Positions 1 to 60,381 of a stretch of 60,381 nucleotides of DNA are shown here, piece by piece; the stretch's first letter is position 1, and each line of letters opens with the position of its first letter. This DNA is from Nitrospiria bacterium (GTDB lineage Bacteria > Nitrospirota > Nitrospiria > JACQBZ01), in contig DATKAN010000035.1 in NCBI GenBank assembly GCA_035498035.1, positions 1 through 60,381 on the forward strand, written 5' to 3'. Both the position numbers and the translations under genes were made by a program. Below the pieces are notes generated by a model. It had not been told where the DNA came from and ran no database searches. It saw nothing but the letters and a program-made list of their open reading frames with translations.

Positions 1-488
1 AGCGCAATCGGCTCATCGCGTTCCTGGATCCGGCCGTCGATCCCACCGGACGCGGCTATCACGCCCTTCAGTCCAAAATCGCGATCGGCTCCGGGGGGGT
101 CTTCGGAAAAGGTCTGTTCGGAGGGACTCAGAGCCAGCTAAAATTTCTTCCGGAAGGCCACACCGATTTTGTGTTTTCGGTATTCGCCGAGGAGTGGGGC
201 TTCGTGGGCGTATTGGTTCTTCTGACCCTCTACTTTCTTCTGATCTGGTGGGGGATCGACGTGGCCTACAAGGCCAAGGATCGATTGGGCGTGTTCATGG
301 CGGTGGGCGTGGTCTCGATGCTGGTATTCTATCTGGCCGTCAATATCGGCATGACCTTGGGCGTGGCCCCGGTCGTGGGCGTACCGCTTCCGCTGATGAG
401 TTACGGGGGCAATGCCATCCTGACGACCATGGCCGGGCTGGGACTTTTATTGAATATCAAAATGCGCCGCTTTATGCTATTTTATTGA
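1..488 (+). CDS. rodA: Rod shape-determining protein RodA, C-terminal part (SEDS glycosyltransferase)
   Basis: The gene enters from the left edge with its reading frame open from base 3, so only about the last 160 residues are visible. RodA is the SEDS-family peptidoglycan polymerase that works with PBP2 in the elongasome in the inner membrane. The visible part carries the family stretch KIAIGSGGVFGKGLFGGTQS, then a FLPEGHTDFVFSVFAEEWG segment that favours RodA over FtsW. Three hydrophobic segments follow, with the conserved PLMSYGGNAILTTMAGLGLL region near the end. The protein finishes MRRFMLFY. What lies upstream (probably mrdA/PBP2) is outside the window. Confidence 0.93.
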   Translation, partial: RNRLIAFLDPAVDPTGRGYHALQSKIAIGSGGVFGKGLFGGTQSQLKFLPEGHTDFVFSVFAEEWGFVGVLVLLTLYFLLIWWGIDVAYKAKDRLGVFMAVGVVSMLVFYLAVNIGMTLGVAPVVGVPLPLMSYGGNAILTTMAGLGLLLNIKMRRFMLFY

Positions 489-497
489 TTGTTTGTA

Positions 498-540
498 GGG
501 GCTCGCGTCGCCCCCTCCATCCGCCGCAGGCGGAATGGAG
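498..540. other. Two adjacent hairpins after rodA
   Basis: Just after the rodA stop, GGGGC (498-502) can pair with GCCCC (510-514). Next to it, CTCCAT-CCGCC (515-525) pairs with GGCGG-A-ATGGAG (529-540) around a 3-nt loop with one bulged A. No T-run follows, so this is either a weak terminator, an mRNA 3'-end structure or a small repeat unit in the 489-659 gap. I see no gene in that gap. Confidence 0.45.
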
Positions 541-549
541 CCTCCCCCT

Positions 550-571
550 CTCGCTCGCCGGGCTCGCCGGG
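550..571. repeat. Short dispersed repeat, copy 1 (CTCGCTCGCC-nn-GCTCGCC-GGG)
   Basis: The sequence CTCGCTCGCC-GG-GCTCGCC-GGG in the rodA-rng gap closely matches an intergenic copy at 19589-19611, which reads CTCGCTCGCC-TT-GCTCGCC-CGGG. Both lie outside genes. This could be a genome-wide intergenic repeat, or chance in GC-rich DNA. Confidence 0.35.
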
Positions 572-659
572 TAAATCCCCACGGGCAAGCGGGTGAAGAT
601 ACATTGAAGATGACGGCCGGAGGATTATCGCGGCCTCCTCAACGGAAAAGGATTCGATC

Positions 660-2333
660 ATGGCCAACGAAATCATCATTAACGCGGCCCGGGAAGAGAC
701 CCGGGTGGCCGTGCTGGAAAACGGCGTGGTCACGGAACTCTATATCGACCGCCGGAAAGACCAGGGGATCGTCGGAAACGTCTACAAGGGCCGCGTCGTC
801 AAGGTCCTGCCCGGGATGCAGGCCGCCTTCGTGGACATCGGTCAGGAACGGGCGGCGTTTCTGTATGTCGACGACATCACCTTCAGCGCGGAAGACTATT
901 CCCGCTTCCTCGAAGAGGAAGAGGAGGAAAAGGCCGAAGCCAAAATGAACGAGGCGATGGAGCCGGTCGAGCCGGTCCGGGGTCCAGAGACCCCCTCGTC
1001 GGAGTCGGCGCCCTCCGTCGGTCTCGGGGAGGGAGCCGAGGGGGCGCCGGCCGAGCTGGAAGCCCCCGAACGCGGGGCCCCGGAAACGGAGCACCGCGAG
1101 CCCGCCCGCCCGAGGCCGCGCAAGTCCGGCAACAAGTCCATCGAGGATTTGCTTCAGGAGGGCCAGGAGATCATGGTCCAGGTGACCAAAGAACCGATGG
1201 GGACCAAGGGGCCCCGGGTGACCATGTATGTCTCCCTGCCGGGGCGCTACCTCGTCTTCATGCCCAACGTGAACCACGTGGGCGTTTCGCGGCGCATCGG
1301 CCGGGACGAGGAACGCGGGAGGCTCAAGGACCTGATTTACCGGCTGCGAAAACCCGGAACCGGTTACATCGTGCGCACGGTCACCGAGGGCATGACGGAG
1401 GAGGAGGTCCGAGCCGATATGGCCTTCCTGGATCTCGTCTGGAAAAACCTCCTGAAGAAAAAGGAGACGCTCTCGGCCCCGGCCATCCTCCACAACGACC
1501 TCGACCTGGTGTTTCGGACGATCCGCGATCTCTTCACCCCCAAAGTGGATCGATTGATCGTAGATGCCAAGTCGGAATACGACCGGATCAAGGAGTTCGT
1601 CAACACCTTCATGCCGGCGCTGAGCTCGCGCGTCGAGCTGTACGACCGGGAAGAGCCCCTGTTCGAGAACCTGGAGATCGAACTTGAAATCTCCAAGGCA
1701 CTCGGCCGGAAGGTGTGGCTCAAGTCCGGCGGTTATATCGTGATCGACCATACCGAGGCCCTCAAGGTGATCGACGTGAACACCGGACGCTTCGTGGGCA
1801 AACGGCACCTGGAAGACACCATTTTAAAGACCAATCTGGAGGCGGTAAAGGAAATCGCCTATCAGCTGCGGCTACGGAACATCGGCGGGATCATCGTGAT
1901 CGACTTCATCGACATGGAACGGGAACGGAACCGGGACAAGGTCTATAACGCGCTGCAGGAGGCCCTGAGCAAGGACCGGGCGAAGAGCCGAATTCTACGC
2001 ATCTCCGAGCTCGGCCTGGTCGAGATGTCGCGCGAGCGCACGCGGGAGGATCTGCTGCGCATCATGTGCGAGCCCTGCAGCTATTGCGAGGGCCGCGGCT
2101 ACACCAAATCACCCGTCACGGTTTGCCACGAGCTGTTTCGCGAGATCCGAAAGATCGGGATCTCGCCCAAGCACAAAAAGATCATCATCGGGGTCCATCC
2201 GGACGTGGCCAACCGTCTCTACGACGAGGAGCGCAAGAGCATCGAGGAATTGGAGCTGGAGTTTCACAAGAAGGTGATCATCAAGGCCGATTCGAACCTG
2301 CACATCGAACAGTACGACATTACGCCACTGTGA
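660..2333 (+). CDS. rng: Ribonuclease G/E family endoribonuclease
   Basis: A 557-residue RNase E/G-type endonuclease that cleaves single-stranded RNA in rRNA and mRNA processing. The N-terminal S1 RNA-binding domain (GIVGNVYKGRVVKVLPGMQA) is interrupted at about residues 85-160 by a Glu/Pro/Ala-rich insert before it resumes at EGQEIMVQVTKEPMGTKGPR. Catalytic aspartates are visible in VIDVNTGRFVGKR (about residue 371) and VIDFIDMERERNR (about 414-417). The zinc-link cysteines follow in CEPCSYC (about 470-476). The length fits RNase G rather than full RNase E, as there is no long C-terminal degradosome scaffold. An AAAGGA ribosome site lies before the ATG. rodA is upstream and the CopD-like gene follows 13 nt after the stop. 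Confidence 0.93.
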   Translation: MANEIIINAAREETRVAVLENGVVTELYIDRRKDQGIVGNVYKGRVVKVLPGMQAAFVDIGQERAAFLYVDDITFSAEDYSRFLEEEEEEKAEAKMNEAMEPVEPVRGPETPSSESAPSVGLGEGAEGAPAELEAPERGAPETEHREPARPRPRKSGNKSIEDLLQEGQEIMVQVTKEPMGTKGPRVTMYVSLPGRYLVFMPNVNHVGVSRRIGRDEERGRLKDLIYRLRKPGTGYIVRTVTEGMTEEEVRADMAFLDLVWKNLLKKKETLSAPAILHNDLDLVFRTIRDLFTPKVDRLIVDAKSEYDRIKEFVNTFMPALSSRVELYDREEPLFENLEIELEISKALGRKVWLKSGGYIVIDHTEALKVIDVNTGRFVGKRHLEDTILKTNLEAVKEIAYQLRLRNIGGIIVIDFIDMERERNRDKVYNALQEALSKDRAKSRILRISELGLVEMSRERTREDLLRIMCEPCSYCEGRGYTKSPVTVCHELFREIRKIGISPKHKKIIIGVHPDVANRLYDEERKSIEELELEFHKKVIIKADSNLHIEQYDITPL

Positions 2334-2346
2334 CGCTGTAGAGACC

Positions 2347-2817
2347 GTGTCCTCGACCTTCCTCATCTGGATTCATCTCGTCGCCGCCATCACCTGGATC
2401 GGCGGCATGCTCTTTCACCGGCTGGTCTTGAACCCCGCCCTCGCGCGCCTGTCCGCGCCGGCCAAAGGACCTGAGCTGCTCCCCGGAATCCTCGCCCGGA
2501 TTGAATCCCGCTATAAAAGCCTTCGGTGGCTCAGCCTGGCAACGCTCCTTGTGACCGGGATCGTCCTACTGCTCCATGAGGGCGGCTCGGCACGACTGGA
2601 ATCCACCTGGGGCGCGTGGCTCATGCTCAAGCTTTTCTTCGTGCTCCTCGTCATCGGCCTCACCGCGATACTCGACGTCGGGATGGCGCCCGTTCCCTCC
2701 AATCCCGCCGCGCCTCAGGCGGCGCCGCCCGCCCGATCCGCGGCCATCCTTGCCGATACCATCCTCGCCCTCGGCCTCGTCATCGTCTTCATCGCGGCTT
2801 ATCTTGTGCAGTCGTAG
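2347..2817 (+). CDS. CopD-like four-helix membrane protein
   Basis: A 156-residue integral membrane protein with four predicted hydrophobic helices, starting at GTG 13 nt after rng. The first helix contains HLVAAITWIGGMLFHRLVL. His-10 and His-24 are spaced like the possible haem or copper ligands of the CopD/PF05425 family. The third and fourth helices are ALILDVGM-type and DTILALGLVIVFIAAYLV segments. The linker around residues 120-130 is rich in Pro and Ala. Family assignment rests on the HxxxxxxWxGG-type motif and topology. The metal or haem role is not shown, and a DUF2269-type assignment is also possible. Confidence 0.65.
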   Translation: MSSTFLIWIHLVAAITWIGGMLFHRLVLNPALARLSAPAKGPELLPGILARIESRYKSLRWLSLATLLVTGIVLLLHEGGSARLESTWGAWLMLKLFFVLLVIGLTAILDVGMAPVPSNPAAPQAAPPARSAAILADTILALGLVIVFIAAYLVQS

Positions 2818-2843
2818 CGATCATCATTTCCTCTTTAAACGGC

Positions 2844-2938
2844 GCTTTTCGTCGGCAAAAAAGACCTTTTAAGAGCTCAACTGGGCGTCTATATTTAAAA
2901 AAATCTTTTTCAATCAAACCGTTCTTTAGGTCCGACCC
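2844..2938 (+). repeat. Left inverted terminal repeat of the cassette
   Basis: This contains the outer block at 2845-2873 and the inner block CTTTAGGTCCGACCC at 2924-2938. Both have inverted partners in the right repeat at matching spacing, while the 50 nt between them are not conserved. The GGTCCGACC-like end resembles the short foldback ends of REP-type Y1-transposase elements, which is only an analogy. Confidence 0.55.
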
Positions 2939-3015
2939 CAACCTGCATTGCAAAGAGAAATGGAAAGACCGTGCATACGTAGATACCATCGATCTCGGCG
3001 CGCCTATCTACGACG

Positions 3016-3969
3016 TCATGGTTTAGGTAAATCAAGATCAGAACCGGATGTATTGCTTAGTTTTATTTTATATGAAAGCAGCCATGTGATAACCAAACAA
3101 ATAGATAAAATTAATATTCCCACGATTATGATATTTCGGTGATCTACATTTGTTCTAATGACAAAACCCAGAAAGACATAAGATATAAGATTCTTCATAA
3201 TATGGGCAGATATAGAAGGAACCAGTGATTTGGATCTTTCATATAAATAAGCGAATAAACAACCTGCAGCAAAAGTTCCTAAGGAAGCACCTCCATGAGA
3301 TAGCATAAACAGAGCGGAACTCATTAGATTAGCGATGGGTGCATTAAATGTTTTCCTTAAAACACTATAGAATATTCCTCGATAATAGATTTCCTCCAAT
3401 GCATTTCCAAAGAGTAACATCAGGAAAAGGAGTAAAACTGATATTGACAAGCCCCAAAATGATAGATTCTCCTCTATCGCATTGACCGATCCTTTCACCT
3501 CCGCTAAACTTCGACCTATCATTTCTGAAACTGTCTGGTCTGGCAAAAGATACAAAAGCAAAAAAAGAGGGAGATAGAGAGCAAAGATCCATTTAGATCC
3601 CAAACAGATATTACCCGTCCATTGACACTTCGAAATACCCATAACCGTTAAGGGTTGCCGCAACCTGAAGTGGAAAAATAACCAAACCACAGTGAGCATT
3701 ATTGGTCCATAGAATAAATGCAATGCCGTAAACATCAGAAAGTTATCTTGTAAAAAGGATGCAGCTTTTTGAAGTAGCAACACAGCAACTTGCCCTATCA
3801 TCAGGACGACAGCCGCATCTATAACGGTCCACTTTTGCTGTACGAAAAAAACAGGAATGATCGCATTCTTACGTACGATTAAGCTAGAAATCGCACATAT
3901 AGTTAAAAGAACAACGACGTATGTAATGATCCAAAAGTTTGGTTCTACGATATTTCGAATAATATGCAC
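3016..3969 (-). CDS. CPBP family intramembrane glutamic endopeptidase (Abi/CAAX-like)
   Basis: A 317-residue polytopic membrane protein (about eight hydrophobic segments) with the three CPBP signatures in order: EEIYYR (EExxxR), FMLSH (FxxxH) and HIMKN (HxxxN). These glutamate/histidine residues form the intramembrane active site of CAAX prenyl-protease-like and bacteriocin-immunity-type enzymes. The start is a GTG with AAGGGG about 9 nt upstream. The gene is clearly richer in A+T than its neighbours and is alone between inverted repeats, which suggests horizontal transfer. The substrate is unknown; processing of a secreted peptide or membrane protein, or a phage-defence role, cannot be distinguished here. 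Confidence 0.85.
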   Translation of the reverse strand: MHIIRNIVEPNFWIITYVVVLLTICAISSLIVRKNAIIPVFFVQQKWTVIDAAVVLMIGQVAVLLLQKAASFLQDNFLMFTALHLFYGPIMLTVVWLFFHFRLRQPLTVMGISKCQWTGNICLGSKWIFALYLPLFLLLYLLPDQTVSEMIGRSLAEVKGSVNAIEENLSFWGLSISVLLLFLMLLFGNALEEIYYRGIFYSVLRKTFNAPIANLMSSALFMLSHGGASLGTFAAGCLFAYLYERSKSLVPSISAHIMKNLISYVFLGFVIRTNVDHRNIIIVGILILSICLVITWLLSYKIKLSNTSGSDLDLPKP

Positions 3970-3997
3970 CTTAATAGGCCCCTTAACGGTTTAATCC

Positions 3998-4091
3998 GGG
4001 TCGGACCTAAAGGACTCATTATTTATCCTCAGTATTCCTTCCAATAAATACGATTATTTTTCCTTAGAAGGCCCTTTTTGCCGTCAAAAGA
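3998..4091 (-). repeat. Right inverted terminal repeat of the cassette
   Basis: GGGTCGGACCTAAAG at 3998-4012 is the exact inverse of the left inner block. CCTTAGAAGGCCCTTTTTG and onward at 4062-4091 is the imperfect inverse of the left outer block. It lies immediately upstream of the GTG start of the CPBP gene, so it may also carry that gene's promoter. Confidence 0.55.
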
Positions 4092-4093
4092 TG

Positions 4094-4374
4094 TCATATA
4101 AGGAGTGGTCCCATGATTCAATCGAAATCCAGGTGAAGAAGAACGGGGTGAGAGGGGAGATAGCGGAGAATGCGTTGAAACCGTCGGTCCATCAGGGTCC
4201 CCCAAGGCTTCAAGACCCCCTCTTCCCGTTCCTATATTATAACGGAGCGGAGGAAGGCGAGGAGGCTCAGACACAAGGGCAATGTATAGATGACTCGGTG
4301 GGATCTGTCAATAAAAATATTGAACGGGATTTGGATAAATGTTTATATCGGTCTATTTTGAAGCAGGATAGCCT
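4094..4374. other. Intergenic stretch without a recognisable gene
   Basis: These 281 bases between the cassette and nagZ have an open plus-strand frame, but its translation is unremarkable and it has no ribosome site. TATATTATAA at about 4232 is AT-rich in a GC-rich setting, but I found no matching -35 box. I see no gene, RNA or clear terminator. Confidence 0.4.
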
Positions 4375-5478
4375 TCAGCCCGCCTTCACGGCCTCGGGAG
4401 CCTCGGCTCTTTCTTTGACTTCTTCGAGAAGATGTTTGTGAGAAGAAGAACCGACGATCTCCTTGATCTGCGCCAGATCGGCCGGCTGGTAGGGGAGGAT
4501 GAATTTTTCTTTCATCTGGAGGATCCGGAGCAACGACTGCTCGATCCGGGCCTCGCTGATCTTCTTGTGCTTGACGGCATTCGCCACGGCCTCCAGCGCT
4601 TCTCGTTGCTTGTCCTCGTCGCGGCAGAACAGTATCAGGTCCGCCCCGGCCTCGATCGCCTTCACGGCCGCTTCGCCCGGTCCATGCCGATCCGAGATCG
4701 CGGCCATCTCGAGGTCGTCCGTGACCACGACGCCCTTGAATCCCATGGCTTCGCGGAGCAGGCCGGTGATGATCTTTTTGGAAAGCGTGGCCGGCTCGTC
4801 CGGGTCCAGCTTGGGATAGAGCACGTGCGCCGTCATGATCGAGGCCAGTCCGTTCGGAATGATGTGGAGGAAGGGCCGGAGCTCCACCTCGCGAAGCCGT
4901 TGAAGGTCGTGCGGGACGCGGGGCAGTTCCTTGTGCGAATCGGCGGCGGTGTCCCCGTGCCCCGGGAAATGTTTTCCGCAGGCGATCACGCGGTTGTCCT
5001 GAAGCCCGGCCATCGTCGTCAAGCCCATCGAGCTGACCAGCGTGGGGCTGGCGCCGAAGGCGCGGTCTCCGATCACGGGATTGGCCGGATTGGTGTTCAC
5101 GTCGAGTACCGGGGCCATGTTCATGTTGATCCCGACCGCCCGCAGCTCCCGCGCGGTCGCCTGGGCCACGCGGTAGACCAGCTCCGTCGAGTGGCAAGCC
5201 GCCAGTTGGGCGCCGCCGGGAAAAACCGTGAATCCTTTCGGGAGCCGCGAGACGCGCCCCCCTTCCTGATCGATGGAAACCAGCATGGGCATCTTGGGCG
5301 CTTGGGCCTGGAGGGCGTTGCACAGCCTGGCGGCCTGAGAGGGCGACTGGAGGTTTCGTGCAAACAGGATCACACCGCCGATCTGAAATTCCCTGATCAG
5401 ACGAACGACGGCCTTGGAGGGGCTGCGGCCCTCGAAGCCCAACATGAAGAGCTGCCCGATTTTTTCCTTGAGCGTCAT
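4375..5478 (-). CDS. nagZ: Beta-N-acetylhexosaminidase NagZ (glycoside hydrolase family 3)
   Basis: A cytoplasmic GH3 enzyme that removes N-acetylglucosamine from anhydro-muropeptides in peptidoglycan recycling. Visible family blocks are IGQLFMLGFEG at the N-terminus, SIDQEGGRVSRL, the KHFPGHGDTAADSHKELP block holding the GH3 NagZ-type His/Asp catalytic pair, and VVTDDLEMAAI. The ATG at 5478 overlaps the pepA stop as ATGA, which indicates translational coupling, so I prefer this start over an upstream one at 5508. At 367 residues it is a little longer than the compact 340-residue enterobacterial enzyme. The C-terminus is charged and not conserved. Confidence 0.93.
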   Translation of the reverse strand: MTLKEKIGQLFMLGFEGRSPSKAVVRLIREFQIGGVILFARNLQSPSQAARLCNALQAQAPKMPMLVSIDQEGGRVSRLPKGFTVFPGGAQLAACHSTELVYRVAQATARELRAVGINMNMAPVLDVNTNPANPVIGDRAFGASPTLVSSMGLTTMAGLQDNRVIACGKHFPGHGDTAADSHKELPRVPHDLQRLREVELRPFLHIIPNGLASIMTAHVLYPKLDPDEPATLSKKIITGLLREAMGFKGVVVTDDLEMAAISDRHGPGEAAVKAIEAGADLILFCRDEDKQREALEAVANAVKHKKISEARIEQSLLRILQMKEKFILPYQPADLAQIKEIVGSSSHKHLLEEVKERAEAPEAVKAG

Positions 5479-6986
5479 GTCTTGTCCCGTGTGGAGTCCG
5501 TCAGCCACTGCACCAGAAGCCGCACGCCGACCCCCGTCGCCCCCTTGGGCGCGTAAGGACGGGGTTCGTCGTTCCAGGACGTGCCGGCGATGTCGAGATG
5601 GGCCCAGGGATAGCCGTCGACGAATTTCTGGAGGAAGGCCGCCGCCGTGATGGCCCCGGCCCCGCGCCCGCCCACGTTTTTCATGTCCGCCACGTCGCTC
5701 TTGATCTGATCCTGGTATTCATCCCACAGGGGCAATTCCCAGACCCGTTCGCCGCAACGTTCGCCGGCCCGCTTGAGCCGCTCGATCAATTTGGGGTTCG
5801 TTCCCATCACACCCGTCGCGCGATTCCCCAGGGCGATGACGCAGGCCCCGGTCAGTGTGGCCAGGTCGACCACGGCGGACGGTTTGTAGCGCGCGGCGTA
5901 GGAGAGGGCGTCGGCCAGGATCATACGCCCTTCCGCGTCGGTATTGATCACCTCGATCGTTTTCCCCGACATGGCCCGCACCACATCGCCGGGCTTGACG
6001 GCCGTCCCGGAGGGCATGTTCTCCGTTGCGGGAAGCAGGCCGACCACCGAGACGGGAAGCTTGAGTTGAGCCAGGGCCTTCAACGTACCCAGCACGGTGG
6101 CCCCGCCGGACATGTCCGTCTTCATCTGCTCCATTTTCTCGGCCGGCTTGATCGAGATCCCCCCGGAATCGAAGGTGATGGACTTTCCGACGATCACGAC
6201 CGGCGCGTCCTTCTTCTTCCCCCCGTGGTATTCCAGGATGATGAACTTGGGCGGCTCAAGACTGCCCTTCGCGACGCCGAGGAAGGCGCCCATGCCCAGC
6301 GATTCGGCCTCGTCCTTCTCGATCACGCGGCAGATCAAGCCGAACTCCTTCGCGATCGTTTTCGCCTCCTCCGCAAGGCGGGTCGGGGTCACCACGTTGG
6401 ACGGATGGTTGCACAGGTCCCGCACGAAATTAGTGGCCTCGGCCAGGACCTGACCCGTGCGGCTGCCGCCGGCCACCTCGGCAATCTTTCCCTCGGCCCG
6501 GTCGACGAGGGTGATCTGCTGCACTTCCTTGATCTCCTCGCGCTTCTCGGTGCGATAGGCGTTAAATTGATACAGGCCCAGAAGACATCCTTCCACGATG
6601 GCCTGGGCCGAATCAAAGGTCGAGATCTTGTTCTGCCCGCGTCCGTGAAGGGGTGTGGAAAAGGACTTGATCCCGGCGTCGCGAATCTGGCGGCTGGCCG
6701 TTCCCATGGCCTGACGGAGCTTCTCCGTGCCGACCTCTTTTTTCTTTCCCAGCCCGACGAGCAGAACCCGCCTGGCCGGAATCTCACCCCGTAGGTGGAG
6801 CAGGAGAGTCTGGTTGAGCTTCCCCGTGAATTCCCCCCCGCCGACCAAGGCGCGGATCTGCCCCCCCAGTTTGCGGTCCACGCCGGCGGCCTCCTCCGAA
6901 AGGGATTTTTCGCCCTCGAAATGGCTCAGGACGATCGCCTCGGCCGTTTCCTCCTCCATTTTTCCCTTCTTGATCTTGATGTCCAT
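5475..6986 (-). CDS. pepA: Leucyl aminopeptidase (M17 family)
   Basis: A 503-residue M17 cytosolic aminopeptidase that removes N-terminal residues from peptides using two metal ions. The C-terminal catalytic half shows the metal-binding GKSITFDSGGISIKPAEKM block, the signature NTDAEGRMILADALSY and the VDLATLTGAC segment. The N-terminal half is the less conserved macro-like domain. The start ATG is followed by a Lys-rich MDIKIKKGKMEEE. It sits between a conserved unknown gene (27 nt upstream) and nagZ (4-nt overlap), so dipeptide and muropeptide breakdown appear co-transcribed. Confidence 0.95.
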   Translation of the reverse strand: MDIKIKKGKMEEETAEAIVLSHFEGEKSLSEEAAGVDRKLGGQIRALVGGGEFTGKLNQTLLLHLRGEIPARRVLLVGLGKKKEVGTEKLRQAMGTASRQIRDAGIKSFSTPLHGRGQNKISTFDSAQAIVEGCLLGLYQFNAYRTEKREEIKEVQQITLVDRAEGKIAEVAGGSRTGQVLAEATNFVRDLCNHPSNVVTPTRLAEEAKTIAKEFGLICRVIEKDEAESLGMGAFLGVAKGSLEPPKFIILEYHGGKKKDAPVVIVGKSITFDSGGISIKPAEKMEQMKTDMSGGATVLGTLKALAQLKLPVSVVGLLPATENMPSGTAVKPGDVVRAMSGKTIEVINTDAEGRMILADALSYAARYKPSAVVDLATLTGACVIALGNRATGVMGTNPKLIERLKRAGERCGERVWELPLWDEYQDQIKSDVADMKNVGGRGAGAITAAAFLQKFVDGYPWAHLDIAGTSWNDEPRPYAPKGATGVGVRLLVQWLTDSTRDKT

Positions 6987-7013
6987 TCCCTCTTGAACTC
7001 CTTTCCGGGTCGT

Positions 7014-7469
7014 TTACAAGCGCCGCACGTCCTCCACGGCCGTCGTCACCACGAAGACTTTGGTGTTGTTTCCCTCCGGGTCCGCCGGCTGCATAAAAAA
7101 CCCTTTGAGGCTCGGATCGGGCGAGGTGAGGAAACCGTCCTTCCAGGGAAGCTCGCCATCGATGAACCCGCACAGGATCTCTCCGTCCTTGAACCGCACC
7201 ATGATCCTTTTGCCTTTTCCTTCCATCGCGCCGAAGTACCGCTTCTTTTTATAGTGTTTGTTGCCCGAAAAGGACCGGACGTAGTATATCGCCTTCAGGT
7301 CGGAGACCCGCACCTCGATCGGCGGCCGGGACGCTTCCGATTCGAGCTGGAGATGCACCGTCTCGGCCGTCGGTGTGAAGCCGGTGAGCAGGCCCTTGAG
7401 CAGTTTCCCGGCCCGCACATGAAGCACCGCCTGTTCGCCGGACGAGGATGACTCGGTCGGATTCTGCAT
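7014..7469 (-). CDS. Conserved protein of unknown function (DUF6982-like)
   Basis: A 151-residue soluble protein with two similar beta-rich halves. The first has AVLHVRAGKLLKGLLTGFTP followed by DLKAIYYVRSFSGN. The second has IMVRFKDGEILCGFIDGELP followed by PADPEGNNTKVFVVTTAVED. The repeated 'hydrophobic-R-x-G-x-x-x-x-G' pattern looks like two small barrel units. I recall this combination from proteins annotated as DUF6982, but did not check. The ATG at 7469 overlaps the queE stop (ATGA), so it is translated after queE. There is no signal peptide, membrane segment or catalytic motif. Confidence 0.75.
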   Translation of the reverse strand: MQNPTESSSSGEQAVLHVRAGKLLKGLLTGFTPTAETVHLQLESEASRPPIEVRVSDLKAIYYVRSFSGNKHYKKKRYFGAMEGKGKRIMVRFKDGEILCGFIDGELPWKDGFLTSPDPSLKGFFMQPADPEGNNTKVFVVTTAVEDVRRL

Positions 7470-8113
7470 CAAACGCCTCGGGTCTCCGGATGCCAGATGT
7501 ATTTGTGGATTTGAAGCTGAAGGTGGACCGAAAGGCCGCCCTCAAGGATCCAGTCGGCCAGTGGCCGGGGGTCCAGAACTCCGAACACCGGCGAGAAGAG
7601 GACGACGAGTCGGCTTAAGACGGGGTATTTTTCCAGGACCTCCACCGCCCAGTCATAATCGGCCCGGTCCTTGATCACGAACTTGACCTGATCTTGGGGA
7701 CGGAGCGCCTCGATATTCTCCCAGCGCATGGCGCCGGACATCCCGCTTCCGGGACATTTGATATCCATGATCACGATTGCCCGAGGATCCATCGATCGGA
7801 TATCGAGGCTTCCGCTGGTTTCGATCAGCACCGTGTGGCCGCCATCCAATAACTTCGTCACCAGCAACGGGGCCTCTTTCTGGAGCAGGGGCTCTCCCCC
7901 GGTCAACTCCACCAGCCGGCAGGCCGACGCCTCGACCTGGGCCAGGACGGCCTCCACGGTCATCTCCCGGCCCTCGTGGAAGGCATGGGTCGTATCGCAC
8001 CAGTCGCAACGAAGGTTGCAACCCGTGGTCCGGATAAAGACACAGGGCTGCCCCGCATAGGTCGATTCGCCCTGGATGCTTTTATAGATTTCATTGATGA
8101 TCATAACCGACAT
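7469..8113 (-). CDS. queE: 7-carboxy-7-deazaguanine synthase QueE (radical SAM)
   Basis: This enzyme contracts the ring of 6-carboxytetrahydropterin to 7-carboxy-7-deazaguanine in queuosine and preQ0 synthesis. It shows the substrate-binding start NEIYKSIQGEST, the radical-SAM cluster motif CNLRCDWC (CxxxCxxC) with the following DTTHAF, the glycine motif ELTGGEPLLQ, and a late LQLQIHKYIW segment. Its 214 residues are normal for the family. Other queuosine genes (queC, queD, queF) are not in the window. The 155-nt gap upstream separates it from the HAD gene, so it may have its own promoter. Confidence 0.93.
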   Translation of the reverse strand: MSVMIINEIYKSIQGESTYAGQPCVFIRTTGCNLRCDWCDTTHAFHEGREMTVEAVLAQVEASACRLVELTGGEPLLQKEAPLLVTKLLDGGHTVLIETSGSLDIRSMDPRAIVIMDIKCPGSGMSGAMRWENIEALRPQDQVKFVIKDRADYDWAVEVLEKYPVLSRLVVLFSPVFGVLDPRPLADWILEGGLSVHLQLQIHKYIWHPETRGV

Positions 8114-8268
8114 CTCGGCCCGGGCTCTTCTTTATATATTATATCGTATAAATATCAAGGGGGCGGGACCTGGTCCGGCCGGTCTTTCATACGACGACTC
8201 ATTATGCCAAGCGGCCCGATACAAATCAAGGGAAAAGCTTCGGGGGAAATCCGGCGTCCAACCCCGAT

Positions 8269-8970
8269 TTACCATTCCAAAACCGGCCAGCCGCGATCCG
8301 CGGCCATGCGCCTCATGCGCCGTCCGGGATTCACCACGTGCGGATAACCGACGGCTTCAAAGACGGCCGTATCGGCCGGACTGTCCGCGTACGCGTGGGA
8401 TTGATCCAGGCGAACGGTCTCCCTTTTGGCCCATGCCTCCAACAACCCGCGTTTGGCCTCTCCGTACGGATGCGGCGGAATCAGCCTCCCGGTCCAACGT
8501 CCGTCTCTTTCTTCCAATCGCGAGCCGATGATGGCGTCGATTCCGAGGTCCTCGGCCAGAGGGCGGATCAAGAACTCCGGACAGCCCGTCAGCAACAGAA
8601 GACGGTGACCCTGCCGGCGATGATCCTCCAGAACGGCCAGGGCCCCGGGCGACACCGCCGGGCGCACCCAATCGCCCACAAAGGCCACGGCCAGATATTC
8701 CATGGCCCGGACCGGCCGGCCGGCCAGGTAGATTTTGTTGGACTTGATACGCATCGAAAGCGGCCCCTGGCCGTCGATCAGGAGACTGCGGATCGTCCGA
8801 AGGAAATCCTGAAGACGCAGTCTCCCGTGATTCCAGAGATAGCGCACAAACATCCGCTCGATCGAGGTTCGGGGAACCAGGGTGTGGTCCACATCCAAAA
8901 CGGCCGCGACGAGGGATGTCTTGGATGAGACCGTCAAACGACCTTCCTTAGCTCGGTTCGGAGCGGACAT
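8269..8970 (-). CDS. HAD-family (IB-type) phosphatase
   Basis: A 233-residue HAD phosphatase. Motif I is LDVDHTLVP with the nucleophile Asp and general acid Asp; motif II is LLLTGCPEFL; the Lys/Asp end is in SHAYADSPADTAVFE, a SerB-like arrangement. The cap region is helical, as in the IB subclass. The start overlaps the end of the upstream phosphatidyltransferase by 23 nt, with GAGGG about 8 nt before the ATG. The pairing with a CDP-alcohol phosphatidyltransferase suggests dephosphorylation of a phospholipid-phosphate such as PGP, which is inference. Phosphoserine phosphatase is the main alternative. Confidence 0.78.
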   Translation of the reverse strand: MSAPNRAKEGRLTVSSKTSLVAAVLDVDHTLVPRTSIERMFVRYLWNHGRLRLQDFLRTIRSLLIDGQGPLSMRIKSNKIYLAGRPVRAMEYLAVAFVGDWVRPAVSPGALAVLEDHRRQGHRLLLLTGCPEFLIRPLAEDLGIDAIIGSRLEERDGRWTGRLIPPHPYGEAKRGLLEAWAKRETVRLDQSHAYADSPADTAVFEAVGYPHVVNPGRRMRRMAADRGWPVLEW

Positions 8971-9574
8971 ATCGGCGGCCCTCGATCAGGACCGGCAGGC
9001 CCCGGACCAGACAGAACGCGACGGTGAAGTAGACCAGTCCCATTCCGACCCAGTACGCCCACGGCAACCCGCGTTCCATTTCGCCCAGATCCAATCCGCG
9101 CACCTGGGCCTGGATCAGGGCGAGGTAGAGAAGGAGATAGCCAAAGGCGACGAGCTTGGCCGTCGCATAAACCGCCCGGGAGGCGCGCGAGGCCACCAGC
9201 CATCGACCGATCGGAGAGCGCAGCATCGTCCCAAAGGCCGTCTCCCCGCGGGTCCGCGCAATCGACCGAACCGCGTCCGTCGCCAGACCCCGGACCATGA
9301 CCGTGATCGGGACCCAGACCGGGATCAACCCGACATGCGCAAAGACAATCCAAAGCGCGTTTTCGACGACCCGGTCGCCGAAAATATCCATGACCGCTCC
9401 GGTTTCATCGGCCCGTCCCTCCCTTCGGGCGATCGCGCCGTCCAACCCGTCCAACACGAAAACGACGAGGACTATCCCGAACGCGATCAGTTCCCCCAAA
9501 ACCGTATAGGTATAAATAAAACCGATCGCGACAAAAAGCAGTACGATGCGAAGGAGTGTGATCCGGTTGGCCAT
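8948..9574 (-). CDS. CDP-alcohol phosphatidyltransferase family membrane protein
   Basis: A 208-residue integral membrane enzyme of the PgsA/PssA superfamily, which transfers a phosphatidyl group from a CDP-lipid to an alcohol. The catalytic signature D-x2-D-G-x2-A-R-x8-G-x3-D-x3-D is complete in DGLDGAIARREGRADETG followed by AVMDIFGDRV. About five hydrophobic helices surround it. The acceptor alcohol cannot be read from sequence. It is transcribed with the HAD phosphatase downstream, consistent with a two-step phospholipid head-group pathway. Confidence 0.85.
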   Translation of the reverse strand: MANRITLLRIVLLFVAIGFIYTYTVLGELIAFGIVLVVFVLDGLDGAIARREGRADETGAVMDIFGDRVVENALWIVFAHVGLIPVWVPITVMVRGLATDAVRSIARTRGETAFGTMLRSPIGRWLVASRASRAVYATAKLVAFGYLLLYLALIQAQVRGLDLGEMERGLPWAYWVGMGLVYFTVAFCLVRGLPVLIEGRRYVRSEPS

Positions 9575-9603
9575 TAGGAAGGGTTGACGTTACGAGTTGA
9601 AAA

Positions 9604-9678
9604 ACAATTTACGATTTACCATTCACGATTAACCAGAAAATTTCCCGCAACAGACGTAAATGGTAAATTGTAAATTGG
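9604..9678. repeat. Imperfect inverted repeat of 20 + 20 nt
   Basis: ACAATTTACGATTTACCATT (9604-9623) and AATGGTAAATTGTAAATTGG (9659-9678) are inverse copies with 18 of 20 matches around a 35-nt spacer. They are strikingly AT-rich in this GC-rich genome. They lie upstream of the phosphatidyltransferase gene and downstream of tRNA-Leu. A GC hairpin (CGCGGC-tcc-GCCGCG) and a DNA element of unknown role follow at about 9712-9726. Confidence 0.55.
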
Positions 9679-9793
9679 GGATAATTTCCCTTGCGGGATA
9701 AAGCCGGTTCGCGGCTCCGCCGCGAGAGGCGCGGGGCTTGGGGGCATCGGAGGACCCTTTATCGCCCCAGCCGCACGGGCCCCCAATTATAAT

Positions 9794-9877
9794 TGGTGCC
9801 GAAGGGGGGAGTTGAACCCCCACGGGTTGCCCCACACGCCCCTCAAACGTGCGCGTCTGCCATTCCGCCACTTCGGC
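9794..9877 (-). tRNA. tRNA-Leu (anticodon GAG)
   Basis: Read on the minus strand it starts GCCGAAGTGGCGGAATGGCA and ends with the matching CTTCGGCACCA, giving a 7-bp acceptor stem and an encoded CCA. The anticodon stem CACGT/GCGTG (one T-G pair) closes a 7-nt loop TTGAGGG with GAG in the centre. A long variable arm (GGGCAACCC) marks a class II leucine tRNA. GGTTCAA-type T-arm bases are present (GGGGGTTCAACTCCCCC). Confidence 0.96.
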
Positions 9878-9899
9878 CCCGTTTCCTCGTAGAAAGGGT

Positions 9900-9928
9900 A
9901 TTATAGGAAGCCGAAGCTCTATTGTCAA
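9900..9928 (-). promoter_or_regulatory. Consensus sigma-70 promoter of tRNA-Leu
   Basis: On the minus strand TTGACA (9928-9923) and TATAAT (9905-9900) are separated by exactly 17 nt. Both hexamers match the consensus perfectly, and the predicted start is about 15 nt before the mature tRNA 5' end. Confidence 0.9.
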
Positions 9929-9959
9929 TTTTGCAGGGGCCTGCCGAGGGGTTTTCGAC

Positions 9960-11675
9960 TCAATCCTTCTTCAATCCCCAGGGCGATTCGTCCAACCATC
10001 GGTTCAGGTCGGCGAACGGGAGAGGACGGCCCATGTAATAGCCCTGAGCGGCGTCGCAACCCAGTTCGATCAGTCGTTGATAGGTTTCCTGGTTTTCCAC
10101 GCCTTCCGCCACGACCTTTATGCCCATGTTGTGCCCCAACTCGATCGTCGAACGGACGATCACCGCGTCGTTGGGGTCCTTGGCCATGTTGATGACAAAG
10201 GCCTTGTCGATTTTGATCGCGTCCACCGGAAGTTTTTTTAGATAGGCCAGGGATGAATACCCGGTCCCGAAGTCGTCGATGGAAAATCGGATGCCCGTCC
10301 CGTGGACTTTGGACAGGATCTCCAGGGCCCGTGCCGGATCGGCCATGATCGCGCTTTCGGTAATCTCCAGCTCCAGCCGTTCCGGCGATCCCCCGCGCGC
10401 CCGCATCAATTCCGCGAGCTGGCCGGGCAGCCGTGCATCATGGAGGTTGCGGGCCGACAGGTTGATCGACACCGTGAGGGGCTTTCCCGCCCGCCGCAAA
10501 ACCCCGTCATCGCTCAGGGCCGCATGGAGAACCCAATGCGTGAGAGGGCCGATCAACCCGGTCTGCTCCGCCGGCCCGATAAATTGTTCGGGAGAAATAA
10601 AACCGTATTCCGGATGCTGCCAGCGCACCAGCGCCTCCACCCCGATCACGCGACCGGTCGTCAGATTGATCTTCGGCTGGTAGTGCAGGAGCAATTGGTT
10701 ATGGTCGATGGCGTGGCGCAGCGCCCCCATCAGCGCCAGCCGTCGGGGGCTGTGTTGATCCAGCTCCGCCGCATAAACGGCGTATCCGCTGCCGGTCCGT
10801 TTGGCCTCGTACATCGCCACATCGGCGCGCTGGAAGAGCGTCTCGGCGTCCGTTCCATGATCCGGGTAGAGCGCGATGCCGATACTGGCTTCAACGGCGA
10901 TGGGCAGGTTTTCGATCGCAAAGGGTTCTTCCAAGGATTTCAGAATCTTTTGGACTACCATTGTGATATGCTCCGCCGCAGCCAGACTGGGCAATACAAC
11001 GGCAAACTCATCTCCGCCGAGACGGGAAACGAAGTCCGGTTCAAACAGAACGCGCTTGAGGCGTAATCCGACTTGAAAGATCAGGATATCGCCGTGATGA
11101 TGACCCAAGGTGTCGTTAATTTGCTTGAAGCGGTCCAGGTCCATGAGCAGCAAGGCCACGGCATGTTGGCCGTTCCTTCCGTCTACAATTGCCTGTTGCA
11201 GGCGTTCCAGGAGCTGGGTCCGGTTGGGAAGGGCGGTCAGAGGGTCATAATAGGCCAGATATTGTATCGTTCGCTCCGCCTGCTCCCGCCCTCTCCTGAC
11301 CTTGACTTCGCGCAACTCCCGTTCAATCGCGGGGACCAGCCGGGTGAGGTCATCCTTCATGACGTAGTCCTGGGCGCCGCTTTTCATGGCGGACACGGCG
11401 AGGTCTTCCCCAACCGTTCCCGACACGAGAATGAACGGGAGATCCAATCCGTTTTTCCGGATGAGCGCCAGGGCAGCCCGCGCGTTTAGTTTCTGCACGT
11501 CATCGTCGTAAAGGGCGATGTCCCAGGCCTGATCCTCAAGGGCCTTGGCCATCGCGGCGGGCGTGTTCACCCGTTTAACGATCGGATCGTAATTGGCCCT
11601 TCTCAGTTCACGGACGATCCGACGCGCGTCTTTTTCGGAATCCTCAATAATCAATATGCGAAGCGGATTACCCAT
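9960..11675 (-). CDS. Response regulator with GGDEF and EAL domains (cyclic-di-GMP turnover)
   Basis: A 571-residue cytoplasmic protein: REC domain (1-125), GGDEF domain (about 135-300) and EAL domain (about 310-565). The REC has acidic residues in LIIEDS, a phosphate-accepting Asp in IALYDDD and Lys in YVMKDD. The diguanylate cyclase site RLGGDEFAVVL (about 215) is intact, but the inhibitory I-site RxxD reads FEPD. The phosphodiesterase site has the EAL signature in GVEALVRW (about 346), then LEITES, DDFGTGYSSL and EGVENQ, all expected of an active enzyme. Which activity dominates is unclear. It stands alone between tRNA-Leu and priA with no kinase next to it. Confidence 0.93.
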   Translation of the reverse strand: MGNPLRILIIEDSEKDARRIVRELRRANYDPIVKRVNTPAAMAKALEDQAWDIALYDDDVQKLNARAALALIRKNGLDLPFILVSGTVGEDLAVSAMKSGAQDYVMKDDLTRLVPAIERELREVKVRRGREQAERTIQYLAYYDPLTALPNRTQLLERLQQAIVDGRNGQHAVALLLMDLDRFKQINDTLGHHHGDILIFQVGLRLKRVLFEPDFVSRLGGDEFAVVLPSLAAAEHITMVVQKILKSLEEPFAIENLPIAVEASIGIALYPDHGTDAETLFQRADVAMYEAKRTGSGYAVYAAELDQHSPRRLALMGALRHAIDHNQLLLHYQPKINLTTGRVIGVEALVRWQHPEYGFISPEQFIGPAEQTGLIGPLTHWVLHAALSDDGVLRRAGKPLTVSINLSARNLHDARLPGQLAELMRARGGSPERLELEITESAIMADPARALEILSKVHGTGIRFSIDDFGTGYSSLAYLKKLPVDAIKIDKAFVINMAKDPNDAVIVRSTIELGHNMGIKVVAEGVENQETYQRLIELGCDAAQGYYMGRPLPFADLNRWLDESPWGLKKD

Positions 11676-11762
11676 GACCTTCCCTTCTCGAAACTTCGAC
11701 GCCGGGTCTCCGGACGAACCTTTCTATAATCTTATCATATTTTCCGCGTTTATCCGGCCGGG

Positions 11763-14030
11763 CTAGCCGATCCTCTGTGGATCAACATCCACCTCAAGCC
11801 AGACGGCGGATCGGTCCGATCCGGTACGGACGGCGCTCAAACTCGCCCGAAGGGCTTCATGAAGCCCGCGGCTGTTCGGCGCCTTGATCAGGACCTGGAA
11901 CCGGAATTTTCCGTGCAAACGCGGCCGCATCGCGGCGGCCGGCCCGAGAATTTGAAACCGGGTTTGCGGATCATCCAGGCGGACCGCCCGCTTGATCGCC
12001 TCCACCAGCCGTTGGGCCACGGCCCGGGCCTTGGACTCGCTCAGGGACTTCACCGTGACGACCGCCAGGCGCGAAAAGGGCGGATAGCCCAAGGCCCTCC
12101 GCTGAGCCAGTTCCTTTTCGTAAAATTCTCTCGGATCGCCCGTCGTCGCCCAAGCGATGGCTTCATGCGCCGGATGAAAGGTCTGGAGGATCACGTCTCC
12201 CCCGCTCGAAAAGTTCAGGACCCGCCGAACCAGCTGGAAGGTCTGTTCGCCGGCACGGAAGTCCGGAAGCTGAAAGGCACCGTCCGCCTGCAACAGCCCG
12301 ATCAGCCCCGGCCGGGCCGGGCGGGGGCCCGTGAGCAGGAGTTGCGTCCCGATCACCAGATCGATCTCGGACCGGTTCAGCCGCGCGATCGCCGAAGACA
12401 CCTCGTTTGAACGCACCGTGTCCCGGTCCAGCCGCGCGATCCGCGCCGACGGAAATTTTTCCCGGAAAAATTCCTCGGCCTGTTCGGTCCCGGCGCCGAC
12501 AATTTCCAGGCGGGTTCCGCGGCATTGAAGACAGCGCGGCGGCGGGGCCGTGACCGTTCCACAGTAATGACAGGTTAATTGGCGGCTCTGCTTGGAATAG
12601 ACCATCGCCACATGACAACGAGGGCACCGGACCACGGCACCGCAGTCTCGACAGCAAAGCGCCCCCCCGAAGCCCCGTCGGTTCAGGAGAAGCACAACCG
12701 GTTCCCGTTTGTCCAACCGTTCCGTCACGGCCGCAAGGAGTTCCTTCGAGACCAACGCCCCCCGCGATTGACCGCCCATGCCGACGATCCTCACGGCGGG
12801 AGGCGTCGCGGTTCCGGACCCCCGGCCCTCCAATCGGACGGTGCGGTATTTCCCGCTCTGGATGTTGGCGTAGGTCTCGACCGACGGCGACGCGCTGGTG
12901 AGAAGGACGAGCGCGCCGTGATGCGAGCCGCGGAGTACGGCCAGATCGCGCGCGTGATAGCGGGGAGACTCCGGTTGTTTGTAGGCCGGATCCTGCTCCT
13001 CCTCCACCACGATCAGCCCCGGATTCAAAACCGGCGCAAGGACGGCGAGCCGCGTCCCGATCACGATCGAAACGTCGCCCCGACGAGCCCGTTCCCACTG
13101 CAGCCGGCGCTCCCGGTCCGGAAGCCCGCTATGGAGTATCCCGACCGTGGCCGCCAGTCCCGCCTCAAACCGCTCGGCCCAATCGGGAACGCGGTCGATT
13201 TCGGGAACGAGCAGGATCACGGATCGCTTCCGACGAATCGTGGCCGAGATGAGGCCCAGGACCTCCGGCCGGGATCGCTCCGGAGCGCCCTCAAGACAAA
13301 CGGTCTCGAACCGGCCCGAACCGACCGCTTGATAGATATCATCCGGAAGAGAAGACGCCGTCGGCATCGGACCCTCCGCGAATCGGAACGTCGTGACGGA
13401 TGGGACGACGGGGGGTTGGGATGGACGGGGACGCGGCATGACGTTGGTCTCATCGATCCAGCCCTTCTGGACGAGTGCGGAGAGCGTGCGGGACAGCCGA
13501 CTCGTGCCGCTTTGGCGCGAGGGGACCCCTGTCATCGTTCGCTGCAGAAGAGCTTCCAGCCTCAGCCCTCGGGGCGCCTGCTCCAGGAGGGCTAGAATCC
13601 GCCTGGCGGGATCTCCTTTCCTCGAGGACCCCGAAATCGCTTTTCGGCCCTCCTCCTTGATTCGATAATGGCGCCCAACTTTGACCTCCAGTCCCGGCGG
13701 AAGGATCGCCTTCATCGCGACCCCCCAGCCGGTCACGTAGTATTCCGCCATCCATCGGGCCAGCGCCATCATCGACCGGTCCAGAAGGGGATTTGAATCT
13801 AAAAGATTCAGGATAGGTTTGAGTTGTGCCGGATCCCCACGATGAAGGCGGCGGGTCACAATCCCGGTCCGCCATCCATTCCGAAACGGAACCAGAACGC
13901 GCATTCCGGGTTCAAGCCGGTCCTGGAAGACCTCCGGTACTGAATAATGGAAGACCCGGTCGAGGTGTTTGAACAGAACCACCTCGGCGACGGGCCGTGC
14001 ATCCTTCGGCTCGACGGATCGTTCCCTCAT
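11763..14030 (-). CDS. priA: Primosomal protein N' (PriA) with degenerate ATPase motifs
   Basis: A 755-residue PriA relative, the protein that reloads the replisome at stalled forks. The N-terminal DNA-binding domain (VFHYSVPEVF, LEPGMRVLVPF) and the zinc-binding insert (CCRDCGAVVRCPRC, CHYCG, CLQC, about residues 455-505) are intact. The helicase motifs are not. The Walker A place (normally GVTGSGKTE) reads LEGAPERSRPE (about 243-253), the DEEH box reads EEEQ (about 342), and the motif V place (normally GTQMLAKGHDFP) reads GTQLLLTGPRPARP (about 560). The fold is kept end to end, so it is probably expressed as a non-helicase PriA, as is known in actinobacteria. Confidence 0.9.
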   Translation of the reverse strand: MRERSVEPKDARPVAEVVLFKHLDRVFHYSVPEVFQDRLEPGMRVLVPFRNGWRTGIVTRRLHRGDPAQLKPILNLLDSNPLLDRSMMALARWMAEYYVTGWGVAMKAILPPGLEVKVGRHYRIKEEGRKAISGSSRKGDPARRILALLEQAPRGLRLEALLQRTMTGVPSRQSGTSRLSRTLSALVQKGWIDETNVMPRPRPSQPPVVPSVTTFRFAEGPMPTASSLPDDIYQAVGSGRFETVCLEGAPERSRPEVLGLISATIRRKRSVILLVPEIDRVPDWAERFEAGLAATVGILHSGLPDRERRLQWERARRGDVSIVIGTRLAVLAPVLNPGLIVVEEEQDPAYKQPESPRYHARDLAVLRGSHHGALVLLTSASPSVETYANIQSGKYRTVRLEGRGSGTATPPAVRIVGMGGQSRGALVSKELLAAVTERLDKREPVVLLLNRRGFGGALCCRDCGAVVRCPRCHVAMVYSKQSRQLTCHYCGTVTAPPPRCLQCRGTRLEIVGAGTEQAEEFFREKFPSARIARLDRDTVRSNEVSSAIARLNRSEIDLVIGTQLLLTGPRPARPGLIGLLQADGAFQLPDFRAGEQTFQLVRRVLNFSSGGDVILQTFHPAHEAIAWATTGDPREFYEKELAQRRALGYPPFSRLAVVTVKSLSESKARAVAQRLVEAIKRAVRLDDPQTRFQILGPAAAMRPRLHGKFRFQVLIKAPNSRGLHEALRASLSAVRTGSDRSAVWLEVDVDPQRIG

Positions 14031-14141
14031 GGGCGGATTCTAACAACTCTCCGGGACAAACACAAGATAACCCGGGCGAGTTGCTTTTCGACGGCGGGGA
14101 TGGTAGAGTGCGGGCGTTTTTAACCGTAGGAGGATGACCGG

Positions 14142-14936
14142 ATGCGTTACGGATTTCTGATCGGCCTGATCGGGGCGGGGGTGATGCTCGGCCCCGCGTT
14201 CGCCGATGAGCTGGCCGCGGTGAACGGAAAGCCCATCACCACGGAGGTGTTCCGGCAAAAACTGGCCGAGCTTCCGGCCAATATGAAGGACTCGATCAAC
14301 ACCCCGGAAGGCCGCCGGGAAGTCCTGGATATCCTGATCACGCGGGAGCTGCTGTATCAGGAAGCCGTTAAGCGCCATCTGGAAAAGGACCGGTCGATTC
14401 AGGAAAATTTGGCCGAGGCGCGTCGCTCCGTGCTCGTAACGGGGATGATGGACCGCCTGACGGCCCGGATGGTCGCCGGGAATACCCTGAAGAATTATTA
14501 CGAGGCCCACCGAATCGATTTTCGCGAGGTGCGGGCCAGCCATATCCTGGTGGAGAATGAAGAGGAGGCCCGGACCCTCAAACAGCAGCTCAATGCCGGG
14601 GCGGATTTCGGGGAGCTGGCGCGAAAGTTTTCAAAAGACGGCCGGTCGGGCCCGGCCGGGGGAGACCTTGGCTATTTCACAAAGGGCCGGATGATTCCGG
14701 AAATTGCCACTGCCGCATTCGCCCTGCCGGTGAACGCGATCAGCGAGCCGGTCAAATCGTCCTACGGGTATCATCTGATTAAAGTGACCGATGCGAGAGA
14801 GACCCGGCGGTTTGAGGACCTGCCGACGCCGGTCTTGGAGGATGTCAAGCGGGCCGTACTGCAGGAGGAGATCCAAACCCTTCGCAAGGCCAACGCGGTC
14901 ACGGTCCACACGGAAAAACTCGACCAACTCCGCTAA
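14142..14936 (+). CDS. Exported parvulin-type peptidyl-prolyl isomerase (PpiC/SurA-like)
   Basis: A 264-residue periplasmic foldase. The N-terminus MRYGFLIGLIGAGVMLGPAFA is a signal peptide with an AFA-type cleavage site. A SurA-like helical chaperone segment (about 22-125) begins LAAVNGKPITTEVFRQKLAE. The parvulin domain (about 128-225) contains ASHILVENEEEA, FGELARKFSKD, GGDLGYFTKGRMIPE and YGYHLIKVTD, which include the active-site His pair. The ATG is well set by GTAGGAGG upstream. It is the only plus-strand gene in a long minus-strand block, divergent from priA. Confidence 0.92.
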   Translation: MRYGFLIGLIGAGVMLGPAFADELAAVNGKPITTEVFRQKLAELPANMKDSINTPEGRREVLDILITRELLYQEAVKRHLEKDRSIQENLAEARRSVLVTGMMDRLTARMVAGNTLKNYYEAHRIDFREVRASHILVENEEEARTLKQQLNAGADFGELARKFSKDGRSGPAGGDLGYFTKGRMIPEIATAAFALPVNAISEPVKSSYGYHLIKVTDARETRRFEDLPTPVLEDVKRAVLQEEIQTLRKANAVTVHTEKLDQLR

Positions 14937-14954
14937 CGGCCCGCGCGCCCCTCG

Positions 14955-15518
14955 CTACTTCGGAGCGCTCGGCACCGCCGCCGCTTTGCCCCAGTTCACG
15001 GGGATGCTGTAATACCCGCCGTTCTTCTGGTATCGCAGAAGCCCGTGGCGCTTTCCGTACTCGTAGAGGTCCCGGGTCAGCCGCACATCCGAAAGGCAGT
15101 AGCTCTTGAGCTTCTCCATATCGCCTTCCCGGAAAAAGCGAATCGCGTCCAGCCCGTGTCCCGTCTTGCCCTCGCCGAGCGTCGCCTTGACCAGGGTGTC
15201 GAGACTCAGCCGGTGGCCGAGGAAGCGCTCGACCTCTTCCATGATATCCAGCGTCGGAAGATTCTTGAGGCTCCGTTTGAGATAGGGCTCGAGCACCGGG
15301 TAGTCGAACCGCTTGAGGTTGAACCCGACGATCAGGCCCGCATCCTCCAGGATCCCGCGAAGGGACGGGGTGTCCCATTCGGTGAACGTCCGGAAGAGGT
15401 CCTGGTCGTAGGAGTAGATCCCCACCACGGATACCCGCAGCAGGTGAAGGTTTTCCCTCCCCCCGACCTCGTCGAAGCTCTTCTGCGTCTCCAGGTCCAG
15501 CACGATCACATCGCCCAT
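14955..15518 (-). CDS. Ribonuclease H-like 3'-5' exonuclease domain protein
   Basis: A 187-residue single-domain protein of the DnaQ/YprB-like exonuclease fold. The first acidic motif is VIVLDLETQ, with both metal-binding residues at the end of strand 1. A second Asp lies in GFNLKRFDYPVL, and the last in CLSDVRLTRDLYEYG, a DEDD arrangement. It is shorter than YprB, with no TPR part. The ATG at 15518 is preceded by AAAGGAG, so I prefer it over one 15 nt further out. It is convergent with the ppiC-like gene, leaving only 18 nt between the stops. The substrate (DNA or RNA) is not evident. Confidence 0.8.
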   Translation of the reverse strand: MGDVIVLDLETQKSFDEVGGRENLHLLRVSVVGIYSYDQDLFRTFTEWDTPSLRGILEDAGLIVGFNLKRFDYPVLEPYLKRSLKNLPTLDIMEEVERFLGHRLSLDTLVKATLGEGKTGHGLDAIRFFREGDMEKLKSYCLSDVRLTRDLYEYGKRHGLLRYQKNGGYYSIPVNWGKAAAVPSAPK

Positions 15519-15612
15519 TATGGCTCCTTTCACCGTCGGGAACCGCTCTTTACTTACCTCCGGAAGGCTTCAGCATGATTTTATGCGCCATGTACTTTCC
15601 GCCCTCCATGGC

Positions 15613-15894
15613 CTATTGAATCTCAACCGACTCGCCGGACTTGATATCCCCGAGGCCTTTCTTTTCAGCGCCGGAAGTGATTGCGGTGCCGTCCGTCACG
15701 ACAAACTTGATGCGGCCTCCCGTCTCGGGATTTTTCACGATCACGTTGTGCCCCGCGGCGTCGACCTTGACCACCTGTCCGGAATACGGGATATCGGCGC
15801 TCTGGGCCGGCGTTTCGAAGATGAGGACCACAAAAACAGCCGAGACAATAAGCAAGGACACGGCGGTCGCGAAAAACCGGGATCGGATTCTCAT
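15613..15894 (-). CDS. Small exported protein of unknown function
   Basis: A 93-residue protein with a clear signal peptide: a basic start MRIRSR, a hydrophobic core VSLLIVSAVFVVLIF and a probable cleavage near AQSA-D. The mature part of about 60 residues is beta-rich (YSGQVVKVDAAGHNVIVKN) and resembles a small OB-like domain of the kind annotated as exported copper-binding or DUF5666-type proteins, but no ligand residues stand out. AGGAG precedes the ATG by 9 nt. It is alone between the exonuclease gene and the NarL-type regulator. Confidence 0.7.
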   Translation of the reverse strand: MRIRSRFFATAVSLLIVSAVFVVLIFETPAQSADIPYSGQVVKVDAAGHNVIVKNPETGGRIKFVVTDGTAITSGAEKKGLGDIKSGESVEIQ

Positions 15895-16003
15895 AAGCGT
15901 TTACTCCTGTCAAATGGTTCGGGATAGGTCCATCATACCAAAGGATCCGCGTGCGTAGCAAGCGGCGAGCTTTCCCGTCCTTTTCGGACAATATGGCCTA
16001 TGA

Positions 16004-16675
16004 TTACATTTTGGGATCGAGCTCGATCAGGCCCTTTCGGATGGCGTGAATGGCGGCCTGGGTGCGGTCGTAGACGTGAAGCTTATGGAAGATGTTCCGG
16101 ACATGGTTTTTGACCGTCTTCTCGCTCAACTCGAGGACGTTGGCGATTTCCTTGTTCGTCTTTCCCTCGGCCACCAGCTTGAGAACCGTGATCTCCCGAT
16201 CGGTCAGGCCGTGCTCGAGGCGTCCCGGCCTTCGCCCCTTGCCCTCGGCCAGGAGCGAAAATTCATTCAGGATCTTGCTCGCCACCGACGGATGGATCAA
16301 CGACTCCCCCTCGGCGATGGCCCGGATGGCCTTGACGATCTGGCCGGAATCGGCGTCTTTGAGCAGGTAGCCGGTCGCCCCCGCCTTGACGAGATCGAAG
16401 ATATACTCCTCCTCGGCATACATCGTCAGGACCACGACGCCGATGTGGGGGTTTTCCCGTTTGATCTCGCGGGTGGCCTCCACGCCGTTCATCCGGGGCA
16501 TGCTGATGTCCATCAAAACCACGTCGGGAAGCAGCTGCCGGGCCTTCTCGACCGCCTCCACGCCGTCTTTGGCGACCCCCACCACCTCAATGTCTTCCTT
16601 GGTCTTCAAGATGGCCGAGAGGCCTTCCCGGACCACCTGATGATCATCGGCGATCAGCACTCTGATCTTGTTCAC
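16004..16675 (-). CDS. NarL/LuxR-family DNA-binding response regulator
   Basis: A 223-residue two-component regulator. The receiver domain (1-120) has acidic residues in IADDHQVVREG, the phospho-acceptor in VVLMDISMPRMNG, Thr in VLTMY and Lys in YLLKDA. The C-terminal LuxR-type helix-turn-helix (about 155-215) reads LTDREITVLKLVAEGKTNKEIA, then LSEKTVKNHVRNIFHKL. The gene overlaps the end of the upstream kinase gene by 32 nt, so the two are a cognate pair. Its targets cannot be told from the window. Confidence 0.93.
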   Translation of the reverse strand: MNKIRVLIADDHQVVREGLSAILKTKEDIEVVGVAKDGVEAVEKARQLLPDVVLMDISMPRMNGVEATREIKRENPHIGVVVLTMYAEEEYIFDLVKAGATGYLLKDADSGQIVKAIRAIAEGESLIHPSVASKILNEFSLLAEGKGRRPGRLEHGLTDREITVLKLVAEGKTNKEIANVLELSEKTVKNHVRNIFHKLHVYDRTQAAIHAIRKGLIELDPKM

Positions 16676-17720
16676 GAAGGAGTTGCTCCTTTCCCTCGAG
16701 CGGAACCCGAAGAACGATCTTGGTCCCCTGCCCGGGTTTGGTATCGATGACGGCCGTCCCGCCCAAAAGCCGGGCGCGCTCCATGATTCCCTTCAGTCCG
16801 AACGAGGCCCATTTTTCCGGATGCGACGATACCGCCTCGAGGTCGAATCCCCGTCCGTTGTCCGAGAGCGTCGTCCGGAGGTCCGATGCGCCGATGGTCA
16901 AATCCACCCCGATCCGCGTCGCCTTCGCATGCCGCTGGACGTTCGACAGGGCCTCTTGAATTATCCGAAACAGGAACATCTTGACCCGGGGCGGGATGCG
17001 GTGTTCGTCACCCCGGACCTTGAAATCGGTCCCGATCTGATACTGTTTAGAATACGTCTTCAGATAATTTCGGATGGCTGGAAGAAGCTCCATTCGGTCG
17101 AAATGCAAGGGCCGGAGATTGAAGACCACCTGACGGGCCTCTTCGATGGCGGCCCTCAAAAGGGCTCTCGTGTCCAGGATCAAAACCCGGCACTGCGCGG
17201 GATCCTTCTCCATGAGCTCGCTGCAGAGATCCAGCTTGTAATTGAGCCCCACCAGCGTCTGGACCAGTCCGTCGTGGATGTCCAGCGCGATTCGCGTCCG
17301 CTCCTCCGCGATGGCATGCTGGATCTCTCGCAGGTACAATCCATAAAGCGCCTGGTATTCCCGAAGGTGTTTCTCGATCTCCTCCTTGTCCTTGATGCGG
17401 GCCTCGATCAACTGCCACATGAACTTGGCGGTGGGCCCGCCGATCACGGCCACGTCTGTTCGCGGGAGTTTCCGGAGGCTCCGCTCCACCTTCGGATTGC
17501 CCGTCACATCGATGAGGAGATCCACCTTTTTAAGGCGGAGCAGCCGCTGGTAGTCTCTCGTCGTTGGAATCGAGAGGCGCTTGGCGAGCCGTATCCCGGG
17601 CGCGCGGGGCCTTCGGTCCGCCACCCCGATGATCTTGACCAAGGGGTCGGGATGGAAGATCTCGATGAGGGAGGTTCCGCCTCGTCCGGCTCCGATAATG
17701 GCGACATGGGTTTTGTTCAT
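16644..17720 (-). CDS. NarX-type histidine kinase with an N-terminal Rossmann (nucleotide-binding) domain
   Basis: A 358-residue soluble kinase. The N-terminal part (1-120) looks like a dinucleotide-binding Rossmann domain: VAIIGAGRGGTSLIEIF is a GxGxxG-type loop, followed by IIGVADRRP and LLIDVTGNP, as in Gfo/Idh or dehydrogenase-type folds. A coiled segment (KDKEEIEKHLREYQ) leads to the HisKA_3 dimerisation domain with the phospho-His in ALDIHDGLVQTL (about 146), then HATPase_c with EALSNVQRHA and SDNGRGFD. There is no membrane segment. The ATG at 17720 fits the Rossmann start; a TTG at 17753 is possible. A NAD(H)- or metabolite-sensing role is inferred. It is paired with the following NarL regulator. 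Confidence 0.88.
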   Translation of the reverse strand: MNKTHVAIIGAGRGGTSLIEIFHPDPLVKIIGVADRRPRAPGIRLAKRLSIPTTRDYQRLLRLKKVDLLIDVTGNPKVERSLRKLPRTDVAVIGGPTAKFMWQLIEARIKDKEEIEKHLREYQALYGLYLREIQHAIAEERTRIALDIHDGLVQTLVGLNYKLDLCSELMEKDPAQCRVLILDTRALLRAAIEEARQVVFNLRPLHFDRMELLPAIRNYLKTYSKQYQIGTDFKVRGDEHRIPPRVKMFLFRIIQEALSNVQRHAKATRIGVDLTIGASDLRTTLSDNGRGFDLEAVSSHPEKWASFGLKGIMERARLLGGTAVIDTKPGQGTKIVLRVPLEGKEQLLREQDQSADRR

Positions 17721-17766
17721 GGGAGCCGAGGATGAGCGCGCCGGCGGCCGCAATCGTCGGACGGCG

Positions 17767-18297
17767 CTAGGCCGACGCCTTGGTGGAGGTGCCGCCCTCC
17801 TTGACCGTCAGGGGGCGGGCGGGGCGATCGCCCGCGTTGTTCGGATCCCGGTCCAGGAGGCCTTTCAGTTCGGACATAAACTGGTTTAAATCCTTAAACT
17901 CCCGGTAGACCGAGGCAAAACGCACATAGGCCACCTGGTCCAGACGATAAAGTTCAGCCATCACCGCCTCGCCGATCGACCGGCTGGATATTTCGGTCTC
18001 CCCGTTTTCCTGCAACTTCTTTTCGATGCGCGTGGCCACGGCGTCCAGCGTATCCATGCTGATCGGTCGCTTCTCGCAGGCCTTTTTCAGGCCGGCGAGT
18101 ATCTTTTGGCGGTCGAGATGCTCCCGGCGGCCGTCCTTCTTGATCACCATCGGCGACATCTCCTCCACGCGCTCATACGTCGTGAAGCGGCGATCGCACT
18201 TGAGGCATTCCCGCCGGCGCCGTATGACGGCGCCTTCCTGGCTCAGCCGGGAATCGACCACCTTGTTGTCGAGCGATTCACAATGGGGACACTGCAT
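17767..18297 (-). CDS. nrdR: Transcriptional repressor NrdR
   Basis: A 176-residue repressor of ribonucleotide reductase genes. The N-terminal zinc ribbon has CPHC and CLKC with the basic [18 protein letters not shown] stretch. An ATP-cone domain follows ([20 protein letters not shown] through [10 protein letters not shown]). The C-terminal 20 residues after the cone are extra and charged. It lies 17 nt after glyA in the same direction, so folate and deoxynucleotide supply genes are co-transcribed; no nrd genes or NrdR boxes were noticed nearby. Confidence 0.96.
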
Positions 18298-18314
18298 CGT
18301 CTAATGAACCGGGC

Positions 18315-19550
18315 TCATCCCTTGAGCGGGAATTTTTTACAAAGCGCCTTCATCCGTTTTCGAGTCTCCCGGATGACGGCCTCGTCGTTCGGATGGGCCG
18401 TCACCCGATCGATCGCCTCCGCGATGATCTCCATTTCGGGCTCTTTCATTCCGCGGGTCGTGACGCAGGGGGTCCCCAGACGGACCCCGCTGGCCACCGC
18501 CGGAGGTTTTTCATCGAAGGGGATCGCGTTCTTATTGACCGTGATCCCGGCCCGATCCAGCGCCGCCTCGGCCTCTTTCCCGGTCACGTTGCGATTGGAA
18601 AGATCCGCCAACATCAGATGGTTGTCCGTGCCGCCCGAGATAAGTCGGAACCCGCGCCGGAGCAGGCCCTCGGCCAGCGCCTGCGCGTTGGCCACGATCT
18701 GCCGCTGATATACCTTGAACTCCGGCGCCAGCGCTTCTTTAAAGGCCACGGCCTTGGCCGCGATGACATGCATCAGCGGCCCCCCCTGGAGACCGGGAAA
18801 AACGGCTTTGTCGATCGCCTTCGCGTATTCGGTCTTGCACATCACCATGCCGCCCCGCGGCCCCCGAAGAGTCTTCTGGGTGGTCGTCGTGACAAATTCC
18901 GCGTACGGAACCGGGCTGGGATGCACGCCCGCCGCCACCAAACCCGCGATGTGGGCGATGTCGGCCATCAGGAGGGCGCCGCTTCGATCCGCGATTTCCC
19001 GCAGGCGCTTGAAGTCAAAGACGCGGGGATAGGCGCTGGCCCCGGTTACGATGATCCGCGGTCGGTGCTCATCGGCCAGGCGGGCGACTTCGTCGTAATC
19101 GATCCGGCCGGTCTCCCGGCGCACCCCGTAGAAGACGGGGCGATAGAGGCTGCCTGAAAAGTTCACCGGATGCCCGTGCGAAAGATGGCCGCCGTGGGCC
19201 AGGCTCATCGAGAGGATCACCTCGCCCGGTTTGAGCACGGCCAGGTAGACCGCCATGTTGGCCTGGGTACCCGAATGGGGCTGAACGTTGACGTGGTCGA
19301 CGCCGAACAGCGCCTTCGCGCGGGCGATCGCCAGCGACTCGGCCACATCCACAAACTCGCACCCGCCGTAGTATCGTTTTCCGGGAAGGCCCTCGGCATA
19401 TTTGTTCGTCAGAAGACTTCCCTGAGCCTCCAACACCGCTTTACTGGCATAATTCTCGGACGCGATCAGGATGATCTGTTCCCGTTCCCGCTTTTTCTCT
19501 CCCTCAATCGCGTCGTAGATATCGGGATCAGTTTTCTTCAACACAGACAC
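18315..19550 (-). CDS. glyA: Serine hydroxymethyltransferase
   Basis: A 411-residue PLP enzyme converting serine and tetrahydrofolate to glycine and methylene-tetrahydrofolate. Visible blocks are [50 protein letters not shown] and [12 protein letters not shown]. The PLP-lysine motif [14 protein letters not shown] has Gln where most enzymes have His just before the catalytic Lys. The C-terminal block is [16 protein letters not shown]. The start is GTG with GAGGTG seven bases upstream. It sits between rpiB and nrdR in one direction. Confidence 0.97.
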
Positions 19551-19588
19551 GGCCGTTCACCTCATCATTCGGGCTTGCGCATTCCCCA

Positions 19589-19611
19589 CTCGCTCGCCTT
19601 GCTCGCCCGGG
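19589..19611. repeat. Short dispersed repeat, copy 2
   Basis: CTCGCTCGCC-TT-GCTCGCC-CGGG lies in the glyA-rpiB gap and matches the repeat at 550-571 with two substitutions and one added C. Confidence 0.35.
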
Positions 19612-19624
19612 AATTAACTTTCCT

Positions 19625-20089
19625 TTAATCTCGAACGCCCTTCTTTTCGATTTCTTCGATCTTGGCCAATCGCCGGGCATGTCGTCCGCCGTCAAAGCCG
19701 GTCGTCAGCCACAAGCGAACGATCTCCAGCGCCGTCTTCTCCTCCAACACGCGTTGTCCCAAAACAAGAATGTTGGCATCGTTGTGCAGCCGGCTGACTT
19801 TCGCCGTAAACGGGTCGAAACACAGGGCCGCCCGCACCCCGGGAAACTTGTTGGCCACGATCGACATGCCGATTCCGGTTCCGCAGATCAGGATACCCCG
19901 CCGGACCCGCCCTTCCGAAACGGCCTGCGCCACGGGAACTCCATAGTCGGGGTAGTCGACCGAGTCATGGTTATGCGTCCCCATATCGGTAACCCCCAGG
20001 CCTTGGTCCTGAAGAAAATGGAGGATCTTGCCTTTCAAGTCAACGCCTGCATGATCGCTGGCGATGGCAATGTCGGTCATTTCACTCAT
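19625..20089 (-). CDS. rpiB: Ribose-5-phosphate isomerase B
   Basis: A 154-residue RpiB/LacAB-family isomerase interconverting ribose-5-phosphate and ribulose-5-phosphate. The conserved start [14 protein letters not shown] carries the substrate-binding [30 protein letters not shown] holds the catalytic Cys (CGTG) and anion hole. [19 protein letters not shown] gives the C-terminal helix. It is the first gene of the rpiB-glyA-nrdR-kinase-regulator row. A 14-bp palindrome lies just ahead of its start. Confidence 0.96.
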
Positions 20090-20097
20090 TGAAGAAC

Positions 20098-20111
20098 CCC
20101 TTGATCAAGGG
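20098..20111. promoter_or_regulatory. 14-bp palindrome before rpiB
   Basis: CCCTTGATCAAGGG is a perfect palindrome whose AAGGG half overlaps the likely ribosome site of rpiB, 9 nt before the start. It could be an operator or an mRNA hairpin hiding the ribosome site; no known binding protein is recognised. Confidence 0.4.
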
Positions 20112-20169
20112 AGTTTCATCATAGCCTACCGGTGGGTTTCTGTCAAGGCAAGGAGCGACGGAGACGGGC

Positions 20170-21384
20170 TTAGGTTGAGACCCCGTCCGGCTCTTTTCGC
20201 CGCTCGCCGAGTCGGCGGTCATGCTCTTGGGGATTGGTGGGAATGACCACGGTAAAGGCGGCCCCTTTTCCCGGCAGGGACTGAACATCGATGTAGCCAC
20301 GGTGGGCCTCGATGATCTGATGGCAGGTCAACAGACCCAGACCGCTGCCCTCGTGATGCTTGGTCGTGAAAAAGGGGTCAAAGAGTTTCGAGAGGTGTTC
20401 TTCCTCAATTCCGGACCCCGTGTCGATGACGGCCACCTCCAGCGCCATCCCGTTGTTTCCGTGGGCGGCTCGTCGACTGCGGACCGTGACCGTCCCCCGG
20501 TCCGTGGCCTGAATCGCGTTCAAAAGCAGGTTCATGAAGACCTGTTTCATTCGTTCCTGGTCCAACCAGGCGGTCGGAAGATCGGGATCAAAATCTTTCT
20601 TCAATACATTCAACTTTTTTTTGGCTTCCGGAACCAAAAGTGCGACCATGTCATCCAAGAGCTCGTTGAGGTGGGTTTCCTGGAAATGGTACTCGTCCTG
20701 CCCCGTGAAGCGGGAATACCGGAGCATCCGCGTGATGAGGTGGTGAATGCGATCCAACTCCTCGCACACCCTTCGGTAGAACTGGTCCCAATATTCCTTG
20801 TCCTTGGACTTCTCTTTATACTTTTGCGGGAGCATCTGGAGGAAAGCGCTCACCGCCGTCAACGGGTTGTTGATCTCGTGGGCCATGCCGGCCGCCAGGG
20901 TGCCGACGGCGGACAGCCGGTTGGCGCGGGCCATGCGTTTTGCGGTTTCGATCTTTTCGGCCTCAAGACGCTCCCGTTCCCGAATCAGGTAGAAGGTCTC
21001 GATCCCCTGGCGGATGACGTTCCGCAGATCGTCTTCGTTGTACGGCTTGGCCAGGTATCGGTAAACGTTTCCTTCATTGATGGCCTCGATCACGACATCC
21101 ATGTCGGAATAAGCCGTCATCAGCATGCGCACGGTGTCCGGATGATGCACCTTCACCTGCTTCAACAGTTCCACCCCGCTCAACCGCGGCATCCGCTGAT
21201 CCGTCAAGATGACCGCGATTTCATTCTCTCGCAGGATGCGCATGGCCTCTTCGCCGTTCTGGGCCGTGTGTAGGGTAAAATCCTCTTTGAACTGGAGGCG
21301 GAAAGTTTCCAGCGCCAGCGGCTCGTCATCGACATAGAGTACGGGATAACGCCGGTATTCTTCCTGACTCAACAACGGTTTCAT
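20170..21384 (-). CDS. Receiver-histidine kinase protein (cytoplasmic)
   Basis: A 404-residue protein with a receiver domain first (about 12-130: LYVDDEPLALE, phospho-Asp in VILTDQRMPRLSGVE, Lys in YLAKPYNEDD). A short helix follows, then a HisKA domain with AAGMAHEINNPLTAVSAF (His about 170), and a HATPase_c domain with VFMNLLLNAIQAT, DTGSGIEEEH and GSGLGLLTCHQI. No membrane segment is present. The tail carries an Arg-dense DRRLGERRKE. The ATG overlaps the stop of the hybrid kinase gene (ATGA), so the two are made together and probably form a phosphorelay. Confidence 0.93.
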   Translation of the reverse strand: MKPLLSQEEYRRYPVLYVDDEPLALETFRLQFKEDFTLHTAQNGEEAMRILRENEIAVILTDQRMPRLSGVELLKQVKVHHPDTVRMLMTAYSDMDVVIEAINEGNVYRYLAKPYNEDDLRNVIRQGIETFYLIRERERLEAEKIETAKRMARANRLSAVGTLAAGMAHEINNPLTAVSAFLQMLPQKYKEKSKDKEYWDQFYRRVCEELDRIHHLITRMLRYSRFTGQDEYHFQETHLNELLDDMVALLVPEAKKKLNVLKKDFDPDLPTAWLDQERMKQVFMNLLLNAIQATDRGTVTVRSRRAAHGNNGMALEVAVIDTGSGIEEEHLSKLFDPFFTTKHHEGSGLGLLTCHQIIEAHRGYIDVQSLPGKGAAFTVVIPTNPQEHDRRLGERRKEPDGVST

Positions 21385-24182
21385 CGGCTGTTCCCTTTAA
21401 CGGCCATGGGGGCGCCGGGCTTGGCCGTTTCCGCTCGGTCCGGCAATTGACGTTTCGGCAGCGTGATAACAAACTCGGCCCCCTTCTCTTCTTCGCTGCT
21501 GACCGTGATCTTCCCCCCGTGATTCTCGATGATCCTGTAACTGACCGAAAGACCCAGGCCGGTTCCCTGGCCGACCTCCTTTGTGGTAAAAAACGGCTCA
21601 AAAATCCGCCCAAGATGCTCCTTTTGGATACCCTTTCCGCTGTCGCGAACCGCGATATGAACCCGGTCGCCTTCCTCCCAGGTCCGTATCCAGATGTCGC
21701 CCTTCTCCGGAATCGCCTGGATCGCGTTTTGAAGAAGATTCATGAAAACCTGATTGATCTGCCCGGGAATGATCTCCACTGCCTCTTGGATGCCTAAGTC
21801 CCGGTGAACGGTGATCCGGCCCGTCATTTCGTGCTGGATCAGCTTCAACGTGGCCTCCAACCCCTCTTGAATGTCGACCCGTTTTGTGTACTGCTCGTCT
21901 TTACGGGCAAAGGTCTTCAGGTCCGTCACGATTCCCTCGGTGCGTTCCAGCCCAGACTTGACAATGTTGAGTGATTGCTCGATATCCTGAAGGAGTTTAT
22001 TGAATTGGGCGAGCACCTGCCGCGTCTCCGGCTGTTTTTCCAGCGCCTCGCGAACCTGCCCCAGGTAGCGTCGGAGATTGGAGAGGCTGCCCTTGGCAAA
22101 ACTCACGGGGTTGTTCACCTCGTGCGCAATACCGGCGACGAGCAATCCCAGGGCCGCCATCTTCTCGGAATGAACCAACTGGGTCTGGGTTTCTTGAAGC
22201 ATCTTCAGCGTCCGCTCCAGCTCTTCGCTCCGATTTTGAATTTCGCGCTCCAAACGACGAAGCTGAACCAGGGACCGAATTTTCGCCTTGAGCTCCTGGG
22301 CATTGAACGGTTTGGTGAGATAATCATCCGCGCCGAATTCCAGGCCTGATATCTTTTCGGAGAGCTCGGCCTTGGCGGTGAGCAGGATCACCGGGATATG
22401 CTTCGTATGGGGATCGCTTTTAATTTCCCGGCAGACCTGGTAGCCGTCCTTGCCCGGCATCATGACATCGGAGATGATGATGTCCGGGAGGTGGCGGGTC
22501 GCCAGTCCAACGCCCTCGATCCCATCCCGAGCCTGTAGGAGCTTGAATTCGTCCTGGAGCTGGAAGGCGATGAAGCTTCGCATGTCCGCGTTGTCTTCGA
22601 TCAGCAGGACCGTTTGTTCGATCGGGCCCGACGGAAATGGGAGGGGGGCCTGAATCGGCACGGGTTCTTTCAGGATATCGCTGGCGGAGTACTCCGCGGC
22701 CAAGCGCAGGGACCGCGTCCAATCCTCCGTCAAACGGCGTTCAGTTTCCCGCCGGTCCCGCGCCCGACGCGGTGAGGTACGCCGGTCCTCGGAGGCGGTG
22801 TTCGTCACCGGCAGCTCGAGGTCCGTCGGAAGCGTGAAGGTCATCACGGTACCCTGGCCCGGCTCGCTGTCGGCCCAAATCCGCCCGCGGTGGAGTTCCA
22901 CCAGTTCTTTGGCCAGGGCGAGTCCGATCCCGGTTCCCTCATATTTGCGGCTGGCCGAGGCATCCACCTGGGAAAACCGCTCGAAAATCTTCTCCTTATA
23001 CTCTTTTGGAATTCCAATACCCGTGTCGGCCACGGAAATCTGGACACCGTTCGCCGAGCCCTTACCTTCGTCCGAATGAGCCATTCCGCAACGCACGGTC
23101 ACCGCGCCCCCGGGCTCTGTAAATTTAATCGAGTTGAAGATCAGGTTTAGGAGCGCCCGTTCGACCTTTTCGCGGTCGCAGACCACCTTCGGCAGTCGTT
23201 CACCGTCAACGTACGAAAGTCGAATCTGCTTTTTCTCGGCCATCGGCGTTACCGAAACCACGATTCCCTTGACAAAATGGGCCAAATTGACCGGCTCGAG
23301 GTTAAGCGTCATTTTGCCGGCGTCGATCTTTGCAAGATCCAACAGGTTGTTGATCATCTTGAGCAGCCGGAGGGCGTTTTGGTGCATGATCTGGATGTGG
23401 CCCTGCTGCGTCTTGGAGACGTTCCCCAGCTCCCCCTTGAGAAGCGACTCCAGCGGCGCCAGAACAAGGGTCAACGGCGTCCGCAGCTCGTGCGAGACGT
23501 TGGCAAAAAATTGCGTCTTGATCGCGTCCAGCTCTTTGAGTTTTTCGTATGCCTTCTCCAAATTGTTCTTCGTTTCTTCTAAATTCACGTTGGTGTTTTT
23601 CAGCTCAAATCGGGCTTTGAACTCTCGATATCTCATTTTGTAAGAGAAGAATGTTGCAGTGGCCGCAATGATCATCGTCATGTTAAGAAAGAAGAGGTTG
23701 TTCAGAAATAGCGGCCACGACGTAATTTTCTCAAATAATACGATGGGAACAATGTAGGAAAGATCGATGGCCAAATACACTCCAGCCATTCGCCCCAAGC
23801 TCCATGGCATAAGCAGACTGAAGGCAAGAAACATGAGGTTCAGGCCGGCATAATAAGTACTGGTGTGGCCCCCTGTGTATTGAGTCATCGTCGAAATAAA
23901 AAAACTCATGGGCAATATGCTAAGGGCGCCTAAATAATAGGTGTAATTCTCCGGCGACTTTGTAAAGCACAAAATGAGCACGACGAGATTGACGGATGCA
24001 CTGATGATTCTCAACATCAGGAAAAAGCGGAAGTGATCTGGGGCAACGAAATAGTCTAAGACACTAAACGCAGGGAAAAAGGGGACAGCCAAAGAGCAAA
24101 TAATCTTTATTCGTGTAATACTTAGAGAGCGGGTTTCTTGCTCGAATTCTTTCCTGATTTTTTTCGTATCACTTTCAATCAT
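21381..24182 (-). CDS. Membrane hybrid histidine kinase with two kinase cores and a central receiver
   Basis: About 933 residues. The N-terminus has about six hydrophobic helices (residues 25-195) with an unusual polar loop, [17 protein letters not shown], between them. Then come a coiled coil and kinase core 1 ([46 protein letters not shown]). An Arg-rich linker ([18 protein letters not shown]) leads to a receiver ([26 protein letters not shown]), a second coiled coil, and kinase core 2 ([41 protein letters not shown]). I chose ATG 24182; a GTG at 24200 lies too close to the Shine-Dalgarno-like AAGG. The membrane part may sense a hydrophobic ligand (inference). Confidence 0.92.
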
Positions 24183-24202
24183 ACTATCTTGTCCGTACAC
24201 CC

Positions 24203-27163
24203 TTAAGCCTTATACCCAATGGCAATTAATCCCTGGCGCGGATTACCGAAGGTCTCGAACATTTGAATATGTGTGAACCCGGAGTCTTTTAGCAGTCCGC
24301 TTAATTCCTCTGCATTGTAGAACTTGAACGTCTTTTCTTCCTCAAGGTCGGTTAAATAGGCAGCGGAATTTATGTAATGCTGCACGGCTATCAATAACTC
24401 CTCTTTATTTTTATCTTTAAAATGCGGCAGATCATCTTGGGTCTTAATTTTCTCGATTAAGGCATGTATGGGCTTTGACATATCTGTATCCGGTTTTAAC
24501 GAAGATAAAACAATCTTGCCTCCAGGTTTTAAGATTCTGAAGCATTCCCGGAGTGTTATTTTAGGAGTTTTAATGTACGATATAAACAGACTCGCCAGAA
24601 TCTTATCAATACTATGATCTCTAAATGGCAACTTCAGCGGCCTGCCGACAGAATCGAGATCCGCCGTTATGTAGCCGAGATCGGAGAGAGACCGCCCAGC
24701 GGCTCCGATGCTTTCTTTATGCTTCTGCCTGGCTTTCAGCAAGGCCTCTTTCACGAAGTCAACCATGATTATCTTTGCACTGCGGCGGGGATCGACCGAC
24801 GGTCCTGAGATTGGACCCTTCTCCAGATAGCACTGTATAAAATTGCCGGTTCCTCCCCCTAGATCGATGACCAAATCGGTGTCCCTTATCTGGAGCAACT
24901 CCACCTGTTTTTCCATCAGTTCGATATACTCGTCAGTCAAGGATATCAGGTCAAAACCCAGTTCTTCTTTTTCTTGCCCAAGCAAATAAGTGCGCCAGTA
25001 ATCCATAAAGTCGATGTCTTTTTGTCGGACTCGCGACCATTCTGCCTTTTCCTGCACTCCTCTCTGAACTGATGACGGAATCCTCGGAACAACATCAGAA
25101 TGGTAAAGCTGTTTCCAAACGCACTTCGTGATCAGCTTGAACACCTCAATCGCTTCATCGCTTGTCCTTACAATATGACCCCAAGGAACTTCATAAACTT
25201 GCCGCAAGCCTCTCGATTTAATGCTCATGATGTCATAAATTCTATTCTTGTTGATCCAATAGTCAAACTTTCCATAAATCCATGTAATCGGTATTTCTAA
25301 TTTTGCCATGTCTCTTCGGGCATCTTCCAGATCGGCCATATTATTCAATTCAATATCACGGCAATAATTGTCAAGGTTCACCATGTGACCCAACACCTGT
25401 TTTACAGACAGTTTCTCCCCTTGCCTAAACCTTGTCAAATAATCGATACCCCCTGTTGAATTCTTCATTAGATCATCAGGATCGGATGCCCCCATGCAGC
25501 TGATCCAGCAGCGAATGTCCTTCCCTTTATCTGATAAAACTGCTTTTCGGGCAGCAACCGATGCCATGCTAAAGGAAATTATAACAATACCGGAAGAAAA
25601 AAATGCGCGGTTCTTTTTTGCATATTCCACAGTCGTTCCGATGTCATCGGCTAACTGTGTCAAGGTATAATGAACCATCTCCTTTCCATTGGTCCTACAC
25701 TCCTTGTCGTTGTAACTTTCCCCTAGGCATCTTATTCCATCGAACCGAATCACGACCACATCCTGTTTATATTTTTTAAAAGTCTCAACGATCGTCATGG
25801 CCAAAAGTCCTGTGGTTTCCTTCCTCCTTGCAAATGCGGGTGGAATGATAACCACGGGAGCACTGACCTTCCGGTCTGTTTTTTTTATGTCAAACGTGGT
25901 GTTGACGACGGCAACGATTTCCTCGCCTTTTTTATTATAATACCTCGCCAATTGGATTCGCGGGTGAATACCCAGGACCCTCTTTAAAACATTTTCGCCC
26001 GCTTCAAGGACGATTTTGGCGGTTTGGGTAATTTGTGATATAAAAGGGGCCCTATTATGATCGTTAATATCGGCATCGGCCCGCTTAAGTTCAAACGGCT
26101 GGCGATCCACATGGAATTTAAGCCCAACTTTTACCCGATTTTCACTAATAGGGGTGACGTGAACCACCTTGGCGTTTTCCCGTCGCTGGATTTCCTGTCC
26201 CTTAATAATATTAATCTGTTGGATGATTTCGCCCGGTGAGAAATAACCGCCGTAGAGCGGAACATGAAAGGACAACCCCGAAGAGTTAAATTCAACGATT
26301 TGATGGGTCAAGCATTCATTTCCCGCTTCGCCTAAACGTAATTCAACGTTGTCACGATCGTTTTTCCCGTTTGATTCGCTATAATAGCGCGTTTCGACCC
26401 GTCGCTCCTCAAAATAGATCACGTCCGGTTTTGTAATGGTTAATGAATCGTTCCCTGTATATTTGACGGTCGCCTCGAAAAAGTACGACATATCTTGATG
26501 CGTCATCCCCAAATAGAGATGATCGTATCTGCCAATCCCCCCCTGAGTGGAGTTATCCGGAAGTTTTAATGACAGGTGGTATTTTCCGACCTCCTGAAGC
26601 CGCGCCATCACCATCATGAAATGACCGGACCAAAAAATCTGAATCGGCGCCTGCCGTTGGGAAGCCGCGCGGAAAATCATAGCGATGGCATCAAGATCAC
26701 AAAATGGCTTTAGATTTTGTACGGAGGAATTCGACTTTTTTTGAAAGTCACTGAGCGTCTCGTTAAAACCGTGATTTAAGACATAGCTCCTAAGGGTTTT
26801 CTTTTGGTCAGTGTGAAGTTCTAAAAACCGCACCCCCATCCCACGGAACCGACCGTTCCCTTCATCTTTAACATAAACGACTTCACCCAGAAAATTGATC
26901 GGATCCGGAACATTCGGGACAAAAAACTTTGCCTTTAAAGGATCGGTTTGCTCCTTGGACCCCCTGGTTACTACAAATAAACCCGATGTACTCAGATTGA
27001 GGACGTTGCCGAATGGTTCAGTCTGTTGTTCATGTTCAATGATGGGAAGGTAACAGTTTTTTCGAAAGTATTCTCGATAGTCGCTTTTTGGAAACCTCTT
27101 GGTAGCTTCCGGCTGGGGCTGGTTTATCATTTCGTGTTGGCCATGAAACGGATTATGATTCAA
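24203..27163 (-). CDS. PilZ - alpha/beta hydrolase (LuxD-like) - SAM methyltransferase fusion protein
   Basis: A 986-residue soluble fusion. A PilZ domain (25-130) has a full cyclic-di-GMP motif: R30xxxR34 and N56xS58xxG61. A YcgR-like segment and a second, degenerate PilZ (RVETR at about 254, EFNSSG) follow. Next is an alpha/beta-hydrolase (about 395-700) with PVVIIPPAFARR, IRFDGIRCLGES, a nucleophile-elbow-like SFSMASVAARKA (about 530) similar to LuxD acyl-ACP thioesterases, and a late His in PWGHIVRTSDEA. The C-terminal methyltransferase (about 735-986) has VIDLGGGTGNF and ECFRILKPGGKIVLSSL. The start is TTG overlapping the acyl-CoA dehydrogenase stop; ATG 27130 is possible. Base composition is AT-richer than average. 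Confidence 0.87.
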   Translation of the reverse strand: MNHNPFHGQHEMINQPQPEATKRFPKSDYREYFRKNCYLPIIEHEQQTEPFGNVLNLSTSGLFVVTRGSKEQTDPLKAKFFVPNVPDPINFLGEVVYVKDEGNGRFRGMGVRFLELHTDQKKTLRSYVLNHGFNETLSDFQKKSNSSVQNLKPFCDLDAIAMIFRAASQRQAPIQIFWSGHFMMVMARLQEVGKYHLSLKLPDNSTQGGIGRYDHLYLGMTHQDMSYFFEATVKYTGNDSLTITKPDVIYFEERRVETRYYSESNGKNDRDNVELRLGEAGNECLTHQIVEFNSSGLSFHVPLYGGYFSPGEIIQQINIIKGQEIQRRENAKVVHVTPISENRVKVGLKFHVDRQPFELKRADADINDHNRAPFISQITQTAKIVLEAGENVLKRVLGIHPRIQLARYYNKKGEEIVAVVNTTFDIKKTDRKVSAPVVIIPPAFARRKETTGLLAMTIVETFKKYKQDVVVIRFDGIRCLGESYNDKECRTNGKEMVHYTLTQLADDIGTTVEYAKKNRAFFSSGIVIISFSMASVAARKAVLSDKGKDIRCWISCMGASDPDDLMKNSTGGIDYLTRFRQGEKLSVKQVLGHMVNLDNYCRDIELNNMADLEDARRDMAKLEIPITWIYGKFDYWINKNRIYDIMSIKSRGLRQVYEVPWGHIVRTSDEAIEVFKLITKCVWKQLYHSDVVPRIPSSVQRGVQEKAEWSRVRQKDIDFMDYWRTYLLGQEKEELGFDLISLTDEYIELMEKQVELLQIRDTDLVIDLGGGTGNFIQCYLEKGPISGPSVDPRRSAKIIMVDFVKEALLKARQKHKESIGAAGRSLSDLGYITADLDSVGRPLKLPFRDHSIDKILASLFISYIKTPKITLRECFRILKPGGKIVLSSLKPDTDMSKPIHALIEKIKTQDDLPHFKDKNKEELLIAVQHYINSAAYLTDLEEEKTFKFYNAEELSGLLKDSGFTHIQMFETFGNPRQGLIAIGYKA

Positions 27164-28485
27164 AATCCATATTCTTTTGCCAGCTCTCGATAGATGATGG
27201 TCTTATGGATCGGCGATGGACCTTCGTATATCTGCATGAGCTTGGCGTCTCTCATCAACTTTTCCATCGGGTAATCCTTGGAATAACCGTACCCTCCCAG
27301 GAGATCCAGCGCCTCGCTTGTCACTTTCATCACAACGTCTCCGTTAAAATCCTTCGCCATGGAGGATTCCTTACCATAACGATAACCTTGATCGTGGGCC
27401 CAGGCTGCCCGCCAAGCCAGGAAGCGGGCGGCCTCTATCTGGGTGGCCATGTCGGCCAGTCTGAACTGAACATACTGAAAGTTCGCGAGCGATTGATTAA
27501 ACTGGACCCGTTTCTGCGCATGCCGCAAGGCATGCTCCATCGCGGTCCTTGCGATCCCCACCGATCCAGCGGCAACATTGATTCGCGATTTCGATATGGA
27601 CTGCAACGCAATCTTGTATCCTTCGCCTTCAGCCCCGATCCGATTTTCGATGGGGATCTTGACATCCTCAAAAAATATCTCGGCGGTGTTCGATGCCCGT
27701 TGCCCCATCTTATTCAGGATCTTGCCGGTCTTGATCCCCTCGGAATCGGATGGCGTTAGGAAAGCCGTCAGTCCCTTTGTACCCTTGTTTTTATCCAACG
27801 TGGCGAACACGACATAATAATCGGCCACCCCGCCGTTTGTGATAAAGCATTTCGAACCGTTGAGAATGTAATGATCCCCTTTGAAATCGGCATGGGTCGA
27901 GATCCGGCTGGGGTCAGAGCCCGCATCCGGTTCCGTGAAGCAGAAGGAGACCAATGTTAGTTGACGGCAGTAGGGGATCAAAATTCTCCCTTTCTGCTCT
28001 TCGGTTCCGGCCAACAACAAGGGAGCGGTTCCAAGAACATTGATCATGATCGATGTTCCCATCGCCATGCATCCGGCAGCGATTTCTTCCGTCGCGATGG
28101 CTGTTTCAAAAACACCCAACCCTCCGCCGCCGTATTTCTTGGGAATGTAGTTCGTGAAAAGGCCCAGATCAAACGCCTTACGGACCACCTCCCATGGGAA
28201 TTCCCCTGTTCGGTCATAATAAGCGGCCACGGGGACAATTTCCCTTTGGGTAAATGCCCTGACGCTGTCCCGCAAGGCCTTCTGGTCGGGTGTAAGTTCA
28301 AAATTTATTCGAATCGGCGCCGTGGTTTCGGAAGTCTTCCGCCCCTGAAATCGCTCTGGCGAGATCAGTCGCCTCCGTTCAGGGGAATACGCTCCCGACC
28401 GCATCCGCCGGGAAGCGATTCGACGTTCCCGGAATGGGATCTCCACACTTCCGTTCCGGCGTTCATAGAATGCCAAAGTGATCAT
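27160..28485 (-). CDS. Acyl-CoA dehydrogenase with an Arg-rich N-terminal extension
   Basis: A 441-residue flavoenzyme that introduces an alpha-beta double bond into acyl-CoA. The family blocks are FCFTEPDAGSDPSRISTHAD (FAD/substrate), FITNGGVADYYVV, RINVAAGSVGIARTAMEHAL, and DLLGGYGYSKDYPMEKLMRD with the probable catalytic Glu in QIYEGPS, where MCAD-type enzymes have YEGT. The first 57 residues are an added Arg-dense segment (FRERRIASRRMRSG, SPERRRL) of unknown role. GGGAGA precedes the ATG. It is the first gene of the four-gene row and overlaps the fusion gene by 4 nt, suggesting its product feeds the hydrolase/methyltransferase. Confidence 0.93.
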   Translation of the reverse strand: MITLAFYERRNGSVEIPFRERRIASRRMRSGAYSPERRRLISPERFQGRKTSETTAPIRINFELTPDQKALRDSVRAFTQREIVPVAAYYDRTGEFPWEVVRKAFDLGLFTNYIPKKYGGGGLGVFETAIATEEIAAGCMAMGTSIMINVLGTAPLLLAGTEEQKGRILIPYCRQLTLVSFCFTEPDAGSDPSRISTHADFKGDHYILNGSKCFITNGGVADYYVVFATLDKNKGTKGLTAFLTPSDSEGIKTGKILNKMGQRASNTAEIFFEDVKIPIENRIGAEGEGYKIALQSISKSRINVAAGSVGIARTAMEHALRHAQKRVQFNQSLANFQYVQFRLADMATQIEAARFLAWRAAWAHDQGYRYGKESSMAKDFNGDVVMKVTSEALDLLGGYGYSKDYPMEKLMRDAKLMQIYEGPSPIHKTIIYRELAKEYGF

Positions 28486-28681
28486 TATCGTCTCCCATGA
28501 AATGCAGACGTGCTTTTTTTCCGGATTGTCATAGCATGTCGAGCGCGAAGTGTCTTTCAGCCGACTATGCGCTGGGATGGAACGATCTGGGATGGCGCCA
28601 CAACCTCTGCGTGAGGCGGCGATCCGATCCTCTTCAGGGCATTAGGCAAAAAAGAAGGAATAAAAAATATTAAAAAGAAAC

Positions 28682-29031
28682 TGGTGGAGGCGGCGGGAGT
28701 TGAACCCGCGTCCGAAGAACTTCAGCCCCAGGTGACTACATGCATAGTGGCTGTTTTCGATTCGCCGCTCTTCGGGTACAGCAACAAACCCGAAGAGCCG
28801 CTAGTCCAGTTTGTCTCGCTCCGCGGGCCTGGACGACCCGCGGAACCAGTCTGCTATCGTGACATCCGGTCTAATCGCACAGACGACAATTAGCTGGATG
28901 CGCCGCTATTAAGCAGCGAGGGCCAATTCTGAATTGGCAGTTGCTTGTTTCCACAGGTGTTTAACGAGCCCCTGTGGGACCTCGGCATGCCGCCCGAAAC
29001 CTCTTGATCCCCGTCGAATCCGGTCGCCCCC
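28682..29031 (-). ncRNA. ssrA: Transfer-messenger RNA (tmRNA)
   Basis: A 350-nt RNA. The 5' end GGGGGCG pairs with CGCCTCC before an encoded ACCA 3' end (one G-U). The tmRNA hallmark GGATTCGACGGGG is at the 5' end, and GTTCAACTCCCGCC gives the T-arm. The tag reading frame ends A-N-S-E-L-A-L-A-A followed by TAA; resumption may be at GCC (ANSELALAA) or two codons earlier (ATANSELALAA). The tag keeps the LAA degron. smpB lies just upstream in the same direction. A T-rich tract just after the 3' end (towards 28643) may end transcription. Confidence 0.95.
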
Positions 29032-29068
29032 CTCCTTTTCATATGTTCGTGTTAAGAGATCGTTGATA

Positions 29069-29530
29069 TCATGACCGTTGTTTTTGTTTGAAGGCCTTTT
29101 GAATCTCCCGTTCCGCGATCTTGCGCCGTAGCGTTTCCCGTTTATCCGCCGTCTTTTTCCCGATCGCCAAGGCCAACTCAACTTTGGCACGGCCCTTCTT
29201 GAAATAAATCTTCAGCGGAATCAGCGTGTAGCCGTGTTGCTGGGTTTTGCCGATCAGTTTGCTGATTTCGTTTCGGTTCAACAGCAGTTTTCGAACTCTT
29301 AACGGGTCCTGATTCGCAATGTTTCCATGACTGTAGGGACCGATATGACAATGGTGTAAAAAGACCTCGTTATTCTCGATTCGGGCAAAGCTGTCTCGAA
29401 GATTCGCCCGGCCTTCTCTCAATGCCTTAACCTCGGTCCCGACCAATACAATCCCGGCTTCATATTTCTCCTCAACATGGTAATCATGAAAGGCTTTCGA
29501 ATTGGTGGCCGCCACCGAATCATTTGCCAT
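29069..29530 (-). CDS. smpB: SsrA-binding protein SmpB
   Basis: A 153-residue protein that loads tmRNA onto stalled ribosomes in trans-translation. Conserved blocks are [65 protein letters not shown] and [17 protein letters not shown] with the basic C-terminal tail [18 protein letters not shown]. It lies 37 nt upstream of ssrA, an arrangement that supports co-expression. Confidence 0.97.
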
Positions 29531-29844
29531 GACACCACGTTGTGAACCCGGGGGTTAGACATCGCCGGCTAATGTTATATCACAGAAAAAAAAATTTTGC
29601 AATCCATTGATCACCTAATGATTTTTGTCAAAATCCGGCAACTCGAACGCGCAATAATAATATATTATTATTTAATATCAATCGGTTGGATAAGCATGGG
29701 GAACCATACAAATTGGCTCTTACTATTATGGACGACCGGCTAACATTCGCTGGACCTGCCTTTATCCCTTACAAAAAAAGGAGGCGGGCTCGGTCATCTC
29801 ATTCGGTTTCCTTTAAGTTGATTCGCCGCGGGATATAGAGTAAG
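29531..29844. other. AT-rich intergenic region between smpB and the DUF721 gene
   Basis: These 314 bases hold no recognisable gene. The 20-bp perfect palindrome AATAATAATATATTATTATT lies at 29653-29672. A foldback around GCCTTT...AAAGGAGGC lies at about 29758-29785, next to a run of seven A. Because the two flanking genes diverge, promoters for both must be here, but I cannot point to a convincing pair of hexamers. Confidence 0.5.
29653..29672. repeat. 20-bp perfect AT-only palindrome
   Basis: AATAATAATATATTATTATT reads the same on both strands. It could extrude as a cruciform or serve as a site for an AT-binding nucleoid protein. It is in the divergent gap between smpB and the DUF721 gene. 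Confidence 0.6.
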
Positions 29845-30237
29845 ATGCGGTCCAGAACAGGTCGATTTACATTCATGCCAAAACCACAGTCACTCACTGC
29901 CGCAAGCCAGGTTCTTCAAGGTCTCATCGCTCAGTATGGACTTTCCGGGCCGCTGGCAGAGTACCGTCTCCGGGAACATTGGGCCGAAATTGTTGGCAAT
30001 CAGATCGCGGGACATGCCCTGCCCGACAGGATCCGCTTTCACAAGCTCTATCTGTCCGTGGACAGCCCAGCTTGGATGCAAGAGTTGACCTTTTTGAAAC
30101 CGACCTTGATCGATAAGGTGAATGCCGCACTGCATCGGTTCCAGGCCGGCTTCCGTGTTCAGGAGATCATTCTACAACTGGGTCCGCCCAGCTCGACCGC
30201 ACCCGATACCACGATGGAAACCCGTCCGAAAAAATAG
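29845..30237 (+). CDS. DUF721 (DciA-like) protein
   Basis: A 130-residue small protein of the DUF721 family. The pattern LQGLIAQYGL - LREHWAEIVGNQIAGHALPDRI - FHKLYLSVDSPAWMQELTFLKPTLIDKVNA is typical, with the conserved W-x-x-I/V-V-G and SPAWxQEL. DciA, the family member studied in gammaproteobacteria, loads the replicative helicase DnaB, and the position within 10 kb of dnaA and next to gyrA fits a replication role. A second possible start is ATG 29878; neither has a strong ribosome site. It is convergent with the BamD-like gene. Confidence 0.8.
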   Translation: MRSRTGRFTFMPKPQSLTAASQVLQGLIAQYGLSGPLAEYRLREHWAEIVGNQIAGHALPDRIRFHKLYLSVDSPAWMQELTFLKPTLIDKVNAALHRFQAGFRVQEIILQLGPPSSTAPDTTMETRPKK

Positions 30238-30252
30238 AGTCGCGGCCGCCCT

Positions 30253-31134
30253 TTATTCCGTGTCCACGGGCTGTCGGGTTGTGCTTGTCTCTTTTCCCGT
30301 CGGTGTTTTCAATCGGCTTTCGATGCTATGGATCTTGACCTCGATCACCTTCGGGTTCGGATAGCTGTTGGCCAGCGATCGATATTCACGTAACGCTTCG
30401 TCCAATCGATCGAGCTCTTCCAGGCAATTGGCCATCCAGAAACGGACTTCTACCTTTACATCGCTCAGCGGATAACGCTTAGCCGTTTCTTGATAAGTGG
30501 CCAGGGCCTCGCTGTATCGCCCTTGAAGGAAATAACTGCTTCCGGTCCGATAAAGCGCATTGTCCGCCCAAGCGCTCCTGGGGGATTGCTTGAGAAGCTG
30601 GTCCCATTCGTTCCGCGCCTGATCATAATCGCCCTCATCAAAATAGACCTCGCCGATACGATACTGCACCTCTTCGGCGATGCCCCGGTCCTTGGTTCGC
30701 TCCAATAACCTTTGGTACTCTGCAATGGTCCGGCGGGAATCGTGGTATTTTTTTTGGTAAATTTCGGCCAACGCCCCCTCGGCTTGCAAGACGAGAGGGC
30801 TGTTGGGATGCTCCATGACGACTTTGTGAAAGGCTTCGACGGCTTTCGAATAATCGTTGAGGTAGAGGTATTCGAGCGTGCCGATGGCGTAGTAGGCATC
30901 GTCGACGAAAACGCTCTTGGGGTAATCATCAACCAGGCGCTCATACGCCTGGACGGCGCCGAGGTAGTCCCCCGCTTTCCATCGGGCTTCGGCCGTAGCG
31001 AGAATCGCCTTGGGTGCCCGCTCACATCCCATCACCACGGCCAGGATAACCACGCCGAGGCCGAGCCAATAATGCGGGCCTTTTTTAGGCCGACGCGCCA
31101 TCGCCCTTTTGGCCCTGTGGCGACGCCGGTTCAT
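30253..31134 (-). CDS. BamD-like outer-membrane lipoprotein with TPR repeats
   Basis: A 293-residue lipoprotein: basic start MNRRRHRAKR, hydrophobic LGLGVVILAVVMG-C with a lipobox Cys at about 41, then five or six TPR-like helical pairs. Examples are AEARWKAGDYLGAVQAYERL, DDYPKSVFVDDAYYAIGTLE and RSAWADNALYRTGSSYFLQG. Length and repeats match BamD (YfiO), which helps insert outer-membrane beta-barrels, though a CpoB/YbgF-type TPR protein cannot be excluded. GGAGGA lies 8 nt before the ATG, so it starts within the last 50 nt of gyrA, in a different frame. The C-terminus is charged and variable. Confidence 0.78.
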   Translation of the reverse strand: MNRRRHRAKRAMARRPKKGPHYWLGLGVVILAVVMGCERAPKAILATAEARWKAGDYLGAVQAYERLVDDYPKSVFVDDAYYAIGTLEYLYLNDYSKAVEAFHKVVMEHPNSPLVLQAEGALAEIYQKKYHDSRRTIAEYQRLLERTKDRGIAEEVQYRIGEVYFDEGDYDQARNEWDQLLKQSPRSAWADNALYRTGSSYFLQGRYSEALATYQETAKRYPLSDVKVEVRFWMANCLEELDRLDEALREYRSLANSYPNPKVIEVKIHSIESRLKTPTGKETSTTRQPVDTE

Positions 31135-33583
31135 CGGATATGTCCTCCGAATCGGCCCTCTCGGCCAGCGTGGCGACCCCCACGACGCGATCGTTTGGAT
31201 CCAAACCGATCAGCCGAACTCCCTGGGTGTTGCGCCCGATTTCACGGATGTCCTTGATCTTGAGACGAATAATTTTCCCTTCGGCCGTCATCATCATGAT
31301 TTCTCCGTCCTCCGTTACCTGAAGAACGGCCACCGCATTTCCATTCTTGGGCGTCGTCCGAATGCTGATGATCCCCTTTCCCCCTCGACCCTGGGAACGG
31401 TACTCCCCCGGGTCCGTCCGCTTGCCGAACCCGCGCTCGGTCACGGTCAGAACGCTGACTCCCTCCTCTTGGTCCAAGACCTCCATCCCGATAACCTCAT
31501 TATCCTCGGCCAGAGTGATTCCTTTCACCCCCACCGCGGTGCGCCCCATCGGTCGGGCCTGCATTTCCGGAAAGCGGATCACCAATCCTTTTTTCGTGCC
31601 GATCAGGACCTCCTTCGCCCCGTCCGTCAGCCGCACCGCGACCAATTTATCTCCCGCCTCCAGGGTCAATGCGATGATCCCGCCGGCTCTCGGATTGCTG
31701 TAGGCCTGAAGGGGTGTCTTCTTGATGATTCCACGTCGAGTGGCCATGACGACATATCGGTCTTCCCGGAATTCATCGACCGGAAGGATCGCGGTGATTT
31801 TTTCACCCTGAGCCAACTGAAGGAGATTGACGATCGCCTTGCCCTTGGTCGCGCGACCGGCCTCGGGGATCTGATGGACTTTTTGCCAGTACACTTTTCC
31901 GGCGTCCGTGAAGAAGAGAAGATAGTCGTGCGTTGAGGCCACAAACAGATGCTCAACAAAATCCTCCTCACGGACACCCATCCCGATCTTTCCCTTCCCC
32001 CCGCGCCTCTGGCTTCGGTAGATCCCGACCGGGTTACGTTTGATGTAGCCGGTGTTCGTGATCGTGATCACCATGTCCTCTTCCGCGATCAGATCTTCCA
32101 GGTCGATCTCCTCTGCCGCGGCCATGATTTCGGTCCGCCGGGCATCCTGGTATTTCTCGCGGATCTCCATCAATTCATCCTTGATGATCTTTCGAACCAG
32201 CGCCTCGCTGCCCAGCACCGATCGAAGGTACTCGATCCGTTTAATCGTTTCTTGGTATTCCGTTACCAGTTTTTCCCGTTCAAGCTGCGTCAGCCGTTGG
32301 AGTCTCATGTCCAAAATCGCCTGGGCCTGGACCTGCGAGAGTCCGAACTGTTGAACCAGCCCGGTCCGGGCCTCCTCGGGCGAGGCCGCCTGCCGGATCA
32401 ACGCGATCACGCGGTCGAGATGATCCAAGGCGATCTTCAATCCTTCCAGGATATGCGCCTTTTCCTCGGCTTTTTTTAGTTCGTACTGCGTCCGGCGAAC
32501 CACCACATCCCGGCGATGCCGAACAAAGGCCTGAAGGATCTCGGCCAGATTCAAAACCCGCGGCTGATTGTCGATCAGGGCGAGCATGATCACACCGAAG
32601 GTCGTCTGAAGCTGAGTGTGCTTGTAGAGCTGATTGAGGATGACGGCGGCCACCTCCCCTCGGCGCAGCTCCACGACAATCCGCATCCCATCCCGGTCCG
32701 ATTCATCTCGGACATCCGAAATGCCGTCGATTTTTCTGTCTCGGACCAACTCCGCGATTTTTTCGATCAGCCGGGCCTTGTTAACCTGATACGGCAGTTC
32801 GGTAATGATGATCGTCTCTTTTTCAGTCTTGGGATGAACCTCAATCGCTGCCTTCCCCCGCAACGTCAAGATGCCCCGGCCTGTTTTATAGGCATCCTTG
32901 ATCCCCTGCGTTCCGCAGATGAAACCGCCGGTTGGGAAGTCCGGTCCCTTGATGATCCGCATCACCTTATCTAGGCCGACCTCGGGGGTTTCGATCATCA
33001 AGGACAGGGCATCGATGACCTCGGTGAGATTATGCGTGGGAATGTTTGTGGCCATTCCCACGGCGATCCCGGACGATCCGTTGATCAGCAGATTGGGGAC
33101 CTTGGAGGGAAGGACGGTCGGTTCGGTGCGGGATTCATCGTAGTTGGGAACGAAATCGACGGTGTCCTTGTCGATGTCCCCCAGCATCTCCTCCGCCAGC
33201 TGGGTCAGCCGCGACTCGGTGTAGCGCATGGCCGCCGGGGGGTCACCGTCGATTGAGCCGAAATTGCCCTGCCCGTCGATCAGTGGGTACCGCATGTTGA
33301 AGTCCTGGGCCATTCGGACCAAGGTGTCGTAGATGGCGGCGTCCCCGTGCGGGTGAAAATTTCCCATAATCTCGCCCGTCACCTTGGCCGACTTCCGATA
33401 GGGCCGATTGTGGAGCAGGCCCATCTCGTGCATGCCATACAGTATCCGCCGGTGAACTGGCTTCAGGCCGTCCCTAACATCGGGAAGGGCCCGGCCCACG
33501 ATCACGCTCATGGCGTAATCGAGGTACGAGGTCTTCATCTCGTCTTCGATGTCCACCACAATTTTTCGGGTTTCAGGGGTCAC
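31085..33583 (-). CDS. gyrA: DNA gyrase subunit A
   Basis: An 832-residue type II topoisomerase subunit that cuts and rejoins DNA. It shows YAMSVIVGRALPDVRDGLKP, VHRRILYGMHEMG, and the quinolone-pocket region HPHGDAAIYDTLVRMAQ, where position 83 (E. coli numbering) is Ala and Asp-87 is kept. The catalytic Tyr is in AMRYTESRLT. The C-terminal beta-pinwheel domain carries the GyrA box QRRGGKG, with a related GRGGKG later. It follows gyrB by 10 nt on the minus strand and overlaps the BamD-like gene at its end. Confidence 0.98.
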   Translation of the reverse strand: MTPETRKIVVDIEDEMKTSYLDYAMSVIVGRALPDVRDGLKPVHRRILYGMHEMGLLHNRPYRKSAKVTGEIMGNFHPHGDAAIYDTLVRMAQDFNMRYPLIDGQGNFGSIDGDPPAAMRYTESRLTQLAEEMLGDIDKDTVDFVPNYDESRTEPTVLPSKVPNLLINGSSGIAVGMATNIPTHNLTEVIDALSLMIETPEVGLDKVMRIIKGPDFPTGGFICGTQGIKDAYKTGRGILTLRGKAAIEVHPKTEKETIIITELPYQVNKARLIEKIAELVRDRKIDGISDVRDESDRDGMRIVVELRRGEVAAVILNQLYKHTQLQTTFGVIMLALIDNQPRVLNLAEILQAFVRHRRDVVVRRTQYELKKAEEKAHILEGLKIALDHLDRVIALIRQAASPEEARTGLVQQFGLSQVQAQAILDMRLQRLTQLEREKLVTEYQETIKRIEYLRSVLGSEALVRKIIKDELMEIREKYQDARRTEIMAAAEEIDLEDLIAEEDMVITITNTGYIKRNPVGIYRSQRRGGKGKIGMGVREEDFVEHLFVASTHDYLLFFTDAGKVYWQKVHQIPEAGRATKGKAIVNLLQLAQGEKITAILPVDEFREDRYVVMATRRGIIKKTPLQAYSNPRAGGIIALTLEAGDKLVAVRLTDGAKEVLIGTKKGLVIRFPEMQARPMGRTAVGVKGITLAEDNEVIGMEVLDQEEGVSVLTVTERGFGKRTDPGEYRSQGRGGKGIISIRTTPKNGNAVAVLQVTEDGEIMMMTAEGKIIRLKIKDIREIGRNTQGVRLIGLDPNDRVVGVATLAERADSEDISDEPASPQGQKGDGASA

Positions 33584-33593
33584 GGGATTCCTC

Positions 33594-36122
<2,529 letters not shown>

Positions 36123-37247
36123 TCAAACCCGCATTGGCATGACCACACACAAGTAATCCGGATCATCCGGTTGACGGATAATGCAAGGACTCAGCGCATC
36201 CTTAAATTCCAAGACGGCCTCTTCCGCGTCGACCGCCGACAAGGCATCCAAAAGGTATCGGGCGTTAAATCCCGTCGTGAAACCTTCCCGGCCGAATTTG
36301 GCCGCGATCGTCTCTTTGGCTTCCCCCATGTCCGGATTGCTCGAGGACAACGTGACGGTATCCGCTTCCAGCGCCAACTTGATCGCGCTTGTTTTTTCCC
36401 GGGAAAGAATGGATACGCGGCGGAGGGCGCCCTCGAGCTCGGACTTATTGACCGAAACCCGTTTCTCGTTTTCCTTGGGGATCACCTGTTGATAGTCGGG
36501 ATAGCTTCCTTCCATGAGCCGGGCAAGCAGCAGGAGGCCTCCGCGCCTAAAAATCATCTGGTTCTTGCTCACCCCAAGTTCAAGGCCCTCTTCATTTTCT
36601 TCCAAGAGCTTCTTGATCTCCAGAGCAGCCTTCTTCGGGATAATGGCGGTCTGCTCCCGCGGGAGGCTCCTTCCCTTTCCATCGTCCAACGATCTTTCGA
36701 TCACCGCCAAGCGATGTCCGTCCGTTCCGACGAACCGAAGGGCATGTTTCTTGTCATTTATAAAATGGGTGACCAATAACCCGTTGAGGATGTACCGGGC
36801 ATTGTTGTCGCCGGCGGCGAAAACGGTTTTGCGGATCAAATCAGAAAGGACTTTCCGGTCCATGGGCATGAGCGGCTCCGATTCGACCGTCGGCATGGCC
36901 GGAAATTCTTGGGGTGGTAATCCCAACACCTTAAATTCACTCTTCCCAGCCTCGATTTTTACGTTGTGATCATCATTGGAGGTGATGGTAACAACACCCT
37001 CAGGCAGCTCACGAACGATCTCGTACAGCTTCCGGGCCGATACGGTTACTCCTCCGGGTTGTGACACATCGGCCTTGTACGTTCCCCGGATCCCAATTTC
37101 CAGATCCGTTGCGAACAAAATGACCTGGTCCTTCTTCGCCTCAAACAACATATTCGAAAGAATCGGCATGGTATTCCGCTTCTCAACCACGCCCTGAACT
37201 CTTTGGAAGCCGGTCAACAACTCCCCGCGTGAAATCTTAAGCTTCAT
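36123..37247 (-). CDS. dnaN: DNA polymerase III sliding clamp, beta subunit
   Basis: A 374-residue ring-forming processivity clamp with three similar domains. It shows MKLKISRGELLTGFQRVQGV, KRNTMPILSNMLFEA, FPAMPTVE, FVGTDGHRLAVIE, GSYPDYQQVIP, GFNARYLLDALSAV and the family end YLCVVMPMRV. The ATG follows AAGGAGG by 6 nt. It lies 30 nt after dnaA, so the two are likely one transcript, and 90 nt before gyrB. Confidence 0.97.
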   Translation of the reverse strand: MKLKISRGELLTGFQRVQGVVEKRNTMPILSNMLFEAKKDQVILFATDLEIGIRGTYKADVSQPGGVTVSARKLYEIVRELPEGVVTITSNDDHNVKIEAGKSEFKVLGLPPQEFPAMPTVESEPLMPMDRKVLSDLIRKTVFAAGDNNARYILNGLLVTHFINDKKHALRFVGTDGHRLAVIERSLDDGKGRSLPREQTAIIPKKAALEIKKLLEENEEGLELGVSKNQMIFRRGGLLLLARLMEGSYPDYQQVIPKENEKRVSVNKSELEGALRRVSILSREKTSAIKLALEADTVTLSSSNPDMGEAKETIAAKFGREGFTTGFNARYLLDALSAVDAEEAVLEFKDALSPCIIRQPDDPDYLCVVMPMRV

Positions 37248-37277
37248 ACAGCCCTCCTTGCGCCCTTGTATTCATTT

Positions 37278-38612
37278 TTAGGGAGACCCTTGCCCCTCTC
37301 GCAGTTGTCTCAATATCGATTCCACCAACTGCTTAAACTCGCCGTTCTCTTCCATCCGTTTTTCTATCTGACGGCAGGAGTGGATCACGGTTGTGTGGTC
37401 CTTGCCTCCGAAATGTCGTCCGATCTCGGGAAATGAAAGGGGTGTCAATTCCCGGCAGAGGTACATGGTCAACTGCCGGGGCTGGACGATCGTTTTTGTC
37501 CTTTTCTTCGACTTCATTTCGGCCTGCTTGAGATGATACCGTTCTGCGACCACCCGCTGAATTTCCTCGGCCGTGATGATCTTTTTAACTTGAACTGAAT
37601 CCCGCAGGATCTTCTTGGCCAAATCCAACGTTATGGCTTGCCCTGTCAGGGAAGAAAATGCGCCCACACGAATCAGGGCCCCTTCCAATTCTCGAACATT
37701 GCCTCGTATGTTCTCGGCCAGGAGATGTGCGACCGCATCCGGAAGATCAATGCCCTCGGTCTCGGCCTTCTTTCTGAGAATGGCTATGCGGGTCTCAAGA
37801 TCGGGGACTTGAAGGTCCGCGATCAGCCCCCATTCAAAACGGGACCGCAATCGCTCCTCGATTGTCGGGATCTCTTTAGGAAAGCGGTCGCTTGATAAGA
37901 CGATTTGTTTGTGCGCCTCGTAAAGGGCGTTGAAGGTGTGAAAAAATTCTTCTTGTGTCCGTTCTTTCCCTGCGATAAACTGGATATCGTCCATCAGGAG
38001 AATATCAACGCTGCGGTATTTATTTCTGAACTCCAGCATCTTGTCATAGCGGATGGAGTTAATAACCTCGTTTGTGAACTGTTCGGAAGAAAGGTAGGCG
38101 ATCCTCGTACCAGGGCGTTTTTCAACGGTGAAATTTCCTATCGCGTTCAAGAGGTGGGTCTTTCCTAATCCGACCCCGCCGTAAAGAAACAACGGATTGT
38201 ACGCCCTGGCGGGGGATTCGGCAACGGCCAGCGAGGCGGCATGGGCGAACTGGTTGCAGGAGCCGACCACAAAGCTGCCAAATGTGTATTTCGCGTTTAG
38301 CTGAACGCCCTTGCGGGACCTCCCTGGTTTTTCCGAAGAGTGGTTTTCGCTTTGTATCTGCTGTCCGTTCTTTATTACGAGGTTGATCCTTAAACCATCT
38401 ATCTTTGTAATGCGCCCTATTTCATCCAATAGCATTTCGTAGTAGTGTTCCCTTATCCACTCGCAAAAAAAGCGGTTCGGAGCCACAAGGGTGACCTCTT
38501 TCCCTTCCACGGAATCAATTGAAAGCGGCTTGAACCATGTATCGTGAATCTGTTTGTTAACTCGTGCCTCGATCTTGTCACTGGCTTGTTGCCAGATTTC
38601 TTCCGGTTTCAT
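37278..38612 (-). CDS. dnaA: Chromosomal replication initiator DnaA
   Basis: A 444-residue initiator. Domain I (1-80) contains DTWFKPLSIDSVEGKEVTLV. A short domain II linker (about 85-110) is Ser/Lys-rich. The AAA+ domain III has Walker A YGGVGLGKTHLLNAIGN, Walker B DILLMDDIQFIAGKERTQEE, and sensor region SSDRFPKEIPTIEERLRSRFEWG. Domain IV ends with the DNA-binding signature SFPEIGRHFGGKDHTTVIHS. The ATG at 38612 follows the AT-rich origin region. Confidence 0.98.
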   Translation of the reverse strand: MKPEEIWQQASDKIEARVNKQIHDTWFKPLSIDSVEGKEVTLVAPNRFFCEWIREHYYEMLLDEIGRITKIDGLRINLVIKNGQQIQSENHSSEKPGRSRKGVQLNAKYTFGSFVVGSCNQFAHAASLAVAESPARAYNPLFLYGGVGLGKTHLLNAIGNFTVEKRPGTRIAYLSSEQFTNEVINSIRYDKMLEFRNKYRSVDILLMDDIQFIAGKERTQEEFFHTFNALYEAHKQIVLSSDRFPKEIPTIEERLRSRFEWGLIADLQVPDLETRIAILRKKAETEGIDLPDAVAHLLAENIRGNVRELEGALIRVGAFSSLTGQAITLDLAKKILRDSVQVKKIITAEEIQRVVAERYHLKQAEMKSKKRTKTIVQPRQLTMYLCRELTPLSFPEIGRHFGGKDHTTVIHSCRQIEKRMEENGEFKQLVESILRQLREGQGSP

Positions 38613-38947
38613 ATTTGCTTGGTTTTTAACAGCTTTTTCAACAATTGTTGATAATTAAATTAGTTCATTAAAATCAATAACTTAAATGATGTGTGGTTGC
38701 TTTTGAATCTTTAAATTATTGCTCTTTACTGCTACGCTTGTGCTTTGATTAAATTTCAACCCAAGATAACAAAATCGGATAAACAAAGCAAGTTTTATTA
38801 ACGCGCGATTCCACACGGAAGGCTAATTTTTTTCCGCTCGTTTCCATTTTATTCCTCAGTTTCAACAGGCCCTACTGTTACTACTATTTATTTAATTTCC
38901 AATAGTTCTTTTGAATCCAACAGCGATATTTAACCTTCTGTTTTTGA
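38613..38947. other. Putative replication origin (oriC), AT-rich
   Basis: This stretch of about 335 nt between divergent dnaA and rpmH is far richer in A/T than the surroundings and holds no ORF. TGTTGATAA (38646-38654) is the inverse of TTATCAACA, one change from the DnaA-box consensus. It overlaps a CAACAATTGTTG palindrome (38639-38650). Weaker matches are TTATTAACG (about 38796) and the inverse of TTTATCCGA (about 38774-38783). Switch of gene direction and dnaA-dnaN position support an origin. Promoters of dnaA should also be here. Canonical DnaA-box arrays were not seen. Confidence 0.65.
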
Positions 38948-38976
38948 TTGACTCTTCCAACAAACCTGCTTATAAT
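38948..38976 (+). promoter_or_regulatory. Strong sigma-70 promoter of rpmH-rnpA
   Basis: TTGACT (38948-38953) and TATAAT (38971-38976) are separated by 17 nt, with one mismatch in the -35 and none in the -10. Transcription should start near 38983, about 25 nt before the rpmH ATG. Confidence 0.88.
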
Positions 38977-39007
38977 GATTTTTTTTGGCGGATTTTGAGG
39001 AGGGGCA

Positions 39008-39145
39008 ATGTCCATAACGTATCGGCAACCCAGCAAGAGAAGAAAAAAACGGGTTCACGGATTTTTGAGTCGAATGAAATCAAAAGGGGGCCGCCGTGTG
39101 ATGGCCCGACGGCGATCCAGAGGCAGAAAGCAACTGACGGTGTAG
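39008..39145 (+). CDS. rpmH: 50S ribosomal protein L34
   Basis: A 45-residue, highly basic ribosomal protein. The translation begins [20 protein letters not shown] and continues [20 protein letters not shown], then ends KQLTV; it carries the L34 pattern (K/R)T(Y/F)xPSxRKRxRxHGF with G-F-x-x-R-M. The ATG is 4 nt after GAGGAGGGG, an excellent ribosome site. It is encoded ahead of rnpA, as in nearly all bacteria, and is transcribed from the promoter just upstream. It is shorter than typical ORF-finder limits and lies inside a longer open frame that starts at 38911 in another phase. Confidence 0.97.
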
Positions 39146-39153
39146 GATATCCG

Positions 39154-39498
39154 GTGAACCCCAGAAATCGATTAAAGGGAAGATCCCAATTTGGAAATAT
39201 CTACCAAAACGGCATAGCGGTCGATACCACCGCGTTCAGGCTGTTGTACCGGGAAAACCGCCGTTCCTGCTCACGTTTCGCCGCGGTGGTAAGCAAAAGG
39301 TTTGGACCGGCGGTTAAACGAAACAAGGCGAAGCGAATCGCTCGAAGGATTTTTTTTGAACTTCAAAGCCAGATCTGTCCTTCTTGCGATATTTTGCTGT
39401 TCCCTAAGGGGCCCATGCTTGTCAACCGCTATGTTCTTTTGAGTGGAGACTTTCAGCGGGCGATTGAACGGGCCCGCCTGGAAAAGAGGTCCCCGTGA
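39154..39498 (+). CDS. rnpA: Ribonuclease P protein component
   Basis: A 114-residue RNase P protein subunit that helps the catalytic RNA trim tRNA 5' ends. The N-terminal [17 protein letters not shown] is the usual substrate-binding helix start. [26 protein letters not shown] holds the RNR-type signature (R-N-K-A-K-R). The GTG at 39154 sits 8 nt after the rpmH stop, and I prefer it over the much longer open frame from 38911 because that would run over rpmH. It overlaps yidD by 4 nt (GTGA). Confidence 0.93.
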
Positions 39499-39704
39499 GG
39501 CCCGTCTTCATCGGGCTGATCAAAGTCTATCAATGGACGATTTCCCCGTTCTTGCCAAGGGCATGCCGATTCACCCCGAGCTGCTCCTGTTACGCAATCG
39601 ACGCGATACGGCGGCGTGGAGTAATGAAGGGCCTTCTGCTCGCAGTTGTTCGTCTGATGAAATGCCAGCCGTTTCACCCCGGCGGATACGACCCCGTCAA
39701 ATAA
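39495..39704 (+). CDS. yidD: Membrane protein insertion efficiency factor YidD
   Basis: A 69-residue basic protein with the family core [20 protein letters not shown], then [15 protein letters not shown] with the conserved cysteines and FHPGGYDPV at the end. It assists insertion of membrane proteins by YidC. It starts at GTG overlapping the rnpA stop and is followed 8 nt later by yidC, so translation is coupled along rnpA-yidD-yidC. Confidence 0.95.
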
Positions 39705-39712
39705 GCGAATAA

Positions 39713-41383
39713 ATGGAAAAGCGGTTCGTCCTCTTTTTGATTGTGTCTTTTGCCATTATGATGGCCTACCCCTATTTCGTCGAGAAGCTCGGGCTTTTTC
39801 CGCCGCAACCCCCGGGACCTGCGGAAAAACCATCCGAAGGGCAGGCCGTGGTGCAAAAACCCTCGGGTCTCGCCGTTGCGGCGCCCTTTAATGCGGCCAC
39901 CGGATCGGCCGAGGAACGAACGGTGCAAATCAATACGCCCCTTTACCATGCCGTCTTTAGCTCCCGCGGCGGGAGACTGGTTTTATTTGAACTAAAAAAG
40001 TACACCGGCCCAGACAGACGAACGCGAATCAGGCTTTATCAGGATCTCCTCGACGGAACCCCCGCCTTCTCGATCCAAAGCCCGGATGCCGGACTGAACA
40101 GCCGCTTGGACCGCGGGCTCTACGCCGTCGACGGAGGAGACCTGACCCTCGATGAACAAAACAAGACGGGGACGGTAACATTCCGCTACCTAGACCCGGA
40201 AACCGGGGCGCGGGTAACAAAACGGGTCGCCTTCCGAAGCGACGACTACCGTGTCTCGGTGGATATTGAAACGGAGGGCATACCCGATCGCTATCTCTTC
40301 TCGATCGGCCGGGACTTTGGGATTACCGACTGGGGGCAAAAAAGAGGGTTTGTCGGATTTATCGGACCCATCACGGATCTCGCCGGAGAACTGATAAAGG
40401 ACAACCCCGCAAAAATCGAACGGGAGGTTCGGCACGACGGGGCGATCGCCTGGACCGCGCTGCAGGACAAGTACTTTATCGCCGCGGCGATCCCTGCCGA
40501 GGCGAGCGCCGCGGTGATAAGCCGGACCTCTCCAACGGAGGTTAATACCTCGGTGGAATTTAAATCCCCGGGGGCCGGACCCTCCGTCAAGCATCTCGTC
40601 CTCTACGCGGGGCCGAAGGAACACCAGCGCTTGCAAGCCCTCGGTGTGGGACTGGAAGAGACGGTTGATTTTGGCTGGTTTATTTACGGAAGCTGGGCGA
40701 TCGTCCGTTGGATCGCCAGGCCGATTTTTCACGTCCTGCAGTTCCTCCACGGGTTCACTGGAAATTACGGGGCGGCGATCATCCTGTTGACCGTCGGTGT
40801 CCGCGTTTTGTTTATTCCCCTAACGCACAAGAGTTACCGGTCGATGAAAGACATGCAGGCCCTTCAGCCCCAGTTGCAGGTTCTTCAGAAGAAGTACAAG
40901 GACGACCGGCAGCGCCTTCAAAAGGAGATGATGGAGCTGTATCAGAAGAACAAGGTAAATCCCGTTGGAGGCTGTCTGCCGATGATCCTCCAGATTCCGG
41001 TTTTCGTGGCGCTGTTCAACGTTCTCTACACGACTATCGAAATTCGTCAGGCCCCGTTCATTCTCTGGATACACGACTTGTCCGACAAGGACCCCTATTA
41101 TGTCCTTCCGATCATTATGGGTCTCACCATGCTGATCCAGCAAAAAATGCAACCCACAACGATGGATCCCACCCAGGCCAAGATTTTTCTGATGATGCCT
41201 GTCTTGATGACGTTCTTGTTTGTGAGTTTTCCGTCGGGGCTGGTCCTTTACATGATCACGAATAATGTCTTGACCGTTGGCCAGCAGTATTTCACAATAA
41301 AGTATATTGAGACGCACCGTGAAAAGGACGCTGGGAACAAAGAACCAGACAAGGCGCCGGCAACGGGTCGACAAAAGTCCTAG
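39713..41383 (+). CDS. yidC: Membrane protein insertase YidC
   Basis: A 556-residue insertase. The first membrane helix is in VLFLIVSFAIMMAYPYFVEK, followed by a Pro/Ala linker and a large periplasmic beta-domain of about 290 residues (55-345), as in Gram-negative YidC. The conserved Oxa1 core (about 345-535) has GNYGAAIILLTVGVRVLFIP, the basic cytoplasmic loop YRSMKDMQALQPQLQVLQKK, and GGCLPMILQIPVFVALFNVL. The tail is polar. The last 65 nt overlap the start region of mnmE in another frame. Confidence 0.97.
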   Translation: MEKRFVLFLIVSFAIMMAYPYFVEKLGLFPPQPPGPAEKPSEGQAVVQKPSGLAVAAPFNAATGSAEERTVQINTPLYHAVFSSRGGRLVLFELKKYTGPDRRTRIRLYQDLLDGTPAFSIQSPDAGLNSRLDRGLYAVDGGDLTLDEQNKTGTVTFRYLDPETGARVTKRVAFRSDDYRVSVDIETEGIPDRYLFSIGRDFGITDWGQKRGFVGFIGPITDLAGELIKDNPAKIEREVRHDGAIAWTALQDKYFIAAAIPAEASAAVISRTSPTEVNTSVEFKSPGAGPSVKHLVLYAGPKEHQRLQALGVGLEETVDFGWFIYGSWAIVRWIARPIFHVLQFLHGFTGNYGAAIILLTVGVRVLFIPLTHKSYRSMKDMQALQPQLQVLQKKYKDDRQRLQKEMMELYQKNKVNPVGGCLPMILQIPVFVALFNVLYTTIEIRQAPFILWIHDLSDKDPYYVLPIIMGLTMLIQQKMQPTTMDPTQAKIFLMMPVLMTFLFVSFPSGLVLYMITNNVLTVGQQYFTIKYIETHREKDAGNKEPDKAPATGRQKS

Positions 41384-42782
41384 AACCGCTCCCGGAGACA
41401 CCATCTGCGCAATCGCAACACCGGTGGGTGAGGGAGGGATTGGCGTTATCCGACTGAGCGGAGGGCGGGCGATAGCCATGGCCTCCGAGGTTTTTGAGAC
41501 GAAAAAGGGATTGACCGCCAACGATCTTGTCAGCCACACGATCCACCTTGGGGTGGTTCGCAATCCATCCAACGGGGAACGGCTGGACGAGGTTATGCTG
41601 GCGATCATGCGCGCACCCAGAACGTACACGCGCCTGGATACCGTGGAGGTTTACAGTCACGGCGGGCCGCTGCTCCTTCACCGGATTTTGGACCTTTTCC
41701 TTGGCCGTGGCGCGCGGCTTGCGGAGCCGGGGGAGTTTACGAAATGGGCTTTTCTAAACGGGCGGATCGATTTAACACAAGCCGAGGCCGTGATGGATCT
41801 GATCCATTCGAAAACGGAAGCCGCTCATCGGGTCGCCCTAGCCCAACTGGGGGGAGAACTTAATCGTCGGATAGCGCACCTTCGCGAATCGGCCGTTCAA
41901 CTCTTGGCCGAGATCGAGGCCGGAATCGATTTTACCGAAGAAGATATCCGGTTCTTGAACCAAGACCAAGTGAAAGTCCGGATTACTGAGCTCATTAACC
42001 GCACTGAGGCCCTCATCAAAACAGCCGCGAGCGGGAAAGCCATAAGAGAGGGAATTGCCACTGCGATCGTTGGACGACCGAATGCCGGGAAATCCAGTTT
42101 GCTCAACGCGTTGCTCTTACAAAATCGCGCAATCGTGACGCCGGTTCCGGGGACAACGCGCGACATCCTTGAGGAGTATCTTAATCTGGACGGAATTCCA
42201 ATTCGCATCATAGATACGGCCGGCCTTCGAGAAACGGAGGACCTGGTGGAGCGGGAGGGGGTTTTGCGAACCCGCCAGGCCATCGAACGAGCAGATTTGA
42301 TTCTATTGGTTCTGGATATCAGTCAACAACTTGGCCATGAAGAGAGCCGGTTGATCGAAGACACGGCGGGGAAGAAACGACTCATCGTCTGTACGAAGAT
42401 AGATTTATTAATGGAAAATAGTCGTAACCGGCAACTGGTCGATCTTTTGGGGCAGGACAATATTGATAGCGTGGTTTTTATTTCAACGCGCACAGGTGAA
42501 GGCCTTGATTATCTAAGGAAGGCAATTGTAAAGGAGGTGCGTAGCGGAATCGTGACTTGTGGAGAGCGCGAAGCCATGATTAATGCACGGCACAACTCAT
42601 TGTTATTACAGGGACAGCATGCAATGAAAAATGCCCATAGATCCTTGATTGAGGAAGCCCCCCCTGAATTGATTGCCGTGGACATTAGGACAGCGATTGA
42701 TCGACTCGGAGAGATCACCGGAGAGACAACCACCGAAGACCTTCTTGAGAAAATATTTAAGGGTTTTTGCATCGGAAAATAA
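41319..42782 (+). CDS. mnmE: tRNA modification GTPase MnmE
   Basis: A 487-residue GTPase that, with MnmG, makes the 5-carboxymethylaminomethyl uridine at tRNA wobble positions. The N-terminal folate-binding domain begins GDTICAIATPVGEGGIGVIR. The G domain (about 220-375) has VGRPNAGKSSLLNALL, TRDILEEYL and DTAGLRETED (DxxG), and a KIDLL loop. The C-terminal end GEITGETTTEDLLEKIFKGFCIGK includes the essential FCIGK Cys. I chose GTG 41319; TTG 41307 is also open. Either start lies inside yidC, giving a basic N-terminal extension of about 30 residues before the domain. Confidence 0.93.
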   Translation: MKRTLGTKNQTRRRQRVDKSPRTAPGDTICAIATPVGEGGIGVIRLSGGRAIAMASEVFETKKGLTANDLVSHTIHLGVVRNPSNGERLDEVMLAIMRAPRTYTRLDTVEVYSHGGPLLLHRILDLFLGRGARLAEPGEFTKWAFLNGRIDLTQAEAVMDLIHSKTEAAHRVALAQLGGELNRRIAHLRESAVQLLAEIEAGIDFTEEDIRFLNQDQVKVRITELINRTEALIKTAASGKAIREGIATAIVGRPNAGKSSLLNALLLQNRAIVTPVPGTTRDILEEYLNLDGIPIRIIDTAGLRETEDLVEREGVLRTRQAIERADLILLVLDISQQLGHEESRLIEDTAGKKRLIVCTKIDLLMENSRNRQLVDLLGQDNIDSVVFISTRTGEGLDYLRKAIVKEVRSGIVTCGEREAMINARHNSLLLQGQHAMKNAHRSLIEEAPPELIAVDIRTAIDRLGEITGETTTEDLLEKIFKGFCIGK

Positions 42783-42816
42783 AGACGCGTCTGCTACGGT
42801 AATAAACACACCGAAG

Positions 42817-42832
42817 TGTTCCACGTGGAACA
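42817..42832. promoter_or_regulatory. parS centromere site 1
   Basis: TGTTCCACGTGGAACA is a perfect 16-bp palindrome matching the ParB-binding parS consensus. It ends 6 nt before the mnmG ATG, so it sits where a ribosome site would normally be. Confidence 0.93.
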
Positions 42833-42838
42833 TTCACC

Positions 42839-44770
42839 ATGCTGATCCGGAAATTTGAACAGTCATACCATGTCATCGTCGTTGGAGGCGGACACGCGGG
42901 ATGCGAGGCGGCCCTTGCGGCCGCTCGCATGGGCCTATCCACACTACTGCTAACCATGGAGCCGGATAAAATTGCTCAGATGTCGTGCAATCCGGCCATA
43001 GGGGGTATTGCCAAGGGACACCTTGTTCGAGAGATAGATGCCCTTGGTGGAGAAATGGGCAGAAACACGGACAAGGCCGGTATTCAGTTTCGCATGCTCA
43101 ATACCCGAAAAGGGCCGGCTGTTCAGGCAGTACGTGCCCAGGCCGATAAGGCCGCTTACCGTCACGTAATGATGGCCTCGTTGCAAGAGACCAAGGGTCT
43201 CGAAATCCGTCAGGGAACCGCAGCCAGGCTCCTTACGAAAAGTCACAAAGTGACCGGAATTGTAATGAACACTGGGATACGAATTAAGGCCAAAGCAGTT
43301 GTGCTTACTGCCGGGACATTTCTAAGGGGATTGATTCATATTGGAATGACCCACTTTCCTGCCGGCAGGGCGGGTGAGGCCGCATCCGAAAGCTTGTCTG
43401 AGGACTTGCTTGGACTAGGACTCCAGTTGGGACGTCTAAAAACAGGAACGCCGCCTCGTCTGGATCGCCGGACAATTGATTTTTCCGCGATGGTTCCGCA
43501 ATATGGCGATGAGCCTCCACCGCCTTTCTCCTATTCAACAGAACGAATCGTAACGAATCAGATTCCGTGCCATATTACGTATACAAATAAAGAAACACAC
43601 AAAATTATCATGGACAACATCGACCGCTCACCGATGTATAGTGGCGTAATTGAAGGAACAGGGCCACGATACTGTCCATCCATTGAGGATAAGGTGGTCC
43701 GATTTTCGGCACGGGACCGTCATCAATTGTTTATCGAACCCGAAGGCCGTCATTGCGACGAGTTTTATCCAAACGGTATTTCCACGAGTCTCCCCGTTGA
43801 CGTTCAGGCGGCAATCTTGAAAACTATCCCGGGACTTCAAAACGCGATGATGCTCAAACCCGGTTATGCGGTTGAATATGACTACTTTCCTCCGGCCCAA
43901 TTGAGACCGACTCTCGAGAGCAAGGCTCTGGACGGCCTCTATCATGCAGGTCAAATCAATGGAACATCCGGGTATGAAGAAGCAGCCGCACAAGGGCTCA
44001 TGGCCGGAATTAATGCAGCCTTAAAAATTTTAGGTAAATCCCCTTTAATTCTAGACCGGTCGGAGGCGTATATCGGTGTTTTAATTGACGACCTTGTTAC
44101 GAAAGGCACACGGGAACCGTATCGAATGTTTACCTCAAGAGCGGAATATCGCCTACTGCTTCGCCATGACAACGCGGATGTCCGATTAATGGAAAAGGGG
44201 AAGGAGCTTGGGCTCGTCCCTGACAATGTTTATCGATCTTTTTTGGATAAACAACACAGTATAAATAGAGAAATCAATCGTTTAAAAACGACCAGGTTCA
44301 AAGCGGGAATCCTGCGCGAACGTGGTTTTTTGAACACTGGCGAAACGTCGGATCAAACCCTCGAGCAACTACTTCGGCGTCCGGAGCAGGATTACGAAAT
44401 GATCGATTCGCTTTCCAGAAGCGATAGAACCCTGTCGGAGGAAGTTAAGAATCGGGTGGAGATCGAAATTAAATATGAGGGGTACATTCAAAGACAATTA
44501 AAGGAAGTGGATCATTTTAAGAAGATGGAGCATCTTAAAATTCCTGAAAATTTTTATTATGGCGGCGTTATCGGTCTTTCAAAAGAAGTACGGGAGAAAC
44601 TGGACACTATCCATCCCATATCTGTTGGCCAGGCCTCACGGATCTCTGGGATAACCCCTGCGGCCATTTCACTCATTTTAGTCGCTCTGGAGCGTTGTCG
44701 GCGAAATGGAAATACCGGCGACAAGGAATATCGAAGGAATCCGGCTGATGTCCCGCACGAGCCAATCTGA
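42839..44770 (+). CDS. mnmG: tRNA uridine-5-carboxymethylaminomethyl synthase MnmG (GidA)
   Basis: A 643-residue FAD-dependent partner of MnmE. The dinucleotide-binding start is [20 protein letters not shown]. Other blocks are [72 protein letters not shown] and the C-terminal [17 protein letters not shown]. Its length is standard. It lies 56 nt after mnmE and overlaps rsmG by 23 nt. A parS palindrome is placed just ahead of its start. Confidence 0.97.
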
Positions 44771-45398
44771 GCTTGCAGTCCTTCTTAAAGGCGGAGCGGA
44801 ATCACTCGATTGTCCATTGAACGATCTCCAGCTCAATCAATTTCTGACCTATCTTGAGGAACTGAAAGTATGGAACCGTGCCGTCAATCTGACGGCGATC
44901 GTAGGAGATGAGGAGATCGTCGAAAAACATTTCCTGGATTCTATTGCCGGATTAAAGGCGATCGAGGAGCACCCTGGCCAGTCGTTGATTGATATCGGAA
45001 CCGGGGCAGGATTTCCAGGACTTCCATTAAAGATCGCTTCACCCAAGCTGCGACTATTTCTCGTCGAATCCTCCCAGAAAAAAGCGGCCTTTCTTCATCA
45101 TCTGACAGGCAAACTCAGGCTGTCCGAAGTTCATATTTTTAATCAGCGCGTCGAGAGTTTATTAAAAAGTGGAAACCACTACGATTTGATTGTGACAAGG
45201 GCATTCGCAAAAACGCAGGTTGTACTGGAAAAAGCCTTGCCTTTGCTGGCGCCGGAAGGAAAATTAATTTTGTATCAAGGAGGCATGCCATCCCAGGCGC
45301 CGGTTCGCGATTTGAAGGGGTGGGAGCGAACAATCCGGTACGAGCTCCCGTTTTCAAAAATCCAACGAAGATTGGAGATTTTTAGACGGATATCTTAA
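44748..45398 (+). CDS. rsmG: 16S rRNA (guanine-527 N7)-methyltransferase RsmG
   Basis: A 216-residue SAM methyltransferase acting on G527 of 16S rRNA; loss gives low-level streptomycin resistance. The motifs are [39 protein letters not shown] (SAM loop), [12 protein letters not shown] and [20 protein letters not shown] chose ATG 44748, preceded by GAAGGAA and starting 23 nt before the mnmG stop, over an upstream ATG at 44706. It is followed by a 178-nt gap with the second parS site. Confidence 0.93.
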
Positions 45399-45426
45399 AA
45401 AACCGGGTTTGGATTTATTCGCCCGA

Positions 45427-45442
45427 TGTTCCACGTGGAACA
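45427..45442. promoter_or_regulatory. parS centromere site 2
   Basis: TGTTCCACGTGGAACA is repeated exactly here, in the gap before parA. The symmetry extends outward to a 20-bp palindrome, GATGTTCCACGTGGAACATC (45425-45444). ParB bound here could spread over the parAB promoter and repress it. Confidence 0.94.
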
Positions 45443-45576
45443 TCCTAAAAATTGGCCCTCGCGCTTCATACAAAAGTGGATTGCGGGTTGAGCGTGGAGC
45501 CGAGGCGCGAAAAATTCCTTTTGTTTTGTTTTCTATTGTGATACGATTTGTCAAATTTTCGGATTGCATAACGGAT

Positions 45577-46353
45577 ATGGGAAACATTATAGCGGTCGCC
45601 AATCAAAAGGGTGGGGTCGGAAAGACGACCACGGCCATAAATTTGGCGGCTTCCCTTGCCGTGGCTGATAAAAAAGTATTGCTGATCGACGTTGATCCGC
45701 AGGGCAACACAACGAGCGGTCTGCAAGTCGATCGGGAAAATCTTTCGGCCAGCCTCTACGACGTTTTAATGGGGCATAAAACACTGGAGGATGTTGTACT
45801 GAAGACAGAGCTGGCGGGCCTGGATCTGGTTCCGGCACGGGTCGATTTGGTCGGAGCGGAGCTGGAATTGATTCAGATCCCGCAGCGAGAATCCCTCCTG
45901 AAAGAGGCCATTCGGAACGCCGTCGAACAATATGATTATCTGCTCCTGGATTGTCCGCCCTCGCTGGGCCTGCTGACGCTCAACGCACTGACCGCCGCCC
46001 ATTCCGTACTGATCCCGGTCCAATGTGAGTATTATGCCATGGAGGGATTACAGCAACTGTTGCGGACGGTTCAACGAGTTCGGGCCAGTTATAATCCGGG
46101 ATTGGAAGTCGAAGGAATTTTATTCACGATGTATGATAGCCGCACCAATCTGTCCCAGCAGGTGGTCCGGGAAGTCAGAAATTATTTCAAACAGCAGGTT
46201 TTTGAGGTGATCGTTCCCCGGAACGTGGTCTTGGCGGAAGCCCCCAGTCATGGTCGGCCGGTCGTCCTGTACAACATTGGTTCCGCGGGTGCGCAGGCCT
46301 ATCTGAGCCTTGCGAAGGAAGTGATGGCCCATGCAGAAAAAAGCACTCGGTAG
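45577..46353 (+). CDS. parA: Chromosome partitioning ATPase ParA (Soj)
   Basis: A 258-residue deviant-Walker ATPase that moves parS-ParB complexes. The start MGNIIAVANQKGGVGKTTTA has the KGGVGKTT Walker A with the signature Lys. DVDPQGNTTSGL and LLLDCPPSLGLLTLNALTAA follow. An open frame reaches back to 45409, but the protein family begins at MGNII, and the earlier part overlaps parS, so I use 45577. parB overlaps its end by 23 nt. Confidence 0.96.
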   Translation: MGNIIAVANQKGGVGKTTTAINLAASLAVADKKVLLIDVDPQGNTTSGLQVDRENLSASLYDVLMGHKTLEDVVLKTELAGLDLVPARVDLVGAELELIQIPQRESLLKEAIRNAVEQYDYLLLDCPPSLGLLTLNALTAAHSVLIPVQCEYYAMEGLQQLLRTVQRVRASYNPGLEVEGILFTMYDSRTNLSQQVVREVRNYFKQQVFEVIVPRNVVLAEAPSHGRPVVLYNIGSAGAQAYLSLAKEVMAHAEKSTR

Positions 46354-47182
46354 AGGATTGAACGCCCTGTTTGATCGGGCCCTCCCGGAGGGGTCCTCCG
46401 CGACACCCTCCAGTCGATTCCTCGAACTGGATATTCGGAATATAATACCGAATAGGTATCAACCCCGGAAGACCTTCCGCGAGCAGGATCTTCAAGAATT
46501 GGTCGCCTCCGTGAAAGAGCGGGGGGTCCTGCAACCCGTCCTCGTCCGGACGGCGGAAGACGGCCGGTATGAGTTGATCGCCGGCGAGCGGCGGTGGCGC
46601 GCGGCCAAACTGGCCGGCCTGGAAAAAATTCCCGCCGTGCTCCAGCAGGCGTCGGACACCGACTCCGTTGAGTTGGCGCTCATCGAGAACCTTCAACGGC
46701 AAGATCTCAATCCGATCGAGACCGCCAAGGCCTATCACCGCCTTGTCGACGAGTTTGGCTTGACGCAGGAGGATGTGGCCAAGCGGGTCGGGAAGGAACG
46801 CTCCTCGGTCGCCAACACCCTGCGTTTATTGAACCTTCCTCTCGAAATCCAGGAGGCCGTTGCCTTGGATCGGTTGTCCGAAGGTCATGCGAAGGTCCTC
46901 TTATCCCTGTCCGGACTTCAGGCCCAGCTCCGAATGGCCCGGCGGATCCTTCAAAAAGGCCTCTCGGTGCGCGCGGCCGAAGCCGCCGCCAAGCGAGCGC
47001 CCGGCGGGGGTCGAAGCAGGCCGGCCGGAATCCAAAATGCGCTCACGGAAGCGGAGGAACGGTTGATTCGATACCTCGGTTCGCGGGTTCGGATCACCGG
47101 GGCTAAGGAAGGCGGACAGGTCGCGATCCATTATCATAATCCGCCGGATTTGGACCGGTTACTGGAACTCATCATAAAGTAG
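46331..47182 (+). CDS. parB: Chromosome partitioning protein ParB (Spo0J/CTPase)
   Basis: A 283-residue ParB. The start MQKKALGRGLNALF is typical. The CTP-binding N-terminal domain has IIPNRYQPRKTFREQDLQEL, GVLQPVLVR and the clamp motif ELIAGERRWRAAKLAG. A helix-turn-helix region follows (LTQEDVAKRVGKERSSVANT, RLLNLP). The C-terminal dimer domain ends in AIHYHNPPDLDRLLELIIK. It overlaps parA and is followed by a bactofilin gene. Its targets are the two parS copies nearby. Confidence 0.97.
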   Translation: MQKKALGRGLNALFDRALPEGSSATPSSRFLELDIRNIIPNRYQPRKTFREQDLQELVASVKERGVLQPVLVRTAEDGRYELIAGERRWRAAKLAGLEKIPAVLQQASDTDSVELALIENLQRQDLNPIETAKAYHRLVDEFGLTQEDVAKRVGKERSSVANTLRLLNLPLEIQEAVALDRLSEGHAKVLLSLSGLQAQLRMARRILQKGLSVRAAEAAAKRAPGGGRSRPAGIQNALTEAEERLIRYLGSRVRITGAKEGGQVAIHYHNPPDLDRLLELIIK

Positions 47183-47234
47183 TTCGTAGCGGCGGCGGTT
47201 TGAAGCCATCGAGGGGCCGACAAGGAGGATGAAC

Positions 47235-47675
47235 ATGCTGCGTAAAGACGATAAAGACCGCAGAGACGGAGCCGGCGACGAGGTCATTGCCTTTTTGGGG
47301 AAGGGCACAGAATTCAAGGGCATGATCACCTACAACGGCACGATTCGGATCGACGGCCACGTCGAAGGAGAGATTGTCACGGAGGGGACGCTGGTCGTGG
47401 GCGAAGACGCCGTCATCCAGGCGGAGATCAGCGCCGGCACGGTCATCACCGGCGGCAAAATCATCGGCAACGTCACCGCCTTGGAAAAAATCCAGCTCCT
47501 GCCGACCGCCGTCATGGACGGGTCGATCAAAACGCCGGTGCTCATTATAGAAGAAGGTGTTCGATTTAACGGCCATTGTCAAATGAGCGGGACGGCGCTG
47601 CCCGGGCAAAAGGAATTGCAAGGAGCGGAACGGGCTCAAGGAAAGGAAGCGCAGGCGGTGCAGGAAGCACGCTGA
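47235..47675 (+). CDS. Bactofilin
   Basis: A 146-residue cytoskeletal polymer-forming protein. The central beta-helix (about 25-115) has the family repeats: FLGKGTEFKGMITYNGTIRI, DGHVEGEIVTEGTLVVGEDA, VIQAEISAGTVITGGKIIGN, then LPTAVMDGSIKTPVLIIEEG. Charged unstructured ends flank it. The ATG at 47235 is 6 nt after AAGGAGG; the ATG at 47229 is too close to it. Its position after parAB matches bacteria in which bactofilins help chromosome or cell-shape organisation. Confidence 0.93.
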   Translation: MLRKDDKDRRDGAGDEVIAFLGKGTEFKGMITYNGTIRIDGHVEGEIVTEGTLVVGEDAVIQAEISAGTVITGGKIIGNVTALEKIQLLPTAVMDGSIKTPVLIIEEGVRFNGHCQMSGTALPGQKELQGAERAQGKEAQAVQEAR

Positions 47676-47699
47676 AGGATAGGCGGAGCGGAAATCTGG

Positions 47700-48866
47700 A
47701 TGACCGGGACGGAATACAAGACGGTTGTGGTCGGCATGAGCGGAGGGGTGGACAGTTGCGCCACCGCGATGATTTTGAAAGAGCAGGGTCACCGGGTCAT
47801 CGGCGTGACCCTCAAGGTCTGGAAGGAAGAGGAGAACGCGGATAAGCGGTGGCAGGACCGGTCCTGCTGTAAGGTGGGGGTGGCGCGGTATGTGGCCCAA
47901 CGGCTCGGGATTGAACACCATGTCATTGACGTCCAGCCGGAATTTCGGCGGGCCGTCATCGACGACTTTGTGGAGGGATACCTCGGGGGCCGGACACCGA
48001 ATCCCTGTGTGCGATGCAATGAGCGGATCAAGTTCGGCCGACTGTTCGAAATCGCCAGGGGGCTCGGGGCGGATTATTTGGCAACAGGGCATTATGTGCG
48101 GCTGGAGAAGAATGAGAGGACGGGCCGGTACATATTGAAACGGGCGGTCGATGATCGAAAGGACCAGAGTTACTTTCTTTACCGGCTTCGGCCGGAAATC
48201 CTTCCCCATGTTATCTTCCCTCTTGGATCTTTGCACAAATCCGAGGTATGGCGGCGGGTGGAATCCCTGGACCTTCCGCCCGACGAAATGCACGAGAGCC
48301 AGGAAATCTGCTTTGTGACCCAACAGGACTACCGTCAGTTTCTGACCATCCAGACGCCTCGGGCCGCTCGTCCCGGACCGATCGTCACGACCCAAGGAAA
48401 GGTCGTCGGGGAGCATCGGGGCGTGGCCTTCTACACCATCGGACAGCGGCGGGGATTGGGCCTCTCGGCCCGGGAGCGTTTGTATGTGGTCGACATTCGT
48501 CCCGATGAGAATACCATCGTTGTGGGGGAGGCATCCGATTTGTATTGCGACGAACTGTTCGCGGGCAACCTGAACCTTTTTGTGGAGCGGCCGCTTCGAC
48601 AGGGGCTGGATGTCGATGTGAAAATACGATACCGTAACGCCTGCGCCCCGGGCCGGATTGAGCCTCTGGGGGAAGAAATCCTCCGCATTCGGCTCCGGAC
48701 CCCTCAGCGTGCCGTGACTCCCGGGCAATCGGCGGTCTTCTACCGGGGCGATGAATTGTTGGGCGGTGGCATCATCCGGAGCACGTCGCGAAGCGGACCA
48801 TCGGTGCTTCCTCCCCCCTCTAAGACCGGAAATCTGCGTCTTGACAACACGGCGGCCCTATGTTAG
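47700..48866 (+). CDS. mnmA: tRNA-specific 2-thiouridylase MnmA
   Basis: A 388-residue enzyme that thiolates wobble uridine 34 in tRNA. The PP-loop is VVVGMSGGVDSCATAMILKE. The catalytic Cys pair lies in TPNPCVRCNERIKF and ESQEICFVTQQDYR. The ATP/tRNA region has ATGHYVRL and KDQSYFLYRL. The C-terminal beta-barrel runs through TIGQRRGLGLSARERLYVV. The last about 20 residues (from SRSGPSVLPPPSK) are a low-complexity tail. With mnmE and mnmG, most of the wobble-uridine pathway lies within 7 kb. Confidence 0.95.
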   Translation: MTGTEYKTVVVGMSGGVDSCATAMILKEQGHRVIGVTLKVWKEEENADKRWQDRSCCKVGVARYVAQRLGIEHHVIDVQPEFRRAVIDDFVEGYLGGRTPNPCVRCNERIKFGRLFEIARGLGADYLATGHYVRLEKNERTGRYILKRAVDDRKDQSYFLYRLRPEILPHVIFPLGSLHKSEVWRRVESLDLPPDEMHESQEICFVTQQDYRQFLTIQTPRAARPGPIVTTQGKVVGEHRGVAFYTIGQRRGLGLSARERLYVVDIRPDENTIVVGEASDLYCDELFAGNLNLFVERPLRQGLDVDVKIRYRNACAPGRIEPLGEEILRIRLRTPQRAVTPGQSAVFYRGDELLGGGIIRSTSRSGPSVLPPPSKTGNLRLDNTAALC

Positions 48867-48869
48867 GTT
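48841..48869 (+). promoter_or_regulatory. Possible promoter of the atpHAGDC genes
   Basis: TTGACA (48841-48846) is perfect, and TAGGTT (48864-48869) follows at 17 nt. It lies over the mnmA stop, 45 nt before atpH. The -10 is a weak match. Confidence 0.55.
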
Positions 48870-48913
48870 AACGTTTTTGTTTAGACATTAGGCGAGGGGT
48901 TCGGTATAACACC

Positions 48914-49450
48914 ATGAACATCGGAACGGCACGACGATATGCGAAAGCGCTTTTCGAATTGGCCCAGCAGGAAAAACAGCTGGTGCCGATTCGCGAGCGG
49001 CTCGAACAGGTCGAGCAGATGATCCGCACGCAGAACGAGCTGCGGGATCTCTGCCAGAACCCTCGCTATCACCAGGAAGAGAAAAAGCGAGTCTTGGCAT
49101 CGCTGGCGGATCGAATCGGGAGTCCGCCGCTTCTGAAGCGCTTCATGGAGCTCCTCGTCAAGAAAAACCGGCTCTCGCAGTTGCCCGATATTACAAAAGC
49201 ATTTGGGATCCTCGTGGACGAAGCGCAAGGGGTGGAACACGTCCAGGTGCGGGTGGCCCGGCCCTTGTCAAAAGACCAGCGGTCGGAATTGAAGCGACAT
49301 TTGGAAACCTTGACCCGGCGCGATGTGGACCTCGTCGTTGATGAGGATCCCGCCCTGATCGGAGGAATGGTGGTCTACGCCGGAAGCCGGATTTATGATG
49401 GGAGCGTGAAGGGACAACTTCAGAGACTTCGCCGGGAATTGGTAAAGTAA
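48914..49450 (+). CDS. atpH: F1F0 ATP synthase delta subunit
   Basis: A 178-residue delta subunit linking F1 to the peripheral stalk. The start IGTARRYAKALFELAQQEKQ is the family signature (xxARRYAxALFxxA). The alpha-helical N-terminal domain is followed by the C-terminal VDEDPALIGGMVVYAGSRIYDG segment with GG-V. It is the first gene of a five-gene F1 row. atpB, atpE and atpF do not precede it. Confidence 0.95.
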   Translation: MNIGTARRYAKALFELAQQEKQLVPIRERLEQVEQMIRTQNELRDLCQNPRYHQEEKKRVLASLADRIGSPPLLKRFMELLVKKNRLSQLPDITKAFGILVDEAQGVEHVQVRVARPLSKDQRSELKRHLETLTRRDVDLVVDEDPALIGGMVVYAGSRIYDGSVKGQLQRLRRELVK

Positions 49451-49467
49451 GGTCGGGGGCATAAACA

Positions 49468-50988
49468 ATGCAGATGCGTGCGGAAGAAATCAGCGAGATC
49501 ATCAAAAAACAAATCAAGGAATTTGAGAAAGGCGTCGACATCCAGGAAGTCGGAACGGTTCTCCAGGTCGGCGATAACATCGCGAAGATCTACGGACTGG
49601 AAAATGCGATGGCCGGAGAGCTTCTGGAGTTTCCCGGGTCGGTTTACGGGATTGTCCTGAACCTGGAAGAGGACAATGTCGGCGCGGTCCTGATGGGGTC
49701 GGATGTCGGAATCAAAGAAGGGGATATGGTCAAACGGACCGGCCGCATTGCGGAGGTTCCGGTGGGCGAAGACTTGGTCGGGCGCGTCGTGGATGCGATC
49801 GGAAATCCGGTGGACGGCAAAGGGCCCGTCAAGGCCACGGCGACCCGCCGCGTTGAAGTGTCGGCCCCGGGCGTGGTCACCCGCCAGTCGGTGCGGGAAC
49901 CGCTGCAGACCGGGCTCAAAGCGATCGACGCCATGATCCCGATCGGCCGGGGCCAGCGCGAATTGATTATCGGTGACCGCCAGACGGGGAAGACCGCCAT
50001 TGCCGTGGACACGATAATCAATCAAAAGGGCCAGAACGTTTTCTGCATTTACGTGGCCATCGGCCAGAAGCGGTCCACCGTCGCACGGGTGGTCAAGACT
50101 CTGGAAGAACACCGGGCGATGGAATACAGCCTGGTGGTGGCGGCGACGGCGAGCGACGCCGCGCCCATGCAGTACCTGGCCCCGTTCTCGGGCGTCGCCA
50201 TGGGAGAATATTTCCGGGACAACGGCAAGCATGCCCTGATCGTCTATGACGACCTCTCCAAGCATGCCGTGGCCTACCGCCAGCTCTCGTTGTTGCTCCG
50301 GCGGCCCCCGGGCCGGGAAGCCTACCCGGGCGATGTGTTCTATCTTCACTCCCGGCTGCTGGAACGCGCGGCCAAGCTTAGCGATGCGTTGGGCGGCGGC
50401 TCCCTGACGGCCCTTCCGATCATCGAAACGCAGGCGGGCGACGTGTCGGCCTATATCCCGACCAACGTGATTTCAATTACGGACGGGCAGATTTATCTCG
50501 GAAGCGATCTCTTCTACTCCGGCATCCGGCCTGCGATCAACGTCGGCTTGTCGGTGTCGCGTGTCGGCGGAGCCGCCCAGATCAAGACGATGAAACAGGT
50601 CGCCGGTACGCTGCGTCTGGACCTGGCGCAGTATCGCGAGATGGCGGCCTTCGCCCAGTTTGGCAGTGAGCTCGACAAGACCACACAGGCGCAATTGAAC
50701 CGTGGAGTCCGCATGGTGGAACTGCTCAAGCAAGGCCAATACAAGCCGATGGCGGTGGCCGATCAAGTGCTCTCTATTTTTGCGGGCGTATCGGGTTTTT
50801 TGGATGACGTGCCGGTGAACAAGGTCAGCCAGTTCGAAGAAGATCTGCTGTATTACGTGGCGCAGCATCATCCCGAGATGAAGAAAGAGTTGGGGGCGAA
50901 ACCCAAAATCGACGAGGCCCTTACCGCCCAGCTCAAGCAGATCATTACGACGTTTAAACAAAAAGGGGGATACGGGGCTCAACCCTAG
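49468..50988 (+). CDS. atpA: F1F0 ATP synthase alpha subunit
   Basis: A 506-residue non-catalytic F1 subunit. The N-terminal crown ([20 protein letters not shown]) is followed by the P-loop [20 protein letters not shown]. The signature [20 protein letters not shown] is present with the catalytic-site arginine. [20 protein letters not shown] is the Walker B region. It is 17 nt after atpH and 18 nt before atpG. The standard length gives no sign of a defect. Confidence 0.98.
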
Positions 50989-51006
50989 GGCCTCTTTTGT
51001 TCGTCC

Positions 51007-51882
51007 ATGCCCAGTCTTCAGAGCCTTCGGCGCAAGATCGGCAGCGTCAAAAATACCCAGAAGATTACCAAGGCCATGAAAATGGTGGCCTCGGCCAAGC
51101 TCAAACGGTCGCAGACCCGCATCTTGGCGTTTCGGCCCTACGGACTGAAGATGCGCGGGGTTGTAGCCGGTCTGAGCCGTCGAGTCAATCGCGACCTGCA
51201 TCCGCTACTCCAAAAGCGCCCGACCAAAATGGTTCGGATCGTCGTTGTAACGAGCGACCGGGGCCTTTGCGGAGCCTTCAACGCCAATATTGTACGCCGA
51301 GCCCTGGAGTTCATTCGCGAGTGTGAGGCGCGTGGCGTGAAGGTGGAAATCGGTTTAGTGGGGCGCAAGGGTCGGGATTTTTTTCGTCGGCGCCATTGGA
51401 AAATCCATGAGCCGTACATCGATATCTTTGAGAGGCTTAGCTATGAGCATGGGATCGAGATCGCACAGGCCGCCAGCGAGCAGTATACAAACGGGATGTT
51501 CGACGAAGCGCACATCATCTATAACGAGTTCAAGTCGGCCATGCAACAGCGGGTCATTGTGGAGCAAATCTTTCCTTTCGAATCTCTTGAGAACGACGGA
51601 GCCGCCGGGGGTGGGTTGGGCGGCAGCTACCTCTACGAACCCGATGAAGGTGAACTCCTGGACAACTTGTTGATGAAGCATCTGCATGCCCAGGCGTTCC
51701 GGATCCTCTTGGAGTCATCCGCCGCCGAGCAGGCCGCCCGGATGTCGGCCATGGATGGGGCGACCCGGAATGCCGGCGAACTCATCAAGAAGCTGACACT
51801 CTATTACAATAAAACACGGCAAGCTGCGATTACCAAAGAGTTGATGGATATAGTGGGAGGCGCCGAGGCGCTGAAAGGATAG
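51007..51882 (+). CDS. atpG: F1F0 ATP synthase gamma subunit
   Basis: A 291-residue central-stalk subunit. The N-terminal helix is MPSLQSLRRKIGSVKNTQKI and TKAMKMVASAKLKRSQ. The core has VVTSDRGLCGAFNANIVR. The C-terminal helix AEQAARMSAMDGATRNAGEL and KKLTLYYNKTRQAAITKELM matches the rotor coiled coil. A Gly-rich AAGGGLGGSYLYEPDE loop lies in between. The following 101 nt to atpD hold no other gene. Confidence 0.97.
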   Translation: MPSLQSLRRKIGSVKNTQKITKAMKMVASAKLKRSQTRILAFRPYGLKMRGVVAGLSRRVNRDLHPLLQKRPTKMVRIVVVTSDRGLCGAFNANIVRRALEFIRECEARGVKVEIGLVGRKGRDFFRRRHWKIHEPYIDIFERLSYEHGIEIAQAASEQYTNGMFDEAHIIYNEFKSAMQQRVIVEQIFPFESLENDGAAGGGLGGSYLYEPDEGELLDNLLMKHLHAQAFRILLESSAAEQAARMSAMDGATRNAGELIKKLTLYYNKTRQAAITKELMDIVGGAEALKG

Positions 51883-51902
51883 TGTCGAGCGGGGCGTTCT
51901 GA

Positions 51903-53432
<1,530 letters not shown>

Positions 53433-53852
53433 TTGCCGACGAAAAAACTCCTTCTTGAAGTCGCAACGCCCGATCACCTCCTTCTCAGCCGGGAAGTGGA
53501 CGAAGTGATCGCCCCCGGCAGCGAGGGCGAATTCGGCGTACTCCCCGGGCACGCCCATTTTCTGTCGATGCTGAAGATCGGCGAATTGCGCTACCGAGTG
53601 GGCGATCAGACCCACTACATGTCGGTGTTGTGGGGTTTTGCCGAGGTGACGCCTACAAAGGTCACGATCCTGGCCGAGATCGCCGAAAAGGCGGAGGACA
53701 TCGACGTCGAACGGGCGCAAGCCGCCGTCGAGCGGGCCGAGCAGCGTCTCCAGGTGGGCGGCCTCCCCTCCGAGCTCAAAGAAGCCCAGATCAGCCTGGA
53801 AAAGGCCCGCCTACGTCGGAAGATCGCCGAACGCGCTGGCCGGGCGAAGTAA
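53433..53852 (+). CDS. atpC: F1F0 ATP synthase epsilon subunit
   Basis: A 139-residue epsilon subunit that couples and can inhibit F1 rotation. The beta-sandwich N-terminus is LLLEVATPDHLLLSREVDEV with GSEGEFGVLPGHAHFLSMLK. The C-terminal two helices are Ala/Arg-rich (AEDIDVERAQAAVERAEQRL). It starts at TTG directly after the atpD stop, with GGAGGGAAGAAA before it. It is the last gene of the F1 row. Confidence 0.94.
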   Translation: MPTKKLLLEVATPDHLLLSREVDEVIAPGSEGEFGVLPGHAHFLSMLKIGELRYRVGDQTHYMSVLWGFAEVTPTKVTILAEIAEKAEDIDVERAQAAVERAEQRLQVGGLPSELKEAQISLEKARLRRKIAERAGRAK

Positions 53853-53868
53853 CAGTCCCTCCCGTTTC

Positions 53869-53897
53869 TTGACCCGCTCTCCCATTTCCGGTATATT
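53869..53897 (+). promoter_or_regulatory. Sigma-70-like promoter before the nitroreductase gene
   Basis: TTGACC (53869-53874) and TATATT (53892-53897) are spaced 17 nt. It begins just after the atpC stop and is 124 nt before the nitroreductase ATG, leaving a leader of about 115 nt. Confidence 0.75.
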
Positions 53898-54020
53898 CTC
53901 GACTAAGTTACCGCCAATTCTCGACCTGGGTTCCGGAGGTCCATTTTATGCTCACGCGCTCCTCTTGCATTCGATCACAGACCCCAGACTGAAACGATTT
54001 ATCGATGAAGGGAGGATATC

Positions 54021-54608
54021 ATGGCCCGATCCATTACCGTCATGAGTGTCATGGAGGTGATCCGTCACCGCCGGTCCGTGCGCGACTATTCGCCCCGGAA
54101 CCTTGACCGGGCGACCGTCCGCACGCTGCTCGCGGCCGCGGTGTGCGCGCCCACAGCGGTGCATGAGGAGCCCTGGGCCTTTGTGATCGTCCAGGACACC
54201 AATGCCCTGAAGCGCATCTCGGATCGGGCCAAGCCCCTCTTCGCGGAGGAGGTGCACCGCGCCCATCTCGACCGGGGCGGCCATGCGCTCGAGATTTTTC
54301 GGCGGCCGGACTTCAACATATTTTACAATGCCAGCACCCTCATCGTCATTGGCGCCACTACGACCGGCCCGTTCATCGCGGCCGATTGCTGGCTGGCCGC
54401 CGAGAACCTGATGCTCGCTGCCGCCGCGATTAAACTCGGAAGCTGCGTCATCGGTTCGGCGCTTCCGGCCCTGAACGACGGCGGGGTAAAAAAAGAGATC
54501 GGGATCCCGGCCGATTTCACGGCCGTCGCCCCGGTCATCGTCGGCCATCCGACCGGGGAAACGCCGCCCACCTCCCGAAAGGAGCCGGAGATTCTCGTCT
54601 GGAAATAA
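54021..54608 (+). CDS. Nitroreductase-family flavoprotein
   Basis: A 195-residue FMN enzyme of the nitroreductase superfamily. It has the FMN-phosphate start IRHRRSVRDYSP, the APTAVHEEPWAFVIV active-site strand, AADCWLAAENLMLAAAAIKL and GIPADFTAVAPVIVGHPTGE. The natural substrate (quinone, nitro compound or other) cannot be told. GGGAGGATATC precedes the ATG. It is transcribed on its own from the promoter at 53869. The gene is GC-rich, unlike the disrupted gene just after it. Confidence 0.9.
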   Translation: MARSITVMSVMEVIRHRRSVRDYSPRNLDRATVRTLLAAAVCAPTAVHEEPWAFVIVQDTNALKRISDRAKPLFAEEVHRAHLDRGGHALEIFRRPDFNIFYNASTLIVIGATTTGPFIAADCWLAAENLMLAAAAIKLGSCVIGSALPALNDGGVKKEIGIPADFTAVAPVIVGHPTGETPPTSRKEPEILVWK

Positions 54609-54619
54609 CCCGTGAGCGC

Positions 54620-55138
54620 ATGAAATGGAGCATAATATTCGTTCTGTATCTATATTTTAAATTTGTATATAAAGGTTCCGCATATTCGGTTGCAGCTAAA
54701 CGGATCAGGGGTGAACTAAAGCTCGACGCTAGATTTTCCGAAGCAAAAAAGCAAATTAAAAAAAGCTGTGTTAACGGGCTTATTGCTTTTTCATTGGACT
54801 GGATTGTTTTGGAAAAGATAAAAACGGATTCGTATATTGTGACTGACAATCCTGACGCTCTTTACGATGCGGGGAAAAAAATACTTCTTGATTTGTTAAA
54901 AACAAAGGTGAGGAATGCAGCATTGAGCAGTAGAGACCCAATGGTTATATGGCATATTGCATCTTTGACGACTCCGGCAATTCTACCACGTGTTCTGAGC
55001 TTTGGTTTTACTTCAACCCTACTTTTCCTCTCATAAATTGACGTTTCTGAAGACAGTATAATTTATCAACATATTAAAGAATTGCCTGAAAAAATGGATT
55101 GGCCGAAGAAAGTCCCGGAGCGAGGACTTGAATTATGA
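54620..55138 (+). pseudogene. AT-rich unknown gene with frame disruption
   Basis: An AT-rich open frame begins at 54620 (MKWSIIFVLYLYFKFVYKG) and stops at 55034. After that stop the same frame continues with protein-like sequence, DVSEDSIIYQHIKELPEKMD, then WPKKVPERGLEL, ending at 55136-55138. Between about 54940 and 55030 the frame one base back reads more like a protein (GYMAYCIFDDSGNSTTCSEL). This is compatible with two compensating single-base shifts, so it is a pseudogene or carries assembly errors. I do not recognise the family. The N-terminus has one hydrophobic helix. No ribosome site is evident. Confidence 0.5.
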
Positions 55139-55224
55139 TATTGCTTACCCGCGCCGGCGCCGAAGGCGTATAGCATACAAGCGTAACAGCCGAACTCTTG
55201 TCCCCGCTGCTGTGGAGGCTTGGA

Positions 55225-55698
55225 GTGTTCCTGGCGCTCGAACCACCGAAATTTCGTAAGGCGAAAATTAGGTGTTGGCTCGACAAGGAACCGTCGATAG
55301 CCCTCCTCGTTTCCGCAGCTCATTTCGAATGGACGGTTCATCGCGCCCTCCTCCTGTTGTGTATCCTATTGAGTAACCGAACAAACAGGGAAATTCGGCT
55401 CGATCTTGAAAAGGTTTATGGTCTTGAACGTTACAAAGATTTTTGGCGTGACGGGCTTCGGCACTTGCCGCAAGCCCGGTCTATTCCGCAAATAGTTTCT
55501 GATTGGAAGGCAGTCACGGACGCATTCGATGCCAGAAACCGCCTTATTCACGGTCGAGGTCGTTACACGCGGAATATGGCAAGCCCACACGTGGAGTATC
55601 TGCTCAGGTCCGCTGCGGAAGTTAGGGATTGCTGTTCAAGATGCGGTGCGAATTTCGGAGCCCGATTGCCAGTAAGAAAAAAGAGCCACAGCGCATAA
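55225..55698 (+). CDS. HEPN-like domain protein (hypothetical)
   Basis: A 157-residue ORF starting at GTG 55225 behind GGAGG; the open frame could also begin at TTG 55198. It is all-helical by sequence: SAAHFEWTVHRALLLLCILL, then DARNRLIHGRGRY at about residue 113, and SPHVEYLLRSAAEVRD. The R-N-R-L-I-H piece fits the R-x4-H motif of HEPN domains, which occur in RNase toxins and defence proteins as well as in neutral helper proteins. No antitoxin-like gene is next to it. It lies in a short stretch of atypical base composition with a broken gene just before. Confidence 0.6.
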   Translation: MFLALEPPKFRKAKIRCWLDKEPSIALLVSAAHFEWTVHRALLLLCILLSNRTNREIRLDLEKVYGLERYKDFWRDGLRHLPQARSIPQIVSDWKAVTDAFDARNRLIHGRGRYTRNMASPHVEYLLRSAAEVRDCCSRCGANFGARLPVRKKSHSA

Positions 55699-55767
55699 CC
55701 CGCGCTGTCGCCGAGTGCCATTCAGCGCTTTCCCAGCTTCGGCAACCCAAACCGGAACGGGTCGTCG

Positions 55768-56229
55768 TCAGGCTTTGACCACGGTGCCGTTGACGATCTT
55801 TACACGATCGCCCGCATTGAGGCCGTTATCGGTCGACTGCGTGACGGTGCGAATCGCGCCGTTGTTCATCTGGACGGTGATCCGGTAGCGAAGGGTCTTC
55901 TTCACGTTCTTCTCGATCTGGTGGCCCGCAAGCGCCCCGCCGGCCGCGCCAGCAACCTCGGCGAGCGTCCGGCCCTGACCCGCGCCGATCCTGCTTCCAA
56001 CTACTGCGCCGACCACGCCTCCGGCAACCGCGCCCAGTCCGGTTCCCTGGCCGGAAACCTGGACGGCCTTGACCGATTCCACCACGCCGCAGTCTACACA
56101 TTTCTTGCCGAGCGGGAGCGCGCTGTGAATCAGGCCCGTCATCGAGCCGACGGCTACGATACAGAAGATAATGACGGCTATGGCCGCGATTTTAACGATC
56201 GGAATTTTTGCAGCCTCAAGCATAGACAT
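55768..56229 (-). CDS. Glycine-zipper 2TM-domain membrane/outer-membrane protein (17-kDa antigen type)
   Basis: A 153-residue protein with one N-terminal hydrophobic helix (KIAAIAVIIFCIVAVGSM) and a Cys-containing loop. A glycine-zipper pair follows: LGAVAGGVVGAVVGSRIG, then AEVAGAAGGALAGHQIEK. A beta-rich C-terminal domain ends it (YRITVQMNNGAIRTVTQ). This layout matches SlyB/17-kDa-antigen proteins. I start at ATG 56229; ATG 56223 gives better spacing to GGAGGT and is equally possible. It is transcribed against its neighbours, and no operon partner is evident. Confidence 0.82.
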   Translation of the reverse strand: MSMLEAAKIPIVKIAAIAVIIFCIVAVGSMTGLIHSALPLGKKCVDCGVVESVKAVQVSGQGTGLGAVAGGVVGAVVGSRIGAGQGRTLAEVAGAAGGALAGHQIEKNVKKTLRYRITVQMNNGAIRTVTQSTDNGLNAGDRVKIVNGTVVKA

Positions 56230-56482
56230 ATAGACCTCCGATTCCCTATGGGATAACCATTTTGCCTTGGGTTCATCCCATAGCATGATTATTGCGTAGT
56301 TTTATGTTAGCCCTCGCCATTCCGGTTATTCAACAAGAAAATAGTTTTGGGGCGCCATTTTTTTTGTCGGCCTTTACTTTTTTATCCTTTGTCTATAAAG
56401 TTCGACATAACCCCCTGCCGGTGCCGAGGGCGGGGAACGGGCATGGATTGAAGATGATGAGCCGAAAGAAGGGACGCCCAAT

Positions 56483-56878
56483 ATGAAGACCGCGATTCGC
56501 ATCCTGGCTGTGTTGTTCGTGGTTCCCGCCACGAGCCTCTTCGTCATTTGGATGCCGTTTTCGTTCATCCCTCTGGGGGAACAGCGGTGGGTTGTCCCGG
56601 TCGTGTCGTCGCTTTGCGCCATCGTCGCGGGGCGGTATGTCTGGGTCAAAACCGGAAAGGCACCCCACGGCGTGGTTTCGTCCATTTTTTATGGGGGCGT
56701 CGTGGTGGGCGGGATTGGTTTTTCAGCGGGCTTCTTCGGGCCGATCATTTTTGCTCCGGAGGCGAACCAAGGCCCGCTGCTCGGGATTTTCATCACGGGT
56801 CCGCTGGGATTCTTGCTCGGGGGACTGGGCGGCCTCGTATACGGGCTGATGCATCGCGAAAAAACGGGAGCGGACTGA
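56483..56878 (+). CDS. Small integral membrane protein of unknown function
   Basis: A 131-residue membrane protein with four predicted helices: ILAVLFVVPATSLFVIW, VVPVVSSLCAIVAGRYV, SIFYGGVVVGGIGFSAGFFG and LGFLLGGLGGLVYGLM. Short charged ends flank them. No catalytic or ligand motif is seen. A TTTACT...TATAAA pair (56373 to 56399, spacing 15 nt) may be its promoter. It lies between the glycine-zipper gene and a VOC protein gene, without overlap. Confidence 0.6.
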   Translation: MKTAIRILAVLFVVPATSLFVIWMPFSFIPLGEQRWVVPVVSSLCAIVAGRYVWVKTGKAPHGVVSSIFYGGVVVGGIGFSAGFFGPIIFAPEANQGPLLGIFITGPLGFLLGGLGGLVYGLMHREKTGAD

Positions 56879-56967
56879 GAAAATTATTCATCGCCATGGC
56901 ACATCGATGCCGAGGGTCATTGGATTAAAAGCATATCCATTCCGGATTTTGATGACGGAGATCAAAG

Positions 56968-57336
56968 ATGAAAGTCACCGAGATCGCATTTGTCGTCTAT
57001 CCTGTGACCGACTTGGAAAGCGCAACGGCTTTCTACGAAGGGATTTTGGGCCTCACGCAATCTCGGTTCTTCGGGGATGAAGATCAAGGCATGATCGAGT
57101 ACGATATCGGCCCGGGGACGCTCGCCATCGGCTGGGGCGTCTCGCAGTTTATGCCCTCGCCGGGGGGCGGTTGCGCGGCGCTTGAGCTGGACGACTTCGG
57201 CGGCATGGTGGGCCGTCTCCGGGAAAACGACTGCCCATTCGTGTCAGAGCCAACCGAGACTCCCGTTTGTTACATGGCGGTGATCTCCGACCCGGACGGG
57301 AATTCCCTGATGATTCATCAAAGGAAGGTTCGGTAA
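56968..57336 (+). CDS. VOC-superfamily (glyoxalase/bleomycin-resistance-like) protein
   Basis: A 122-residue protein with the VOC beta-alpha-beta-beta-beta halves: VVYPVTDLESATAFYEGILG, then GTLAIGWGVSQF, GCAALELDDFGGMVGRLRE and VISDPDGNSLMIHQ. The usual first metal ligand (His in the first strand) is replaced by hydrophobic residues, and the last strand has His rather than the expected Glu, so metal binding is doubtful. The function is unknown. Confidence 0.8.
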   Translation: MKVTEIAFVVYPVTDLESATAFYEGILGLTQSRFFGDEDQGMIEYDIGPGTLAIGWGVSQFMPSPGGGCAALELDDFGGMVGRLRENDCPFVSEPTETPVCYMAVISDPDGNSLMIHQRKVR

Positions 57337-57390
57337 TCACCCCCTCCTCGTCGCCCCTTCGCGAGAACCGACCTCATCTCCTGGACTTCC

Positions 57391-57419
57391 TTGTCAGAGT
57401 CCGGGTTGGGTGGTATATT
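57391..57419 (+). promoter_or_regulatory. Promoter of the PH-domain gene
   Basis: TTGTCA (57391-57396) and TATATT (57414-57419) lie 17 nt apart, 44 nt before the ATG at 57463. Confidence 0.75.
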
Positions 57420-57462
57420 TAGCGATAGGAATTCCGGCCCGTTGAAAGGGGGGCTCCCAAGC

Positions 57463-58080
57463 ATGTGGCCCAGCACGACCGTACCTTCCAAGTTTGACGC
57501 CGTAAAAGATAAAGATGAGCAGATCTACTGGGTGGGGAAGCCGGCTTTGATTCCGTTCGTCGCCACCGGCATACCCATTCTGATCGTTGGAATGCTTTGG
57601 GGCGCCTTTGATTATTTCGGCATCATACGCAACATGCCAGGCCATATGCCGGGGTTTGCGATTCCGTTCTTCGCCCTGCATTTGTTTCCATTCTACGGAA
57701 GTGTCTTGTACATGGCGCACCTTTTTCTCGTCCGGGGAAACACCTTTTATGCTTATACCAACAAGCGGTTGATGATGCGAAGCGGTGTTTGGGGAACCGA
57801 TTTCAACGCGATCGATTATGACAAAGTATCCGACATCGAGGTAAACGTGAACCCGATCGAAAACCTGTTTGGCGTGGGAACCGTGAGGGCCTTTTCGGGT
57901 CGCGTCAACGACAAAGGCGGCCGGATCTACGACAGCTTCATTGCCATCTCGAATCCGTACGAGGTTTTCAAAAAAATCAAAGAGGTTTCGGTCAACATCA
58001 AAACGGACTGGAACTACCCCAACGCCTTGAGGCCGGAAGTCAATCCTGGGTACCAAACAAAATATAGTCCGAAGCAGTAG
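57463..58080 (+). CDS. Bacterial PH-domain (bPH2/YdbS-like) membrane protein
   Basis: A 205-residue protein. After a soluble N-terminus containing DEQIYWVGKPALIP, two hydrophobic helices (FVATGIPILIVGMLWGAF and FFALHLFPFYGSVLYMAHLF) precede a PH-like domain with FYAYTNKRLMMRSGVWGTDF, IDYDKVSDIEVNVNPIENLF, GVGTVRAF and PYEVFKKIKEV. These match the family pattern T-N-x-R-L ... I-x-Y-x-x-I-x-x-V. The ATG at 57463 follows AAGGGGGG; the ORF from 57391 is not needed. It is convergent with mgtA-like, leaving 10 nt. Confidence 0.85.
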   Translation: MWPSTTVPSKFDAVKDKDEQIYWVGKPALIPFVATGIPILIVGMLWGAFDYFGIIRNMPGHMPGFAIPFFALHLFPFYGSVLYMAHLFLVRGNTFYAYTNKRLMMRSGVWGTDFNAIDYDKVSDIEVNVNPIENLFGVGTVRAFSGRVNDKGGRIYDSFIAISNPYEVFKKIKEVSVNIKTDWNYPNALRPEVNPGYQTKYSPKQ

Positions 58081-58090
58081 AAAAACTTGG

Positions 58091-60381
58091 TCAGAATTTT
58101 GCCCTTCTGTAAAAGAACCTCTTCATCACCTCCGCCGCCAGAATATAAATGACCACAATCATTCCCATAAGCAGGAAAAACATGGTTGGCAGCGGACCGA
58201 ATCCAAAGAGCGTGCCGATCGGGGTGAAAGGGAAAACCAGCGTCGCCCCGACAACGAGGAGCGTGGCGATCAGCAAATGAGGCCCGGGCATGCTTTGGAA
58301 GAAGGGTTTCCGGGTGCGGACCACCAGCACGATCAGCGAGGCCGAAATAACGGATTCCATGAACCATCCGGTCCGGAACTGAACCGGTGTCGAATGAAGG
58401 ACGAACAGAAGCAGGCCGAAGGTGAGATAGTCGAAGACCGAACTGACCAGTCCGAATGTGATCATAAAGTTTCGGATAAAGCGGATATTCCAGCGACGAG
58501 GCTTCATGACCATCTCGGGATCAACATGGTCGGTTGCGATGGCCATTTCCGGGAGATCCGTCAGTAAATTGGTCAGAAGGATCTGCTTGGGTAGCAGGGG
58601 AAGGAAGGACAGAAAAAGGGAGGCACCGGCCATGCTGAACATGTTTCCAAAATTGGCGCTCGTCGCCATAAAGACGTACTTCAGCGTGTTGGCGAAGGTC
58701 ACCCTTCCCTCCTTCACGCCGTCCACCAGGACCTTCAGGTCCTTGGCGAGCAGTACGATATCGGCCGCGTCCTTTGCGACATCCACCGCGCGGTCAACCG
58801 AAATGCCGACATCGGCGGCGTGAAGCGCCGAGGCGTCATTGATCCCGTCCCCCAGGTAGCCCACCCCATTCCCGGCCTTCTGCAGAGCGCGGATGATTCG
58901 CTCCTTCTGATTGGGCTCGACCTCGGCGAAGATATCGATATCGCCCGCGCGCGCCAGCAACGCGTCATCGCTGATCGCATGAAGATCGGAGCCGGACAGG
59001 ATCTGAAGCTCGGGCAGTCCCACCTGCCGGCCCAGGTTGGCCGAAACCAGCCGGTTGTCTCCGGTGATGATCTTCAGTGAAATGCCCAGGCGCTTCAGTC
59101 GGCGTATCGTCTCGATGATCCCGGGTTTGGGAGGATCGAAGAAAACAAGGAACCCCAGAAAAGTCATGCCGGCTTCGTGGTCTTTGGTGATGACCGACAT
59201 CGAACCGCCCGCCCGGTAAGCGATCCCAAGCGCTCGATAGCCCTCACGGCTGAGCGCGTCAAAACGTTCCCGGATTTGATCCTGGAGCGCAGCGAGTTCG
59301 GCGACCGCCCCTCCGGAAACCTCGACGGAGGAGCAGACCGCGAGGATATTGGGAAGCGCGCCTTTCGTGATCATGAGGGACGTGTCATCTTTTAAGATCA
59401 GGATGCTCAATCGCTTACGGATAAAGTCGTACGGCACCTCATCCAGTTTCCGATAGCCGGATAAATCGAACGGGCGGTGGCTTCGAATCGCTTCATCCAG
59501 GGGGTTTGTGAAACCCGTTTCGTAAAATGCATTGAGATAGGCATAGAGCAGAACCCTCTCGCTGGGTTGTCCGTCCGTATCCAGAGTGGAATGCAGCCGA
59601 ACCACGCCCTCGGTCAGTGTGCCGGTCTTATCGGCACAAAGTACATTCATGCTCCCGAAGTTTTCGATTGAGGCGAGGCGTTTGACGATCACCTTCTTGC
59701 GGGCCATTTTTTTCGCACCGTGGGCCAGGTTGATGCTGATGATCGCGGGCAGGAGCTGAGGGGTGAGGCCGACGGCGAGGGCCAACGAAAAGAGGAAGGA
59801 GTCCAATACCGGCCTTTCCAGATAGACATTGATCGCGAAGATCGCGATCACCAGCACCAGGGTCACTTCCATGAGGAGGTATCCGAATCGGCGGACGCCC
59901 CGTTCGAATTCGGTCTCTGGCGGCCGGAGTTTCAGCCGTTCGGCCACCTGGCCAAATTCGGTTTCCGCGCCCGTGCGGACCACCACGGCCTTTGCGGTGC
60001 CGCTGATCACATGAGTTCCCATCCAAAGAGTGTTAGTTCGCTGGGCCAGCGGTGTTTCCGACGGGAAATCCCCGGCCGTTTTTTCGACGGGATAGGTTTC
60101 GCCGGTCAGGGCCGCTTCATCGATGAAAAGGTCCTTGGAGCTTAAAATCCGGCAGTCGCCGGGGACGCTGTCTCCGGCATTCAGCAGAACAATCTCCCCC
60201 GGAACGATCTCTTCAACCGGAATTTCGATTGTGCATCCGTCCCGAAGGACTTCGGCCTTGATTCGGATGATCGCCAGCAGCTTCTCGACGGCGCCGGCCG
60301 CGCCACGCTCCTGCCAGAACCCGAGCAGGCCGCTGAGGGCGACAATCGTGAGGATAATGACGGCATCCACGGCATCGCGGA
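58091..60381 (-). CDS. mgtA: Magnesium-translocating P-type ATPase (MgtA/MgtB type), 5'-truncated
   Basis: About 763 residues of a P3B-type Mg2+ import ATPase. The N-terminal part, perhaps 100 or more residues, is beyond the right edge; the frame is open to base 60381 (RDAVDAVIILTIV). It shows LGFWQERGAAGAVEKLLAII, the actuator TGE in DEAALTGETYPVEK, and the phosphorylation loop VLCADKTGTLTEG with DKTG. GDNRLVSANLGRQVGLP and GYLGDGINDASALHAADVGI give the hinge. The C-terminal membrane helices follow (FGLLLFVLHSTPVQFRTGWF). The stop is at 58091. Confidence 0.95.
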   Translation of the reverse strand, partial: RDAVDAVIILTIVALSGLLGFWQERGAAGAVEKLLAIIRIKAEVLRDGCTIEIPVEEIVPGEIVLLNAGDSVPGDCRILSSKDLFIDEAALTGETYPVEKTAGDFPSETPLAQRTNTLWMGTHVISGTAKAVVVRTGAETEFGQVAERLKLRPPETEFERGVRRFGYLLMEVTLVLVIAIFAINVYLERPVLDSFLFSLALAVGLTPQLLPAIISINLAHGAKKMARKKVIVKRLASIENFGSMNVLCADKTGTLTEGVVRLHSTLDTDGQPSERVLLYAYLNAFYETGFTNPLDEAIRSHRPFDLSGYRKLDEVPYDFIRKRLSILILKDDTSLMITKGALPNILAVCSSVEVSGGAVAELAALQDQIRERFDALSREGYRALGIAYRAGGSMSVITKDHEAGMTFLGFLVFFDPPKPGIIETIRRLKRLGISLKIITGDNRLVSANLGRQVGLPELQILSGSDLHAISDDALLARAGDIDIFAEVEPNQKERIIRALQKAGNGVGYLGDGINDASALHAADVGISVDRAVDVAKDAADIVLLAKDLKVLVDGVKEGRVTFANTLKYVFMATSANFGNMFSMAGASLFLSFLPLLPKQILLTNLLTDLPEMAIATDHVDPEMVMKPRRWNIRFIRNFMITFGLVSSVFDYLTFGLLLFVLHSTPVQFRTGWFMESVISASLIVLVVRTRKPFFQSMPGPHLLIATLLVVGATLVFPFTPIGTLFGFGPLPTMFFLLMGMIVVIYILAAEVMKRFFYRRAKF

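Follow-up and report, generated by a model that had tools for sequence, protein, structure and literature searches.

A bacterial locus in which enzymes of acyl chemistry directly precede histidine kinases raises the question of whether its genes work together, and, if so, whether the kinases sense what the enzymes make. Such a locus is found in the genome of a Nitrospiria bacterium (2.67 Mb, 99% complete), within a stretch of 60,381 nt (hereafter the window), where a unit of four minus-strand genes occupies positions 20170-28485. The unit was originally predicted to be a self-contained system for the synthesis of, and response to, a lipid signal. In this paper, we have examined its gene calls, domains and relatives, and have followed the exchange of its parts among the genomes of the phylum, sampled at one genome per species.

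Gene calls and boundaries of the locus

The coordinates and Pfam assignments confirmed the predicted order of the four open reading frames (ORFs), i.e. an acyl-CoA dehydrogenase (ACAD), a multidomain fusion protein, a hybrid kinase and a receiver (Rec)-kinase. As listed, the ORFs overlap by 4 nt at 27160-27163 and 21381-21384 and are spaced by 2 nt at 24201-24202, in agreement with the predicted 4-nt overlaps or gaps of about 20 nt or less. Comparison with the relative in G001 (locus L034), however, indicates that the fusion protein probably starts at ATG 27130 (residue 12) and the hybrid kinase probably at ATG 24182 (residue 7), so that the first junction would become a gap of ~29 nt, beyond the predicted range, and the second one of ~20 nt, while the 4-nt overlap between the kinase and Rec-HK genes is kept.

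The unit lies between two conserved minus-strand boundaries of the insertion site: upstream a tmRNA gene (28682-29031; Rfam RF00023, E 2e-76), found in the same place in G004 and G002, and downstream, by locus comparison, rpiB (19625-20089). No lux genes were found beside the LuxD-like hydrolase at this locus, the neighbours being the ACAD gene, the kinase genes, smpB and rpiB. Elsewhere in the window, a HisKA_3 histidine kinase with an N-terminal NAD(P)-binding Rossmann-like domain (16644-17753, minus strand) is paired with a NarL-like regulator (16004-16675); the pair is kept beside nrdR in close relatives, and the former is possibly a redox-sensing kinase.

Domain composition of the encoded proteins

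The first gene (27160-28485, minus strand) encodes an ACAD of 441 aa with three Pfam ACAD domains (E<=2e-25) and the catalytic glutamate E421 in a YEG motif at 420-422. Its N-terminus is a 60-residue Arg-rich leader (FYERR...RERR...SPERRRL), and in the window and G001 this leader alone takes the place of the PilZ domain found in the ACADs of G005, G011 and G042. The window leader resembles those preceding PilZ in the exchanged enzymes of relatives, which suggests that the window ACAD may once have carried a PilZ domain that has since been lost.

The fusion protein (24203-27163, minus strand; 986 aa as listed) combines, by Pfam and profiles, a PilZ domain, a PilZ-like domain, a LuxD-like hydrolase and an S-adenosylmethionine (SAM) methyltransferase (MT). 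PilZ domain 1 (residues 30-129; 26777-27076; PF07238, E 3e-15) has intact R30xxxR34 and N56xS58xxG61 motifs, as predicted, and an alignment showed them to be invariant in all four full-length relatives. Alignment inspection further revealed a second, degenerate PilZ-like domain that the earlier reading had overlooked (residues ~250-362; 26078-26416), in which RxxxR is retained and DxSxxG is altered to ExNxxG. This domain was not called by Pfam on the window protein; used as a query, it finds PilZ-like regions in other synthases.

The hydrolase domain (residues ~405-690; 25094-25951) would have been rejected on the single sequence, whose match to PF02273 is sub-threshold (E 0.074), but the family profile settles its LuxD membership: its homologues match PF02273 at E 1e-19 to 1e-30, and for a profile of 12 homologues LuxD (PDB 1tht) is the first match among PDB chains, over the whole domain (E 8e-30). 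The Ser/Asp/His triad, the absence of which would have spoken against the original prediction, is present by alignment, with S532, D634 and H663 of the window protein aligned with Ser114, Asp211 and His241 of 1tht, which we take to be the LuxD catalytic triad. The C-terminal part is a class I SAM-dependent MT (residues 754-968; 24260-24904; PF13489/PF08241, E 1e-11), whose SAM motif D767-LGGGTG is intact and conserved among homologues. AlphaFold models of the catalytic and PilZ halves, from a two-sequence alignment, reached mean pLDDT values of 32 and 38 and were discarded.

The third gene (21381-24200, minus strand) encodes a membrane hybrid kinase of 939 aa, resolved by Pfam and hydropathy into a 6TM sensor, a histidine kinase (HK) module (H237), a Rec domain (D578) and a second HK module (H693); that it holds two complete HK modules around one Rec had also been overlooked. 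The sensor (residues ~24-190; 23631-24131), delimited by hydropathy and invariant columns, contains the conserved motifs LD....P and YAGLNL. The last gene (20170-21384, minus strand) encodes a soluble Rec-HK relay protein of 404 aa (D62, H169) with the LvrB/PhcR-type architecture by Pfam, which aligns with LvrB (PDB 8vc9) over residues 13-382 and matches NF047466 at E 3e-33. The gene order, domains and residues of the unit are thus established.

Conservation of gene order and insertion site

A search for the same four-gene order in other genomes had been proposed, and the order was indeed found: ACAD, fusion protein, hybrid kinase and Rec-HK follow one another in G001, G005 and G011, at 66%, 53% and 41% identity of the fusion protein, respectively, and are not scattered in these relatives. 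In G001 and G005 the unit is flanked by tmRNA and rpiB, just like that of the window, whereas G011 has it at another place; G004 has smpB-tmRNA-rpiB without a cassette between them, and G003 was left out of the site comparison because its contigs break at the insertion site. A contig scan with the fusion protein alone gave no match, and a second scan found only the G005 contig.

In other Nitrospirota, wherever the contig permits judgement, the membrane kinase gene usually follows the hydrolase-MT gene directly, with G290 as the exception. Two other families have a FabF-type KAS upstream of LuxD-MT, followed by membrane kinases. The LuxD-MTs of Nitrospira-like and other families are paired with 7TM-GAF kinases, and therefore a 6TM sensor is not required for an MT product. 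In other genera of the class, PilZ-PilZ-hydrolase-MT follows Rec/PAS modules within one protein, and the neighbouring genes code for a kinase, a sigma-54 regulator and a Rec-HD protein. In some 1400-aa homologues the hydrolase serine is, by inspection, apparently missing, including the one such protein that we read closely, so the hydrolase domain need not be catalytic everywhere. A single-chain LuxD-MT-kinase fusion in G312 (L092:8382-13307) was rejected as a likely frameshift, since its reading drops out of the conserved frame where the MT ends.

Exchange of upstream enzymes on a constant relay

A search with the Rec-HK profile detected this relay protein in 16 genomes out of 270 of the class, and the enzymes encoded upstream of it differ among them. 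In G002, which belongs to the same genus, the ACAD and LuxD-MT are replaced at the same site by a PilZ-PilZ-KAS II and an ACP-PilZ-4HBT thioesterase; the presence of this swapped cassette rules out simple loss of the fusion protein. The G002 kinase has a different sensor from that of the window, whereas its core is 83% and its Rec-HK 90-91% identical. The upstream enzyme is a PilZ-PhcB-like MT in G008, G027 and G036b, PilZ-FabH in G010, G023b and G050a, a PilZ-BioF/Kbl-type acyltransferase in G016 and G044a, a PilZ-HMG-CoA reductase in G023a, G036a, G042a and G050b, and PilZ-ACAD together with PilZ-aldehyde dehydrogenase in G042b. Nearly all exchanged enzymes are thus fused to PilZ, and most keep RxxxR and [DN]xSxxG.

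Given the HMG-CoA reductase variants, the product of some lineages would not be a fatty-acyl compound. PilZ-HMG-CoA reductase adjoins a 7TM-GAF hybrid kinase and a Rec-HK at four loci (L118:6836-8506, L121:8282-9952, L123:8288-10045 and L128:6413-8071), which suggests a mevalonate-derived signal there. In G044 (L125), a PilZ-fused BioF/Kbl-type enzyme replaces PilZ-HMG-CoA reductase between apparently the same neighbours. G042 also encodes a PilZ domain fused to a TENA/CADD-type protein (L124:3561-4925), beside its PilZ-ACAD and PilZ-aldehyde dehydrogenase genes. The f9 genus encodes another hybrid kinase upstream of the exchanged synthase (L122:10066-13107, with an extra Rec; L124:1-3477; L127:2832-6512). 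The sensor of this additional kinase is 6TM where the synthase is the PhcB-like MT and 7TM in the other cases, matching that of the partner kinase.

Co-inheritance of enzyme and sensor

The relay is otherwise constant, and each enzyme is passed on and swapped together with its matching sensor. Over 17 kinase loci, sensor identity minus core identity averaged -14 points for pairs with the same enzyme and -36 for pairs with different enzymes, a mean difference of 21.5 points with a permutation p of 0.0004, where labels were shuffled over loci and relatedness was controlled only through the core. The 6TM sensor state agrees with an MT-bearing enzyme in all 17 loci; it requires five changes on the core tree, and all five independent contrasts are concordant, the sign test giving 0.0625, the minimum possible.

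Individual pairs illustrate the pattern. Where the enzymes differ, kinases whose cores are 83-94% identical have sensors that are unrelated to each other, as G036b and G042b do at a core identity of 94%. G011 has the same enzyme as the window, and its hydrolase (56%) and sensor (62-64%) stand beside a PilZ domain 1 at 28%, an HK2 at 50% and a kinase core at 55% identity. G005, a genome of the same family as that of the window, shows the reverse: the hydrolase (45%) and sensor (49%) have both diverged from the window, whereas PilZ domain 1 and HK2 remain at 81% and 85%. Because the hydrolase and MT trees, built with distant outgroups, lacked resolution, our claim for this genome is limited to in-step divergence of hydrolase and sensor. 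Two comparisons are less neat: G042a and G036a have the same enzyme type and a 94% identical core, with a sensor identity of only 52%, and G042b and G050a have different enzymes at 63% sensor identity. Taken as a whole, the matched inheritance is evidence that the ligand of the sensor would be the product (or the substrate) of the enzyme.

Candidate ligand

A hint as to the nature of the ligand comes from 72,556 plasmid records. The best plasmid match of the G008 MT is in Paraburkholderia graminis (31.9%, E 3e-38), and the single match of the window 6TM sensor (E 4e-5) is the Paraburkholderia kinase encoded directly downstream of this same PhcB-like MT, with an hhalign probability of 99.2% over 197 columns. 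Two separate searches therefore led to adjacent genes of one MT-HK-RR-RR operon, and it is on this operon, not on Ralstonia PhcB or PhcS, that our labels PhcB-like and phc-like rest. Its gene order is similar to phcB-phcS-phcR-phcQ, a system for 3-hydroxy fatty-acid methyl esters in which the methyltransferase PhcB produces the ester, the membrane kinase PhcS detects it and PhcR relays the response (PMC8578825); PhcR is a Rec-HK (PMC13269768). By BLASTP the window MT shows no detectable PhcB-type character, with best E values of only 0.02-0.17 against PhcB-like MTs. That two MT types, LuxD-MT and PhcB-like, go with one sensor class suggests that the window product may be a methylated acyl compound, most simply a methyl ester.

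Proposed mechanism and alternative explanations

We favour, with a confidence somewhat above even, the reading that the unit is a Phc-like synthesis-and-response module, which would make a fatty-acid signal, probably a methyl ester, under the control of cyclic di-GMP (c-di-GMP) and sense it by the membrane kinase. The ACAD would adjust the acyl-CoA chain; the LuxD-like hydrolase, whose triad is intact by sequence, would cleave the thioester to the carrier and so set the acyl group free; and the fused MT would methylate that group, probably at the carboxylate, to yield the methyl ester. Judging from their motifs, the PilZ domains may let c-di-GMP set the activity or location of the enzyme. As the co-exchange of enzyme and sensor would have it, the product would reach the 6TM sensor in the membrane and thereby control HK-Rec-HK, from which, as in LvrA/LvrB and PhcS/PhcR, phosphate may be handed to the Rec-HK and then to an output. 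The product may serve as a signal between cells or be sensed in the membrane of the very cell that makes it.

Of the original prediction, the linked module is strongly supported, by the conserved order, the co-exchange of enzyme and sensor, the intact LuxD triad and the kinship of the sensor to a kinase that stands with a PhcB-like MT; the self-containment gained no support, as no output regulator or other transcriptional output is encoded in the four-gene unit of the window. Gating of the synthase by c-di-GMP is plausible because the motifs of PilZ domain 1 are complete, PilZ is fused to nearly all exchanged enzymes and the genome has ~25 GGDEF matches. These matches, together with a Rec-GGDEF-EAL protein encoded within the window (9960-11675, minus strand), make it likely that c-di-GMP is available; if gating is true, c-di-GMP would be linked directly to signal synthesis. 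By eye, the PhcB-like MT of Paraburkholderia (L130:7440-8846) looks faintly PilZ-like towards its N-terminus, and if this is real, c-di-GMP input may predate the present family.

The most serious alternative, though we consider it unlikely, is membrane-lipid homeostasis without a secreted signal, in which the enzymes alter the acyl chains of the membrane, whose resulting state is read by the kinase in a DesK-like manner. The enzymes are indeed of lipid type, the HMG-CoA reductase and ACAD variants suit lipid metabolism, and the sensors are embedded in the membrane without an evident periplasmic domain; yet matched swaps of enzyme and sensor within one genus and at one site fit chemical specificity better than bulk membrane state, and the kinship to the kinase paired with the PhcB-like MT also points away from homeostasis. 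Less probable still is nutrient sensing, in which the kinase would detect the substrate of the enzyme, e.g. exogenous fatty acids or esters, and control the pathway to which the enzyme belongs. ACAD is an enzyme of the beta-oxidation type, and substrate sensing would likewise make enzyme and sensor co-vary, but the 6TM class common to two MT types points to a common product, and the KAS II, FabH and ACP variants are biosynthetic, i.e. synthases rather than catabolic enzymes. Chance adjacency of unrelated lipid and signalling genes, for which one could cite the abundance of kinases and PilZ proteins in these genomes, is ruled out for practical purposes by the same order in three other genomes, kept across families at 41-66% identity, and is opposed also by the tight junctions, the synchronous swaps and the PilZ fusion of most exchanged enzymes.

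The Phc-like reading may be extended to a new signalling class, in which a constant HK-Rec-HK/Rec-HK relay would take exchangeable cassettes of a PilZ-fused, c-di-GMP-gated acyl or isoprenoid synthase and its matching sensor, so that recombination at a fixed locus would change the signal type in one step; we hold the arguments for and against this extension to be in balance. The joint swapping of synthase and receptor while the kinase core stays the same gives strong natural evidence of signal-receptor pairs, and the near-identical kinases with different sensors are ready-made test pairs. For this phylum, the literature that we found is mostly on AHL signalling; if confirmed, the present class would widen bacterial communication, among groundwater bacteria and relatives of nitrite oxidizers, by several signal chemistries.

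Comparison with known systems

A search of the open-access literature returned nothing relevant on PilZ-fused autoinducer synthases, and each known system resembles the unit in part. The PilZ-fused BioF/Kbl-family acyltransferases, which stand beside the kinase pair in two relatives, recall the CqsA/CqsS and LqsA/LqsS systems through the CqsA/LqsA superfamily; the likeness is a superfamily match only (the best NCBIfam model is BioF/Kbl-type, and the model for hydroxyketone synthases, at a score of 230, stays under its cut-off of 428), and the PilZ fusion sets them apart. The window hydrolase shares with LuxD, the lux acyl-transferase/thioesterase, the fold family and the aligned Ser, Asp and His, but it has no adjacent lux genes, is fused to PilZ and MT, and is paired with kinases. 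LvrA/LvrB of Leptospira likewise consists of a hybrid kinase followed by a Rec-HK in one operon, and the window Rec-HK aligns with LvrB over its full length; LvrA and LvrB are, however, cytoplasmic, LvrA having a PAS sensor, and a linked synthase is not reported there (PMC5863495), whereas the window kinase has a 6TM sensor. In contrast to the Phc system of Ralstonia and other Burkholderiaceae, the unit of the window has an MT whose sequence is not of the PhcB type and which is joined to PilZ and a LuxD-like hydrolase; its kinase is an HK-Rec-HK, and it has an ACAD in addition. The Phc system nevertheless also unites a methyltransferase, a membrane histidine kinase and a Rec-HK in one operon, the window Rec-HK has the architecture of PhcR, and the window sensor is homologous to the kinase of the phc-like MT-HK-RR-RR operon of Paraburkholderia.
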